From NCBI GenBank assembly GCA_030295235.1, contig AP026125.1, forward strand, positions 2,046,001-2,110,000: a stretch of 64,000 nt of DNA, in the 5' to 3' direction. Origin of the DNA: Fistulifera solaris (taxonomy: Eukaryota; Bacillariophyta; Bacillariophyceae; Naviculales; Stauroneidaceae). This document shows, piece after piece, positions 1 through 64,000 of the stretch. A program made the position numbers and the translations under genes. Numbering within the stretch: the first letter of the stretch is position 1; every line of letters starts with the position of its first letter. A model generated the notes under the pieces. That model was given only the letters and a program-made list of their open reading frames with translations. It was not told the DNA's origin and did no database searches.

Positions 1-2514
1 GGTGAGAAAAGCAACTTCAGGAGCTGCGCTGTAGTTCACATCAAAATCTATTTACTCACCGCTAGCAAGCCCTGTTTTTCACGGGCATCGTGCTCTTTTA
101 GTGCTCGTTGTGCCATCGCCGTTCCGGCTGCACCAAATTGTTGTGCTCTGATCAAAAGATTCGTGACATTTTTGACATCAGCCGTTGTCTGAAGGTAGCG
201 GCGTAAAGTATGGAAGCCTTCCGGTGTGAATTTGGAAACAACCATTCCGAGAAAAGCGGCTTGAGCTTTCGAAACATCGTTGGAATTCGTTAAACACGAT
301 CGTTCATACTCCATAAGAGTGCTAAATATAAAGTCCAAGTCGCTGCACAAAAGGGAGGCAAGCGTCAGAAAGAATCCGTACACACGAAGATTGTTTTTTG
401 TTTACTTACCGAGCTTGTGTTGCTACCGCCATGGCGTCGGCGTAAGCACCTGTTGAAAGCAACGCGGGCACTTTATCTACCACGCTTGTTTCTAAAAGCA
501 ACAACAGATTGGCAACTCCCGGCCGACCAGCTTGGTTCGCCGCCATAGCGACCGTAGCATACGCTCCTCGATGCAGCGAATGATCGCCTGCGCCTCCAAG
601 AATGATTTCTGTGGCGGCCTCGGCAACTTGTGCGTCCGTACCTTCCGCCGCCATCACGTAAGCCGCGGCTTTAGATGCACGTGCAAAGATTTGCACAGAT
701 TTTGGTAAACCTAAGTATTGAGATATGCTACACGCCAGTGCCGGTCGTTGTAAAGCAATGAGTCTGGCAACGACACCGATTGGCGTCATGGCGTCGTACT
801 GAGCGCTTGTCGCTATCCATCCGACATTAGGATGACGAAGCCGATTTAACACGCGTAGCTTTCTCGCTGCCGCAACAAATTCCTGGGCAGTTGGCGATGG
901 TTGAACTACACCTTTCGACTCGATGCTTTTATAGGAAAAGTGCATCCCATAAGATGCAGCTCGCAGTAGGCGTTTCTGTTGTACAATGTCAAACTCCCTT
1001 GTCGCTGCTTCCAGACAAGTTTCAACAGCAGATAGCAACTGATCCGAAGCAGCTATATCTCTCACTGTGCTATCATCCGCGCTCGTTCCTGCATAAAAGG
1101 CATCTGAAGCGTCCACAAGCATCGCAGAGGTTTCGATCGAACCGATGCTGAGCATTTGGGCGGTAACAGGTGGTACACGTTGCAATATCTCAATAGCAGA
1201 GTCTGTGATAACACGACAGCAATCGATTTCGGGAACTATGTACACTGTGTCGTCTTCATACGGAAATCTTAACCAGTCTCCATAGGGACCAACCATAAGG
1301 ACACCCAAGCCTTTCCAGTGCAAGACCACACTAATTGAAAAGTGTTAGCGAATTAGTCGGTTCTCTCCAGCGCCGCACGCAAAGACTTACCTGTCTTCTC
1401 CGCACCACTCCATCTGCGAGGGAATCTGTTGTGATCCTTCGGATGTATCAAAATCGAGCACTTTCGTTTCAAAAGACGTTGAAATGACCGTCAAGATACA
1501 CGATTCGGTGAAACAGGCCAGAAAGCGTCCGTTCGGAGCAAAGACCATATCCACAATGGGGCTGTTGACGCGCGCTCGGCAGTCGACGTCTGTCATTTTC
1601 ATTGTGGAAACCTCTACTAAAATAACCGAGTTATCTGATGTCGATAAGAAGAGTTCTGGATGCTGTGAAGTCGTTCGTAAGCGTGAGAACACCGCCAACG
1701 TCGAAAAGGTACAAAAGTGGCGCTTTGCGTATTCCGAAGTTGGCAAAATGGTGACTAATGCATAGTGCGACATGTCATCTGAATCAATTCGTTGCGCAGA
1801 CAAATGAGCTGTCTGTGAATACTCTTCTTCGTCATGATGGTCGAGTAACTCGGCAATCGCGGCATCTTGATTCTTTGTCAACACCGCAACGCCCCCTTCG
1901 TAGACCTTGGCCTGAAGAAGAGGAATCGATTCTTGACAGACATAGAATGGCTGCAACAGAGTTTGCCCTTTTAGATTGTACGTGAAGCAGAGTGAATCAT
2001 TGAGAACCACAACGAGTGTCGTGCGGCTCGTAAAACCCAGACACAAAATATCTACCGCACCGTATCGTTCACGATACTCCGCGGGAGGAAACTCTTGTTG
2101 CGACAAAATTTGCCCCGAATTCGTCAAGATACGGAGTTGCGTGGTGCGAAACGAGTCCGTCAAAGGCGCTGTACATGCGGCAATCGGTCCACCGTGTGGA
2201 CACGCTTTGACGTGCGTTTGTGTTGTTGTTTGATACCAATTGCGAATTTCTTTGGGATCTACCAAGTGCTGCGGTTTTGAAAGTCCTTGAGGATACCATG
2301 CCAGACAATTCTGCTGCATAGAGGAAGGACACGATGAACGCCATTGTACATGAGAATAAATCGGGATGCGACGGTAAGGCAAATCACCCAGATATTGCCA
2401 GGATGCTTCGGCCGGTGAAGCAGAAAACTCCTTGTCTTCCACAGAGGATTGTTCCGTGTACGCCGTTTCCGTCTCCGCGATTGGGTCGTCGAAAGGATTA
2501 GATGAAGCTACCAT
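1..2514 (-). CDS. VPS16: VPS16, HOPS/CORVET core subunit (3' end beyond window)
   Basis: Vacuolar sorting protein 16, a core subunit of the HOPS and CORVET tethering complexes that drive fusion at endosomes and vacuoles. Three exons are clear: 1391-2514, 410-1330 and 60-342, with GTAAGT or GTGAGT donors and AG acceptors whose phases fit (E-D-S at the first join, A-R-D at the second). The N-terminal beta-propeller half is followed by the typical Vps16 helical half: GDWLRFPYED, VPEIDCCRVI, QRVPP, KRLLRAASYG and LRVLNRLRHPNVG. About 775 residues are present; the family is usually near 840, so only the end is missing. A further acceptor lies near 23-30 but the last exon cannot be fixed here. The reading frame is clean. 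The family assignment is from recognised motifs. Confidence 0.88.
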
Positions 2515-3028
2515 GAATTTATTTGTTACTTTTGTCTATGAATGAATTTAAATGGGGAAGATCATTCTTCGTTTTATCTCGCATAAAAAAAGCAACGCAT
2601 TTGTTTTGTGTTAACGTTCTGTGTGTCGCCACGGTAATGCCCTGTACAATTTGCACTACAACAAAGTTTACTATAGACCCAGTGTCAACGACTTTTTATC
2701 CGAATGGATTTTTTTAGTCATGAGTCACCAGACATAAAATGATTTGAACTAAGGTTATAAGCACATCAGAGGCCGCAACACCGACAATGACATTACCTAT
2801 TCTCGTAAATAATCTTTTCTGCCATCATTTTTATATTATTTGATACGTAGAACTGCTGCTCTTGGTAATTTTTTTGAATATAAAAGAAGCAAACCGTTGT
2901 TGCTAACTTAGAATAAGCAGAAGGTCGCCGTCCGCAAGTCTAGAGCCACACCTTCAGGGACCTTAACACAAGCAAAATTAATAACACCGAGTACGGACGC
3001 TATTTCAAGTAATGATATGAATTATATG
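2515..3028. other. Intergenic, VPS16 promoter side
   Basis: 514 bases between the VPS16 start and the end of the heat-shock-factor gene, both on the minus strand. It should hold the VPS16 promoter and the 3' UTR of the HSF gene. It is AT-rich in the middle (2800-2900). I see no gene, RNA or repeat. Confidence 0.5.
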
Positions 3029-4621
3029 TTACGATTGACGTTGAAGATGAGCCGGAGCCGAGAATTGACCCATCGACGATGCCGCAGCCAAGTCGGCCAA
3101 AGACGCCTCCCGAGAACCCCCTCCAAAGCTATTGAGACTCAGCAAGGAAGACAAGCGGTTCGAACTGCCCAACAAGCCACCAAAGGAAAGAGTACTGTTC
3201 TCCGGGAAGATGGCGGTAGAAGACGGAAGACGGCTCAACAAGTGACTTGACATGCCTCCGCGGCCACTGTTGTTGTTATTATCATTGCTTGCCTGAAAGC
3301 CCGGGTGCGAGTTCAACAAGGACTGCAAGTTCGCCGCCGAGTCGAACATGTTGGTACTGGTTTGGTTCGACGATGCCGCCGCATCCATGGCAGCCGTGGC
3401 GGGGTTGCTCGAGCTGCTCTGCGCCTGCAACGCGGCCGTAGCCGAACTGAACCCCGAGTCACCAGTGGTTTGATTCTTTTGGTTCAATTGCATAAAGTTC
3501 TGGAAACTGTTGGCGGCACTGTTGTTGCCATTGTTATTGCCTCCGTTCTGTCCCGCGAGAGCGGCCAGTTGAGCCTGCAACTGCTCAATGCTGGCTGCTG
3601 TCGTACCGAAACTGTTATTGCTACCCGCTGCATTCGTAAATTGATTCTGTTGATTCTGATTGTTTTCTGGAACCGGTGCGGGAGCGGGCATCGAACTCGA
3701 AGCACTTTGATTGACTGCGGCTCGGAGCTGTTGATTCTGCAGTTCCTGCAACTGCTGTTGTTGCTGCTGAAGAGCCAGCAGACTGAGCTGTGCGTGAGGA
3801 TTGTTTTGCCCAAACTGCAGCTGCCCTAATCCAGCACGGAAGGCATTCTCTTGTAAAAGAGCCATTGCGTTAGTCAGCGCTTGGCCGTTGAGACCTCCCA
3901 AGTTTTGACCGGTCGCCGCCGCAAGGGCTTGCAAGTTCATCCCCGCTAGTGCCGGATTAAAAGCACCGATCATATCCGAAGCACGCTGTTGCATAGCCGC
4001 TTTCCGTGCGGCGGAACCGTTCGTTTTTCGCTTAATAAGCAAGAGACTGCGGATATCCGACGTAGCCGCATCATTGACGTACGAGCACGGACTCATCTTT
4101 CCCTTGCCAGCAATTTTCCGAAAGCCAAAGTAATTCAATTGCCTCTGAGAAAGAAAGGTTAGAGACACGAGAATAAGAATGACACTGCTACTGCAACCGA
4201 CGACTGCATCTTACCTGAAAGCTCGCAAATTTACTATGACGAAAGCTATCAACATAAGCAATTCACGATGAATGAATGAAGAGGAAACGGGAAGAGAAAG
4301 GTAAGAGGATGACACAGTCACTGCAACCAACACGACTGCCGTAACAACTTACTACTTGTGCAGCACCTCTGCTTCTAAGCGCTCCGGATAGTGCACCCGA
4401 ATCCTTCCATCCGACCATTCAATCACCTCATTATTGTCGTCCGTCAACATTTTTGTGAGCTGGTATAAGAACTCGGCAATTGGATGGTGCTGCCCATTGC
4501 GATCTTGGTATTCGTGCGCGGCATGTCGTAACTCGAGAGAATCGTCGCCGATGTTCAGATTTCCATTGTTCACAACATCCGAACTATTGATGTTGGGAGC
4601 AGACGAAGTATCGGCTTGCAT
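3029..4621 (-). CDS. Heat shock factor-type transcription factor 1
   Basis: Nuclear DNA-binding regulator of the HSF family, which is expanded in diatoms. Exons 4353-4621, 4215-4245 and 3029-4144 give a 471-residue protein. The DNA-binding domain spans about residues 50-150 and crosses both introns: [23 protein letters not shown], then [12 protein letters not shown] carried mostly by the 31-nt middle exon, then [10 protein letters not shown]. The join after H-K gives TAC (Y), which confirms the microexon. Past the domain the protein is low-complexity, rich in Q, N, A and S, as expected of an activation region; there is no clear heptad-repeat trimerisation region. Family membership is firm, targets unknown. 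It lies head-to-head with the UraD-UraH gene. Confidence 0.9.
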
Positions 4622-5293
4622 AACGATGATGCTTTCCTTGACTTGGTTTGTTGATAAAAAGAGAAAGAAAATGAAGAACGAGGAACAGTGATTCTCTTCC
4701 GCGGCGAATGAATAGCGAAGGTCGTCGCTGTTTCGCAGCGATATCCAAATAATCGCATTTCACGTAGAGTCTCGTAGTTTTGCTACGTGAATGGGTTGAC
4801 AATATTTTGCGATGGCCATTTCATCCGCCTCGGTATCACTATAGGAATTTCCTACTCTTTGAATGACGTGGCCTTCGACATTCGCTGCTTACGTGGGTCA
4901 TTCCGAAAGTGTCACAATTCAAAACGAAAGCCACTTCAAGTCTTCAAGTCATACATTTTACACTTAAATGGTATATAGAATATATACTCTATCTGTTGTT
5001 GTAGTATCTGATTTTTCTTAGTGACGTAAGAACCGATGCACGGTTTCCTATCAGCTTAGAAGTAGTTCAATCTGCAAAGGTACCTGGTAGTCAGTGAAGA
5101 ACACAGTCGAAGGACGACTTTCGTAAATGTCGGTCAGACATGGTATTGTAAGTTTTCAGTACCTTTAAGACTTCAAGACGTTTGAAGTTCAGATGATCAT
5201 AAAGGGGAAAAAACGAAAAGATTTTTCTCTTTTCCGTCAAACACCAAGGAAGCAACAAACAATAATGCATGTGTTTGTAACTAAAGCGCAGCG
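4622..5293. promoter_or_regulatory. Divergent intergenic region, HSF1 / UraD-UraH
   Basis: 672 bases between two divergent starts, so it must carry both promoters. AT-rich stretches lie near 4975-4995 and 5205-5230. I see no recognisable factor site that I can defend. Confidence 0.4.
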
Positions 5294-6349
5294 ATGGTAT
5301 ATTTGCCTTCATTCAAGAGATCTTGTTCTATTCCCCTCGTATTTCTACTGCTAGCATCACTCTGCTCGACTACTCAAGCCGCGAAAGATAATTGCTCCGC
5401 CATGAACAAACCAAAAATCAATGATCTTTCCTCGGACAACATCGTGGATCTTTTGGGAGGAATCTACGAACATTCTCCATGGGTCGCACAAGAACTTGTA
5501 AAAGCATATGATCCAACATCGTTCAATAGCGTATCAGAACTTGCGGCTGCCATGAAATCGATCGTGGATGGAGCCTCGCGCGAACAGAAAATGGATTTGC
5601 TGCTCAAGCACCCGGACCTCTGTCAGAAAGTAGAACAACGAAAGGAACTTACGGCAGACAGTCAAACAGAACAATCGAAAGCCGGCTTATCCGATCTTAC
5701 CGCCGAGGAATTAGAACTATTCAATAAATTGAACGACGAATACAAGGCAAAGTTCGGTTTCCCGTTTATTCTGGCCGTTCGGAATGCTTCCAAATATACC
5801 GTGTTGTCGGCTCTCGCTGGGCGCGTCAAGCATACAGCGGAAAAAGAATTCGTCGACGCGCTAGCTCAAGTCCATAAGATTGCGTGGATGCGACTGTTGG
5901 ACAAGATAGACTACTCGGATGCGCAAGGATTTTTGACGTGTCACGTGCTCGACACAGCGAACGGAATCCCAGGTAAGTCTATTATTTGGCTGTGTGGGAC
6001 GACCGTGTGTGTGCGGAGTGCGCTCACTTTTGTTGCTTTAGCGGAAAAGATGAGAATCACGCTCCATCGATTGTCGGAGCCAGCAGGGCTAGTAGGTGAA
6101 TTTCTGACCAATGATGACGGTCGCTTAGAAGGTGGACCTGCTCTCAAAGGTGGTGATCAGTTTATTGTTGGGGAATATGAATGGACTTTCTACGTTGCGG
6201 ATTACTTTGCCTCCAAGGGCACTTTTGTTTCGGGGACACCCTTCTTGAATACGATTCCGCTACGATTTGGAATCGACAACCCCGACGATCACTATCATGT
6301 CCCTTTGTTGGTTAGCCCGTGGGGATTTTCGACCTATCGAGGATCTTAG
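5294..6349 (+). CDS. OHCU decarboxylase / HIU hydrolase fusion (allantoin synthase) with signal peptide
   Basis: Bifunctional enzyme for the two steps after urate oxidase: HIU hydrolysis and OHCU decarboxylation to (S)-allantoin. The N-terminal domain (about 42-200) has GIYEHSPWV with the catalytic His of UraD, and FGFPFILAVR. The C-terminal transthyretin-like domain (about 215-328) has HVLDTANGIPA, TNDDGR, HYHVPLL and the terminal YRGS; all four catalytic positions are present. One intron, 5973-6041 (GTAAGT..TTTAG), restores the family sequence GIPAEKMRITL; spliced length is about 328 residues. Odd points: residues 1-29 form a strong hydrophobic signal peptide, whereas plant homologues are peroxisomal, and I see no PTS1 or PTS2. 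The intron is 69 nt, a multiple of three, with no stop, so retained transcripts stay in frame. Confidence 0.92.
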   Translation: MVYLPSFKRSCSIPLVFLLLASLCSTTQAAKDNCSAMNKPKINDLSSDNIVDLLGGIYEHSPWVAQELVKAYDPTSFNSVSELAAAMKSIVDGASREQKMDLLLKHPDLCQKVEQRKELTADSQTEQSKAGLSDLTAEELELFNKLNDEYKAKFGFPFILAVRNASKYTVLSALAGRVKHTAEKEFVDALAQVHKIAWMRLLDKIDYSDAQGFLTCHVLDTANGIPGKSIIWLCGTTVCVRSALTFVALAEKMRITLHRLSEPAGLVGEFLTNDDGRLEGGPALKGGDQFIVGEYEWTFYVADYFASKGTFVSGTPFLNTIPLRFGIDNPDDHYHVPLLVSPWGFSTYRGS

Positions 6350-7000
6350 TAATTTGAACGGTGACATTTTGATTTGTCTCGCAACGATGTAATTTTGGTT
6401 CGAACTTTTTTCTCTTGGTCAATTTGGTACCGGGTAGTCGCTCTGCACTGCCTTGGCCTGTATTGTGTTTTCTCCGTGGAATGCAACGCAATAGCTTTAA
6501 TCTGAAGTGCACTCAAATAATTTTTAGCAGACTCACTTTTGTAAGAACGAAGTTTGGAGTTTGGCCCTCCTATGCTCCTGATAGTCTTATTTACTGCTGG
6601 CCCACAGGTTTCATCTGAGCGAGACCACGAATGCTTTTCAGTCACGAACCCTGATTGTTTTCGAGCAAGATCTTTCTGAACAAGACTACTTATTTACCAA
6701 TAGAAGCCTTGGTAGCTATCAGTCATGAAGAGCTAAATATGTAAATAAACGCGAATGATTTGACAAGACCGACTGGAAAGTTCTCGAACACCCAAGAAAA
6801 TCCAAGTCATTCATCGCGTCGTCATTCCATTTTCATGGCTTCTTCAATGATGATGAATGGTGAACGATTCTCAAATACGCCTCTCACATCATCGACATAG
6901 ACCTAATTGCTTCCATCATCTATTTGTGTAGCAGGTAGCAAAGGGCCGCATCGCTTTTTAACGCTTTTCAAGCGCACAGTCTTAAACGGCTATAACGACG
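6350..7000. other. Intergenic
   Basis: 651 bases between two plus-strand genes. It should contain the 3' UTR of the fusion enzyme and the promoter of the next gene. A TCATTCATCG word near 6810, similar to words upstream of several genes here, is the only thing I noticed. Confidence 0.4.
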
Positions 7001-7885
7001 ATGATAATGAACATACTGACCGAAAAACAAAAGAAGGCCATTGCTGGTCTTCGATGGGGTTCTACTCATGCTCTATTCGGTATTGCCACTGTTGTGTTGG
7101 GGGTTTTGTTGCTTGCGGAGACGATCTTTTGGTCGAAACTTGATTTGTATTATACATTTCTTCCGTATTTATATGCGACTGCCGCCTTTGGCAACGCGTT
7201 CGTCGGCTATTCCATGCCGGCACCCAAGCACGGCCAGTTCGCATTCCGGACTAGTGCCGTGTTTCAAATGTGTCTTTTATACTACGTGGTCCGCTTTTTG
7301 CCTTCGTTCCGCAATTACAGCAGTCGATATCTCGATATCGCGGTATGCTTTCCTCTCTTGACCGCATGTTTGCAGTTTCTGCAAATCGCTTTTCAGCAGA
7401 CAGATACTGCATTACAAATAGCGCTTTCGGTGGGGACTCTGGCACTTTCTTTGACTCTTTTCTACCCGTTACAATTAGCATGGGATCCTCTATGGCTGGA
7501 TTGCTTGTTGGAGCATCGATACCCCGCACAAGATCTCGCGATGTCTGTCTACATTTACATGCCAGCGACGTACACATTCGCCTTGATTTTATTTGGTGCT
7601 ACGCTTTATTTGCGAAAGATCATTACCGACACGCAGCTCGGACTCATGTCTCTTTGTTTGGTGACATTCACTTTGTTGGGAACGGTGTTACTGCAAGAAA
7701 TACAGTTGCCCGAAATCAGCGCGCAAGAATTGATCATGGCATGTCCTTCCCCGAATGCTTGGGAAACAGCAACAAGCCCTCGGCCGATACTTGATGCCAT
7801 GATGCAAACAAAATTCGTACAATGGTATTTTGGATTCATTGGCGCTCATCGTATGGAAGAATATTACACATCAAAGTTAGATTAG
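7001..7885 (+). CDS. Multi-pass membrane protein, unknown function
   Basis: 294 residues, uninterrupted single exon. At least six hydrophobic segments are visible, for example ALFGIATVVLGVLLLAE, YTFLPYLYATAAFGNAF, ALQIALSVGTLALSLTLF and YIYMPATYTFALILFGA. There is no obvious plastid or secretory presequence: the first helix starts after about 20 mostly polar residues (LTEKQKKAIAGLRWG). Two ATGs lie at the start (M-I-M-N); either could be used. I do not recognise the family. The protein ends shortly before the convergent CRAL-TRIO/PH gene, only about 75 bases away. Confidence 0.7.
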   Translation: MIMNILTEKQKKAIAGLRWGSTHALFGIATVVLGVLLLAETIFWSKLDLYYTFLPYLYATAAFGNAFVGYSMPAPKHGQFAFRTSAVFQMCLLYYVVRFLPSFRNYSSRYLDIAVCFPLLTACLQFLQIAFQQTDTALQIALSVGTLALSLTLFYPLQLAWDPLWLDCLLEHRYPAQDLAMSVYIYMPATYTFALILFGATLYLRKIITDTQLGLMSLCLVTFTLLGTVLLQEIQLPEISAQELIMACPSPNAWETATSPRPILDAMMQTKFVQWYFGFIGAHRMEEYYTSKLD

Positions 7886-7959
7886 AGGAGAATGTATCAC
7901 TATATGTTGATGTACAAAGTTAAGCGTAAATAGAGACACAATAAACATATGGTAACATT

Positions 7960-9223
7960 TTACAGTTTTCCGATTGCATTTTCAATCGATTCTTTCCACT
8001 GGGTCGCCAAATCAGCCGTCTCGGCTTGAAAGTCGAAATTGCGTCCTTCAGCATGAACGCGAAATGTGTTTTCACTGTCATTCAATAGTTCCACGGAACT
8101 AGTGTCGTCCAAAGCAATCATTCGCGTTGCCTTGTTCTTTTCATCTACTTGAGTCGAATCAAAGTAATAGAGTGATTTTGGGACGGCGACCAGAAGCTTC
8201 GTTTTCCATTTTCGGCTACTCAAGAATCCAATTCCTGAACCTTGCTTTTGCACAGTGCCTTGAAAGATGACTTCAGTGTGCTCAAGCAACGCACTGGCGG
8301 TAATGATGTTGTCAATGGCATGATACGGCCGTCCTAGACCACGAGGGCAAAGCTTTTCGAGTGGTACATTCTCTTCCCCGGGCTCTCCATTCCACATATT
8401 CGTCCAAATCAAACTCAAGTGTTCCTCCCCATTCTTTCAGCATATTCTCTTTGCTAATGTACTTGGATAAGTGATTGAAATTGGGTTTCAGCTGCAATCG
8501 GTCCAAGTCTAGGAATGAAGCACACATGGAGAATCCAGCTGTAACGTATCTTGGGAGACCACAAAAGTGAATCGTACCGGTCTGAGAGCCCGGGAAAAAG
8601 CGTTTGGCCACGTCAATAGCCGATCGACTGGCGGCTTCTGGAAAACGAAAGCAGGAAGTATCTTGTTTCGTTCGAGGTTGTACCTCAATTACATCAAAGG
8701 TCTTGCCAGTTTTCGAATAAGCCGCTGCTCGTTGTAATGCGTAATGCATTTGCTGGATAATCTCGTGTTTGTTGCCGTGAAAGAAGCCACCGATGACCAC
8801 GACAATCGGATTTCCCATCAAATCTCGCGCACAATCTCCTGTTTCAGGATTCTCGAGAACGACACAACAACCCGGAGGATGCTTAGCACCGGGCGGAGCG
8901 CGATAGAACGCACTCACATCTAAAATACTAACAGGATTATCTCGTTTCCACGCAGCCGCAGCCTCTACAGCTTTCACCGCCGCGGTAACCTTGCGGTGCA
9001 TGGCGAGAAATAACTCTAATTGTTCGTCACAGATTTCCTGCAGTGACGCGTCCAGTAATTTACGCATTTCCGCAATCGCCTCTTCATTATCGGCTTTCGC
9101 GGTCTCTGGTTGGCACATGTCTGTAATTAACTGGATATTATCAATGAATACTCTAAGATAGACGTTTGAAAGGTTATACGAAGTAGTCTTCTTGAGGACC
9201 TCGTGCTCTTGCGTGTTTCTCAT
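7960..9223 (-). CDS. CRAL-TRIO (Sec14-like) plus PH domain protein, one apparent frame break
   Basis: Predicted lipid-binding or transfer protein. The upstream part (9223 to about 8380) carries an N-terminal helical region and a CRAL-TRIO domain: NPVSILDVSAFYRAPPG, VVVIGGFFHGNKHEI, IHFCGLPRYVTAGFSM and the closing GGTLEFDLDEYVEW. The downstream part, in another frame to 7960, is a PH domain: VIFQGTVQKQGSG, RKWKTKLLVAVPKSLYYFD and a final WKESIENAI. The frames overlap at 8312-8418 with no GT-AG intron. Removing one base from the CCCCGGG run at 8376-8382 joins them smoothly, so I read one gene with a one-base insertion or assembly error. The alternative is two overlapping genes. The start could be 9223 or the internal ATG at 9118. 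Confidence 0.75.
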
Positions 9224-9493
9224 TCATCGCTTGTTGCATGCTTGGTGTTTTGTGGTTAAGGGGTTTGTTTGGCGATCAACCACGTCAGCTACCACAATAA
9301 CTTAACATGAAAATCTATAGTCAATGTCAACTGAAACATACTATAGTTATATATGTACTAAATATTTCAAAGGTTGGTACCAAAAATTTAGTGCGAAGAA
9401 TTTGTGATAGGCTTTTCAGGAATTACTTGCTAAGGTTAGCTAAAGCTATTTGAAAGGAGATCTTCTCGGGTCGTCGAGAAGTCTATATCCTGT

Positions 9494-11073
9494 TTATTCA
9501 TAATGTTTCACTGCATTACGCAAGATATGAACCACTTCAAATATATCGATTCGTTCATCAGGGTTGTGAATCCAACATCGTTCAATGATGTCGACCATGG
9601 TTCGTTCCGCAAAACTTCTTTCCCGATACCGTTGATCAATTGGTGGCTTTTCTCCGTTCATGATTCTTTCTTGATATTCCTCTGTAGTCTTAGCTTTGGA
9701 AAACACGGTGGAACCAGTCAGCACATAATACATGTTAATGCCTAGACTCCAGACGTCAATCTTTTCGTTCAGAGGGCGATCCAAGTACTCCTCAGGAGCA
9801 CGAAACTGCGGATACAGAATATGAGTGAGGTGGTCCATTTCGATCGATGAATACAGCAGTATCTTATATGACGCACCTCGCCGTCTCCAGGATTGTTTCT
9901 ATAACGACAGTATTCACCATCCTCTTCATTCCAGAGCATAATCTCGGCTCGATTGAAATCTTGTAGCTTGAGATGCCCGTAGTCATCCAGTAAAAATTGC
10001 CCGAGATGTATGTCGTCATGAACAATGACACCACCAGGATACGCGTGGAGTTTTGACAAAGCTTCGGCCATTTCCAGAGAGTAGACGAGTTTCTGTATCG
10101 CAGTCAAGTTGTTGAGAGGCTGAGGACCATTTTCACTATCTTCTTCGATAAACTCTCCGCGCTCAATCTCAACCGGAGTCGCAAATTCTTCCAGATCTCC
10201 TCCCAATATCCCCTCATTTACAAGCGCCAAAGCGCAGAAACCGTATATATCAACAATGTCTGGCTCAGCGGACATGACCTCTGCTACCACGGCATCCATG
10301 CGCATGAATTCCATGTCACGAAAGTCATAAGCGGCGTCCCATCGATACTTTTTGAAGGCTATCATAGAGTCTTTGTCTAGTTGCATCAAATGAACTTGTC
10401 GATAAGCACCTTCTCCGGCAAATTTCGCAGTACCGTCTTGGATCGAGCTTAAAAAATCCAGTTCATGAATGAGGTTGCAGTTGATGGGTAGTTTTCGATG
10501 CCACGCGACGCGACGGCAGTGCTTCGAGGTTCGTATCGAGTCATCGTCGTATTCCGAATACGGATTCCGCACAATGTCATCGTCAAAGGCGTAGTACGTA
10601 TCAATATCGTTTTCGTCAGTGTCGTGCGGTGGCCAGTTTGGTTGCCGATGGACGTCGATGGCTCGAGGTGCATTTCCCTCCGCAAGAAAGTGAATGTTTA
10701 ACCCGCCATAGTCAGGTGTGGCGACATGTCTTGAGTTTGATTCGTGTAAATGTGGGAGAGATTTATGGAAATGTACCATTTTTCGATGAATTAGACCTTC
10801 CGGATGGATGCGAACTGGTCGAGGAGTGCGCCCAAAGAAGATTCGCAAAAGAAGAATTATCGCTATGATAGCAAACACTTTACATCCCAAAAGAACAGAA
10901 GAGGCAGAAAACAGCTTTCTGTCACGATCTCTTGCTCGCAAAGGCCGATTGGTGATTGGCAACATGCTCTGTTGATCTCGTTTGCTTGACACCGCGCTCA
11001 CAAGGGGGAGGTGATTTTTGCGAGCATTGGGTCGCCTTATCATTGTTTTTACAACGCTCCTCCCGTAATTCAT
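9494..11073 (-). CDS. Membrane-anchored protein kinase-like protein with altered catalytic motifs
   Basis: About 502 residues from two exons, 9877-11073 and 9494-9805, joined in phase 0 (donor GTGCGT, acceptor CCGCAG) to give GDGEFRAPEEYLD. A single transmembrane helix near residues 57-78 (VFAIIAIILLLRIFFG) follows a basic N-terminus, suggesting a type II protein with the kinase fold outside the cytosol. Kinase landmarks: IAFKKYRWD (the Lys), HDDIHLGQFLL in place of the HRD..N loop, LQDFNRAEI in place of DFG, then the APE-like FRAPEEYLD and KIDVWSLGINMYYVLTG. The HxD aspartate and the DFx aspartate remain but the loop Asn is Gln. I recall the same variant loop in other stramenopile proteins. 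It may be a divergent active kinase or a pseudokinase; substrate unknown. Confidence 0.8.
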
Positions 11074-11886
11074 TCATCATGGATGCGCTGCAGTGATACT
11101 ATGATCATCTGTCATGAAGTAATGTCAAAAGGATGAGAAGGCCCAATAAGAAAGTGTTTCGGAGACGCCTGGAAAGGAAATGGATGGCGCATTTCAAGCA
11201 GCGTCGCAAAAAGCAAAGATTCTTCCTCTTGCACTATGCGCGTCCGTGAATTTTCCAATTCGTTAACCACAAAACGTGATCTACCTTCGTACTATAGTGC
11301 TTTGCATTCGTTGCGACACAGGAACGGCGATCGCTCATTTTTTCGATCTTTCGCTCTTTTCGGTTTTCGACGCTCACAAATAACAATAACAATAACAATT
11401 CGAGAATCGACGCTCACAAATCATCATAGCACCTTGACTTCATTCATTCGAGAGCAACCATAAGAAGCTCGCACCTCCATCATCCTTCCACATGGCATCT
11501 CGATTATCGTACTCGTGCGACCCACTCAATTGGGAAATTACAGTCGTCAAGAACTCCACCGGTTCTCGTTCGCCTCATCATACGAAACAAGCTCGGAACG
11601 GATGTTTCTCGAGTGTCAGTTCACCGTTTCGTAGCCCAAAGAGAGAAAACCCCAATCACTTTCGCTGGTCTACCGTACAAGAATCGGAAAATGTATTCTG
11701 TTTTCCGCGATCTTTGTCATCGCCCATGAATAATGCGACACTTGTTTCCGAGCACTCCTCGCGAAATGGACCCTTTCCGCACAAGGCGAAGTATAACAAC
11801 ATTAAGAACAAGAGCCATACTCGTCATCCGTCGAAAGTTTCCGTCTCTCTGAGACCGCCCAAGACGAAACCAGGGAAACGAACTAA
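11074..11886. other. Intergenic with an unsupported 170-codon frame
   Basis: Region between the kinase-like gene start and the orphan module. A 170-codon open frame (11492-12004, plus strand) begins with an ATG but its product is rich in S, P, K and R and I recognise nothing in it. It may be a 5' exon or UTR of the following module copy. A short AACAAT microsatellite lies near 11380-11400. Confidence 0.35.
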
Positions 11887-12225
11887 CAAAAGGGAAAGAA
11901 TACAAAGCCCGCCCCAGCTCCATCGCCGTCCGTCAAAACAACCTTATCTTCCATTCACTCGCTGGCCCCCGCTCGACCAAAGACTCCCTACAAATTCAAT
12001 CTGATGCGAAGAATGGTATGGATACGTCCCAAACCTGACGATAAATTCTGGATTCGAGGTAGAATCGAGAAGTGCGAGCAATCGCGGGTCGATGAAGTTA
12101 AAGAAAACGGAAAAGTATCGAGTACAGAAACGGTCTATCATGTCGTCAAATGCGCCGACGATGGAACTCTGTATCGCGTCCAGTTGCAACAAATGGAACA
12201 ATCAGAAAACCTGATCTGGTTGTAG
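11887..12225 (+). pseudogene. Orphan copy of the C-terminal Tudor-like module of the array
   Basis: A frame open from 11887 to the stop at 12225 encodes RRMVWIRPKPDDKFWIRG, RIEKCEQSRVDEVKENG and a final SENLIWL. This matches the last about 75 residues of the four truncated paralogs at 12.9-25.1 kb (consensus GRMVW-R-KR-x4-W-RG-RIEKCE, then ETV-H-KC). None of the MBD-like, PWWP, PHD or bromodomain parts precede it here. The upstream 170-codon frame at 11492 is in a different phase and I could not find a convincing intron joining them. It is therefore either the remnant of a fifth truncated paralog or a short stand-alone gene from which the others took the module. Confidence 0.6.
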
Positions 12226-12923
12226 CTTGTGTTGAAGAAAGCCCAACCTATGCTTATTTTCTTGATGTTGCTGCGTCGCGAGCAGGAAGAGAATTCTTTC
12301 GAGGCTATGAGTGCTTGTCTCGCGGATGAAGATTGAAGGTCTTGATACGCAAATAAACGCAACGATGCCACTTGATGTATGATCACTTCTTTTGTTCATT
12401 CCGTTTTTTAAATCATGTGAAATGTTTGAGTGTAGTTGTTGATCGTTATGACGGCCAGGTCAAAAAAAAGCAAAATAATTGTCTATAGTGAATCAATTCA
12501 TGCGACCCGATGCGACCTGGAATCATACTGGTTACTCCAACGCAAGGCGTTCTCTAGTCTACAATAGAATTTAAATCATGGCGTTTCAGACTACAGCAAA
12601 TTCATCTCTAGTTTTCTCGGATGCGTCCTACGTAAACGATGAAAAAATATCCTAATTTGGATTTGAATCGGTTCGTTTCGCTCTTAATTATTGCGGCAAG
12701 GCGTTCTAGATAAGGTACCTGATACGAGGTACGACTCGCAAAACTAATGGTGACCAAGATCCGAGGGAGATAGTTCGATGCGGATGCGACATGAAGAGGT
12801 ACACTTAATGCGACAATTTCGTCGCATGGCAAAAAAAATGTCTATCTTTTTATTGCGTTCTTCATTACCAGGTATCTTATTAGACCTACATGAACACATT
12901 TCGCATTCAAATAATCGAGCACA
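12226..12923. other. Intergenic, upstream of array gene A
   Basis: 698 bases with no supported gene. It should hold the promoter of gene A. Several GATGCGAC-type words (about 12500, 12780, 12810) recur, also seen upstream of the SET gene near 25430. Confidence 0.35.
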
Positions 12924-15900
12924 ATGAGTGAAAGTCAATCAAATCTTCCGCCTGAAATTCTTCGCGCTTACAAAGAAGCCAAGGAGAGAGGGCTACCGGA
13001 TGGCTGGGTTTGCTCGGTTGATGTGAGTGAAACCCGTCCTGTTCGGTCAATCCAGGTGGCTCTAATAAAACGCCCACTCTTGCTTTTATTTTCGTCGTAG
13101 GAACAACATCGCCGCACGTGGACATCTCCGGATGGCAGAACGTGTAACTCGGTGCGAAAAGCGCTCGAGATTGCGGCTGAAAGTGTACCTTTAACTGGCG
13201 TCGAGTTGGGAAAAGAAGTTCCTACTTTGAGGACTCCCAGTATAGTCAAAAGAGGGCTAGGGAAGACGAAAGACCAGGCACATTTTTAAGAGCATCAATT
13301 CCGGTAATTACGCTTTCTTCAGGGAATGCTGGAGGAGGAAGCGACAAAGATTGCAACGCCGGAGATAAAGAGAAAGGAAAACAACGTAGGCGGCCAAAGC
13401 CGCGTAGAGGGCGGGGTCGACCTAGGAAAACACCGAGTTTGTTAGAAACATCGTACACTGAAGAAACAAAGGGAAATACTGATGAAAACGAGTGGGAAAG
13501 AGACGAGGAGCCTCTGACGTCGCCTCCACCGCCCCTGGACCCCGAATATTCGTTGGATGGGAAAGATCATCCTACAGCACCCACCACGGTACATTGGGAT
13601 CCCCAGAGTGCAGACGGAAAGAAAATTGGGTGGAAAATCCGAGTAGCTCTCGATAGTACAACATGGGCCGAAGGCCGCATTGTTCGGTACGATCCCTACA
13701 CACACAAGCACAAAATTCGTTTGCAGCACAACGGAGAAGAACACTATGTTTGGATTTGGATCCGAAACAAACAGCATAACGTAAATCTCGCAACGCGTAT
13801 AGTATGGGCACACATGAAGGGTTATGCATGGTGGCCGGTCATAGTCATGGAGACAAATACTTATGATCCATTGACAATGCATGTTCAGGTAGAATATTTC
13901 GGATCTACGAGAAGAGCCAAAATACGAGACGTCGATCAATATATTCGGCCTTTTCATCCCAATGAGTGTGACCCAATCGAAGCGGGAATTGATATTATTC
14001 GTAACGCCTACGAAATAGCTTGTGTGGAATTCAAAACCATTCAGAAAACACAAAATGAAGCAGCGCTTTTCTACGCGGAAAAATCATTGCATCTTTGTGA
14101 TCAGAAAGCTCCGATGCGGATTGTCGGTAGGCGCGTCCAGGTGTTTCGAGATGATGTCAACTACCCATATGGTGATACTGTGGTCGGAACAGTCCGCAAG
14201 TACAGTGGCATTCAGAAAAAGTTCCTGGTCTCCTTTGAGGTATCGGAAAAGACCAATAGTAAATATGATGCAATGTGGATGACGCTCTCTACTCGCAATG
14301 CAAAGTTACAGGGTAAGCGCACTGCCCACGCTGAGGTTACACCGAAGGCCTTGGTCCCTTTCTTGGTCGGGTATCAAGCCGATGAATCAGATGAATACTA
14401 TAAACTTCTAAACGGCCACTGTCGTGCCTGCGTCGAGACATGGAAGTCGACAGACTCGCTTCGAGTAGTTTGTGATCAGTGCCATTCATCATTTCATTTG
14501 GGGTGCTTTGATCCGCCACTACAACAAGAGCAATATCAAAAGCTAGTCAAGGACGGCGCTCCCTTGTTGTGTCCGCAATGTACAGTATGTCGCGGCTGCT
14601 ACCAAAAGGACTCAACCTTTGGCAGTCATCAGCTTTCGCCAATACCCAATAACCTGAATTTTCCTGCTTATGAGACATTAAATGTCTGCTTGCCGTGTCG
14701 CGAAGCGTACGAAGAAGATCGATATTGTCCAAATTGCGCGCACACATTTGATGATGATCGATACAATGAAGTTCGGCAACAACATAATTGGTACAGCAGC
14801 CAAGACGGCTGCAAGCAAAGAACGGGACTGGTGGAAGACACGGAATTCCCTCTCGCCACCGGAAGGTTCTCCGATGATTGCACGATACCGCAAGGGCTAG
14901 AGGTACATCCGTCTAGATACTATCCAGAAAACACTGAGTTTGGTATGGCAGAAGCCGAAATGTTAGGGTGCGATTCTTGTGGAGGATGGGTACATGCGGG
15001 CTGCGCAAACTTGACCAGAGAAGAATATGAACAAATACTGAACGGAAATCACAAGCCTTCGGCGACTGGGCAAGAGTTTCTTTGCCGCGTTTGTTGTCGC
15101 AAGCGTTGTTTGAAAATTATCAAGGAGCTAAAATTGCAAGATCGCACAATGCTATTTTCTCAACCAATATCCCGAGTACAAGCGCCTATTTATCACGATC
15201 TGATTGAAGGCCCGGTTAATTTCAAAGTTTTTACTGATCGGGCACAGAACAATGACTATTTTTCCTACGCATGGACACGCGAGCTCTTCGAGCTAATGGT
15301 GTTCAATGCATTGTCTTCTTGTGGTAATGTAAGTCCTTTTTCCTTTGAACAAATGTAACCGCTATGTTGCGTTTCCTTACATGTGCACGAAGGACAAAGC
15401 TACTTGGAACGAAGCGAAGCATTTTACCTCTCTGGCTTAAAGAATGTATTTCAAAAGATTGGCAAGGTGCTCCACCCGGCGTTTATGACAAAGATATTCA
15501 GATTTTGCTTAAAAACGGCCAGAAACTACAGTGTCGCTCAGAGGTACATCGTGCTCGTGATGTCATAAGAGCGAAGAACGACGATCGGGCTTCTGCAGAA
15601 ATAGTACCTGCAGCTGGTGTTTCCCCTCTCAACGCAGCAGCAGTATTGAATGCCGACAGTGGTAGCTCCGATCCGATTCACGCGTCGCAGACATCTACTC
15701 CATACCACAGGAATATGGGGGGAGGGAACAGCAAGAACGGAAGGTCTGTTTCAACAGCGACAGGTCCTCCAGCGCAACCTAAAGCGGCTTACAACCAAAC
15801 TGCAGTCGGACGAATGGTGCTGTACCGCGAAAACGCCGACGAAATCTTTTGGGTTCGATGCAGGGTTGAGAAGCGTGAACAATTGCGTGTGGATGAGATT

Positions 15901-16029
15901 GGAGAAGACGGGAACATCTCGACTTGCGAAACAGTAATACATGTGATCAAATGCTGCGAAGATAGCAAGATATCTTACCGGGTGGACCTGGAGCAATCAG
16001 AACAGTTGAAGAAATTGATTTGGATATAG
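12924..16029 (+). CDS. Array gene A: MBD-like/AT-hook/Tudor-like/PWWP/PHD/bromodomain reader with C-terminal module
   Basis: Likely nuclear chromatin reader, about 960 residues. Exons: 12924-13022, 13101-13239, 13323-15328, 15393-16029; phases fit at every join (donor GTATAG at 13240). In order: MBD-like motif (GLPDGW and RRTWTSPDGRTCNS, residues 23-50), AT-hook RGRGRPRKTP, Tudor-like WAEGRIVRYDP, PWWP (IVWAHMKGYAWWP), PHD finger (HCRACVETW, HLGCFDPPL, LCPQC), a Cys-rich segment, a second PHD-like finger (CDSCGGWVHAGC), a divergent bromodomain and the Tudor-like end module. In the last exon the conserved sequence shifts frame twice (about 15423, where a T-run is one short, and 15466). It lacks the SET half of the 3'-most array gene, so no methyltransferase activity is expected. 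Mechanism is inferred from domains. Confidence 0.82.
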
Positions 16030-16536
16030 CTACCAGAGTACGTGTGTCCACGCTTTATTTTTCTAATAGACTGATGTTTGTTATTTTTCGTTTCCTGTTT
16101 TGGTTTGTTGCATTTGGTTTCGTACGAGCATTATTTTTAGCCATCCACTACTTAGAAGATCCTAATTTGGACATAAATCGCTTCGTTTTGTACTTGGCTG
16201 CAAAGTCAATAGTCAATAGATCCATCTCTTATTTGAAAGCAGACAAATTATTTCTGTGGTTTTCGATTGCCATCTTGTTCCTCCTAGTTTACTACTGTAC
16301 CAAGTACCAGGTAGGTTGCGTGCAACGACTTTAGTCTTCCTAGTTGAGTGCCGTTGTGTCACCGGTGCTGGTCTGATTTTTAGAGTACTGCGGTACCTTG
16401 TAATAAAACTCATTCTATTCATTCATTCGTCTTTTTTTTGTCCTCTTTCATTCATTTCAAAGTTTTGTTGCATAAACGCAGGTTTCATAGACTAAACTGC
16501 ACCAATACCAGCCAACACCGATTCGTTATTAGAATT
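16030..16536. other. Intergenic, upstream of array gene B
   Basis: 507 bases, AT-rich and pyrimidine-rich, with CATTCATTC words at about 16415-16455. It should contain the promoter of gene B. No gene recognised. Confidence 0.35.
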
Positions 16537-18085
16537 ATGACTGAGCAGTCGGACTTGTGCCCGGAGCTCAAGCGAGCTTATCGCGAAGCGAAGGCTCAAG
16601 GCCTGCCCGAGGGTTGGACCTGCCGCATACTAGAACACAAGGTAAGATCGATTGGCCCACGCGAGACAACAATAACTTATTGACTTTGCACTTCATTTTT
16701 TTAGAGTGGCAAAAGCGCCGCAGATGGGAAGCACCCACTACAGACAGCCGTAGATTACGTCGAATATGTCGATCAATTCCAGATGCGCTCGAGGTTTCTG
16801 TTAAGTTAGGTTTGCTTCCTCCTGATACGAAAATTATGCGGAAGAAATTAAAACGAACCGAGGAGCGGACAGGAAGAGATCTTCTTCAACAGGTTGCTCC
16901 GTCAACCGAAGCGTTTCCCACGCAAGCAGCAGAAGGGAAAGGCGATGACGGAAGAAAGGAGGTTTCGGTGGAAACGCGGCCCGTTCAAACAGCAAAAGTG
17001 CAAGATAAAGACAGGCTGATGGAAACGACCGCGGCGCGGACATCGAGAGAGCCCGGTAAAAACGAAGGAGAAGAGGGCGAACCTCAGACTAAAATTTCAT
17101 TGACGGCAGCTGTTTCATCGAAGCCTTCTGAGACGAAGCCAGCGATCCAAGAGAATTCAAAGCATACATCACCTCAAGCGCAATTGGTAGGCACGCACCC
17201 TACGCTGGCCGAAGAGCATCGTTATGACAGAAGACAGGATACTTTGCTGGAAACGACCGCCGCGCAAAAAGCAAAAGATCGAGTTGAAAATGAACGAAAA
17301 GAGGAAAACCCCCGAATCAACATTCATTGACGGCAGCTGTCCCATTGAAGCCTTCTGAGACGAAGCCAACGAGCCAAAAAAAATACAAAGCATACACCGC
17401 CTGAGTCACAGGTAATAGACGCGTCGCCAGCGCTAACAGCGGAAGAGCGAGGGGGAGGCGGAAACAAGGATGCCGTGATGGGAACGACTCCTTCGCAAAC
17501 AGCCAAGGGACGAGGTGACGACGTACGACAAGGGAATGCAAAACATACACCACCTAAGTCACGACTGATGGACACACACCTGACGCTGGCGAGAAGAGAG
17601 CAAGGTGAAAATGGAAGAAAGGGTTTTCTGATGCAATCGACCCCCGCACAAACAGTGAAAGAGCCAGGTGAAGACGAACAAAAGAGGACGACTCTCCGAA
17701 TAATTCAGGGATTACAACTCTTCCATTAATGTATTATGACTTGAAGACAGCAAGCAAAGAGGATACAAAGCATGCCTCCGCTCAATCACCGACGAAAGCG
17801 GATTTCTTGGCTCTTTCACACTTGTTGACGACTCCCAAACCACCGTACGGTCATAATGTGGTGGGACGAATGGTTTGGCTTCGACCGAAACGCAACAAGG
17901 AGTTCTGGGTTCGAGGGCGGATTGAAAAGTGTGAACTATTAAGTGTTTGCGAGGTTAAAGAAGATGGGGAAATTTCTCATAGTGAGACGACGCTTCATTT
18001 TATCCGATGCATGGACAATGATACGACGTACTTCAAAGTGAAAATACAACAGATAGAAAGCCCGGATAATTTGATTTGGATGTAG
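16537..18085 (+). pseudogene. Array gene B: MBD-like start and C-terminal module around a degenerate repeat, reader core lost
   Basis: First exon 16537-16641 matches the array 5' exon (GLPEGWTCRI). An intron to TTTTTTTAGAG leads to exon 2 at 16707 (WQKRRRWEAP, then SIPDALEVSVKLGLLPPDT). Instead of Tudor-like, PWWP, PHD and bromodomain parts, about 1 kb of diverged repeats follows, with recurring words such as SLTAAV, KPSETKP, KHT-P and ETTAAQTAK. The module closes the gene (GRMVWLRPKRNKEFWVRG..NLIWM). The frame breaks at about 17325 and in the A8 run near 17380, and shifts again near 17700, so it is either a pseudogene or an under-polished gene. The intact module at the end suggests the loss is recent or that selection persists on that end. 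Confidence 0.7.
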
Positions 18086-18656
18086 CCGGTATAGGGTAGG
18101 TAAAGACTATAAATTTAGAGGGTAGGGTCGGAGGTCGGAGTGTCAGTGGCCTTATGGAACTAGATTCCCCTACGGGAGTCTAAGGTTACGTGATTTCCAG
18201 GTAAACATGCGCGACATTTGCATCTGTTTTCTTATTCATGTTTAATGCTCCCATTAAAGTCCCTTTTTCAAATTTAGTCTCTATGCAGGCATGTGGAACG
18301 CCTTGAAATGATATAAATTGCTGTCGGACCCGAATTTCAGCGAGATCGAGGATGATTAGGTCCGCTTCGATAAAATTCCTACGAGGCCTACGTGAATTTC
18401 CCACAGACAATCGAAGCGTTCGATTCAAAGCGACTGTAATCATCCTGTATGTGAATGAGCAAGGTTAGGTCAAGGTATTACGGAGTATTACATTTAAGTC
18501 AAACCTACCTGGTACTCGTAAAGTGCACGATGGCGGATTGGACAATATCCGGGTACCCCTCTGTCGATAAATTTCCCTATCTGCGTTTTCTGTTGTGTTC
18601 TTACTTTACGGTTTCATTATATTGACAAGCTTTTTATATCAAATTCATCAAGCACA
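18086..18656. other. Intergenic, upstream of array gene C
   Basis: 571 bases between B and C. No gene or repeat that I can support. The ATG context and first exon of C that follow are nearly identical to those of A, but most of this upstream region is not. Confidence 0.35.
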
Positions 18657-21600
18657 ATGAGTGAAAGTCAATCAAATCTTCCGCCTGAAATTCTTCGCGC
18701 TTACAAGGAAGCCAAGGAGAGAGGGCTACCGGATGGCTGGGTTTGCTCGATTGATGTAAGTGAATCTCGTCCTGTTCGATCAGACCAGGTTGCTCTAGGT
18801 GTAATAAAACGCTCACTCTTTGTTTTTTGTCGTCGTAGGAACACCATCGCCGCACGTGGACATCTCCGGATGGCAGAACGTGTAATTCGGTTCGAAAAGC
18901 ACTCGAAATTGCGGCTGAAGTTGCTGCAGTCACTTCCGGAACGCATACTGAGTTAGGAAAACGAGATTGGGGGTGCGATAATCTATTTAGTCGGAAAATG
19001 GCGAAGATGGAGGGAAGGCACGCATCACTCTTTGAAATCACGCCCTCTCCAGAGATGGATGAAGAGAGTAGTGATGACGAAGACGACGGCAGAAGTAAAG
19101 TTTCACATGGGACATGTAGCGAAGAAAAAGAAGAGGAAGACGACGAACCTCTGAAGCCTCCGCCTACTCCATTAGACCCGGAATATTCGCTGGATGGGAA
19201 AGATCATCCTACCGCACCGACCACGGTGCATTGGGATCCTCAAAGTGTCGATGGCAAAAAGATTGGCTGGAAAATTATTGTCGCTCTTGACAACGATGAG
19301 TGGGCTGAAGGTCGCATCGTTCGTTATGATCCTTACTCGCATAAACACAAAGTTCGATTGCAGCACAACGGACGAGAAAACAATGTATGGCTGTGGATAA
19401 GAAATTTTCAACACAACGTGCACCTGGCAACGCGTCTGGTGTGGGCGCGAGTCAGGGGATATGCATGGTGGCCGGCCACGGTCCTGGAAGCAATTAGTTA
19501 TGATCCGTCGTCAAAGCAAGTACAGGTAGAATTTTTTGGAGCCGGCGAACGAAACAAAGTGATAGATTCAGATAAGTTTATTCGGCCTTTTGTCCCTCAT
19601 CAAGACGAATTGATTGTAACGAAAGGCGACAAAATTCGTGAAGCAAATGAGTTGGCTTGTAGTGAATTCAAGAAGATTCGGGAGATACGAAACGAAGCCG
19701 CGCTTTTTACGCGAGAAAATCGTTGCACCTTTGTAATCAAAAAGCGCCGATGCAGATCGTCGGTAGGCGCGTCCAGGTATTTCGAGATGGAGGCGACATT
19801 GTTGTCGGTAAAGTGCGCAAATACAGTGGATTCCAGAAAAAGTATTTGGTGTCTTTTGCTATGATGGAAGACCACAGCAATCAACACGATGCGGAGTGGA
19901 TGCTATTAAGTTCAGGTAATACAAAAGTGCTGGAACCGAGCAATCCGCAAGCTGAAATACCAATGGAGGCCATAGTTCCCTTTCTTGTCGGTTATCAAGC
20001 TGATGAAGCAGATGATTACTACAAACTGATAAATGAACACTGTCATGGCTGCGTCGAGACATGGGGGGAAACGGATACGCTTCGGCTAGTGTGTGATCAG
20101 TGCGATGCGTCCTATCACCTGGGATGCTTTGATCCGCCCCTACAACAGGAGCAATATCAAAAGCTTATCAAGGAGAAGGTCCCCTTATTGTGTCCGCAGT
20201 GCACAATGTGTCGTGGTTGTTACCAGAAAGACTCGACCTTTGGGAGTCACCAGCTTTCGCCAATGCCTAAGAACCTGAGCTTTCCCACGAATGAGACGCT
20301 GAATGTATGCTTGCCGTGCCGTGAAGCGTATGAAGTGAAACGATATTGTCCAAATTGCGCACACACGTGGGATGATGTGCGCTTTAACGAGGTGCGACAT
20401 CAGCACGATTGGTATGGGAGCAGGGAAGGTCGTAAGCGAAAGACGGAATTAGTGGAGGATACGGAATTTCCTCTCGTCATAGGGGCGTTTTCGGGTGACG
20501 ACAAAATACCCCACGGTCTCAAAGTCCATCCATCTTTGCACTACCCGGAGACAACTGAGTTTGGCATGACTGAAGTTGAAATGTTAGTGTGTGATGCGTG
20601 CGGTTCTTGGGTTCATGCTGGTTGTGCAAATGTTAGCGAAGAAGAATACGAAAAAGTCTCGGACGGGAAACACCCGTTATTTGGAAAAGAATTTCTATGC
20701 CGCGTTTGCTGTCGAAAGCGTTGTCAAGCTATCATTGAGGCTCTGAAAGAAGAAGATCGAATGATGATGTTTGCCCGACCAGTACCTGAAAGGGATGCTT
20801 CGAGTAACTGTAACTCCATCAATGGTCTGATGGACTTAAACATCATGAATCATGACAGAACACGCGGAGAACGGCCATTATTTGTCTTACGCGTGGACAC
20901 GAGAAATGTTTGAACTGATGGTTTTCCACTCGTTGTCGTTGTCCTACGTTCGGCGTGTAAGTGAACTTTGCTTCTGAAACTCGGAAATGGTCTGCGTATT
21001 GCTTCACTCACACGACCACAAAGGATACTGTCGCCTGGAATGAAGCGAAACATTTTTATCGGCGTGGCATAACTCATGTTTTTCGAACACTTGGAAAAGC
21101 CGCTCCGTCTAGTTCCTATAGAAAAGATATAAGAAATTTGCTCAAGATTGGTGAACGAGCCCGACTTGAAGAAGATGGCAGCGCCCGCGTTAGTGAAAGA
21201 GCTGAAGTTGATGATGTGGTCAACGATACCGGAGACATGGCACATGGGGTTGCGTTGGTTCCACTCAATACAAGAAAGGAGAATTCCAACAATTGCGAAG
21301 GAGGGGGTGACCTTTCAGATGATGCTTTGGATGTAGCTGCGTCGTCGACCCCAATCGAAAAGCAAGCGGCCGAGAACTGCTTTGTTGGGCAGGAGACCTC
21401 AGCAACTACAGCCACACAGGTGTTGTCTCCCCCAGCGACATACAAAGAAAATGTTGTGACCAGGGTAGTGATGTTTCGTGAAAAACGTAAAGATGAAAGC
21501 TGGATTCGGGGCAGAATTCAAGAATGTGAACAGGTGCAGATAAAAAAGCACAGCGAAGACGGAATCACGACAACCTGCGAAACAGTATATTATCATTTGA

Positions 21601-21695
21601 TTAATTGCTTTGACAAAGAACAAACTGTTTGCAGAGTGAATCTGCAGCGCTTGGAACAAACGGGGAGACTAATTTGGACGGAGGAAGTCAAATGA
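18657..21695 (+). CDS. Array gene C: chromatin reader paralog with C-terminal module, frame breaks
   Basis: Same architecture as gene A. Exons 18657-18755, 18839-20956 and 21024-21695. The first exon, intron 1 and start of exon 2 are almost identical to A. MBD-like motif, an acidic stretch (EEKEEEDDE), Tudor-like WAEGRIVRYDP, PWWP (LVWARVRGYAWWP), PHD fingers (HCHGCVETW, HLGCFDPPL; CDACGSWVHAGC), bromodomain remnant (WNEAKHFY), and the module ending GRLIWTEEVK. The AT-hook of A is not visible. Two breaks: one base lost near 19708 (CTTTTTACG where paralogs have CTTTTCTACG) and a 7-bp tandem duplication ATCATGA at about 20839-20852. The duplication is not a homopolymer change and looks like a genuine mutation. 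About 960 residues if continuous. Confidence 0.75.
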
Positions 21696-22045
21696 CGTGT
21701 GTGATTTCTGTGTTGCCGCTTGCCTTATTCGTTTGTTATTACGAGTAGCAAAGTTTAATTTACATGCTTCGTTGAATCAGTCAAGCGAATGCACATTATT
21801 TGCATCTACTTAGAAAAATGATGGTTCGCCACAGTTAAACACATAGTTGAGTACCGCTGTGATGATCCTTTCCGGCCTGTTTAACGCATAACCTTATACG
21901 GAGTAACGATGCGGATGATTTTGTTGGTTGAAAACAAAAAAAAACGCAACAAAAAAAATGCATTTGTTGAGTGTCAATAGGAAGTCTTTTTCATTGTATT
22001 TACTTGAGACAGCGAGGATACAAATGCTTTTATTTGAAATCTTGA
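21696..22045. other. Intergenic, upstream of array gene D
   Basis: 350 bases, AT-rich, with A-runs near 21935-21960. Presumed promoter of gene D. Nothing else seen. Confidence 0.35.
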
Positions 22046-25000
22046 ATGATGAACGGAAATCAGTCGAACATTCCTCTTGACATCATTAACGCGTATTGTA
22101 ACGAAAAAGTTGGAGGCAGTGCGGATAGCTCGACGTCTTCTATTGCTGTAAGTGCTCGCTCCGTAATAGGAGTCTTCCGGTTTCCCATTACCTGGTACTC
22201 TCAATTATTTCTTGTTTAATAGCTAGATTACTCACTCTATCATATTTGCAGACGCAGGGTCCCCTGTCCTCAGGCAACGATCGCTCATATAATGCAGTCT
22301 CGAAAACAGATCGAATCTCGGTTGACAAATCTTTGCTCCCGCCCAAGAAGCGGAAGCTCACTTCCGCCTTTTCCCCGGTTCAATCACCAGAGAAAAGAAA
22401 GACAGGGCGACCGCCGAAAAGAGGGCCGGGTCGGCCGCGAAAGACACCATTATTAGAAGCACCCGACGTTGAGCCATGCGAGGAGGAAAGTGACGAGAAT
22501 GAATGGGAATGTGATGACGATGAACCGCCGCCTCCTCCTCTGTTAGATCCGGAACACTCACTGGATGGGAGTGATCATCCGACAGCACCCACCACAGTGC
22601 ACTGGGACCCTCAAAGTGTCGATGGAAAGAAGATCGGTTGGAAGATACACGTCGCATTAGACAACAATAAATGGGTGGACGGACGCATCGTTCGCTACGA
22701 TCCTCACTCGCACAAACACAAAATTCGACTGCAGCACGACGGACGAGAGCACAATGTATGGATTTGGATCCGCAACGATCAACACAGCGTCCACTTGGTC
22801 ACACGGATGGTGTGGGCGCTGGTCAAGGGGTATGCCTGGTGGCCGGCTATGGTTAGGGAGACAAACAGCTACGATCCAGTGCAGCCATTGCAGGTGGAAT
22901 TTTTCGGGACGGGAGAGACGAGTGCACTGAGAGATTCTCCCGACTCGATCCGACCCTTTTCGCCGCATCAGTTGGATCCCCTGGTCGCGAAACACGATAA
23001 GAAACGGGACGACAGGGCGTACGAATTAGCGTGCGAAGAATATGATAACGTTCGGAAGACGAGAAATGAGGCCGCGCTGTTTTACGCGAAAACGTCGTTG
23101 CATCTTTGTGATAAGAAAGCTCCCATGCAGATCATCGGGAAACGTGTTCAGATTTTTCTTCCGGGTGGTGACATTGCAGTCGGGCAAGTGCGCAAATACA
23201 GCGGCTTACAAAAGAAATATCTTGTTGCTTTTGAAATGTCAGGAGATCCCGACAATCAATGTGAAGCGTCTTGGTTGACACTGAATACTCGTAATGCACG
23301 AGTGCTCGGAACTCACTCTCCCTACGCTGAAGTTGCACCGGAGGCTTTGGTTCCCTTTTGGTCGGTTACCAAGCCGTCGAATCGGATAGCTATTTCAAGC
23401 TACTCAACAACCACTGCCGTGGCTGCGTTGGGACATGGAAGAAAACAGATATGCTCCGGATAATATGTGACCATTGCGACGCTCCGTATCATTTGGGTTG
23501 CTTTGATCCACCATTGCAACAAGAGCAGTATCAACAATTGATCAAAGACGGTGTTCCTTTGTTGTGTCCGCAGTGCACTATGTGTCGTGGTTGTTACCAA
23601 AAGGACTCGACCTTCGGAAGCCACCCACTTTCACCACTGCCGGAGAATCTGAGCTTCCCTGCGAACGAGACGCTGAACGTTTGCCTGCCGTGTCGTGAAG
23701 CGTATGAAGACGAACGATACTGTCCTAATTGCGCACACACTTTCAATGACGATCGATATAATGAAGTGTTAGAGAGGCATGAATGGTATAGCAGTCGAAG
23801 GGGGCGTAAAGTAAAGACAGAACTTGTTGAAGATACGGAGTTTCCTCTCGTCATGGGAACGTTTTCAGGTGATGATAAAATTCCGCACGGGCTCAAAGTG
23901 CACCCATCTCTGTACTACCCCGAGACCTGTGAGTTCGGAATGGCAGAATCTGATATGCTAGGATGCGATTCTTGTGGAGCATGGGTTCATGCAAGCTGTG
24001 CAGGTGTCACCGAAGAAGAATTCGAACAAATATCAGAGGGGGGAGATCATATGTTTGCAAAGAGTTTCTTTGCCGAATTTGTTGTCGCGAGCGTTGCCTT
24101 GATATTATCGAAGCACTTAAAGAAGAAGACCGAACGGAGCTCTTTTCGCGACCCGTAATTGAAAGTGATGCACCCGATCACAACCCTAATTACGGACCAA
24201 TCGACTTGAACATAATGACAGAACGAGCAGAAAAAGACGAATATTTATCGTATGTGTGGACACGGGAAATGTTCGAGCTGATGGTGATGAACGCATTGAC
24301 TTCTACTCAACTCGTAAGTGCGACGAGAATATCTTGCCTGGCCTTACAGTGTACGGTGCTAATCTGCTCGCTCTCAATTGTAGGATACAGCCGCTTGGAA
24401 CGAAGCAAAGCAATTTTATCAATCTTGTCTCCGAAATGTTTTCCGTAAACTTGCAAAAGCTGCTCCGCCCGGACCCCATGAGAAAGATGTTCAAAAATTA
24501 CTGCACGATGATAAAGAAACGAAAGGTGAAGGAATACGGAAAGAAGACTTGATCGTTGATGAAGTAGTGCCAGTGGTTGCAATTGACGCTCCTTCTTTCC
24601 CTTCGGTTTCTTCCAAAGACCGGAAGACCACGAGGTCGACCTAGGAAGACGCCTCTTGTGACAGAAACTTTTCCTGCGCAAATCGCAGCGGGGGATAGCG
24701 AGGAGGAAGCTGATAGTACTCCATGTCATTCGCCGAAAGCGGTAGTGTCATCCAACCCACGCAAGACGAATTCCACGGGAAAGAATAGCAACGATCGGAA
24801 ACATGTGAATCCTATTCCACCTCAGCCACAGTTGATAGAAACCACCCGAGCGGTAACTGGTTCAGTCTTGCTAGAGCAACCGACACCGCCGTACAATCAA
24901 AATGTGGTTGGACGAATGATATGGTTCCGTCGCAAACGAGACAAACTTTCCTGGTTTCGTGGGAAAATTGAGAAATGCGAGGAAACGAAATCGCATGAGG

Positions 25001-25131
25001 CCGGAGAAGATGGAAGCATGTCAACGAAAGAGGTTGTGATTCACGTCGTCAAATGCGTGGATGCGGAAGAAACTTTCCACCGACTGAGATTGCAGCAAAA
25101 AGAAGAGTCGGGGAACTTGCTTTGGATGTAA
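22046..25131 (+). CDS. Array gene D: chromatin reader paralog with eroded MBD-like motif, frame breaks
   Basis: Exons 22046-22147, 22252-24313 and 24384-25131. The first exon aligns to the paralogs (NQSNIPLDIINAY) but the GLPDGW core is gone and the exon 2 SPDG core is also lost. An AT-hook-like RGPGRPRKTP, acidic stretch, Tudor-like WVDGRIVRYDP, PWWP (MVWALVKGYAWWP), PHD (HCRGCVGTW, HLGCFDPPL), second finger (CDSCGAWVHASC), bromodomain (PVIESDAPDH, TREMFELMVMNAL, WNEAKQFY), another AT-hook (GRPRGRPRKTP) and the module (GRMIWFRRKRDKLSWFRG..NLLWM) follow. The frame shifts at about 23358 (T-run one short), 24057 (A-run one short) and near 24610; the last could instead be a short intron ending CCAAAG. 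Likely a nuclear reader without methyltransferase activity. Confidence 0.74.
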
Positions 25132-25526
25132 TCGAACTAAATAATTAGACTCATTACGTCCATTTCTTGGGGATCGGCATGTCGTCCCGATATCATCAGG
25201 AAGTCCCTTCGTTACTACTGCTCCATAGGATCTACAATTGTATGGATTAGACTAGATTGTGCTGTTATGGCCTCGAAAACGTTGATTGCTATTGGCCTAA
25301 AGCTAAAGGACTAGAGATCATGGGAATTGAGAGTCACTAGTCAAAGTCATCGAGTGAGTCACGCATTGACTGTCACTTCAAGAGTGCGATCGAGTTCTCC
25401 GCCGCGCCGCCGCGACGACAACGATGCGATGCGATGCGGCAGCGAAATAAAAAGGCGGCCCATTTGATCGCATCTATCTTTCATTCATCCTATTTATAAC
25501 CTTTCTAACTGACTCGAAAGTAAACA
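25132..25526. other. Intergenic, upstream of the SET gene
   Basis: 395 bases. A GC-rich patch at 25400-25445 contains GATGCGATGCGATGCGG and CGCCGCGCCGCCG, unlike the other array spacers, and is followed by CATTCATCC and AT-rich sequence before the start codon. Presumed promoter. Confidence 0.4.
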
Positions 25527-28500
25527 ATGAGTGAGGATCAGTCCGACCTTCCTCCCGAAATCATCAACGCTTATCGCGAGGCAAAGGCCAGAGGTCTCCC
25601 CGACGGCTGGACCTGTTCTATTGATGTACGTGAGATTCTGATGCCTGTGCTCTTTGTTAACGGCGAGCCCTAGTCTCCTTCTCCTTTTCTCGTATACTCA
25701 ATCAATTACTTTATTTTGCAGAAACGTCATCGCCGCAAATGGACGGCTCCGAACAACGGTCGATCGTGCGACTCGATTCCGAAAGCACTGCAAATTTCTG
25801 TCGACTTGGGTTTGCTTCCTCCGGACACTGTAATTGAATCAGGAAAGCGAAAGCGAACGTCGGGGGATACAGGTAGCCGAAAGAAAGCAAAGGATGGAAG
25901 ACGACGAGGCCGACCGCCCAAAGCATCTTCAGCAGCGGAGACACTTGATGCCGAAGAGCCAGAGGAGCAATACAGCGAAGAAGAAGAGGAGGGAGACGAC
26001 GAGCCTCTCAAGCCTCCTCCCCCTCCATTAGACCCGGAGCATTCTTTGGATGGTAAGAATCATCCTACCGCACCCACCACGGTGCATTGGGATCCCAAAA
26101 GCGCCGATGGGAAAAAGATTGGCTGGAAAATTCGAGTCGCTCTCAATAGTACGACATGGGCGGAAGGCCGCATCGTTCGCTACGATCCCTACACACACAA
26201 ACACAAAATTCGACTGCAACACAACGGACGAGAACACAATGTGTGGATTTGGATCCGCAACGATCAGCACAACGTGCACGTGGCGACGCGGATGGTGTGG
26301 GCCCACGTGAAGGGTTATGCCTGGTGGCCGGCCATGGTCATGGAAACGAACACCTATGACCCGGCGCAGCAACTGAGAATTGAGTTCTTCGGAACAGGAG
26401 AAGTCAGTACGCTTCGGGATTCGCCCGAGTCGATTCGTCCCTTCTCGCCGCACCAGTTGGATCCCATTGTCGCGAAACACAAGAAGAAACGCAATGCCAG
26501 GGCCTATGAGCTGGCCTGCGAGGAATACGAGAACATTCAAAAGACGCGAAATGAAGCAGCGCTCTTTTACGCGGAGAAGTCATTACATCTTTGCGATCAG
26601 AAAGCTCCGATGCAGATCGTCGGTAGGCGCGTCCAGGTGTTTCGAGATGATGTCAACTACCCCTATGGTGATACTGTGGTCGGGAAAGTTCGTAAGTACA
26701 GTGGCTTCCAGAAAAAGTTTCTCGTTTCTTTTGAAGTGTCGGAAAAGACCAACAGTAAATATGATGCAACTTGGATGACGCTCTCTACTCGCAATGCAAA
26801 GTTACAAGGAAAGCGTACTGCGCACGCTGAGATTACACCGGAGGCCTTGGTCCCGTTCCTCGTCGGTTACCAAGCCGATGAATCGGATGACTATTACAAA
26901 CTGCTAAATGATCACTGCCGTGGCTGCGTCGAGACATGGAAGAAATCGGATACGCTTCGGGTAGTATGCGATCAGTGCGACTCGTCCTATCACTTGGGAT
27001 GCTTTGATCCGCCCCTGCAACAGGAGCAATATCAAAAGCTAATTAAGGAGGGGGTACCTTTGCTGTGTCCGCAGTGCACAATGTGTCGTGGTTGTTACCA
27101 GAAAGACTCGACCTTTGGAAGTCACCAGCTGGCGCCAACGCCTAAGAACCTGAGCTTTCCCGCGACTGAGACGCTGAATGTATGCTTGCCGTGCCGTGAA
27201 GCGTACGAAGTGGAACGATATTGTCCCAATTGCGCACACACGTGGGATGATGTGCGCTTTAACGAGGTGCGACATCAGCACGATTGGTATGGGAGCAGGG
27301 AAGGTCGTAAGCGAAAGACGGAATTAGTGGAGGATACTGAATTTCCTCTCGTCATGGGGGCGTTTTCTGGTGACGACAAAATACCCCACGGTCTCAAAGT
27401 CCATCCATCTTTGTACTACCCGGAGACAACTGAGTTTGGCATGACTGAAGTTGAAATGTTAGTGTGTGATGCGTGCGGTTCTTGGGTCCATGCTGGTTGT
27501 GCAAATGTTAGCGAAGAAGAATACGAACAAATCTCGGACGGGAAACACCCGTTATTTGGCAAAGAGTTTCTTTGTCGCGTTTGCTGTCGAAAGCGCTGTC
27601 AGGATATTATTGAGGCTCTGAAAGAAGAAGATCGGATGATGCTATTTGCCCAACCAGTCTCTGAAAGAGATGCTCCAAACTATCACGATCTCATCAAACG
27701 ACCGATGGACCTGAAAACGTTGACAGAACGGGCGCAGAGCGACGAATATCTATCTTATGCGTGGACAAGAGAACTTTTTGAGCTTATGGTGATGAATGCA
27801 CTAACTTTCAATCGCTTCGTAAGTGGTTTGATTTGATTTCGCTTGTCAGCTGTACAATGTGCCTAACCCGACCGGCCCGCTTTTCATAGTATACTGCTGT
27901 TTGGAATGAAGCGAAGAGATTTTACCACTCCAGCTTAAAGAATGTTTTTCAAAGAATTGGTAAGGCTGCACCACCTGGTCAGTACGAAAAGGCAGTTCAA
28001 AAGTTACTCAAAGAGGGTGAAGAAGCACGACGTCAAGAAGCAGATCGCGTTCAGGTTGACGAAACAGTAGAGAAAAAGGATTTAGTTGCTGGGAGTATGG
28101 CAGTTGCGATTGATTTGCCTCCTATCCGTTCTTCAGTTCCAGACCAATCTTCTTGTGTACCTTTTCTGGAAGTCGAAGTCACAACTGTGGACGCATTCTA
28201 TAATTGCTGGATGGATGCTTGCTTTACTTGCGGAAGCTCTGGTGCTTCGGACACGATGCTATTTTGTGTAGATTGTGGCGAGGCTTTTCACGCTTTCTGT
28301 GCCAACGTTCCCATTCACAGTATGAGTGAGGCGGCGGTAGCTGGTTGGAGATGCCCTAATTGCAAAATTTGTGAGATTTCCGGCGATGTTCCAGCGGACG
28401 ACACTCAAATGATCTTCTGCGAGATGTGTGATCGGGGCTTCAATTTGGGGATGCTTGATCCGCCCTTGACTAAAAGCTCCACCCGGTTTGTGGGTGTGTG

Positions 28501-31401
28501 GGCAATGTTTGGATTGTCAGTTTTGTCGCAGCACATCCGAACCAGCATCGCTGAAATTCTGGTCTCGACACACAGACATTTGCTTTCGGTGTGGTGGTTG
28601 TGATGGCTTCTCAGACACAATGGAAAAGTGTAAAGTCTGCAGTGGGCTGCTGCGAGAAGCGGATACCGATTTTGTTGTATGCGATACATGTTCTGCGAAA
28701 GTTCACACAGCTTGTGACCAAGAAGCGTATGACTTTTCCCAGACATCGGCATCGCGGACCCAACGAGTTACTCGAATCAAGGTAAAATCGGATTTGTTCT
28801 TTGACTTCACACAGGATTCCACAAAACCTGACATCGTTGTCTCCGGTTGCAGTACTCTTGTCCTTCTTGTCCTCGTCTTATCGCTCCCGATGCATTAGAT
28901 GCTGACGCTGATCGAAGCTTATTGCTAAAAATCGCTCGTTCGAGCGCAGACTGTTCAGAGAAGCTATTGGATAGCATCATATGGAAAACGCACGACATGT
29001 GGAGAGATGAGTATATTGGCATTATTAACACAGGTATTCGTTTGGTCGAACAAACCCGCCGCGACTTGGGTGATCCGCGATTTGTGGCTCAACAAATTCT
29101 TGCAGATGGAGCCGACGTCTGTATGTCAACAATTCAAAGAGCGCTTCGCTTTTGTCATGTTGTGAAACGCCGCAGAGTAGTTGAGCGTGGGTGTAGATCA
29201 TCGAGCATCGAACACACTCTACTCTATGCTAAGATGGCAGCTTCATTTATAGAATTATCATGCCAGGTTCTTCGACGCAGTGTGAGCAAAGAGGTCGTGC
29301 ACTACGATCGACTTTTAGAGTTGTTAAAGCCGCCAAATCAACAAGGCGTCTTTTTGGCACCATTAGACCCTCTCCGCTATCAGCCAGTCTCGCTTTCTGA
29401 TGAAAACATCACTGATGTGAATCTCTCCCTGCATGTACGGGTGGCAGATGTTGCAGATCCTGAAAATACAAAGAATGCTCATTTGCAACCTGCAGCACCT
29501 CTCTGCGGTTGGACAGAGCAGTTGGGTCAAGGTCGAAATCAAAGTGAATGGAAAGACCCTCGTGAATGCTGCCTCTGTCATATTTGTGGAGATGTCGATG
29601 CCGGCTTCCAAGACGAGGAACCCGACGAGGCCCCTGAGGGTGAAATAATCTTTTCACCTATGGGTCGGTTATTGCCTTTGAAAGACGGTTATTGGGTTCA
29701 CACTTCTTGTGCGTTGTGGAGCTCTGAAGTTTTCGAAGCTCCATCCGATGGGAATTTACATGCTGTCGAGAAAGCCAGAAGCCGGGGAGCTCAGTTAAAG
29801 TGTTTTGGTTGCGGAAGACCAGGTGCCACAGTCGGATGCTGCAAGAGCAATTGTCCATATAATTACCACTTCACCTGCGCAAAAGTCTGTGGGGCTGTCT
29901 TCACTCGCGAATCAAAAAGTTTTTTGTGCAAACCACAAAATGCACGCAACCGAAATTGTCGCTAAGGAAAGCTTTGAACCAATGAAGAGTTTAATTGTCG
30001 CCGGAGAGAAAAGGAGCGCCGTAAACGACTTCGGAGACAGGAGAATGGGAGACATGCTTACGGTCGGAGCCCTGACAGTTCATTCTCTAGGAAAGATTGA
30101 CCCGGATTCGGATAATTTTCACTCGGAAAATTACATAACGCCGCCCTGGTTATATTGCGACGCGTATTTTTGGTCGATGAAAGATCCTCGAGCAAGGACA
30201 GTTTACGTTTTGAAGGTTTTCAAATTACCTGACGGTCGGGCTGAGTTCGCGATAATTCCAGGAGACGACCCAACGTCGACGATTCGCGCAAATTCAATTT
30301 CGTCAGCTGCACACGACGTTCATGGACCGATTAGCGTAAAGTTAATTTTGATTGTTTTTCACAAGGTGACCTACTGTCCCGCCTTCCGATGACTCGACGA
30401 TCTCGGAAGAAAACATTTGGCCTCAATGGCCCACAGGTATGTCGCTGAATGAGATACATTTACCTCAAACGAAATCCGCTGACCTTTTTCGGCTTTTTAG
30501 TTTTTTTGGTTTTGGGCTCGATTGCATACGTAGAAAGCTGGAGACCCTGCCTAACGTTGAAGCCGTTGTTACGCCGCTAACTCCCAACTTCACTTCTTAC
30601 CGCTTTTGTTTCCAGCCAGCCAGATATTGAAACAGTCATGGCATTGCACCGAAAACGAGCCGCTGCTCATGCTGAGCTTGCTCTAGAAAATGCTAGTGGC
30701 TGTGCTCGTACCGAGGGCATAAAAGCTGTTGCTCGTAGTGGTGGCAGCGGGAGAATTACTCGAGCTCTGGTCCGAAGTGCAGAAGAAGTGGAATCCAATA
30801 CTACATCCCAGTCGAAGCGGACAGAAGACCGCGCTAAAGCTGACCGAAATATGTACCAAGTCAAGTACAAGCGAATGAAAAGCGTCCCGATCGAAGAGCG
30901 TCTAGCCGCCCGTCGATCTCATATCCACGGATGGGGTCTTTTTACGAAGATCGATATTCGCAAGAATGATCCTATCACCGAGTATATGGGCGAAGTGATT
31001 CGACAAGCAATTAGCGACAAGCGCGAACGTGCTTATGAGATCTCCGGGGAGGGTAGCTGTTACATGTTTCGGCTGGACTTGCAGCGCATTGTGGATGCAA
31101 CCAAAATCGGTTCCATGGCACGGTTCATGAACCATTCCTGCCAGTCGAATGCGTACGCTAAGATCATCAATGTGGATACCGATCAGGGCATGGACCAGAA
31201 AATTGTTGTTTTTGCCTCTCGAGACATTGCTGCGGGCGAGGAAATCACGTATGGTACGTTTGTTTTGGGTTCATCTGTGTCGTCTCTGTACTTGTTTCTG
31301 AATAACTCAATTTGCCTTGAACAGACTACAAATTCCCTGTTGAAGACGGCAGTCTCAAATGTACTTGCGGAGCACCCAATTGTATCGGCCGATTGAACTA
31401 G
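25527..31401 (+). CDS. Array gene E: trithorax/MLL-like SET-domain histone methyltransferase
   Basis: Likely nuclear H3K4-type methyltransferase, about 1790 residues, six exons: 25527-25625, 25722-27818, 27890-28781, 28853-30436, 30620-31253, 31325-31401. In order: MBD-like motif (GLPDGW, RRKWTAPNNGRS), AT-hook RRRGRPPK, acidic stretch, Tudor-like, PWWP (MVWAHVKGYAWWP), PHD, Cys-rich segment, PHD, bromodomain (RDAPNYHDLIKRPMDLKTL), further PHD fingers (CFTCGSSGASDTM; CEMCDRGF), extended PHD (CHICGDVDAG..HTSCALW..CFGCGRPGATVGCC), FYRN/FYRC (GALTVHSLG, FGLNGPQ), SET (HIHGWGLF, NHSCQSN, EEITYDYKF) and post-SET CTCGAPNCIGRLN. The split SET codon joins correctly at 31253/31325. Frame slips at A4 28472-28475, the A5/T6 run at 29914-29925 and G2 at 30365 are all homopolymer-type. 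Substrate is inferred from the trithorax-type domain set. Confidence 0.88.
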
Positions 31402-31448
31402 ACTTGTCTAATAAACGTGTTCTTATTAACTTTAATATCTCTGTAGTG

Positions 31449-32050
31449 TTACACACGAAAGTTTTTTATTATTCGGCTCGTTTCTCGTTTCGCCTCCCGC
31501 TCTTTAATCGCAGCTCTCTTGTCTCTCACATTCTTTCCTCGACATAGAGCCACCTGTATCTTGACTCGATTGTCGTCATTGAAGTACGCTTTAATAGGCA
31601 CCACCGTCATACCCTGCTGTTCCGTTTGTTGCATAAACTTGCGCGCTTGTTGTCGGTGTACTAATAAATCGCGTGGTCGTCGTTGCTCATGTTGAAAATA
31701 CGCTCCAGCCATGTTGTGTTTACCGATGTGCACATTGTACATGACAAGGGATCTTCCGTTCTTACTCACTCGACAGAACGAATCACGCAAATTCATTTTT
31801 CCATCCCGTATGGCTTTGACTTCCGTCCCTTTGAGTGAAACTCCTGCTTCAATCGTTTCTAATATTTCATAATTCCGATACGCGATTCGATTCACAGTAA
31901 TCATATTGTCTTTCGGTTTCTTCTTTTCGTGCCTGATTTGGCGAGTGCGAGTGCGAATGACGATCTCCGAGGCACGGAGGCTGCCAGAAAGGCTTTGCAG
32001 TATTTTATTGATGTTGCGAGTAACAGCAGGAGAGCAAGAGGCAATCGCAT
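31449..32050 (-). CDS. SmpB: SmpB, tmRNA-binding protein with plastid-type presequence
   Basis: SsrA-binding protein for trans-translation, which releases ribosomes stalled on broken mRNAs. The core runs from NRIAYRNYEILETIEAG through KGTEVKAIRDGKMNL, RRPRDLLVHRQQ and KAYFNDDNRVKIQVAL to KRAAIKEREAKRE, full length for the family. Upstream, an ATG at 32050 opens a leader with a hydrophobic signal segment (PLALLLLLATS) followed by YCKAFLAASVPRRSS, matching the diatom plastid type with Phe at +1 after Ala. The leader is one base out of phase with the core; adding one base to the A-run at 31917-31919 would join them, so I suspect a homopolymer error or a missed tiny intron. Diatom plastid genomes encode tmRNA, so a nuclear-encoded plastid SmpB is expected. 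It ends 48 bases from the SET gene, tail to tail. Confidence 0.88.
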
Positions 32051-32328
32051 GATATCTTTTTTGTTATAGCTCTCCTATTCTAGATGCCTTCGATTTCTCT
32101 GTGAACGCCTTGCAATTTCAAATTAGGGAACGGAGACTTTAAAAAATAGATGCACATTAACACATCAAACGATAGATGATGATGGTTGCAAGGAAATAAT
32201 GCAATGTTCATGTTGGCGGGGAAGAAACAGATGTTGCTCGTTTGACAAACAAGACTACACTATGGGAAAGAGTAGCGGGCTTATGAAGTTTTAGACTTAA
32301 TTCTTCAATACCTGGTCGACATGGAAAC

Positions 32329-32351
32329 TCACGACTGAAATTCAGTCATGA
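32329..32351. repeat. Dispersed hairpin motif, copy 1
   Basis: TCACGACTGAAATTCAGTCATG, a near-palindrome (GACTGAA / TTCAGTC arms). A further weak match, ACCACAGTAAAATTAAG, follows, as in other copies. Confidence 0.65.
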
Positions 32352-32554
32352 AAAAAGTAATCTACACATTGAACCACAGTAAAATTAAGTTGCGGACAAC
32401 AGATCAATTTTGGACGTCCACAATGAAGCTGGTCAAGGCAAGTGTGTTTCATTATGACCTCTAGTAGCGTTGATAGCTAAATGATAGTTTGCTAGGGAAA
32501 TCTACCATCGCGGGGATGTGACACACACGAGAAAGGACATCGAACTGTTTTGGC

Positions 32555-32579
32555 TCGTGACTGAAATTCAGTCTTGCGA
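32555..32579. repeat. Dispersed hairpin motif, copy 2
   Basis: TCGTGACTGAAATTCAGTC with the same arms as copy 1. It is followed after about 10 bases by CCAACACTTTGGCCCACAG, the same tail seen in the tandem array at 44.7-45.4 kb. Confidence 0.7.
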
Positions 32580-32833
32580 TTGGAGAACCAACACTTTGGC
32601 CCACAGTCAGTCTGTCCTTCTTCGGTGCTGCAGACACATTCTCGCATCCCTCGAATTTTTTCGAGGTAGAGTCAAAATGAGAAGAAATTCTTTTGAGCAA
32701 AGTGAGTTGGCGATGTTACCATTGTTGTTGCAGTTCTTCTTTCACCCTGGAAAACAGAGCATCCGATCATTAACTAGAAAGACTTACTAGCACATTTAAA
32801 CACGACAAATTACCGATACCAGTCCATTACACA

Positions 32834-35385
32834 ATGTTGCCCTTCAAAGCTCGCTCTGCTTATCCACTGGTATTCACTGCCTTCATCTTGATACTGGCCT
32901 CCCATCAAGCCAATGGCTTTTTGACGCCTGCAACGACGAGAACATGTCGTAAACAAGAAAATGTAGTGATGCCTTCTTCTAGTACAGCATTACTGGGAAT
33001 TCCGAAAATGTTTCGCTGGCTCACGGATCAATATCCGGATGTCTTGAATCGACAATTAGAGCAAGGTCTCAGTGATGATTTAATTGTTGATAACTTCTAT
33101 CTGGATATGAATGGAATCATTCACCCTTGTACACATGGAAATAATGAAGGAGAGATTGTCATTTTGGATGAAACGGCCATGTTCAAAAGATTTTTCTTTA
33201 CGTTGACCGGTACGTAAAGATATTTGAAAAAAAGCTGCGCATTCTTAAAGCCGTTAACTTACTTTTCCTTATTCTCTCGTCGCAGACTATACAAGTTGGT
33301 CCAGCCGAGTAAGCTTCTGTATTTAGCTGTAGATGGTGTCGCCCCTCGGGCCAAGATGAATCAACAACGTTCGTAAGTCAACTACTACTACGTTAAGCAT
33401 GTCGTGTACTCCACCCGTTCTCACAAAAAAGAATTAAAATTAACAGTCGTCGATTCCGAAGTGCGAAAGAAGCCGAAGCAGCCGCATCCGAGATTCTGGC
33501 GCGAGCGCAACAGACGGGAAAGATTCCAGAAGACTGGGAGAATCAAAAACGATTCGATAGTAATTGCATCACGCCGGGTACGGATTTTATGCTGAAGTTG
33601 TCACTAGCGATGCAAAAGTGGGTTGAATTCAAAATGCAAACGGATGAATTTTGGATCCATGGTGCAGATGTAATCATTAGTGGTCCTGATGTGCCCGGCG
33701 AAGGTGAGCATAAAGTGATGGACTTTTTGAGGGGAAGCGAAAGAGGGAAAGGTGTATTCGAAAGATCTGTATCAGCCAGATCATACGCATGTGTTGTATG
33801 GGGTAAGTCGAAAGAAAAGATGCCGGTTTCGTTTTGATCTACGGTGCATTTTCTGTTTCAGTGACACAAAGCTCTAATCAACATTCAATCTTTTTTTCTT
33901 TTTTTCTGAATAGCTCGATGCTGACTTGATCATGGTAAGCACTCAGAACGACGCACGTCGCGTGTAATTCGTACTCGGAAGTTTACTCACCATCTGTCAT
34001 CACCTGTCGTTGCCTTTGCCTTGTCTTAGTTGGGACTTGCATCGCACGAAAAGAATTTTCTCTTACTACGCGAAAAGATGAGTGTCGTCATGGCTGGAAG
34101 AGGTCGTAACAAGTATCGAAAGCGCAAAGATATGCTGGAATACAATGAAAATGATTTTGAAGTACTCGACTTGTCCGGTCTCCGACAAATGTTAGGTTTG
34201 CAATTTCGAAAGTATTTGGAGACGGAAAATTTGAAAGTGAGAACGTTCGAGCTCGACCGTATTATTGATGACTTCATCTTTATGTGTATGCTTGTGGGAA
34301 ATGATTTCCTGCCGCATTGTCCACATTTGGAGATTGATGGAGGCGCTTTATCGCTGATGATGAACAATTACATGGATCTTCTTCCTGATTGGGGCGGGTA
34401 CCTTACAAAGAAAGAGAAACTACACCCTGAGCGTTTTGAACAATTCATGTACCATCTCGCTCTTTATGAGGAAGAACACTTTAGTCGTCGTGGTTATGAG
34501 GAAAACGAGGCGGGATGGAAGTTGTCTTCTGAGAATGAAGACGATAAAGACGATTTTTACGGAAAATTTTACACAGGGAACCCAACTCCTGCTTGTGCAC
34601 AAGCCGCAAATAGACGCGGTGGCAGCGAGCCCGCACCGGAAGAAGTCCCTATGGCCCCCTCGGGCAATCGAGCATTTCGCCGTAGCCACCCGGACAGCAC
34701 AAGCCGCTCGTACCGTGACTTTTACTACGAGACTAAAATGGGGTGGAAGCCTCAAGACCGCAGTAGAACACTATTTCGTCGTCGCGCTCATGTCAGAGAT
34801 TACATGGAGGGTCTACACTGGGTTATGAACTATTATCACAATGGGTGCCAATCCTGGGATTATTTCTTTCCTCACTTGTACAGCCCTCTGGCGACAGACT
34901 TGGTTAACCTAGCTGAATTGTACTCGGAACCCGATGAAGAAGGATTTTGTGCGTGGGAGTTCGAAAAGGGCACTCCATTTCCCTCATTAGCCCAGCTTCT
35001 TTCCGTACTGCCACCGCAATCGGCCGATCTTCTTCCCAAACCTCTGGCGGAACTCATGTTGCACCCATCGTCGCCACTGCTTGAGTACTACCCGAGTGAT
35101 TTCAAAGCAGATGCGAACGGAAAGCGGCAATCGTGGGAAGCCGTTGTTCAGATTCCTTTCATCGATGGCGCTCGTTTGCTCGAAACAGTTCAACAAATAT
35201 TAGACGCAGATAAAAACGGACAGAACATCTTGACACCTGGCGAGCGTCGGCGCAATATGCCAGGCAAAGTGCATTACGTTCCTGCCCCCGGCGAGCGCGA
35301 TCCAAATAGAGGAAGGAAGTTGATAACAACCAAAAGCAGTCCCAAGCGTCCAAGCTCGTACCGAAAGCCCAAGCAGGTGCGGTAG
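32834..35385 (+). CDS. XRN-family 5'-3' exoribonuclease with plastid-type presequence
   Basis: Exons 32834-33209, 33286-33372, 33447-33802, a 21-nt exon 33914-33934 and 34030-35385; about 730 residues. XRN landmarks are complete: [60 protein letters not shown] (exactly the 21-nt exon), [26 protein letters not shown] and [11 protein letters not shown]. It stops after the second conserved region and has no XRN1-type C-terminal domains. Residues 1-54 are an added leader: hydrophobic segment, then [12 protein letters not shown], the diatom plastid pattern with Phe at the cleavage site. XRN proteins are normally nuclear or cytosolic. Two apparent homopolymer slips: A4 at 33184-33187 and G4 at 33731-33734; correcting each restores conserved sequence. 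It is head-to-head with SmpB. Confidence 0.87.
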
Positions 35386-35620
35386 ATCGTCGTGCACGAG
35401 AAAATTGTCTTGTTTACAAGCGGGTCGCCTTTCGCTTTGTTTGTCAAATGATACAAATGGTGGGGCGCTGCTCTTTTCACAGAACGTTCAATCCATAAGT
35501 GACTGATTTGGTGCATGAACGCTGATTCATTACATAAATAACTTACTGGGAATGGGAACTCCATACATTACTAATGGAGTTGATTTTAATGTGTTACAAC
35601 TCGAACTAGATTTTGCTATA

Positions 35621-37264
35621 CTACAGTTCGACGAGTTTTGTCACGACATCATTTTCTAAATTTGAAGAAGGAAAGCCGCTTGCATCGGAACGAATTGATG
35701 CCGATTCCGGATCCGTTACTCCAACATGATCAACAAGCTTTTGCTTTGCCCTCGCTCTGACAAACTTGTCGACTCCTGCCAAGGAAGGCGGTTTGCTCGA
35801 AGAAATTTTATGCGGAGGCTGTCCTTTCTTGGCGGGATCGTTTGAAATACTCTTGATTTTAGAAGCCAAATCTCGGCGATTCTTCTGAAAAAGTGGATGA
35901 TAAAAACAATCTGTCCCCGTGCCAGAAGTAAGACGAACAAATCCCCACCTGCAATGTACACCAGTGAGTTGAGTGAGCAGTATACAAGCGAGCAACTAAT
36001 TTTGTCCCCGTGACTACTAACCGATGCAATTTGCGGACAAACGACGAATACTTCGTCGTATTCTTTGCTTCTTTCCCAAGTACTTGATTCATAAACTTTT
36101 CCGGCGACACAATGACGAACGATTTTCCATCGGGAAGCCAACCCACCACATCTTCGTTTCTATTTTCCAACATGGCGCTCATAAGCTTCTCAGGAAAAGA
36201 TTTGGTTTTGGATGACTGCGAAGTATTGTTTGCTGGACGCCTGGTTGGTCTCTTAGGAGCTTTATCGGATTCATCGTCCCTGTATTGCAACGTATTCGTG
36301 TCATCTAATTTTCCTAAATCGGGCAAGGGACGCGAAAGAGGAGAATTGGCGTTTGACAGGAAAGGAGACTGCATTTGAGATTGGGGTTCCGGAAAGTGCA
36401 TGGTCTGTCTCTGAAACTGCTGAAGTTGTAGTTGATTCTGTTGAATTTGCTGTTGCAGTTGCTGCTGCTGCAACAGCAATTGTTGCTGCTGTTCAAATTG
36501 AAGCTGTTGCTGTTGTTGCTGCTGCAAGAAAAAGGATGGATTGTTGTTGCCGGAAAGAAAAGTATTCTCCAATTGCGCCCCGTTCAGAAGGTTAGCCTCG
36601 CCTGCCATTGACATTGTGGGAAAATTAATATTGTTTCCGGAATTCAATGCAGAAAACATGCCGCCCATATTCATACCACCTCCTCCTAACGAAGACGAGT
36701 TCGCAAAATGTTGCAAGGAGTTGCCACCCATCATTCCTTGAATTGCCTGCGGTAGCAGTTGATGCTGATTTTGTAGTGTCGCAAAAGATTCGAGTTGTCA
36801 TCCATGATGGACTGATGAACGAACGGTTGCTGTTGAGGGAAGGACCCTAACATGTTCGTGTTCATTTGAGAACCAGAGTAAGTAGACGGGTGCCCTCCTA
36901 GAGCAAACGCAGAATTGCTTCCGGGACCGAAAGATGATACTCCGGCGGCATTCGGGTCTTGCAATAAAGATTCTAAATAAAGAGAAGAAGAAGGAGTGTG
37001 TGAGACTTGTTTGTTGCAACGTTCACGCGTCATTGCAGCTTCAATCCATATACACTGAAAGCACTACGCTAACAAATATGTGTTTTCATACAAACGCTTC
37101 GTTTTACAACACAAGAACATGTAGCAAAAAATGACGTGCAATGACAAGAAAGTCAACAGCGACTTACGATCGTAACGTATCCCATTGCTGTGCTGAAGCA
37201 GAAGATCATTATTGTTTGCGCTATTCAGGCCTTCATCTTGCAAAGAGAAGTTAGGGAATACCAT
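35621..37264 (-). CDS. Heat shock factor-type transcription factor 2, DNA-binding domain near the C-terminus
   Basis: Exons 37168-37264, 36022-36972 and 35621-35948; about 458 residues. The N-terminal two thirds are low-complexity, with a long Gln-rich stretch (several runs of Q and L). The HSF domain comes late: FPEKLMSAMLENRNEDVVGW, PDGKSFVIVSPEKF, TKYSSFVRKLHRWGFVRL with the intron inside K-L-H-R/W-G-F (donor GTTAGT), then DCFYHPLFQKNRRDL. A basic PKRPTRRPAN segment just before it may be a nuclear signal. The frame slips by one near 36795-36799 between exon-2 parts (HQSIMDDN and FATLQNQHQLLPQ), without room for an intron. Start chosen at the first ATG (37264). Family is firm; target genes unknown. 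Confidence 0.85.
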
Positions 37265-37933
37265 GGTGTTTGGTGTCAATTTGTGATGACGGAGATGTTG
37301 ATACGAAACACAGCAACAGCGAATAAAGTTTCACAATATTGTTGGATCGATAACACAGCAACACAAAAAGCGCAACGGGCAACGTTTGTCGCTGAAATTT
37401 TGTCTTGATTCCGCCATCCGCCATGTCTTTCATGTTGTCAGCCGTTAGCCGGACAACCGCGTCAGTCTATTGTACGTGTTTCCTCACGTAGAATTTCTAC
37501 GATAAACCGACTTACTCGCTCAGCCAGTAACGACCGAACCTCTGTCGCATACAATACAACAAAAAGTACAAACGATCCATTTCAGCGTGTTCTTTGGGGC
37601 GTGGCGCAGTTGGCGTGACTACTATCTGATAGTAGAGTCAAAGTTCCAGTAAATGAAGAAAATATCAATCTACTGAAAAGACCGCTAACCCTAAACGAGT
37701 CCGCCGCTATCCATTGCTGCTTGTTTTTGTACCGTTCCGACGCAACGACTGATATTCATTTTTCTCCTTTCCGTGGCTGCAAGTTGAAGGTAAAAAAGAT
37801 CGGGGAGGATTTACTATAAGAAAAGAAGTACGAACCGAAGATCTTTTTCTCCCATGCCAGCCTCGACACTCGACACTTCATTCACATTCAACGTTTAAAA
37901 GCATAAACCAACACAACCGTATTTAATTCCACC
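37265..37933. promoter_or_regulatory. Divergent intergenic region, HSF2 / Lhcf
   Basis: 669 bases between divergent starts. A TATA-like TTTAAAAG lies near 37895, about 40 bases before the Lhcf start, and the leader is A/C-rich as usual for highly expressed genes. A tRNA-like stretch at 37601-37660 was examined and rejected. Confidence 0.45.
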
Positions 37934-38527
37934 ATGAAGACCGCTGTGATTGCCTCCCTTGTCGCCTCGGCTGCTGCCTTTGCCCCTGCCCAGCAAAGCG
38001 CCCGCAGTACATCGCTCAGTGCTGCGTTCGAGAACGAGCTCGGTGCCCAAGCCCCTCTTGGCTTCTTCGATCCCCTTGGCCTTGTTGCCGATGGTGATCA
38101 AGACAAATTCGACCGTCTTCGATACGTCGAATTGAAGCACGGCCGTATCTGCATGTTGGGTGTTGCCGGATACCTCGCCACGGAAGCCGGATGGCGTCTA
38201 CCGGGTGCCATCTCCCTCGATGGCAAGCAGTTCTCCGACATTCCTTCCGGATGGGCGGGAACCTTCGAGGTCCCTGTTGCCGGTGCCCTCCAGATCCTTG
38301 CCTTTGTTGGTTTCTTGGAAGTTGCCGTCATGAAGGATATCACTGGCGGAGAATTCGTGGGTGATTTCCGAAACAACTTTATCGATTTCGGCTGGGATAC
38401 TTTCTCCCCCGAGACCAAGATGGAGAAGCGTGCTATTGAATTGAACAACGGACGTGCTGCCATGATGGGATTGTTGGCTCTTTGGGTGCACGAGGAGCTC
38501 GGTGTCTCGCTCATCCCCAGTGTCTAA
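37934..38527 (+). CDS. Lhcf: Fucoxanthin-chlorophyll a/c-binding protein (Lhcf)
   Basis: Light-harvesting antenna protein of the thylakoid, 197 residues, no intron. The N-terminus is a textbook diatom plastid presequence: short signal segment and ASAAAFAPAQQ with cleavage before Phe. The mature protein starts AFENELGAQAPLGFFDPLG and has the two chlorophyll-binding helices ELKHGRICMLGV and ELNNGRAAMMGLLAL, with the middle helix ILAFVGFLEVAVMKD between, then the end LGVSLIPSV. Length and motifs match the Lhcf subfamily closely; I cannot say which numbered Lhcf. Codons look strongly biased (many C-ending), in line with high expression. Its promoter is shared with the divergent HSF2 gene. Confidence 0.97.
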   Translation: MKTAVIASLVASAAAFAPAQQSARSTSLSAAFENELGAQAPLGFFDPLGLVADGDQDKFDRLRYVELKHGRICMLGVAGYLATEAGWRLPGAISLDGKQFSDIPSGWAGTFEVPVAGALQILAFVGFLEVAVMKDITGGEFVGDFRNNFIDFGWDTFSPETKMEKRAIELNNGRAAMMGLLALWVHEELGVSLIPSV

Positions 38528-38798
38528 GTGCACATTTACGGAAAGGTATCGAGCGCAGCCATTTGTAATTATTAATTTTTAATAGAACGCTAGTTGTGCT
38601 CCCTAAGTTTTCCTTGATTGAATAGACTGTTCTCAGCCACATCGCAAAAGGTGCAAGGGTGCATAACTTGCGGCGTCGTATCGAAAGACCTATGCTTTCT
38701 CCACTTTTTTCGACTGCTCTTTAGGCTGTTGGATGGAAAGCTGGACGACGGACGGCGCCAAGTTTTGAGCCAAAAGATAAAGGATAAAGGACGAGACC

Positions 38799-39833
38799 TA
38801 GTTCCCGAATATCAAGAGCGTCCAAAGCATTTTACAACATGATCCAGTACACCAATTCCAGAATATCTGGAATGTGCACGAATAGGTCAAATTCTGGACC
38901 AGTCACACAGAATTTCTGGCTGACACAAATCCACGGATTCCAGATTTTCTGGAATTTGCAGAAACTTGTAGTAATTCTCAAAGCACCAGTTTCCGAATAT
39001 CAGGAATGTCCACAGAATATTTACATGATCCAAAACACCGATTAAAGAATATCTGGAATGTGCACGAAATGTCTGTTTTTTTTGACTCGAAACAATTGGT
39101 CCAGATTTTCTGGACCAGTCACACAGAATTTCTGGCTGACACAAAAGCACGGATTCCAGATTTTCTGGAATTTGCCGAAACTGGCTGTAATTCTCAAAGG
39201 ACTAGTTTCCGAATATCAGGAACGTCCAACGCAATTTCACATGATCCGAAACACCGATTAAAGAATATCTGGAATGGGCACGAAATGTCTGTTTTTTTGA
39301 CTCGAAACAATTGGTCCAGATTTTCTGGACCAGTCACACAGAATTTCTGGCTGACACAAAAGCACGAATTCCAGATTTTCTGGAATCAGCAGAAACTGGC
39401 TGTAATTCTCAAAGCACTAGTTTCCGAATATCAGGAATGTCCACAGAATATTTACATGATCCAAAACACCGATTCCAGAATATCTGGAATGTGCACGAAA
39501 TGTCTGTTTTTTAAAAACTCGAAACAATTGGTCCAGATTTTCTGGACCAGTCACACAGAATTTCTGGCTGACACATATTCACGGATTCCAGATTTTCTGG
39601 AATTTGGAGAAACTGGCTGTAATTCTCAAAAACCTAGTTTCCGAATATCAGGAATGTCCTCAGAATATTTACATGATCCAAAACACCGATTCCAGAATAT
39701 CTGAAATGTGCACGAAATGTCTGTTTTTTAAAAACTCGAAACAATTGGTCCAGATTTTCTGGACCAGTCACACAGAATTTCTGGCTGACACAAAAGCACG
39801 AATTCCAGATTTTCTGGAATTTGCACAAACTGG
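38799..39833. repeat. Tandem array 1: about five units of 215-217 bp built from CCAGA..TCTGG hairpins
   Basis: The anchor TTGGTCCAGATTTTCTGG recurs at 39096, 39311, 39528 and 39745, with a shorter diverged first unit from 38799. Each unit holds at least three perfect small inverted repeats: GGTCCAG-ATTTT-CTGGACC, ATTCCAG-ATTTT-CTGGAAT and ATTCCAGAATATCTGGAAT, plus CAGAATTTCTG. The long open frame over the units (39006-39704) is a by-product of the repeat and I do not call it a gene. The 38528-38798 stretch before it is Lhcf 3' flank without a feature. Confidence 0.9.
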
Positions 39834-39977
39834 ATGTTGCTTCGCTGTCGACGAGATCGCATCCACCATGATGCGATTATATTTCCGTTACAAGTATACC
39901 GTCCTTTGCCATCTTTATTGCCGTGTCATAAACTAGCAGCTATCTCTCTCTTTCCGCTTCTTTGAGTTTCCTGACAT

Positions 39978-41427
39978 ATGACACAGAATAGCGACTTTGA
40001 TTCCTTATTCGAAGAGGTGTCATTGTCCCGCTTCAATCTCGGACAAGTTGCCCCTGATGGTGCGTCGTCACCGACCTACAAATTATTGCGTGAACCCAAC
40101 AGTCTAGACGAAATTTTGAAGTATGAGCGCCGAATGATTATATGGAGGGATAACGGTACGCGTACGTATGTATCAACGCGAGACCTCAATAATTTTCCGC
40201 AAGGGCTCAATTATTTTCCTCCAACTTGATGACGAAGGCTGCGAATTGACCATTGTCGGTAGCACGGAAGATACCATTTCACAAACGGCTGCATTCTTCA
40301 TCAGCTTGATGCGACCACCGACAAGCATTTCCCGACTTTCAATCAGCAATGAGTTCTATGACCACCACCCTTTCAATTTTAGTGCTGCTGATTCTCGTTG
40401 CTTTGTGGACTTGTTTGAGGCGCTCCCATCTCTTCAACTGGCGCTTAAAAATCTTACATTGAGCGCAGCGCAATCAAATGTTTTGGCAACCAGATTGCAT
40501 CCCATAGCGATGACCATCTGTGACAGCAACTTTGTAGATGGAGGGAATGCATTTGTCAGCGCGCTCCAGGGCCGCGAATCGTCATTCGGTTCGCTAACCT
40601 TTCAGTGTGACCTAAGGGAAGTCATAGACATGGATGACGACATCTTCAAGCGTTTGCTAGAAGTCGACACGATAAAGCATTTGATTCTTCCCTACCAGTA
40701 TGTCGACCCGAGAAGTCATGAACTCATCCTTGCTCCTTTTTCGACAAAGGCGGATTTTCTCAATTACCACATTTGGTCTGATACCATAACTGCAGCCAAC
40801 TTGGAATTCTGGTCATAGATCCTTCAAAACTTTGTCTGTGCATATGTTGCTTCGAAGAACAAGATTTTCTAACTGATCTTATTCGTGCGAATTGGCAACG
40901 GATCGCATCCTCGGGTCATTTTTGTGGAGCTGGAAATTGAAGTGTTGAACAAAATCGATTTACCTGGTTGTGTTGTTCCAGAAATTATCAATGCTGCAAT
41001 TACAAACAAAAACTTGAGGTTCCTTAATTTGTGGGATTCGCGCTTGAATTGGGCTCCACATTTGAGATCGCTTTTTCACGGTCTGAAAGATCACCAAGAA
41101 CTTCGCACCCTTCAAATACGCGTGGATGATGACGAAGCATTCGGTCCCCAATTTTCCTATTTGATTGATTTGCTGTCGCATCATAGAAACATCACAATGG
41201 TCAATAAACGTAAAGTTCCTTATTCAGACGGCTTACTTGTGGATAAGGTCTATTCTTTAAACCGCTTTTACACGGGTTCGGCAAGTTGCGGTGAATCCAC
41301 CAATGGAGCGTCCAATGCTAGAGTGGTAGCAGCTTTGACGGAAAGCGCATCGAACGATTTCCAGCGCTCTGCTCTCTTGCTCTCAAATCACCTCGACACC
41401 TTGAATGAACTCATTCATTTTGCTTGA
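39978..41427 (+). pseudogene. Decayed member of an unnamed diatom family (LRR-like)
   Basis: Three overlapping or adjacent frames look like parts of one gene: 39978-40229, about 40190-40818 and 40885-41427. They carry Leu-rich, LRR-like spacing (FVDLFEALPSLQLALKNLTL, FVSALQGRESSFGSLTFQC, NLRFLNLWDSRLNWAPHLRSL) and end with LSNHLDTLNELIHFA. The frame is broken near 40200 and again between 40818 and 40885 where all three frames have stops, so more than one change is needed. I have the impression of a multi-copy family in this species but cannot name it. The gene begins about 145 bases after repeat array 1. Confidence 0.55.
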
Positions 41428-41760
41428 CTATATGAGTAGGATGGCAGCATTTTTCAAAGACGGATTCAATTCAGACGCTTCTCCCTGCGAAAAAGGATTG
41501 TGAATTGATCACTGTGAGAAATGTGCAGTACTCTAGGTCAAGCTGACTATTTTCCTTTTCCGATCTAAAATTTTCAGACAAAACATTTTATTCTCCTGTT
41601 TGTAATTCTGACATCGTGTTTTGCACGTTGCTTCGCTTTTGTTCCATCCGAAAATTGTTTAAGGCTTATTATACACCTTTATCAAGACAGACACGGCACA
41701 CGGCACGTTAAGTTAGACAAGTAAACGTAGCTAAGGTGCACTTAGGGCTCAGTAGCTGTT

Positions 41761-41782
41761 CTCGACTGAAATACAGTCGTGG
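41761..41782. repeat. Dispersed hairpin motif, copy 3
   Basis: CTCGACTGAAATACAGTCGTGG, near-palindromic, followed by GAACATTATTTTGGGCTACG, a diverged form of the usual tail. Confidence 0.65.
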
Positions 41783-41972
41783 CGCAATACGAACATTATT
41801 TTGGGCTACGAAAATGATTGCAAATAACTACGACATCGGAAACAGAAGATCGCACTGAAAATGATAGCAAGAAGAGTTAATTCCATTGTAATTGAGATGT
41901 ACAAGGCAAATTGAGCTAGAAATTAAACGGAGCTAGAGTGCACTATGGCTCAGGAGCTCAGGAGAATAACTA

Positions 41973-41996
41973 CTCATGACTGAAAAGCAGTCGTGG
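41973..41996. repeat. Dispersed hairpin motif, copy 4
   Basis: CATGACTGAAAAGCAGTCGTGG, followed by AACACTTTAAGCTATAGTAAA, which matches the tail of the other copies. Confidence 0.65.
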
Positions 41997-42309
41997 CGAA
42001 AACGGAAAACACTTTAAGCTATAGTAAATATTGACGACTCAAAAGCTTTCAGTCACGGAAGTTACTTTTGTTTATTTCTGTTTTGTTGATGCGCGCGAAG
42101 AATCGAGAAAGGCGACAATTATATCACCGACGCTGTTGTTGTTCATAATGTTGTTCGTTTAATTATCTAAATACAGTAAACAATCAACAAACCACTAATA
42201 CCCTCGGCATAGTTACGCTTTACGCCGATCGATTTCGACGAGATCACATTTCACAGTCAGAGAAAGGACGGAAAACGCTGCATTCTTTCTGAATGCATCA
42301 TTACTCATC

Positions 42310-43524
42310 ATGTCGATGATTCGATGGCGTCTTTACTCTATTTTGACAGTATTTTTGTATTTTTCTGTTTCATATTCCAATGGATTGGTTCCGTCTTCAA
42401 AAACGATTGCAAATGTCCGCAAATCGCAGAAATCATTTTCAACATTGCATGCCCAATTCTCAGCCGACGAAGAAAAGGCACTTGAACGACGCAACGGTGT
42501 GCTAGTCCTTTTCACCGTACCCGTCGCATGGGGCTCCTTTGAGCCAGCCACACGGTTTGTGTATTCCACGGATCCAGAATTACCGAGTCTGCTCTTTTCC
42601 GTCGCGTACTATTTTGTGGCGGCCATCACATTATTGTCCTTGACACTATTGCCACAGACGTGGCATGATACAGACGACGACAAGACGACGCCATGGCCCG
42701 TGTGGGGAGGTTTGGAACTGGGATTCTATCTATTTGTTGGAAATCTATTGCAAGTACTAGGCCTTCGGACGGTGCCCTCGGATCGTGCCGCTTTCTTATT
42801 GCAATTGACGACTGTGATTGTACCTTTGCTGGAATCCTTTCGATCCAAACAAGTGTCGTCACGTACATGGTGCGCTTGTCTTATAGCGCTGTTGGGTGTG
42901 GGTGTCATGGGACTCGACAACAATGACAGCGCATCTTTGGCTTCTCCTGCTTTGCTGCTATCCAATGGAGATCTCATGATCGGAGCGGCGGCAGTGGCGT
43001 ATAGCTTCCATTGTATACGCTTGGAAAAATATGCACAAACAACTTCTGCAATTCAATTGGCGGCTAGTAAAGCCGTGACAGAAACTTTGTGTTCCTTCCT
43101 GGCGATCCTCTCAGTGTTGTGGTATGTTTCTTCGATGAGCCCAACTTCGGGAGGAAGTAATGGTGGCTTGGGGCTATTATCGTCCTTTGCTTTGGATTCA
43201 GGAAACGAAATAACAAACTACCTGTCAAGTCATCCATTAATGACAAGCCACATGGACCTTAGTGTGATTGCCGCAATCTGTTGGACAGGATGGGTGACCG
43301 TTGCGTACACCATTTATGCACAAAGCTATGGACAGAGCCGTGTACAACCCACGACAGCCAATCTCATTTATACCATTCAACCAATCTGTACAGCTTTGAT
43401 TGCTTGGTTCCTTCTAGGAGAAAGTTTGGGTCCTTTGGGTTGGTTGGGAGGTTCTTTGATTGGGTTAGCGGTCCTTCTTGTGGCGTTGCCATCCGGCGCT
43501 GCGAGTACGAATGCGGATGTGTAG
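42310..43524 (+). CDS. EamA/DMT-type transporter with secretory or plastid leader
   Basis: 404 residues, no intron. Two EamA-like halves with about ten hydrophobic segments: for example SLLFSVAYYFVAAITLLSL, LELGFYLFVGNLLQVLGL, VPSDRAAFLLQLTTVIVPLL, then WTGWVTVAYTIYAQSYGQ, VQPTTANLIYTIQPICTALI and WLGGSLIGLAVLLVAL. The GLRTVPSDRAAFLLQLTTVI and TANLIYTIQPI segments sit at the usual EamA positions. A hydrophobic leader (SILTVFLYFSVSYSNGLVPSS) ends in a pattern close to, but not exactly, the diatom plastid motif (Leu rather than Phe). A plastid-envelope solute carrier is a reasonable guess; the substrate cannot be told from sequence. Confidence 0.85.
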   Translation: MSMIRWRLYSILTVFLYFSVSYSNGLVPSSKTIANVRKSQKSFSTLHAQFSADEEKALERRNGVLVLFTVPVAWGSFEPATRFVYSTDPELPSLLFSVAYYFVAAITLLSLTLLPQTWHDTDDDKTTPWPVWGGLELGFYLFVGNLLQVLGLRTVPSDRAAFLLQLTTVIVPLLESFRSKQVSSRTWCACLIALLGVGVMGLDNNDSASLASPALLLSNGDLMIGAAAVAYSFHCIRLEKYAQTTSAIQLAASKAVTETLCSFLAILSVLWYVSSMSPTSGGSNGGLGLLSSFALDSGNEITNYLSSHPLMTSHMDLSVIAAICWTGWVTVAYTIYAQSYGQSRVQPTTANLIYTIQPICTALIAWFLLGESLGPLGWLGGSLIGLAVLLVALPSGAASTNADV

Positions 43525-43950
43525 TAATCATTTGAATTGTCAAGTCGACCTCCCAGCATCAAGATTCTTCCTGATGATGCGCTATCCAAATGTGATTCTT
43601 CGCGAAGGTGTATATACGGCGGAGCTCTCATGATCCTAGACCGCCTGGTTATTGGTCCCTCGCTATCCGCGCTGTACGCTGTTGTACTTCAAGGAAAAGA
43701 AAGTGCAAGTACTTTGGTGTAACAACCTTGGCGAAGGAGGTATCAATTCTTCACCGGCGGATAAACCCGGCGGGCTGTGTACCTTAAAGTCTATTTACTA
43801 TTTACTCAGTAAATCAACAATATAACTGACAAGATTTTTAGTCACGAAAGACGAGAGACGACTTTTTCTCGCATTTTTCTTCTCCATTATTTCTTTTACG
43901 TCGTTGTGTTTCGAAACAGAACAAAACTACTAAAGAATTTTTTCTGGAAA
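43525..43950. other. Intergenic before array 2
   Basis: 426 bases: transporter 3' flank, then a T-rich stretch (43860-43945). A half motif TTTTTAGTCACGAAAG at about 43837 resembles one arm of the dispersed hairpin. No gene. Confidence 0.4.
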
Positions 43951-44693
43951 GTCATCACAGAATTTCTGTATGACGGCAAACACAGATGGTCCAGAATTTC
44001 TGGACCAACCACAGATTTCCTGCAAATTCATGATCGCAAACACCGATTCCAGATTTTCTGGAACGACCATAACAGAATTTCTGTACGACTGCAAACACAG
44101 ATGGTCCAGAATTTCTGGACCAGCCACAGAATAGGATCGCAAACACGGATTCCAGATTTTCTGGAAAACAAATCACAGAATTTCTGTACGACTGCAAACA
44201 CTGATGGTCCAGAACTTTTGGACTAGCCACAGAATAGGATCGCAAACACCGATTCCAGATTTTCTGGAAATTAATTCACAGAATTTCTGTACGACTGCAG
44301 ACACGGATGGTCCAGAATTTCTGGACCAGCCACAGAATAGGATCGCAAACACGGATTCCAGATTTTCTGGAAAATAAATCACAGAATTTCTGTATGACTG
44401 CAAACACAGATGGTCCAGAATTTTTGGACTAGCCACAGAATAGGATCGCAAACACCGATTCCAGATTTTCTGGAAATTAATTCACAGAATTTCTGTACGA
44501 CTGCAGACACGGATCGTCCAGAATTTCTGGACCAGCCACAGAATAGGATCGCAAACACGGATTCCAGATTTTCTGGAAAATAAATCACAGAATTTCTGTA
44601 GGACTGCAAACACAGATGGTCCAGAATTTTTGGACTAGCCACAGAATAGGATCGCAAACACCGATTCCAGATTTTCTGGAAATTAATTCACAG
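43951..44693. repeat. Tandem array 2: seven units of about 103 bp in 206-bp dimers, same hairpin family as array 1
   Basis: The word CACAGAATTTCTGTA recurs at about 103-base steps (first step 114). Each unit has GGTCCAGAATTTCTGGACC and ATTCCAGATTTTCTGGAA hairpins. From about 44200, units alternate between a TTCTGGACCAGCC and a TTTTGGACTAGCC form, giving a higher-order repeat of about 206 bp. Minus-strand frames of 92 codons repeated here are by-products. It abuts array 3 directly. Confidence 0.9.
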
Positions 44694-45415
44694 AACTGAA
44701 ATGCAGTCGTGGTCTCCCTAAACCAACACTTTGGGTCCATAGTAAATGTAGGCAGACAACGTTTCGCAAAGCTCTTCGACCAAAAAAATATATTGATGTA
44801 TAATGAAAGCAATGATAAAGACTGTTTCATTGCAACAATGACAAGTTAAGTTCAAGAAACGGGGCGATTGAACAACGACTTGTAGTTAACATTGTCGCTC
44901 GAAAGAATATTGATTCATGACTGAAATGCAGTCGTGGTCTCCCCTAAACCAACACTTTGGGTCCATAGTAAATGTAGGCAGACAACGTTTCGCAAAGCTC
45001 TTCGACCAAAATATATTGATGTATAATGAAAGCAATGATAAAGACTGTGTCATTGCAGCAATGACAAGTTAAGTTCAAGAAACGGGGCGATTGAACGACT
45101 TGTAGTTAACATTGTCGCTCGAAAGAATATTGATTCATGACTGAAATGCAGTCGTGGTCTCCCTAAACCAACACTTTGGGTCCATAGTAAATGTAGGCAG
45201 ACAACGCCGCAAAGCTCTTCGACCAAAAAATATATTGATGTATAATGAAAGCAATGATAAAGACTGTGTCATTGCAACAATGACAAGTTAAGTTCAAGAA
45301 ACGGGCGATTGAACAACGACTTGTAGTTAACATTGTCGCTCGAAGAATATTGATTCATGACTGAAATGCAGTCGTGGTCTCCCTAAACCAACACTTTGGG
45401 TCCATAGTAAGATAA
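44694..45415. repeat. Tandem array 3: 3.2 units of about 220-225 bp containing the dispersed hairpin motif
   Basis: Unit starts CTGAAATGCAGTCGTGG at 44696, 44921, 45141 and 45361. Each unit contains CCAACACTTTGGGTCCATAG shortly after the hairpin, then AT-rich sequence and GTAGTTAACATTGTCGCTCG. Units are nearly identical, differing by small indels, so the array is young. The single dispersed copies elsewhere share the hairpin and the CACTTTGGG tail. Confidence 0.92.
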
Positions 45416-46003
45416 GGCAAACCTGCGTGTACCAGATTTTCTGGAAACTGTTTTCCATTGATTTTTTCGTCGTTTCAAGGGGGAAATCACTGGGGGACTC
45501 GCTTCATTCAGTCACGTGGACCGCTTATTGTCCCCGCTGCGTGCTGCTGCTGTGTGCGTCCTTGCCTGCTTATTTGACGCAAAATAAGGAATAGTATAGA
45601 AGCTTAATTCTCGGTAGCCGACCTGAGAATCTCATTCTTCATATTTTAATTAATTATCCTCAAGTGAAGGCTACCGAGGATTTAACATCCTTGACGTTCA
45701 TATTTAATGACAAACATTGTCATTGTTGTCGTGATGCGTCGCGATGAAAATTTTTGAAAATTTTACCAAAGCTCGAAGCAGCGAGCGGGGTTCACAAACA
45801 AGTTACAGTCTTATTTTGGCGGCACTCATCGGTTTGGGGATAATAAGAGGTCATTTTTCCTAAAGCCTGGAGTATGGCGTACAATGTACGATCCTCGCGT
45901 GACTGCAGAAGCGAGCCCCCCAGTGATTTCCCCTTGGTCGTTCCCTCAACAACAATCCATTCCACCTTTACAAAATCAATAAACACAACTTAGACTTCCA
46001 AAC
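45416..46003. other. Intergenic after array 3, with inverted repeat
   Basis: 588 bases. One stray ACCAGATTTTCTGGAAAC hairpin of the array 1/2 family at about 45430, then the inverted repeat at 45606-45682, then the promoter region of the methyltransferase-like gene. No gene. Confidence 0.5.
45606..45682. repeat. Inverted repeat, 14-base arms
   Basis: Arms AATTCTCGGTAGCC (45606-45619) and GGCTACCGAGGATT (45669-45682) pair at 13 of 14 positions around a loop of about 49 bases. Could be a stem-loop or the ends of a tiny mobile element. Confidence 0.65.
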
Positions 46004-47221
46004 ATGGCGGAGGAGAAGACGAATAGCACGATTAACTTTCGGATGTTTTCCGCAGCGGCCAAGGATGACGCAGCAGACGAGCCAAGGTGTATTGTCGTTC
46101 CGCCTTCGTACGGAAGTCAAGAGTACTGGGAAGAGCGTTATTCTCGGGATAAAGTTGATTCCGAAGACGACCCTGCGCCGTTTCATTCATGGTATTTTAG
46201 CTACGAAGAGATGCGTCCTCTGTTACTACCGTTGATTCTGGGGACGGAAGAAGCCGATGCGTTGTTGGAAGAATCGTCTGATTCTGACAAATTGGGCAAT
46301 ACATCAACCACAGAAAAACAACAAGGAGAGGCAAAGCGCTCGACCTCATCAAGTGAGCAAAGAGAACCTAATGCAGAAACGAAAGTTGACGAGAATTCGA
46401 AATCTAGCTTTAATAAAGTTGGTGAAGAGGAAGACGTCGAGGATGAGGAAGAACAGTCGGGTGACGAGGGAGGACAACAAGATAATGACGAAGAATCAGA
46501 AACATATTCTGAAGAAGAGGAAGAATTCGAAGAAGCGTCCAGTGAGGAGGAAGATGACACAGACGATGAATTCGAAGTGACGCGTGCTCCGTTGTCGAGT
46601 GACCCAATATCAATTTTGGAGGTTGGTTGCGGGGATGTTCCAATGGGCACGGGCTTGGTGACGGATCTGCCGTCCGAACGCTTGGCTCGTGTGGTTTGCA
46701 TCGACTACAGTGCCAGTGTCATTCAGAAAATGGAAAAGAAATATACGAAAGATCCAGAACCCGAAACGAAGAAAATGAAGACCATAGACAACGAGCAAGA
46801 GCCGTCAAAGAAAGAAGCTTTACCTTTAGAGTTCCAGAAAGTAGATGCTCGAGACATGCCATATTCCGATGAATCTTTTCATTTGGTTTTAGAAAAGGGG
46901 ACTTTGGATGCCATGTTATCGGATCGTGAAGCGGGGTCTGCCAACTGCCAAAAGATCATACGAGAGAGCGCCCGAGTACTCAAGACGGGTGGTATTATTG
47001 TCTTGGTATCCCATTTAAATGCTTTTGATACATCGGGTATTGATTGGATGGAGGATGTGGTATTTGGAGGCCTGCGATCCTTGGAGACCAGTAGTTGGGC
47101 CATTGAAGTGCACGGCAATGACGGTGGTGATGCACAACCCGGTCCAGCCGTTTATGTCATCCACAAGAAGCCAAAGGATGCCAAGTCATCTAAAATACCA
47201 GTTCAATTCTTCTCCTATTGA
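46004..47221 (+). CDS. SAM-dependent methyltransferase, EEF1AKMT4/METTL13-like, with acidic insert
   Basis: 405 residues, single exon. The start of the fold, YGSQEYWEERYSRDK and HSWYFSYEEMRPLL, is typical of the eEF1A lysine methyltransferase group. Motif I is ILEVGCGDVPMGTGL, followed by VVCIDYSASVIQKM, VDARDMPYSDESFHLVLEKG and TLDAML, the D-L-V-L-E-K-G-T-L-D signature of that group, then VLKTGGIIVLVSH. Between the N-terminal part and motif I lies an insert of about 100 residues (about 88-190) very rich in E and D. Likely a cytosolic protein methyltransferase; eEF1A as substrate is inferred from the family. The acidic insert may bind a basic partner or simply be a disordered spacer. Confidence 0.85.
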   Translation: MAEEKTNSTINFRMFSAAAKDDAADEPRCIVVPPSYGSQEYWEERYSRDKVDSEDDPAPFHSWYFSYEEMRPLLLPLILGTEEADALLEESSDSDKLGNTSTTEKQQGEAKRSTSSSEQREPNAETKVDENSKSSFNKVGEEEDVEDEEEQSGDEGGQQDNDEESETYSEEEEEFEEASSEEEDDTDDEFEVTRAPLSSDPISILEVGCGDVPMGTGLVTDLPSERLARVVCIDYSASVIQKMEKKYTKDPEPETKKMKTIDNEQEPSKKEALPLEFQKVDARDMPYSDESFHLVLEKGTLDAMLSDREAGSANCQKIIRESARVLKTGGIIVLVSHLNAFDTSGIDWMEDVVFGGLRSLETSSWAIEVHGNDGGDAQPGPAVYVIHKKPKDAKSSKIPVQFFSY

Positions 47222-48006
47222 GTGCTGTTTATACGATGTTCAGGCTATGTTATTTGCTTGAAGGGACGGCAGTGGATTATTAGACACAATGTTTTTGGTG
47301 ACGCTGAAGCCTAAATGATACAGCGAGGATGTGCGATTTGTCATTAAAGCTTGACTCGATATAAAGGCTTTGACAATGAAAAGCAGAACGTATTTGTAAC
47401 GGTTCAACTAGCTTTTACTTAACTATTTATAAATCCAAGTGACCAACAGATGTCAAGTAGATTTGCATCTTTTCAGGTCTATGTTGATACTATCATCAGA
47501 ATCCAGGTGGATTTGCCCAGTGAACAATCGACAATCTTTAGAGAGTCCATCTTGGCGACTTGCTATTTATCCCCGAATCGTCGCACGCACAATACGTTCG
47601 CATGAATCAAAAACGTATCGTAAATACGATCGAAGTAGATTGCAACGAAATGCGCTCGCTCACTTGCTCGTAGTCGTTTGCCAGACACTCAATTTGTTAA
47701 CGCTATACTGCCCTAGCTAGTACGAGGCACCGCATCGAAAGCGGGCCGGGAGCAATGTCATGTGTCAACACATTTGATCCTGTTAAGCGCTTTGCTCAAG
47801 AAATCCTCATTTTGCGGCTATTGCATGTTCTACAACTGGCGCCACGACAAAACACTGCTTTCAAAAATGTGCAATGAGTTTTCTTCGTCATCGTCATGGT
47901 CAGTCATCAATGGCCAACAATCGCCGTTGTAATTCCGTTAACTTATCTTCCGATAGTATGGACGAGTTCGACTGCTTGACATCGCTTTCAGTTGTCTCTG
48001 ATGGAT
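47222..48006. other. Intergenic between convergent genes
   Basis: 785 bases between the methyltransferase-like gene and the convergent PhyH-like gene. Some short open frames exist but none resembles a protein. No repeat or RNA seen. Confidence 0.4.
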
Positions 48007-49072
48007 TCATCCAGAGTCCACCGGAAGACGGTGGATTTCGACCTCGTCGTATGTGTTCCAACTGCTGTCGCGCATATTGTCGATTGATCGCAACGTCGGG
48101 CAAAAAGAGGTATACACAACCACGCGCGGTTCTGTTCCGTCGTGACGATACGCATTCGCGTGTGGGATGCGATTGTCCCATAAGACGGCGCTTCCCGCCG
48201 TCACGGGGATATGCTGGACGCGTTGTAGAACGGCGGCATCTTCTCGGGGTCGTATGTGCGTGTATTCTCCGACACAGGGTGCTGGGAGTGCTAGCGTCTC
48301 ACCTCCTTTTCTGGTCACGAGCGTTGGTGGTCGATGGGCAGCCCAAGTCGCGAATTCGCGATGAAAACCGGGGGCTGCTTCAAATCCACCTGTATTCGGT
48401 TCCGTATTGTCAGTCAATGAAACAAAACACTGGATCGGTCTCCATTTGGAGTTCATTGGGAACGGGTTTTCGGGGCAACAATCCAAGTGGGGCGTGAGAC
48501 TTCGTTGAATAGGAATATGTTTGTTCTTTTTTGAGATGGTTCCAAGTCGCTCAGCCAATCGTGTTGGTATCCGATAGCCCACGCGGTCTATGTAGGCATA
48601 TCCTTGCGTCGGATTGAAAGCACCATAGGGATGCCATTTAAATTGTTCTGTATGAAGTTGTTCCTTCGTCTCTCCTTGATAACAATAAGCTGCTTTCCAA
48701 AGCTGTGATGTCAAATGAAAGAGTTTCGAGTTTGTGCTTATTTTGAATTTCCATTCGGCGTAGAAAAGGTCGAGTACACCGCCACTTCCGCCGGTCGAAC
48801 TGAGTTGTTGCAAATGCTTCCCTGTCTCTTCCAAATTGTGTGCCTCCACTCCATGAGACGCCAGTGTCTCGTAAAGACCGCTCAGTGCCTCAGTAACTTC
48901 CTCTTGTGACAATACGTTAGGGACGACCAGGATTCCTGAGAAACAAATAGAATGAGAATGTATTATTAACGCAGCACATGCTCTCTTGAGCACTCGTTAG
49001 ACGCGTACCTTGATTCAAAAAGGTTGCAATCTGTTCTTCCGAAAGCACTTCGAACAATTTATCTACGATCAT
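48007..49072 (-). CDS. Phytanoyl-CoA dioxygenase (PhyH)-like Fe(II)/2-oxoglutarate oxygenase
   Basis: About 330 residues from exons 49009-49072 and 48007-48935 (donor GTACGC, acceptor TCTCAG; the phase-1 join gives NQGILVVPNVLS). The N-terminus VLSEEQIATFLNQGILVVPN is the common PhyH opening. The double-stranded beta-helix carries the metal triad: LTPHLDCCPENPF (H-x-D) and LWDNRIPHANAYRHDGTEPR (distal His, with the Arg for 2-oxoglutarate). RPIQCFVSLTDNTEPNTGGF lies between as usual. Substrate unknown: the family includes hydroxylases of lipids and small metabolites. No targeting signal is evident. The frame is clean. Confidence 0.88.
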
Positions 49073-49216
49073 GTCTCATATCGATCGCACTTTTTATTGT
49101 TTACTTCATTTCAAGGAAGAAAGTTATCTGCAACAAAAATTATTTGCATTGAAAAAGATAGCAATTGTTGTTGCTCGTCTCTATTTGCTCTCTTGCTTCG
49201 CAATTGTTTTCGCGTG

Positions 49217-49412
49217 TTTTCACGTCTCCAGAAAATGTGGGAGTGTGGATTTTCAGGTGTCCAGAAAATATGGGAGAATGGATTTTCACGTGTCCAGAAA
49301 ATGTGGATGAGTGGTTTTTCACGTGTCCAGAAAATGTGGGCGAATGGTTTTTCACGTCTCCAGAAAATGTGGGCGAGTAGGTCTAGAGTTTTTTCACGTC
49401 TCCAGAAAATGT
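49217..49412. repeat. Minisatellite, six 33-bp units
   Basis: CCAGAAAAT recurs at 49228, 49261, 49294, 49327, 49360 and 49402 (steps 33, 33, 33, 33, 42) within TTTTCACGTGTCCAGAAAAT. As 33 is a multiple of three all frames run open, but no protein is supported. It lies just upstream of the plastid membrane protein gene. The rest of 49073-49529 shows nothing else. Confidence 0.85.
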
Positions 49413-49529
49413 GAGAATGTACAGTGAAAGATTTTTCGATCCGCTCGTCTCGATCGTCACCGGAGAAATTCGACAATGCGATGAAAAAAGATTGAGGGGA
49501 TTTCACCTCGCATCTGACTCAAATCAATA

Positions 49530-50096
49530 ATGAAGACTTCTTTTCATTTACTGCTCTGCGTGAGCACTATCCTTTCGGCGCACTCTTTCCTGACGCCAGT
49601 TCCAGTAAATGTCCCGACATCGTCATTTTCTCTCGACCACCGCCTTAACACCGCGAAAATGCCATCGTGTATCGCACCCAAGCAAAAATCATCTACCTCG
49701 ACGAGTCTCTTCAATGCGCGCTACGACGGAACAGCCGGACGAGGCCTCGTCTTGTTCGGCTTCGTCCTGTTTCTCTGTGTATGGCTGTTTAGTATTCCTC
49801 CCGAGTTTCGTCGTGCCTATTTTTGTTCACCGGCATGTGAAGAGAATCCCATCTACTGCAATGATTGTGTAACTCCTAAAGAGTGGGTATCGGGTATTGT
49901 GGAGTATTACCAAAACGGAGGTACGCGATTGACGGAATCGGTGACAATGTGCCGTACTATTGTCGTCGGAATCAGTTACCTCATTTCTCATTCTTTTCGC
50001 TTTCACGAATCTTTTTATGATCGACTACTAGGCGGTGTTCAATTTGATTTTTCGATTGACCCGAAAACGAAACGATTTTGGGAAAATACGCTCTAG
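49530..50096 (+). CDS. Predicted plastid-targeted single-pass membrane protein, unknown function
   Basis: 188 residues, one exon. The leader has a signal segment (FHLLLCVSTILS) and AHSFLTPVPV, a clear diatom plastid motif with Phe after the cleavage site. The mature part starts near FNARYDGTAGRG, followed by one transmembrane segment (LVLFGFVLFLCVWLFSI), a conserved-looking PPEFRRAYFCSPACEENPIY, which has three cysteines, and a C-terminal helical region. The short GRG before the membrane helix and the Cys pattern after it suggest a thylakoid or envelope protein facing an assembly partner, but I do not recognise a named family. Confidence 0.8.
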   Translation: MKTSFHLLLCVSTILSAHSFLTPVPVNVPTSSFSLDHRLNTAKMPSCIAPKQKSSTSTSLFNARYDGTAGRGLVLFGFVLFLCVWLFSIPPEFRRAYFCSPACEENPIYCNDCVTPKEWVSGIVEYYQNGGTRLTESVTMCRTIVVGISYLISHSFRFHESFYDRLLGGVQFDFSIDPKTKRFWENTL

Positions 50097-51062
50097 TCGC
50101 GTTGCGGCAAGGCATTGCCACATCATTTAACGACTTGCCACTCAAAATGAAGATGAGTTAACCTAACTGCCATTCGGTTGAATTGTGGGGAACTAGATTT
50201 ATAAATTCAAAAGTAATAGACCTAGTGTTTCAGGATTGCAAAGCTCTTCTTTCATCAAATCTGTTCATGTCACCTCTTGTGCCGAAGAGGATGTCAAATT
50301 TGAAAAAACGACCTTCATGAGAAAGAAGGGCGTTTTGTGTCACTCGATATAATCGACCTACAAAATATAAAGCCCTATTTAGTGTTCCATACCTTGGTGG
50401 AACCTAAATCACCAACTAGGTTATACCCGGAGTAAGGTAGACTAGGAAGATCGTTTGAGTCTAGCGAATACAATAGAAAAAAAGAATATATTACTCGCTC
50501 AATATTGTTTTTCGCAACTCGAATGTTATATCATTAAAGCTGATTTCAATAACTTTACGATAAAACTACAATCAATATTCATAATACTAGTCTATTTGAC
50601 GTCGAAATCGTTCGGCATAGCTCGCGTTTGATTTTACTGTGATATAAAGTGTAAATTACTTTTTTTCTGGACTGAATTTCAGTCACGTGTCGTGAGCCGA
50701 AACAGTTCGTTGCTCATTCTTGTGTCAAAGACATCCCATAAATTTTCTACTAGAGTAAACAGTGACTAGCTAGTTAAGCTATCAGGCGCTTCTAGATTCA
50801 TAGACCAATCTTTTGACGTTAAAAATGGAAGCATCATCGTTTGGTATTGTCCCCCCTTTTTTATTTTAAAAAAATTGACAACTTCACTGTGACACAAACA
50901 CGGTTTGAATCGGACATACTCACGTTTTTTGCGGTCATGCTGGAGAAACGGGGAAATGACAAATGACACTTCTTGATTCTTGATTGTGCAAGTTTTATTT
51001 TATTATAAAAAAATAATCCCAACATACCAGCAAATGTCCTCGTAGGAAAGATAGAGGCACTA
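50097..51062. other. Intergenic, AT-rich
   Basis: 966 bases, AT-rich, with one dispersed hairpin motif copy at 50669. The last stretch should contain the promoter of the secreted protein gene. No gene or RNA supported. Confidence 0.4.
50669..50689. repeat. Dispersed hairpin motif, copy 5
   Basis: GGACTGAATTTCAGTCACGTG, a near-perfect palindrome with the same arms as the other copies, here without a clear CACTTTGGG tail. Confidence 0.65.
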
Positions 51063-52735
51063 ATGTACTCTAGTGGAACGACGAGATGTGCAATTGTAGT
51101 GCTTTGGATCGTTCTTCATGCCTTGCAATGGCAGACATTCGCACGCGATGACGATCTTTCTCGGCATCGAATGACTGCTATTGCAGCGTCCGAGAATAGA
51201 ACAACCTTTTGTGAAAAGAATCGCATCCATCTCGTAATGATATCTGTACTTTACTTCCGGTGGATGTGTCTGCAAGTTTCATTTGGAATCAAAAACACGC
51301 TAATAATCGAAATGGAGATGTTTCCATTCTAAACAATCTCAATGCTTATCAGCTTCTTCGCGGTGTTCGACAGGTGCACTCACAGAATAGTTGGAGACGT
51401 CTCTGGGAAGACCGTACAAGCGACAAAGATAGTCCCTTTCGAGTATGGGTCTTTGCGAACCCCTTGGATGTACAACAATCGAACGACTGTTCCCAGGGGC
51501 AGACTTGTCCGTCGCCTTGGTTGCAGTTACTCAACGAGACGGCCAATCAATACTGTCATTTGCTCAACATCGAGTGGACTATTTTTGATTGGTCGTTTGC
51601 GACAACGGAACTCTATACACAGCTTCTCACGGCGCAGCGCGGAAAGGAACAGGGGCCGGACCTGATCTTTCACGCTCTTTCCCGACATGATTTGCGATAC
51701 GCGAATATGGAAAACAGAGATCCTCATACCGTTCTATGGGAAGAAGAACGTCGCCGTGTGCTTCAGGACTTTGTGCGAGCCGGGCGTCGATCCAATCCGT
51801 GTCGGGATACTGTGATCATCTTTGTCGATGATTATGTCCCTTCGATGCAGCCATCGTTGTCGCTGTGGGTAGAACAAGTCAACAGCCGGATGCTCCAACA
51901 AATCTCGGAATATTACAGGACAGGACTGATTTCCTACAGTCAAGTCGTCACGGAATTGATGTTTTTACGAAAGGAATATCGTTCTTTGCTAATTCCGAAC
52001 GACCTGGGCGACTTTGGAGAAATTGCGCACAATGTCCTTGCACATTGTGTTTTGTACGGTTTGCTTCATTTTGCGGTAACCTTTTGCAATACGAAAGATC
52101 CAATGACGGCAACGGCTGATGTGGAACCTATGGTACCAGCTGATATCACGAAACGAGTAAAGACGATTGTGCCACCAGTCCTCGACGCCGAACAAACGTT
52201 GCTGACCGTTTCCGGAGAATGGATTTTACAAGAAGAATTGGAGCGACAGTTTCAGGAACGATACTGCACTATTAAAAACAACAATCCGCCATCGAACTGT
52301 TTGGCAGCATTCTACGCTGGTCAGTCGCTTGCAACGTTGGGAAATGGAGTCAGCCCGGATGGTTGGATGCTGTCACCGGAAGGAATACTCCGTTTTCGGG
52401 GATCGGCCAATTTGAGATGGTCATTCAACGGAAACGAAGAAGTACAGACAGGATACGAAGGAGGAAGAATCAGAATATTCGTACGTTTGCAAGAAAAGAA
52501 CGACATGCAATTCACTTGGACTGTCAGTTCACAAAACATGTCCACAACGGGAAGTTTTTCGACACAAAACCATACATTGAGTAGCACTATAGCGGTGCCG
52601 ATGGTTGAACAACTTCCTGATCGTATTGAGAATGACTTGTCCTTTCGTTTGGAATGTTCTGATCCCGTCGATACGGTGGAAATAGTCGGTCTCTTTCTTT
52701 GCCAAGAAGAACCTATTCAACGAATAACCAGCTAG
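51063..52735 (+). CDS. Secreted protein of unknown family (SGNH-hydrolase-like features), one homopolymer slip
   Basis: Signal peptide at the start (CAIVVLWIVLHALQWQTFA) then a soluble protein; about 556 residues when both frames are read together. The frames meet at the A4 run 51214-51217, where one extra A would make the sequence continuous through NDICTLLPVDVSASF. The body has WVFANPLDVQQS, DTVIIFVDDYVPSMQPS, VTELMFLRKEYRS and FGEIAHNVLAHCVLYGLLHF, with several cysteines as expected outside the cell. The pattern of a strand followed by D-D and a late N-x-L-A-H reminds me of SGNH-fold hydrolases but I cannot show the catalytic set. The C-terminal about 130 residues look like a beta-rich domain. 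Confidence 0.6.
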
Positions 52736-53241
52736 TACAGGTGCACTGTTGTGAACGATACGAATGATAATCAACCAGTTTGCAGCCAATATTCATTGAC
52801 ACAATTAGGATTGCGGCACAAGGCCTTCTTCAAACAAACAAAAGCAGCATACGTAGTCTGGTTCAGGTCAACATGTGACATGGTCCCCTAGGATTGCCAT
52901 TCTACCTGGTAGAAGGGAACGCCGTGAGCTGTAGAAATCCAAGTGATCGTTGGGGAACGGTACTATTATCAAAGTTTTGCTATTGGCCTAGAATTAAAAA
53001 AAGGTGAATGATACTATAGGAACAAACACAAATGTTAGATTTTTTCGGGTTCGTGATTCAAAAACGTGTTAACTACTACATTGACAGTCATCCTGTCCCG
53101 CCAAATGCCGCACCAGAACTGACGGAAATCTTTCCGCACCGTCCTTTTTCGCGTCGTGATGCCGAAAGCCAAAACGAAAAAGATTGATGCCCATTTTGTT
53201 GACACCGAAACAAACTAAAAAATACTCTACATACAATCGCA
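52736..53241. other. Intergenic
   Basis: 506 bases between two plus-strand genes. Presumed 3' flank and amine-oxidase promoter. Nothing else seen. Confidence 0.35.
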
Positions 53242-55739
53242 ATGAAATCCAGCACCAGACGCCGAAAGCCTCACCGCGTACTGGTGATTGGCAGTGGAAT
53301 GAGTGGCTTGGCGTGTGCGCGTGAATTGCAACAACGAGGTTACGACGTTCTTGTCGTCGAAGCCCGGAGTCGTGTCGGCGGTCGTTTGAAAGGAGGCAAG
53401 TTGCGTGTTCCTTCTGGAGGCAACACGGAAACAGAAGAACACGCTGTTGATCTGGGAGGAGCGTTAATTCATGGGATTGACGAAAATCCGTTGTACATGC
53501 TCGCGCAAGAATTAGGAATTGCGACACGCAGCGTGCAAGAATGTTTGTTGATGGATACTTCTGGATGGCCTGTAGATCCCAAACAAGATGAAAAAGCACA
53601 ACATTTCTTTGACGAATGTTTGGAAGAGTCATTTCGTCGCATACAAGAAGCGAAAATGGGGAAGGGCGTCCTGGAAAGTAAGGCGCCAGTCGAGTCGTCG
53701 CCGTCGAGGAAAAAGCAAAATAGCCAATCGGTCAGCGCATCTACCCGTAGCCGAAAGTTACATGCCGAGACGTCATCGTTTGGTGATGTTTTTGAGACAG
53801 TGTGTGCAGAGAAACGAGTGGATGCGCCTCCGGCTTTATTGCAATGGCATCAAGCGAATCTGGAAGTTTTCCTGCGGGGCTAGTTTTGATCGATTGGGTT
53901 GGGATTGGAATGAAGACGAGCCTTATGGGTTTGATGGAGAGCATCATGCATTAAAAGACTCATGGAATTCCGTCACTGAACGTCTAGCGGAAAGTCTGGA
54001 TATACTGTTCGAATCGACGGTTACGCAAATACGGCTGATTCACCCCGATCCGATTGAGCTTGCTAAGCATCGAAAGAAATTAGAAAAAGAGGAACATCAG
54101 CGACAACAGCTGTTGCGTGCATCCGTTAGTCCTTCCAAATCTGTCAGTACCAAAAGCCCGGATGTGGTGCCGGTGCGTGCTTCTCGTCGGATTCGCGGAG
54201 AAGATGTCGACGTACGACGATCGGGACGACAAGTGCGAAAGGCGGTGGATCGGTTTGTCGTTGATCATACCATTCCACAATTTCTGACCAGCCCCATCAA
54301 TCGAAAGCGAGCACATTCATCGTCGGGACAGCTTCCGTTCCGCAGCGAAAGTTATGTGCAGGTGACAGTCCTCCAGCCATCCGGTCACACGTTAGAGTTA
54401 GAGGCCGATGCTGTTGTTTGTACGTTGCCTTTGGGTGTACTGAAACAAGATCCGAACGAAGGAGGAGTAGCATTTGATCCTCCTCTTCCACAGGAAAAAC
54501 AGATTGCCATTCAGAGACTGGGGACAGGCTTACTCAACAAATGTGCTTTATCGTTTGATCGGATCTTTTGGCAAAATGTCGACTTCATTGGCTGGGCAGA
54601 GTCGGAGCAATCATCGTATCTTGTTCTTAATGGAGCCGCCTATACCGGTGGGAAACCGATTTTGATTTTCATGTACGGTGGAGACTTTGCGAAAGATATC
54701 CAGGACTGGACAGACCAACAAATAGTGGAAGATTGTATGAATGTGTTGCAGAAACTCTGTGGTCGGCGCACAATCCCTCGTCCGCTGGATTATTGTGTGA
54801 CAAGATGGGGCAAGGATCCCAGATCTCGAATGGCCTTCAGTTACATTCCACCTGGAGTGGATGGCTTTGCTGAGTTAAGGAACATGAGCAAACCGATTTA
54901 CGGGCAGAGTGAAAGTTTCGGTGACGTACCCTTGTTGATGTTCGCTGGAGAGCACACTACTCCGTTCCATCCAAGCACCATACACGGGGCTTTCTTGTCC
55001 GGTATCAGGGAGGCGTATAGATTAGATAGTGTTGTTTGCGCCGACGCTTTCGAAAACTTTCAGTTTTCTGAAGACGATCTGTATCAGCATACCTTTACTT
55101 TCGGAGAACATGAGAACGAGAATGGTGTTAATGACGTTGATGGCAATAATCAAGACTTCAATGATAATTTAGCAACGCATAAAGCTCGATCAACAGCATC
55201 GATGACGAACCGTGAACACGTAACGAATGGTAGCTTCCATCGTCGAAGGGGGAGCGTCGGGAGTTATGCGACTTAGCCGGCATGATGAAATAGCTCCCAC
55301 CCCTGATACGAATGGGAAACACGTTGAACACAAAGAGAAAGTGAAAAGCGAGGAGAAAGAACGGCCACAACGACGATTACGAGCTGCTTTTGGTCTTGGT
55401 TCGCCGGGATCTACGACTTCCGAAGGTAATCACGAAGAGAACCAAGCTCATGCCGCGAGTATCCGAGACTTGGAGGATAGGATGTTGCTGAGGAGTTTGG
55501 AAAGCTATGGCGCAGATTACGAATACATCCAAGGAGTTAGCCTTCCAGTTTACGGAGCTGAAAACGATCGCAAGACGAATTTAACGCAAATTCAGGCCCG
55601 CTGTCATAAACTTGTGAAATCTTCTCAGCTAAAACCGCCATCTCGCCCCCGGCCTGCTATTCTGAAAAACTGGATTGCAAAACCCGCTTTGGATTCCAAG
55701 GAGAAGCTTGGCGGATCCACTCCGAAAAAGAATCGATGA
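53242..55739 (+). CDS. LSD1-like flavin amine oxidase with basic insert and SANT-like tail, two homopolymer slips
   Basis: FAD-dependent amine oxidase, about 830 residues if read through two slips (T4 at 53867-53870; G5 at 55248-55252). The dinucleotide-binding motif is VLVIGSGMSGLACARELQ followed by VEARSRVGGRL. The catalytic half is closest to LSD1/KDM1: LGTGLLNKCALSFDRIFW, RWGKDPRSRMAFSYIPPG and MFAGEHTTPFHPSTIHGAFL. Between the halves lies a Lys/Arg-rich insert (SRRIRGEDVDVRRSGRQVRK) in the area where LSD1 has its tower. The C-terminal frame has DRMLLRSLESYGADYEYI and QIQARCHKLV, resembling a SANT/Myb-like repeat. No SWIRM domain is visible. A histone demethylase role is likely but a polyamine oxidase cannot be excluded. 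Confidence 0.8.
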
Positions 55740-55874
55740 ATAACATTCATTGAATTTTTAAATGAACGAAACGCTATTATATATGTATAGTGATGTATCT
55801 ACCAGTTTGATTGTGTTTATGTCCTGCGTTTGAGCCCCAGCGCGACAGATATGTGCGAGAGAATGACTCAAACA

Positions 55875-57371
55875 TTATGATTTCTCTTGTCCTCCAAAGT
55901 CTTCGCGACTACTTTCCTCGACGACACTCCAGCGGCTTAGCACGGCCACTATGACGCGATCCCTGTCGTTTTTCGGAGCCTTTCGGTGGTGCACAAACTT
56001 TTGGAGTTGCTCCGCTGTTACAAGTGGTTTGCCCCCACGGCATGAGAGTATCACCACACGCCGACTAGCATCAAGCCAAAGCGACGTTGAGCAAGGTTCT
56101 CCGTACTCACAAGTCGGAACAGCAAAGATTTCCTTTCGTTCCTCGCCATTTAATACGGATATTCCGAAATCGACTTGATTGCTATCTGTTATATAAGGTC
56201 CATCTGAACGACTCGGATCTTGGCGCAAGGCAACTCCCACTAGCAGCTGATCATCAGCATTTTTGGCGTGGTATTCCTGGTGGACCTTGACCGCCAGGGG
56301 ATGACACAATGCTCTCAAGGACAAATAACGTTTGCCGTGGCGGTGAACAGTGAGCGACTCAGGAAAAGAGCGATCCATAGCCACATGAATTAACAATGGA
56401 CCGGGCCAGACTTTGTTTGCTAGCAAACGCAGCAGCTGCTGAGCTTCATTGAAAGCGTGTGCTGCTAAAACTTCCCCGTCCTTGCTCTTCACGGCGTAGG
56501 GTCGTTTAGGGAAACATTGGCGCCAGAACGGTCCGTCTAATGCAGTAGGGAGAAGATAAACGTGTGGAACGTCATAACTCTCTTTCTTGATCTGATCAAG
56601 ACTAACCATACTATCGCTTTCAATCCCTGTCGCGCTCCCATCACTGCTGAAACTACAAACGCTTGTCGAGGACACTTGTCGAGGGTAGCAAATCTTATCT
56701 TCCGTAGCTTGATTGGATGACTGACGGATATTTTTTCCAGACAAGTCTTGTATTCTACTTGACCACGAGTTCGGATTCCGCCAGTTGAGTTGAGCGACAG
56801 CTTCGTATGTGCATTCCGTTGGAATAGCCACCGCTTGTCCTTCGAGAAGCTTAGCGACAACCTCCTCCATGCCGGATGTAGTTGGCTGAATCACAGTCGG
56901 TTGCGGGGTAGGACTTGCAGACAAGGGTCGTTTACTAGCTTCCAGAGGACCAGGATGGTCGATCTTCGTGCGTTTCTGTGATAATAGAAAGAAGCACGGA
57001 TAATTGTGTAAGAGAAGCTTTCGAAAAAGATGGTTTTAGCCAATGATCTTCTGATAGCGCGGGGCGCACTGAATCGGTCGAGTCGATGAGGTGCGTCAAC
57101 CCTCAATCACGAGAACTCGCAACACTCCATCATCTTTGCTGCATTCTTAGCACAAAGATATCACACAAAGACAGCTGTTATAATTACATACCTGACGATT
57201 CTGTAACGAACGTCTCACTAAAACCTTTCGGCGTTTTTCGACGAGCCGCTGCCGCAGCAGCCGCAGCTTGAGCTCGTTCATGGTCGTCTGACTCCAAGTC
57301 ACTGGGGAGCGAGTAAAGGCGTTTCGGGGAAGGAGAAGAAAATTGCGTTGCAACCGAAGAAGGCGCGTCAT
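55875..57371 (-). CDS. YrdC/Sua5-like protein, probable mitochondrial leader
   Basis: Two exons, 57192-57371 and 55875-56975, join in phase 0 (donor GTATGT, acceptor ATCACAG) for about 426 residues. The domain resembles YrdC, which makes threonylcarbamoyl-AMP for the t6A tRNA base: EVVAKLLEGQAVAIPTECTY, LLANKVWPGPLLIHVAM, YLSLRALCHPLAVKV. Compared with classical Sua5 it has a long insert after PTECTYEAV, about 100 residues including S/D-rich sequence, and the usual K-R-P..P pattern is only partly kept, so it may have another role. The start at 57371 gives MTRLLRLQRNFLLLPRNAF, a typical basic and hydrophobic mitochondrial leader; a start at the internal Met (MNELKLRLL) is possible. Confidence 0.7.
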
Positions 57372-58074
57372 TCGTCAGCGGCGGCGACGCAACCTTCATT
57401 ACTCTGATTTGTTCCTTGAGTCTTTCTGCACTTTGTCGAAGCGAGAATACGAAGGATGAGGATGAATAAAGTTGTGTAGCTTATTTGTTGTATGTTGATA
57501 TGATGTAACAAACAAGCAGCACAACCGAACCCGATTCTCACATCTGTTTCTCGATAGAAAATAAACGGCGAAGTGAGTTGAGCGGCGCCAAAGACCTGTG
57601 TAGCCGACGCTACATCAAAGCTCGTGGCTGCGACCGCCAAAGGGTATCTACAAGATTTTCGATGGCTGTGAACGAGTTCTCTATTTTTTGCTACGACAGC
57701 TTCGACAAAAGGTCACTTTATTAAGGTTAAAGGATACTTTTGGTAGGATAGCCGGTCGTTCTATCGAAAACAAAGTAGGCAACCGGCATTTACTTAGACT
57801 GAGATGTTTTTGTAGATGACATCAGCAGCAGCTTCGCGGGCTTCGAGATCTTTTGATGTTGTCGATTGGCGATTGGTGTCATTGCGATGCCATCATGAAC
57901 AGATGTCAATGTGTCAACAAATCGACTCAATGACGATCGTTGTCCATCTTGTCGATGACATGCTTGCGTCCGAGTTGAAGGATCGAAAGAAAGGAAGGGT
58001 TATGAACGATGGCCAGGGTTGATTAGGTCACGGAGAAACAAAGTCGTGTCAATCGTTTCCTGCTATACAGTCTA
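57372..58074. other. Intergenic
   Basis: 703 bases between the YrdC-like gene start and the end of the DUF6824 gene. Should hold the YrdC-like promoter. No feature recognised. Confidence 0.35.
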
Positions 58075-58985
58075 TTATTTTACTTTCCTATTGAGTGGAA
58101 GTCGTCTTACAAAAGACGATGGATACTCAAACCCACTCCTTTCATTGTCGTCTTGTAAAAGCAGTTGAAAATCTTCGCTTCGCATGCTATTCAACAAGGC
58201 CTCGATATTTCCCAGACTTGATTGTTGTTGCAGGACGAAGGATTGGCGGTTGGGATCGATTAGCGGAGTGGGTTCAATGTCTAACAAGTGTCCGTCGCGT
58301 GACTCGTTGGATGTGCTTCTTTGAAATTTGAGTCGGAAAAGAGGTTCTTCCGGAAGGCATTGCGCATCAAACTGTTGAGACAAACCCATGCCTCCAAGCA
58401 ACGCGTCTCGTCGTAAGCATTGCTGAAAATCAGTGAAATGAGGATGCGTGAAGTCGAACTGGTTCGGGTAACAGTTCTTGTAGGCAGTTTCGTAGCCTTG
58501 CAGCAGACTACCGCGGAAAGTTTGAAAAGTATGCTTCACCGGGTCCTCGTTTTCTCGGCAATGGTCTTCCAACTTCTTGTTCGATCCGGTGTGGCGATGA
58601 CCTCTTTCATGTTGGCAGCGAAACGAAGAGCGTGGCTAACCTTGTCACGTGCAATAGCGTCGGATATCTGTTCCCACATGTCGATGCCGTTCCACTTGAC
58701 TCGCTTAATGAATCTAGTGTTGTATCGTTGTTTCATTACGGCAACGATAGTGCGAGTAATCTTCATTTTATCCTGTTTGGAGTGAATGCCCTTGTATACT
58801 TCTACGAAACTATCAATCATTTCGCGAAACCTTTGGTTACCTGGGTGGATCCCGTAGGTCTTATCTTTCCCACAAAGCACATCATTCAATGCAGGCTGCT
58901 CGAATGGTTCTGTATCAATGTCTTTTTTACTGCGAGCCTTGACATCTTCGGTCCGTTCCATTTGCCGCGCTTCCTTCACAATCAT
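58075..58985 (-). CDS. DUF6824 family protein (diatom-expanded), one apparent frame break
   Basis: The N-terminal half has the DUF6824 signature: NDVLCGKDKTYGIHPGNQRF, REMIDSFVEVYKGIHSKQDK, ITRTIVAVMK and KVSHALRFA. This domain occurs in many diatom proteins, some with other DNA-related domains; its role is unknown and regulatory DNA binding is a common guess. The downstream frame (to 58075) continues with FTHPHFTDFQQCLRRDALLG and a Ser/Gln-rich end. The two frames overlap at 58536-58572 without an intron, so one gene with a single-base slip near 58540-58570 is the simplest reading, giving about 300 residues. Confidence 0.72.
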
Positions 58986-59470
58986 ATTTTAAAATTAAAA
59001 CAACGTGATTATCCTGGAAGACACTTTCTGTTTTTGTGAGCTGCAAAGTCGATCATTGAACTGGTGTGAGATGAGAATGCCGACACGATGCGAGGCTGCG
59101 AGGCGTTGCTTTCAAAAGAGCTCAGGCAATGTTTGAAGACGTAGTTTAGCTTTTGGTGGCGACCGTCTGGTGTGTCTTTACAATTCCCTCTCAAGTTAAT
59201 GTGCACAGAAGGCCAAACGTGCACCACAAATTATGTATGATATTTCGTATATAATAATATTTAGATCTTGTACATGAATGTATTAAGAGAGAATTTAAAG
59301 TGGCAGAAGGAGTTCTCTTTATTTTTCAATATTTAGGGACCGTTGAAGATTAATTGTTCTTCGCGAAAGTAGACTACTAGTTCGTGCATATATCTTCATT
59401 CGTGCTTCTCAGTGCTCAAGCATTACGTAGAATGAAAGGGTGAAGGGTGAAGAGTGAAGAGTAAAGAGTA
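58986..59470. other. Intergenic with GAAGAGT simple repeats
   Basis: 485 bases: DUF6824 promoter side, then GTGAAGGGTGAAGAGTGAAG simple sequence at about 59440-59468, into which the MITE-like element is inserted. Confidence 0.45.
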
Positions 59471-60037
59471 TAGTTCGACACATGTTTATTTGGTCAATAA
59501 ACATAAACTGCATAAACGGTTTATAAACGTGTTTATACGTTTACGATTTTTCATAAACCTGTTTATGTCTATAGCGTCTGTACGTGGTACGGGTTTGTGC
59601 GTGCATTGTGTGCGTCCGTGAGTCATTAAAGAGCAACCAAATCATGGTTATCGAAGCCCTAAGCAATGAACCGGCCACACAACCGTGACATGAATAGCTT
59701 GAATAGTTTGAATGTTCTCAAAATCATTCGTTATGCTATGGATAGCCGGGTTTCAGATAAATTAAAAGTTCTTTAAATATAGATACGCTGATAAAAACTT
59801 GAAAGGGCGCATAAACTACTCCGAGATTCAAACCTCATCATCAAGACAGTTGTTAACCATGCAAATGTGCAGCAATTTAAGATGCTTAGATACGTTTACA
59901 ATCATTGAAAGATGGGATAACCTCTGCTGGTGAGAGCGGGACGAGGGACAGACGATAACCTGCATATTCTTGCATAAACTTGTATAAACTTGCATAAACT
60001 GCATACGATTTTTCATAAACATGTTTATGTCGAACTA
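59471..60037. mobile_element. MITE-like element, 567 bp, inverted ends and TA target duplication
   Basis: Left end TAGTTCGACACATGTTTAT; right end, on the other strand, TAGTTCGACATAAACATG. The ends match except for a 4-5 base indel. A TA dinucleotide flanks both ends and GTAAAGAG/GTGAAG simple sequence continues on both sides, as if interrupted. The interior has several ATAAAC..GTTTAT words and no coding frame, so it would be non-autonomous, of a TA-targeting DNA transposon group such as Tc1/mariner-like. Family is inferred from the TA site only. Confidence 0.65.
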
Positions 60038-61157
60038 TAGTAAAGAGTGAAGAGATCAGACATCAGACATCAGACGTGCGTCGAGAGTCGCGAGTCCCGA
60101 ATCAACCACCGGTACTGTATTCTTGATTCTTTCTTCTTTCGCATATACAAACGAGAATCGAGTATTAGGTATTAGCCCTAATCCCTAATCCCATATAATC
60201 CCATTTCTCATTTCTCATTTCTCCCATACCGGGTAATTATTTGTTCTGAGAAGGACAAGGAAGAAGTTCTTAGAAGCGAGAGGCATTATGCATTTATGCA
60301 ATGCCCTTCTTTAATCTACATTTTTGTAGTAGTAAATGTATAACGGAAGTTTTATTCACCTCACGAATGAATCACGACTCACAACTCACAGCACCCAAAC
60401 ACAAACACCCAAGGAACAGGAACGCGGAACGCGGAACGCGGAGGTCGCACGTCGCGCGTATCGTCGATCGTCGGCAATGAGTTGTAATTGTCATAGGCTT
60501 CATTGATGGTCGGCTGTCGGCTGGCGGCCGTTGCTTGTTGCTTGTTGTGCTTTTGCTTTTGCTTCGTGCACAGTACAAATTAAGGTACCGGTAGGCTGTG
60601 ACGTTTTATTTTTTTCTTTATCATGCTGCGACGCACATAAATAATAAAACAAGTCTTTTGTCTTTTGTCCCGAAGCTCCAAAATGTTTTCAATTTTTTAT
60701 TAAAATTACTTTTACGTCCTACCAGTATCACTAATCACTACGTAAGATCCAGCAGGAAGACCGCATTAGCCCGCTTGTCAATCGCGCCAAGACTTTTTGC
60801 ATCGTTTACATTTGTTATCGTTTCGTTATTAAGGAGTAAGATCATGCATTTAGATTATCAAAATGCATCTCCCTCAATTTTTTTAAACTTATTCTTTGGA
60901 GTAAGTTTAGTTCATTCTAGTTGCTGAACCAACTTTACACATTTTTGTACGTACGCCAGTGAATGGAGCTAAGGTTATGGCTAGCGATCATCGATCATCG
61001 TGACTCCTCGTGACTGCATTGAATTACTTTGAACCTTAATCTACGATCGGCGACGCATCTGCGCACATGATCATCACAATCGCAACATTGAACGGAACAG
61101 GCTAGACTTTCTATAGATGCAAACAAATTATGCGCAACTAATATTGAAAACTAGTCC
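60038..61157. other. Intergenic, low-complexity patches
   Basis: 1120 bases without a supported gene. Short direct repeats occur: ACATCAGACATCAGAC near 60060, CCCTAATCCCATATAATCCC and CATTTCTCATTTCTC near 60180-60225, and GGAACGCGGAACGCGG near 60418-60440. The last part should contain the acyltransferase promoter. Confidence 0.45.
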
Positions 61158-62283
61158 ATGAAGCAGGAAAGAAGGCACTCTGTGTACCCACAGCATCCTC
61201 CGGGAAGCGAAATTATCTTTCGTGTACCAGCTACGGAGATGACGTTCGTAGATCGACTCATTGTGTCCGTTAGCAGTCTTACGATTATAGGATCCGTTGT
61301 TTGGGTGCCGGCATGTATTGCATGGGCTTGGCGACGATGGAAGAATGTCAAAGATAAGCGACGGAAAGCTCTTTATGCAGCGCTCGCGATCGCCGCGTCC
61401 ATTCTTCTGGCCGTCGGGCCACATCGGTCACCACATTTTGGGAAGAAATTGCAAGTCAGGAAGTGGCGACTCTGGCAAGCTTGGCTGAGGTTTATTGCCA
61501 TGGAGGTCATCTCTGATACAGCTAACAACAACAGGTCGATAGATGTGAAAGAAGAAAAAGCAATACTGGCTTTTGCGCCGCATGGTATTTTCCCTTTGCA
61601 TTTGCCTTTGCAGCTCTACCAGAAATCGCTCAATCCGCCGCATTCGGTGTATTTCGTCCTGTGGTGGCTTCTGCCACCGCTCTATTTCCCATTGTACGAG
61701 ACTTTTTATCATGGTGCGCCGCCATGTAAGTTTCATACGGAGCAATATTGGCTCTTTTATTCATTTGTCTCTCACATCATATTCGAACAGCGACGCGAGC
61801 AAATCGTCCGTCGATAACGTTCTTTCGAAAGGCGAACGAATAGGAATCGTACCCGGAGGGATAGCAGAGATATTTGAAGGTTATCCAAAGCCGATGACCA
61901 GCCCCAACGAAGAGTACAGCATCGTACGCAAAGGATTCTTGCGCATGGCCATCAAACACAATCTACCAGTGATTCCTATTTACGCGTTTGGCGCAACGAA
62001 AATGATGAAGCGTCTTGATTTACCGCTTCTGGAAACTATATCTAGATGGCTCAGAATATCCATTGTACTTTTTTTTCGGTGTTTGGGGGCTACCGATCCC
62101 TTTCCGGCAAAGACTTTCGTATGTGATAGGGCGACCGATCCATCCGCCCAGCCACGCAAACGGCGACGAGGAGCATGTTCGAGCCATGCAAGATCTCTTT
62201 GTCAAGAACTAGAAAGAATATTTAATCGACACAAGGAGGCATATGGATGGGGACACAAGACGCTAAAGCTTTTAAAAGAGTAG
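61158..62283 (+). CDS. DGAT2/MGAT-type acyltransferase, homopolymer slips
   Basis: Membrane acyltransferase of the DGAT2 family, which makes triacylglycerol in the ER. Exons 61158-61725 and 61791-62283 (donor GTAAGT, acceptor GAACAG; phase-2 join). Two N-terminal membrane segments (SLTIIGSVVWVPACIAWAW and ALYAALAIAASILLAV) precede AILAFAPHGIFP, where the family normally has HPHG. Then come FRPVVASATALFPIVRDF, GIVPGGIAEIFEGYP, EYSIVRKGFLRMAIKHNLPV and PIYAFGATKM, LPIPFRQRLSYVIGRPI. The coding frame shifts at T3 61595-61597, at T8 62069-62076 and near 62204; flanking frames match the family on each side, so I read one gene of about 350 residues. Which acyl acceptor it uses cannot be told. Confidence 0.83.
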
Positions 62284-62496
62284 CTTCTAAATTTCTATTT
62301 AACTGGAATAATAGCTTGATTGTAGCTCAACACATGACGCAAATGTCAAATCGAGACTTGTGCACCATAGAATCATGTGTCGTAATAGCATCGATGTATA
62401 GCCTTTTAAATTTGAGGTGAGCTTAGCATGATGTTGTGAGCGGCCCGTGTTTTTGAATCTCTGATAACGCGATAGTGAAAAGCTTGTAGCGGACGC

Positions 62497-63731
62497 TTAC
62501 ACTCGCATAGTAGAAATTCCAGTAGATGACATGTTAGTGACAGAGTTCGTCCTCTTCGCAACAAGTTCCATACTCTGGAAAAGACGCGAAAGGTCAATGA
62601 TGGATTCTTCGTAGTACCCACTATCTTCTTTTGATCGACGGTCTTCAATCAAATCCGGAGCTGTCAAAATACCATCGTCCAGCGGAATACTGTGCGGCGG
62701 TGCGGTGCTCCGGTATAACAAAACACGGAATTCGAGAGAAACGCGAGTCGCATCAGTGGTATTTGCTACATCGAAATGAATGCATCGAGACCCGTCAAAG
62801 ATATAACCCAGACCAGCGGATTTGGCTATCAAAGGATGCCAGTCTTCACGTCCGGGATGAGATTCAACATAAAGCGCATTGGTTCCGAAGGAAGGTGTCA
62901 GCGGGACATGGAACTTCAGACAGCCAATACTGTGTCCTGAGGCCAGATCGCAGGTAGGTGAGAGAAGCTGTGTGTGCGATCCAGGTACATGAACGTGGAT
63001 TGTGGGGAAAGCCTGATATCGATAGACGATACATCCCGAAGAATTTGAATTGACGTGTAGCATTCGCTTCGATATTGCCATTTCATGGAGGAGTGGTATG
63101 CAAAAAGAATTTACGAAATTTTCGTAGGCGGAATGAATGCGTTCCCTAATCCCCGCTTGACTTAATTTGAATTGCAAATCCGAACATGGCTCTCCGCCAT
63201 ATACCTTGTGAAGACTAGCAAGATCGGTAACTCCTAATGTTGAAGCAATAATCTCATGGAGAGGATGGGTATGCGTATCAAAAAGAAACACTCTCTCTCC
63301 TCTCAAAGCAGTGTAAGGCACGCCCATTGAACTTGCTATCGATGCGTGCACCGCGTCGACTTTAAAAACGGTTCCATGAGCTTTCTTAGACCAGAATCAT
63401 GAAAGTCTGGTGATTGCAAGGCACCGTCTGTGTATTTTAAAATAGCTGTAGCAAGAGCAAGGTTGTCCTCATCGTCGGTGACAACACTCTGATCTGATTC
63501 CGAAGTTGTCACGCAGGATGCAAATGAACCTTCGGAGAAGGTACTGAAGCCTTCTGATAAGCTAGCAAAGACAGACTTGCTTCGACTCATTCCAAGGCCT
63601 CCAACGCTACTCTCTATTGATATTTGATTCATCGTGCCAATCCGATTCAAAGCTCCGAGCAAGTCGACACGCACTAAATTAGAGAATTTCCTTTGCGATG
63701 ATGGATTCGATGATTGAAGGGCTGCTTGCAA
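62497..63731 (-). CDS. StrG-like Fe(II)/2-oxoglutarate oxygenase-like protein, one slip, start unresolved
   Basis: The downstream part has FLFDTHTHPLHEIIASTLGV, RYQAFPTIHVHVPGSHTQL, CLKFHVPLTPSFGTNALYVE, GYIFDGSRCIHFDVANTTD and ATRVSLEFRVLLYR. This order (F-x-F-P-T, V-P-L-T..G-T-N-x-L-x-V-E-S, G-x-x-C-x-H, T-R-V-S-x-E-F-R) resembles StrG-type oxygenases. The second metal ligand is not certain. Upstream, a Ser-rich region (63345-63731) ends FLKSTRC in one frame while the domain continues VDAVHAS in another; one more base in the run at 63361-63363 would join them. The first ATG is unclear because an open frame begins with TTG at 63731. Role unknown; a small-molecule hydroxylase is the guess. 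Confidence 0.65.
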
Positions 63732-64000
63732 GAGCTTCTGGCTTGCTCTCGGTCATCCCGATGTTGATAGAAGTGATTTTGCGGTGATGGCGATGTTGAA
63801 AACGTTGATCGGTTCGTCGGGAAATGTCGAAAACCATCGAGAAAATGAAATGGCCACCTTTCGTGATTTTTTTTTGTGCGCATCATCGCAGCCATCAACG
63901 ATAGGAGTGACGCCTACAGTACGGAAGACATCAAACGGAAAAAGCTCACGTTGGGCTTGATTTCTTCAGTAATAATCAATGACGTCATGTCGAAAGAACA
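63732..64000. other. Window end, no gene assigned
   Basis: 269 bases. It may hold the true start of the StrG-like gene (an ATG at about 63755 opens MTESKPEALASS in another phase) and its promoter. A TGACGTCA palindrome lies at 63980-63987, a classic CRE/bZIP site by sequence. Confidence 0.4.

Follow-up and report, generated by a model that had tools for sequence, protein, structure and literature searches.

Reader-only paralogues in tandem beside a predicted trithorax/KMT2-type gene of the diatom Fistulifera solaris

Next to a gene of Fistulifera solaris that encodes a SET domain, gene E, lie four related copies termed A to D, and this arrangement raises the question of whether the copies are protein-coding genes and what their products might do beside the full-length protein. 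The analysed window comprises 64,000 nucleotides (C5:2046001-2110000) of a 51.7 Mb genome in 61 contigs, and its gene content was compared with that of the related contig C6 and with sequences from other sources.

The array and its counterpart on the homoeologous contig

On contig C5, the copies A-D are followed by the trithorax/KMT2-type gene E. Direct-repeat families revealed four homologous blocks, of which E contains one and the copies the remaining three, with a spacing of about 3.4-5.6 kb; since these families measure up to 300 bp and the blocks share 60-88% identity, the likeness is not due to chance. A whole-genome search with exon 2 of E as query yielded 27 rows, 18 of them within the cluster or the stretch homoeologous to it; the remaining nine are weak (at most 26.9 bits) and cover the bromodomain part only. 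Both results bear out the first-pass annotation in its claim of a tandem array of same-orientation copies beside E. The features are compiled in Table 1, with gene limits derived from reading frames, GT/AG signals and the alignment to E. The array had been taken to begin at 11887, a position that belongs to the separate gene Z, and to finish at 31401, where the stop codon of E was indeed read from the sequence. Introns 1 and 2 have their splice donors and acceptors at corresponding positions in each of A, C, D and E, with the intron-1 acceptor of D shifted by a few bases, and B keeps the N-terminal part and the C-terminal module only. The 5' exon, described earlier as common to all four copies, was found in A, B, C and E, and the search for its recurrence gave no match in D at E<=0.01. 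Within the linker of B, a direct repeat with a spacing of 227 bp was observed at 17080-17382, the second unit being out of frame. Elsewhere in the window, tandem arrays are located at 38892-39837, 44032-44695, 44695-45410 and 49217-49373, with units of 217, 103, 220 and 33 bp, respectively, and a ATTCCAGATTTTCTGGAA-like core is common to the first two of them.

F. solaris is described as an allodiploid diatom with paired diverged chromosomes that form 42 homoeologous pairs (PMC5935921). The SET-domain matches of the whole-genome search recur on paired contigs, among them C1/C2, C5/C6 and C11/C12, and C6 shows the same gene order as the window on C5, with collinear stretches of more than 1 kb being 79-88% identical. 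Among the copies, only A is present at full length on C6, where it stands in register with A on C5. D is represented there by an inverted remnant without its middle, with frame-shifting indels at 6.5 and 8.5 per kb; next to it, another remnant is closest to C (72%), and B is confined to a match of 47 bp at the position of the 5' exon of E. The presence of a single full-length copy on C6 had been missed in the first-pass annotation, as had the chimeric tails, the loss of a bromodomain asparagine and the gene conversion described below.

Table 1. Features of the array and associated sequences (window positions unless a contig or a reference to E is given)
Feature	Position	Strand	Remarks
Gene Z, end	11887-12222		Separate gene, no part of any copy; C-terminal module at its end
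Copy A	12924-16029	+	Exons 12924-13022, 13101-15328, 15393-16026, then stop; N-terminal domain, AT-hook-like, Tudor-like, PWWP, Tudor-like, PHD, PHD, degenerate bromodomain, C-terminal module
C-terminal module of A	15775-16026	+	dN/dS 0.23 over 84 codons
Copy B	16537-18085	+	N-terminal domain, repetitive linker, C-terminal module 17831-18082
Copy C	18657-21695	+	Exons 18657-18755, 18839-20956, 21024-21692, then stop; no AT-hook
7-bp tandem duplication in C	20842-20855	+	ATCATGA twice; 7-bp insertion relative to E, frame shift in bromodomain
C-terminal module of C	21429-21692	+	
Copy D	22049-25131	+	Exons 22049-22147, 22252-24313, 24384-25128, then stop; degenerate N-terminal domain
C-terminal module of D	24877-25128	+	
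Gene E	25527-31401	+	Exons 25527-25625, 25722-27818, 27890-28781, 28853-30436, about 30501-31253, 31325-31401
C-E conversion tract on C5	27214-27527 (E coordinates)	+	At least 97% identity
A-E conversion tract on C6	26574-27243 (E-equivalent)	+	At least 97% identity
Conversion tract, 5' ends of A and C	25517-25619 (E-equivalent)		At least 97% identity
Gene Y	C5:2196435-2196767; C6:2078668-2079000	-	

Domain composition of gene E and of the copies

Gene E encodes PWWP, PHD, PHD, bromodomain, PHD cluster, extended PHD, FYRN and SET domains. The SET domain was recognised by Pfam (3.7e-23) and has KMT2A as its top PDB match (3.6e-31), the best solved relatives being KMT2A (6chg, an H3K4-specific enzyme) and KMT2B, and the PHD cluster of the homologues of E matches KMT2D best in the PDB. 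Pfam additionally yielded PHD (1.1e-12) and zf-HC5HC2H, the extended PHD (2.8e-11). FYRN was detected on both contigs, and the scanned pieces gave no FYRC match at E<=0.01, the FYR region being frame-broken on C5. The last exon reads KCTCGAPNCIGRLN, which we take to be a post-SET-like ending. E is classified on these grounds as a KMT2/trithorax-type gene with predicted H3K4 methyltransferase activity, and its earlier description as a full trithorax-like SET gene holds for SET, FYRN and the extended PHD. A search with exon 2 of E gave 78 proteins at E<=0.001, many of which end directly after NALTFNR, which suggests that an intron at this place is conserved. The few homologues with a source organism name are from diatoms (a Bacillariaceae MAG and Fragilaria crotonensis), and the upstream arrangement of PWWP, Tudor-like segments and bromodomain is common to E and its diatom homologues. 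Under a length limit, a search with exons 3 and 4 of E listed no frames of this species itself, an outcome of little weight.

Two irregularities were observed in the reading frame of E. One extra A in an A-run of exon 3 is present on both contigs (window 28471-28474; C6 about 1963399-1963403) and shifts the frame inside a PHD finger, and the relative P0083 is in frame across this place; either an assembly error common to both contigs or a genuine +1 site may be present. Relative to C6, the FYR region on C5 (29906-30333) shows seven frame-shifting indels within 525 bp, of which some form compensating pairs, and the C6 version agrees with relatives; here, either a local poor consensus or real damage may be present. 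A scan for frame switches common to both contigs yielded mostly overlapping or antisense frames.

The exon plan of E and the order Tudor-like, PWWP, PHD, PHD and bromodomain are kept in A, C and D. A Pfam scan for PWWP, PHD and bromodomain that covered E, A (read as P0002) and D (read as P0003) placed these domains above the cut-offs in all three, the PWWP score being 33.9 bits in A and 43.2 bits in D at a cut-off of 25.6. The common domain order proposed earlier is confirmed to this extent; the AT-hook scores under the Pfam cut-off in E and D and falls into a gap in C, and the Tudor-like label denotes weak matches below the cut-off. A methyl-CpG-binding nature of the N-terminal domain was unsupported, only weak matches to DUF7028, WW and DUF4106 being obtained. 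Domain retention was scored on 174 positions with near-invariant residues across 21 orthologue rows, a set that comprised E but neither P0002 nor P0003. The two A sequences, C and D kept 26-27 of 27 such positions in the first Tudor-like segment, 20-26 of 27 in the PWWP domain and 10-14 of 16 in the second Tudor-like segment; for the first and second PHD, the figures were 17-18 of 18 and 22-24 of 28, respectively.

In the bromodomain, 9 of 34 positions are lost in A on C5, 10 in A on C6, 12 in C and 10 in D, and a single one is lost in E on either contig. Relative to the remaining positions, this loss gave Fisher p values of 0.064 (not significant), 0.011, 0.005 and 0.018, respectively. Residue 697 of E, the second N of NALTFN and presumably the asparagine that anchors acetyl-lysine, is N in 20 of the 21 orthologue rows and is replaced by C, Y, S and T in A on C5, A on C6, C and D. 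The bromodomain of A is still constrained (dN/dS 0.19, 0.07-0.43), and the data suggest that it is kept as a fold from which acetyl-lysine reading is gone. The first-pass annotation had supposed that the copies could compete with or guide E at the same chromatin, and one premise of this proposal fails with the replacement of the asparagine in A, C and D.

The homology between the copies and E breaks off in the early part of exon 3, and each of A-D finishes with a common module of about 85 residues that E does not possess. SET, FYRN and extended PHD were not detected in A-D; E contributes the only row within the array in the whole-genome SET search, and a Pfam scan of the 3' exons of A, B, C and D revealed no SET domain. 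The copies had been regarded as ending before the later PHD, FYR and SET parts, which agrees with the domains that they lack; plain truncation is ruled out, since the sequence continues into the common module, and the copies are identified as chimeras. The module is also carried by two small separate genes, at the end of Z and in Y, a stand-alone protein of 111 residues that consists mostly of the module and is encoded on both contigs. The dN/dS value of Y (0.055) denotes strong constraint, which is weaker in Z (0.185 over 112 codons) and in the module of A. The frame of Z is interrupted once on each contig, with 2.80 frame-shifting indels per kb between C5 and C6. A profile search of a protein database, confined to the 8000 candidates with the most words in common and to limited lengths, returned four matches among the candidates scored, one of them encoded by the window itself (the module of A) and two more that match the 3' exons of C (99%) and of A. 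The fourth, P0080, comes from another public contig; it is a further module member and passes from E-like exon 3 sequence into the module in one frame. Searches with module members gave nothing significant in Pfam (one weak match of 0.18 among six members) or in the PDB (best E 0.11, a nanobody). A derivation of the module from the Tudor-like or PWWP segments of E was unsupported, with hhalign probabilities of 1-5%. Scans of prokaryote and viral contigs found no relative.

Constraint, reading frames and history of the copies

Comparison of C5 and C6 revealed one frame-shifting indel in 1952 aligned bp of the core of A (0.51 per kb), against 89 in 3518 bp of intergenic DNA (25.3 per kb) and 13 in 454 bp of the introns of E and A (28.6 per kb). 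Exon 2 of E contains one such indel in 2094 bp, ten neighbouring ORFs that were selected for clean frames contain eight in 9658 bp (0.83 per kb), and five other neighbouring ORFs range from 2.2 to 5.5 per kb. The 3' exon (4.89 per kb) and the 5' part (3.11 per kb) of A are both worse than its core. The dN/dS ratio of A amounts to 0.17 over 645 codons and 0.14 over 594 codons (bootstrap 0.10-0.18), about three times that of E (0.05 over 596 codons), and the flanks of the conversion tract gave 0.19 and 0.20; two out-of-frame rows (the second part of E exon 2 and SET) were excluded. These ratios show purifying selection on the reader core of A, and together with the low indel rate they indicate that the protein encoded by this core has been maintained on both contigs, under looser constraint than in E. 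Copy A is predicted to be a protein-coding gene on both contigs, and the proposal that local duplication produced reader-only paralogues is supported.

Many one-base indels are present in this assembly, and the frames are interrupted three times in A, about three times in B, twice each in C and D and several times in E on both contigs, with A on C6 having interruptions of its own. Since E is similarly affected, frame breaks alone are no mark of a dead gene at this locus. In P0002, which shares 99.2% identity with A across 717 residues, the frame is unbroken throughout the reader core and ceases at the bromodomain exon; P0003 forms one open frame and is identical to D in the 588 residues that were compared. 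P0082 runs past both interruptions in the 3' exon of A and has a break of its own further on, in the linker; the whole chimeric A protein was found in one frame in no sequence examined. As frames are continuous in sequences from other sources, the one-base breaks are most likely sequencing errors or alleles. C is probably broken, because its 7-bp duplication does not resemble an error in a homopolymer and the matches of the E exon 2 search included no intact frame of C. D appears to be functional or recently so on C5 and dead on C6.

The dS values are about 1.4 for the pairs A-E, C-A and D-E and 0.65 for C-E, the lower value being attributable to conversion. Eight homoeologous neighbour ORFs gave dS values of 0.12-0.40, which places the duplications before the split of the subgenomes. 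Conversion tracts, defined by at least 97% identity in 60-bp windows, are listed in Table 1, and segment trees switch in line with them. By these sequence criteria, E and the copies exchange sequence through gene conversion, with E to copy as the simplest direction, since the converted part of A is E-like.

Interpretation and relation to known systems

We lean towards the reading that the copies are reader-only KMT2 paralogues and candidate non-catalytic chromatin binders. Tandem duplication before the subgenomes diverged would have copied the reader half, at the 5' end, of a diatom trithorax/KMT2-type gene, and the 3' half of the duplicate would have been replaced by the short C-terminal module that is present also in small separate genes. 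The chimeric gene would then have been duplicated further, with stretches homogenised with E by gene conversion. The retained Tudor-like/PWWP/PHD block would permit chromatin binding, methylation would be precluded by the loss of the later PHDs, FYR and SET, and the usual acetyl-lysine reading by the loss of the bromodomain asparagine. The C-terminal module may serve a role that is absent from E, and the copies may occupy or mark a subset of the sites of E. A more far-reaching version is offered tentatively, as a possibility with the odds against it: the copies may constitute a lineage-specific, chimeric and catalytically empty KMT2 paralogue family with an undescribed C-terminal domain, in which conversion keeps the reader block E-like, so that the copies would track the targets of E and, with no reading of acetylation involved, would curb or redirect H3K4 methylation.

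A reading of the copies as pseudogenes, duplicates of E in decay that have no function of their own, is suggested by the interrupted frames of all four in this assembly, the duplication in C, the inverted D remnant and the C-like remnant beside it on C6, and the degenerate bromodomains. This view is rather unlikely in the light of the low dN/dS ratio of the A core and its 0.51 frame-shifting indels per kb, as against 25-29 in intergenic DNA and introns; moreover, the A core and D are continuous in other assemblies, although D differs from E by a dS of about 1.4. Scarcely credible is an assembly artefact in which one gene was split or multiplied. The abundance of one-base indels in the assembly would fit such an origin, but the copies diverge by dS values of about 0.65-1.4, A recurs in register on C6, A and D are present on 30,868-bp contigs (NCBI source), and the 3' exons of C and A on 46,964-bp contigs (JGI source). 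Collapse or multiplication in the assembly as the origin of the copies was rejected on these grounds.

An alternative about as unlikely as the pseudogene view is that the copies are separate reader subunits that partner E, rather than independent or competing binders. Their position next to E and their homogenisation with it by conversion speak for such a partnership, for which Drosophila offers a precedent: LPT is described as corresponding to the N-terminus and Trr to the C-terminus of MLL3/4 (PMC6128892). The likeness is that a gene which lacks SET encodes the reader part of a KMT2-type protein (PMC6128892). However, LPT and Trr correspond to the two ends of one protein, whereas E has retained both halves; the copies come in addition to it, and their C-terminus is another one and their bromodomain defective. 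An LPT-type arrangement would involve a SET gene without the reader half; E has its own PWWP, PHDs and bromodomain, and a reader half from outside would not be needed.

Compared with KMT2/trithorax (MLL) proteins, E likewise has an extended PHD, FYRN and a KMT2-type SET domain but differs by PWWP, Tudor-like segments and a bromodomain upstream, and A-D differ by the absence of detected SET, FYRN and extended PHD. The bromodomains of BRD7/BRD9, TAF1 and peregrin are the closest solved structures to that of the E family, from which the copies deviate in lacking the conserved acetyl-lysine asparagine. Catalytically empty paralogues that act as competitors are a general class, and the copies resemble it in keeping binding modules after loss of the catalytic part; they differ in being chimeric, and competition is in their case a mere possibility. 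Reader-only KMT2-derived genes are already known in animals. A literature search returned no reader-only KMT2 paralogue array in a diatom; the relevant microalgal survey lay outside its reach, so that an earlier mention is possible. Zhao et al. (2020) reportedly surveyed polycomb and trithorax proteins in microalgae.

The array offers a natural test of the reader half of a trithorax-type protein by itself, with up to four reader-only copies on one subgenome and one full-length copy on the other in the same cell. RNP genome editing of both homoeologues has been described for F. solaris (PMC13276009), which would make the removal of A on both contigs, combined with mapping of H3K4 methylation, feasible. 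The C-terminal module, for which neither Pfam nor the PDB provided a match, is a candidate for a new chromatin-associated domain.
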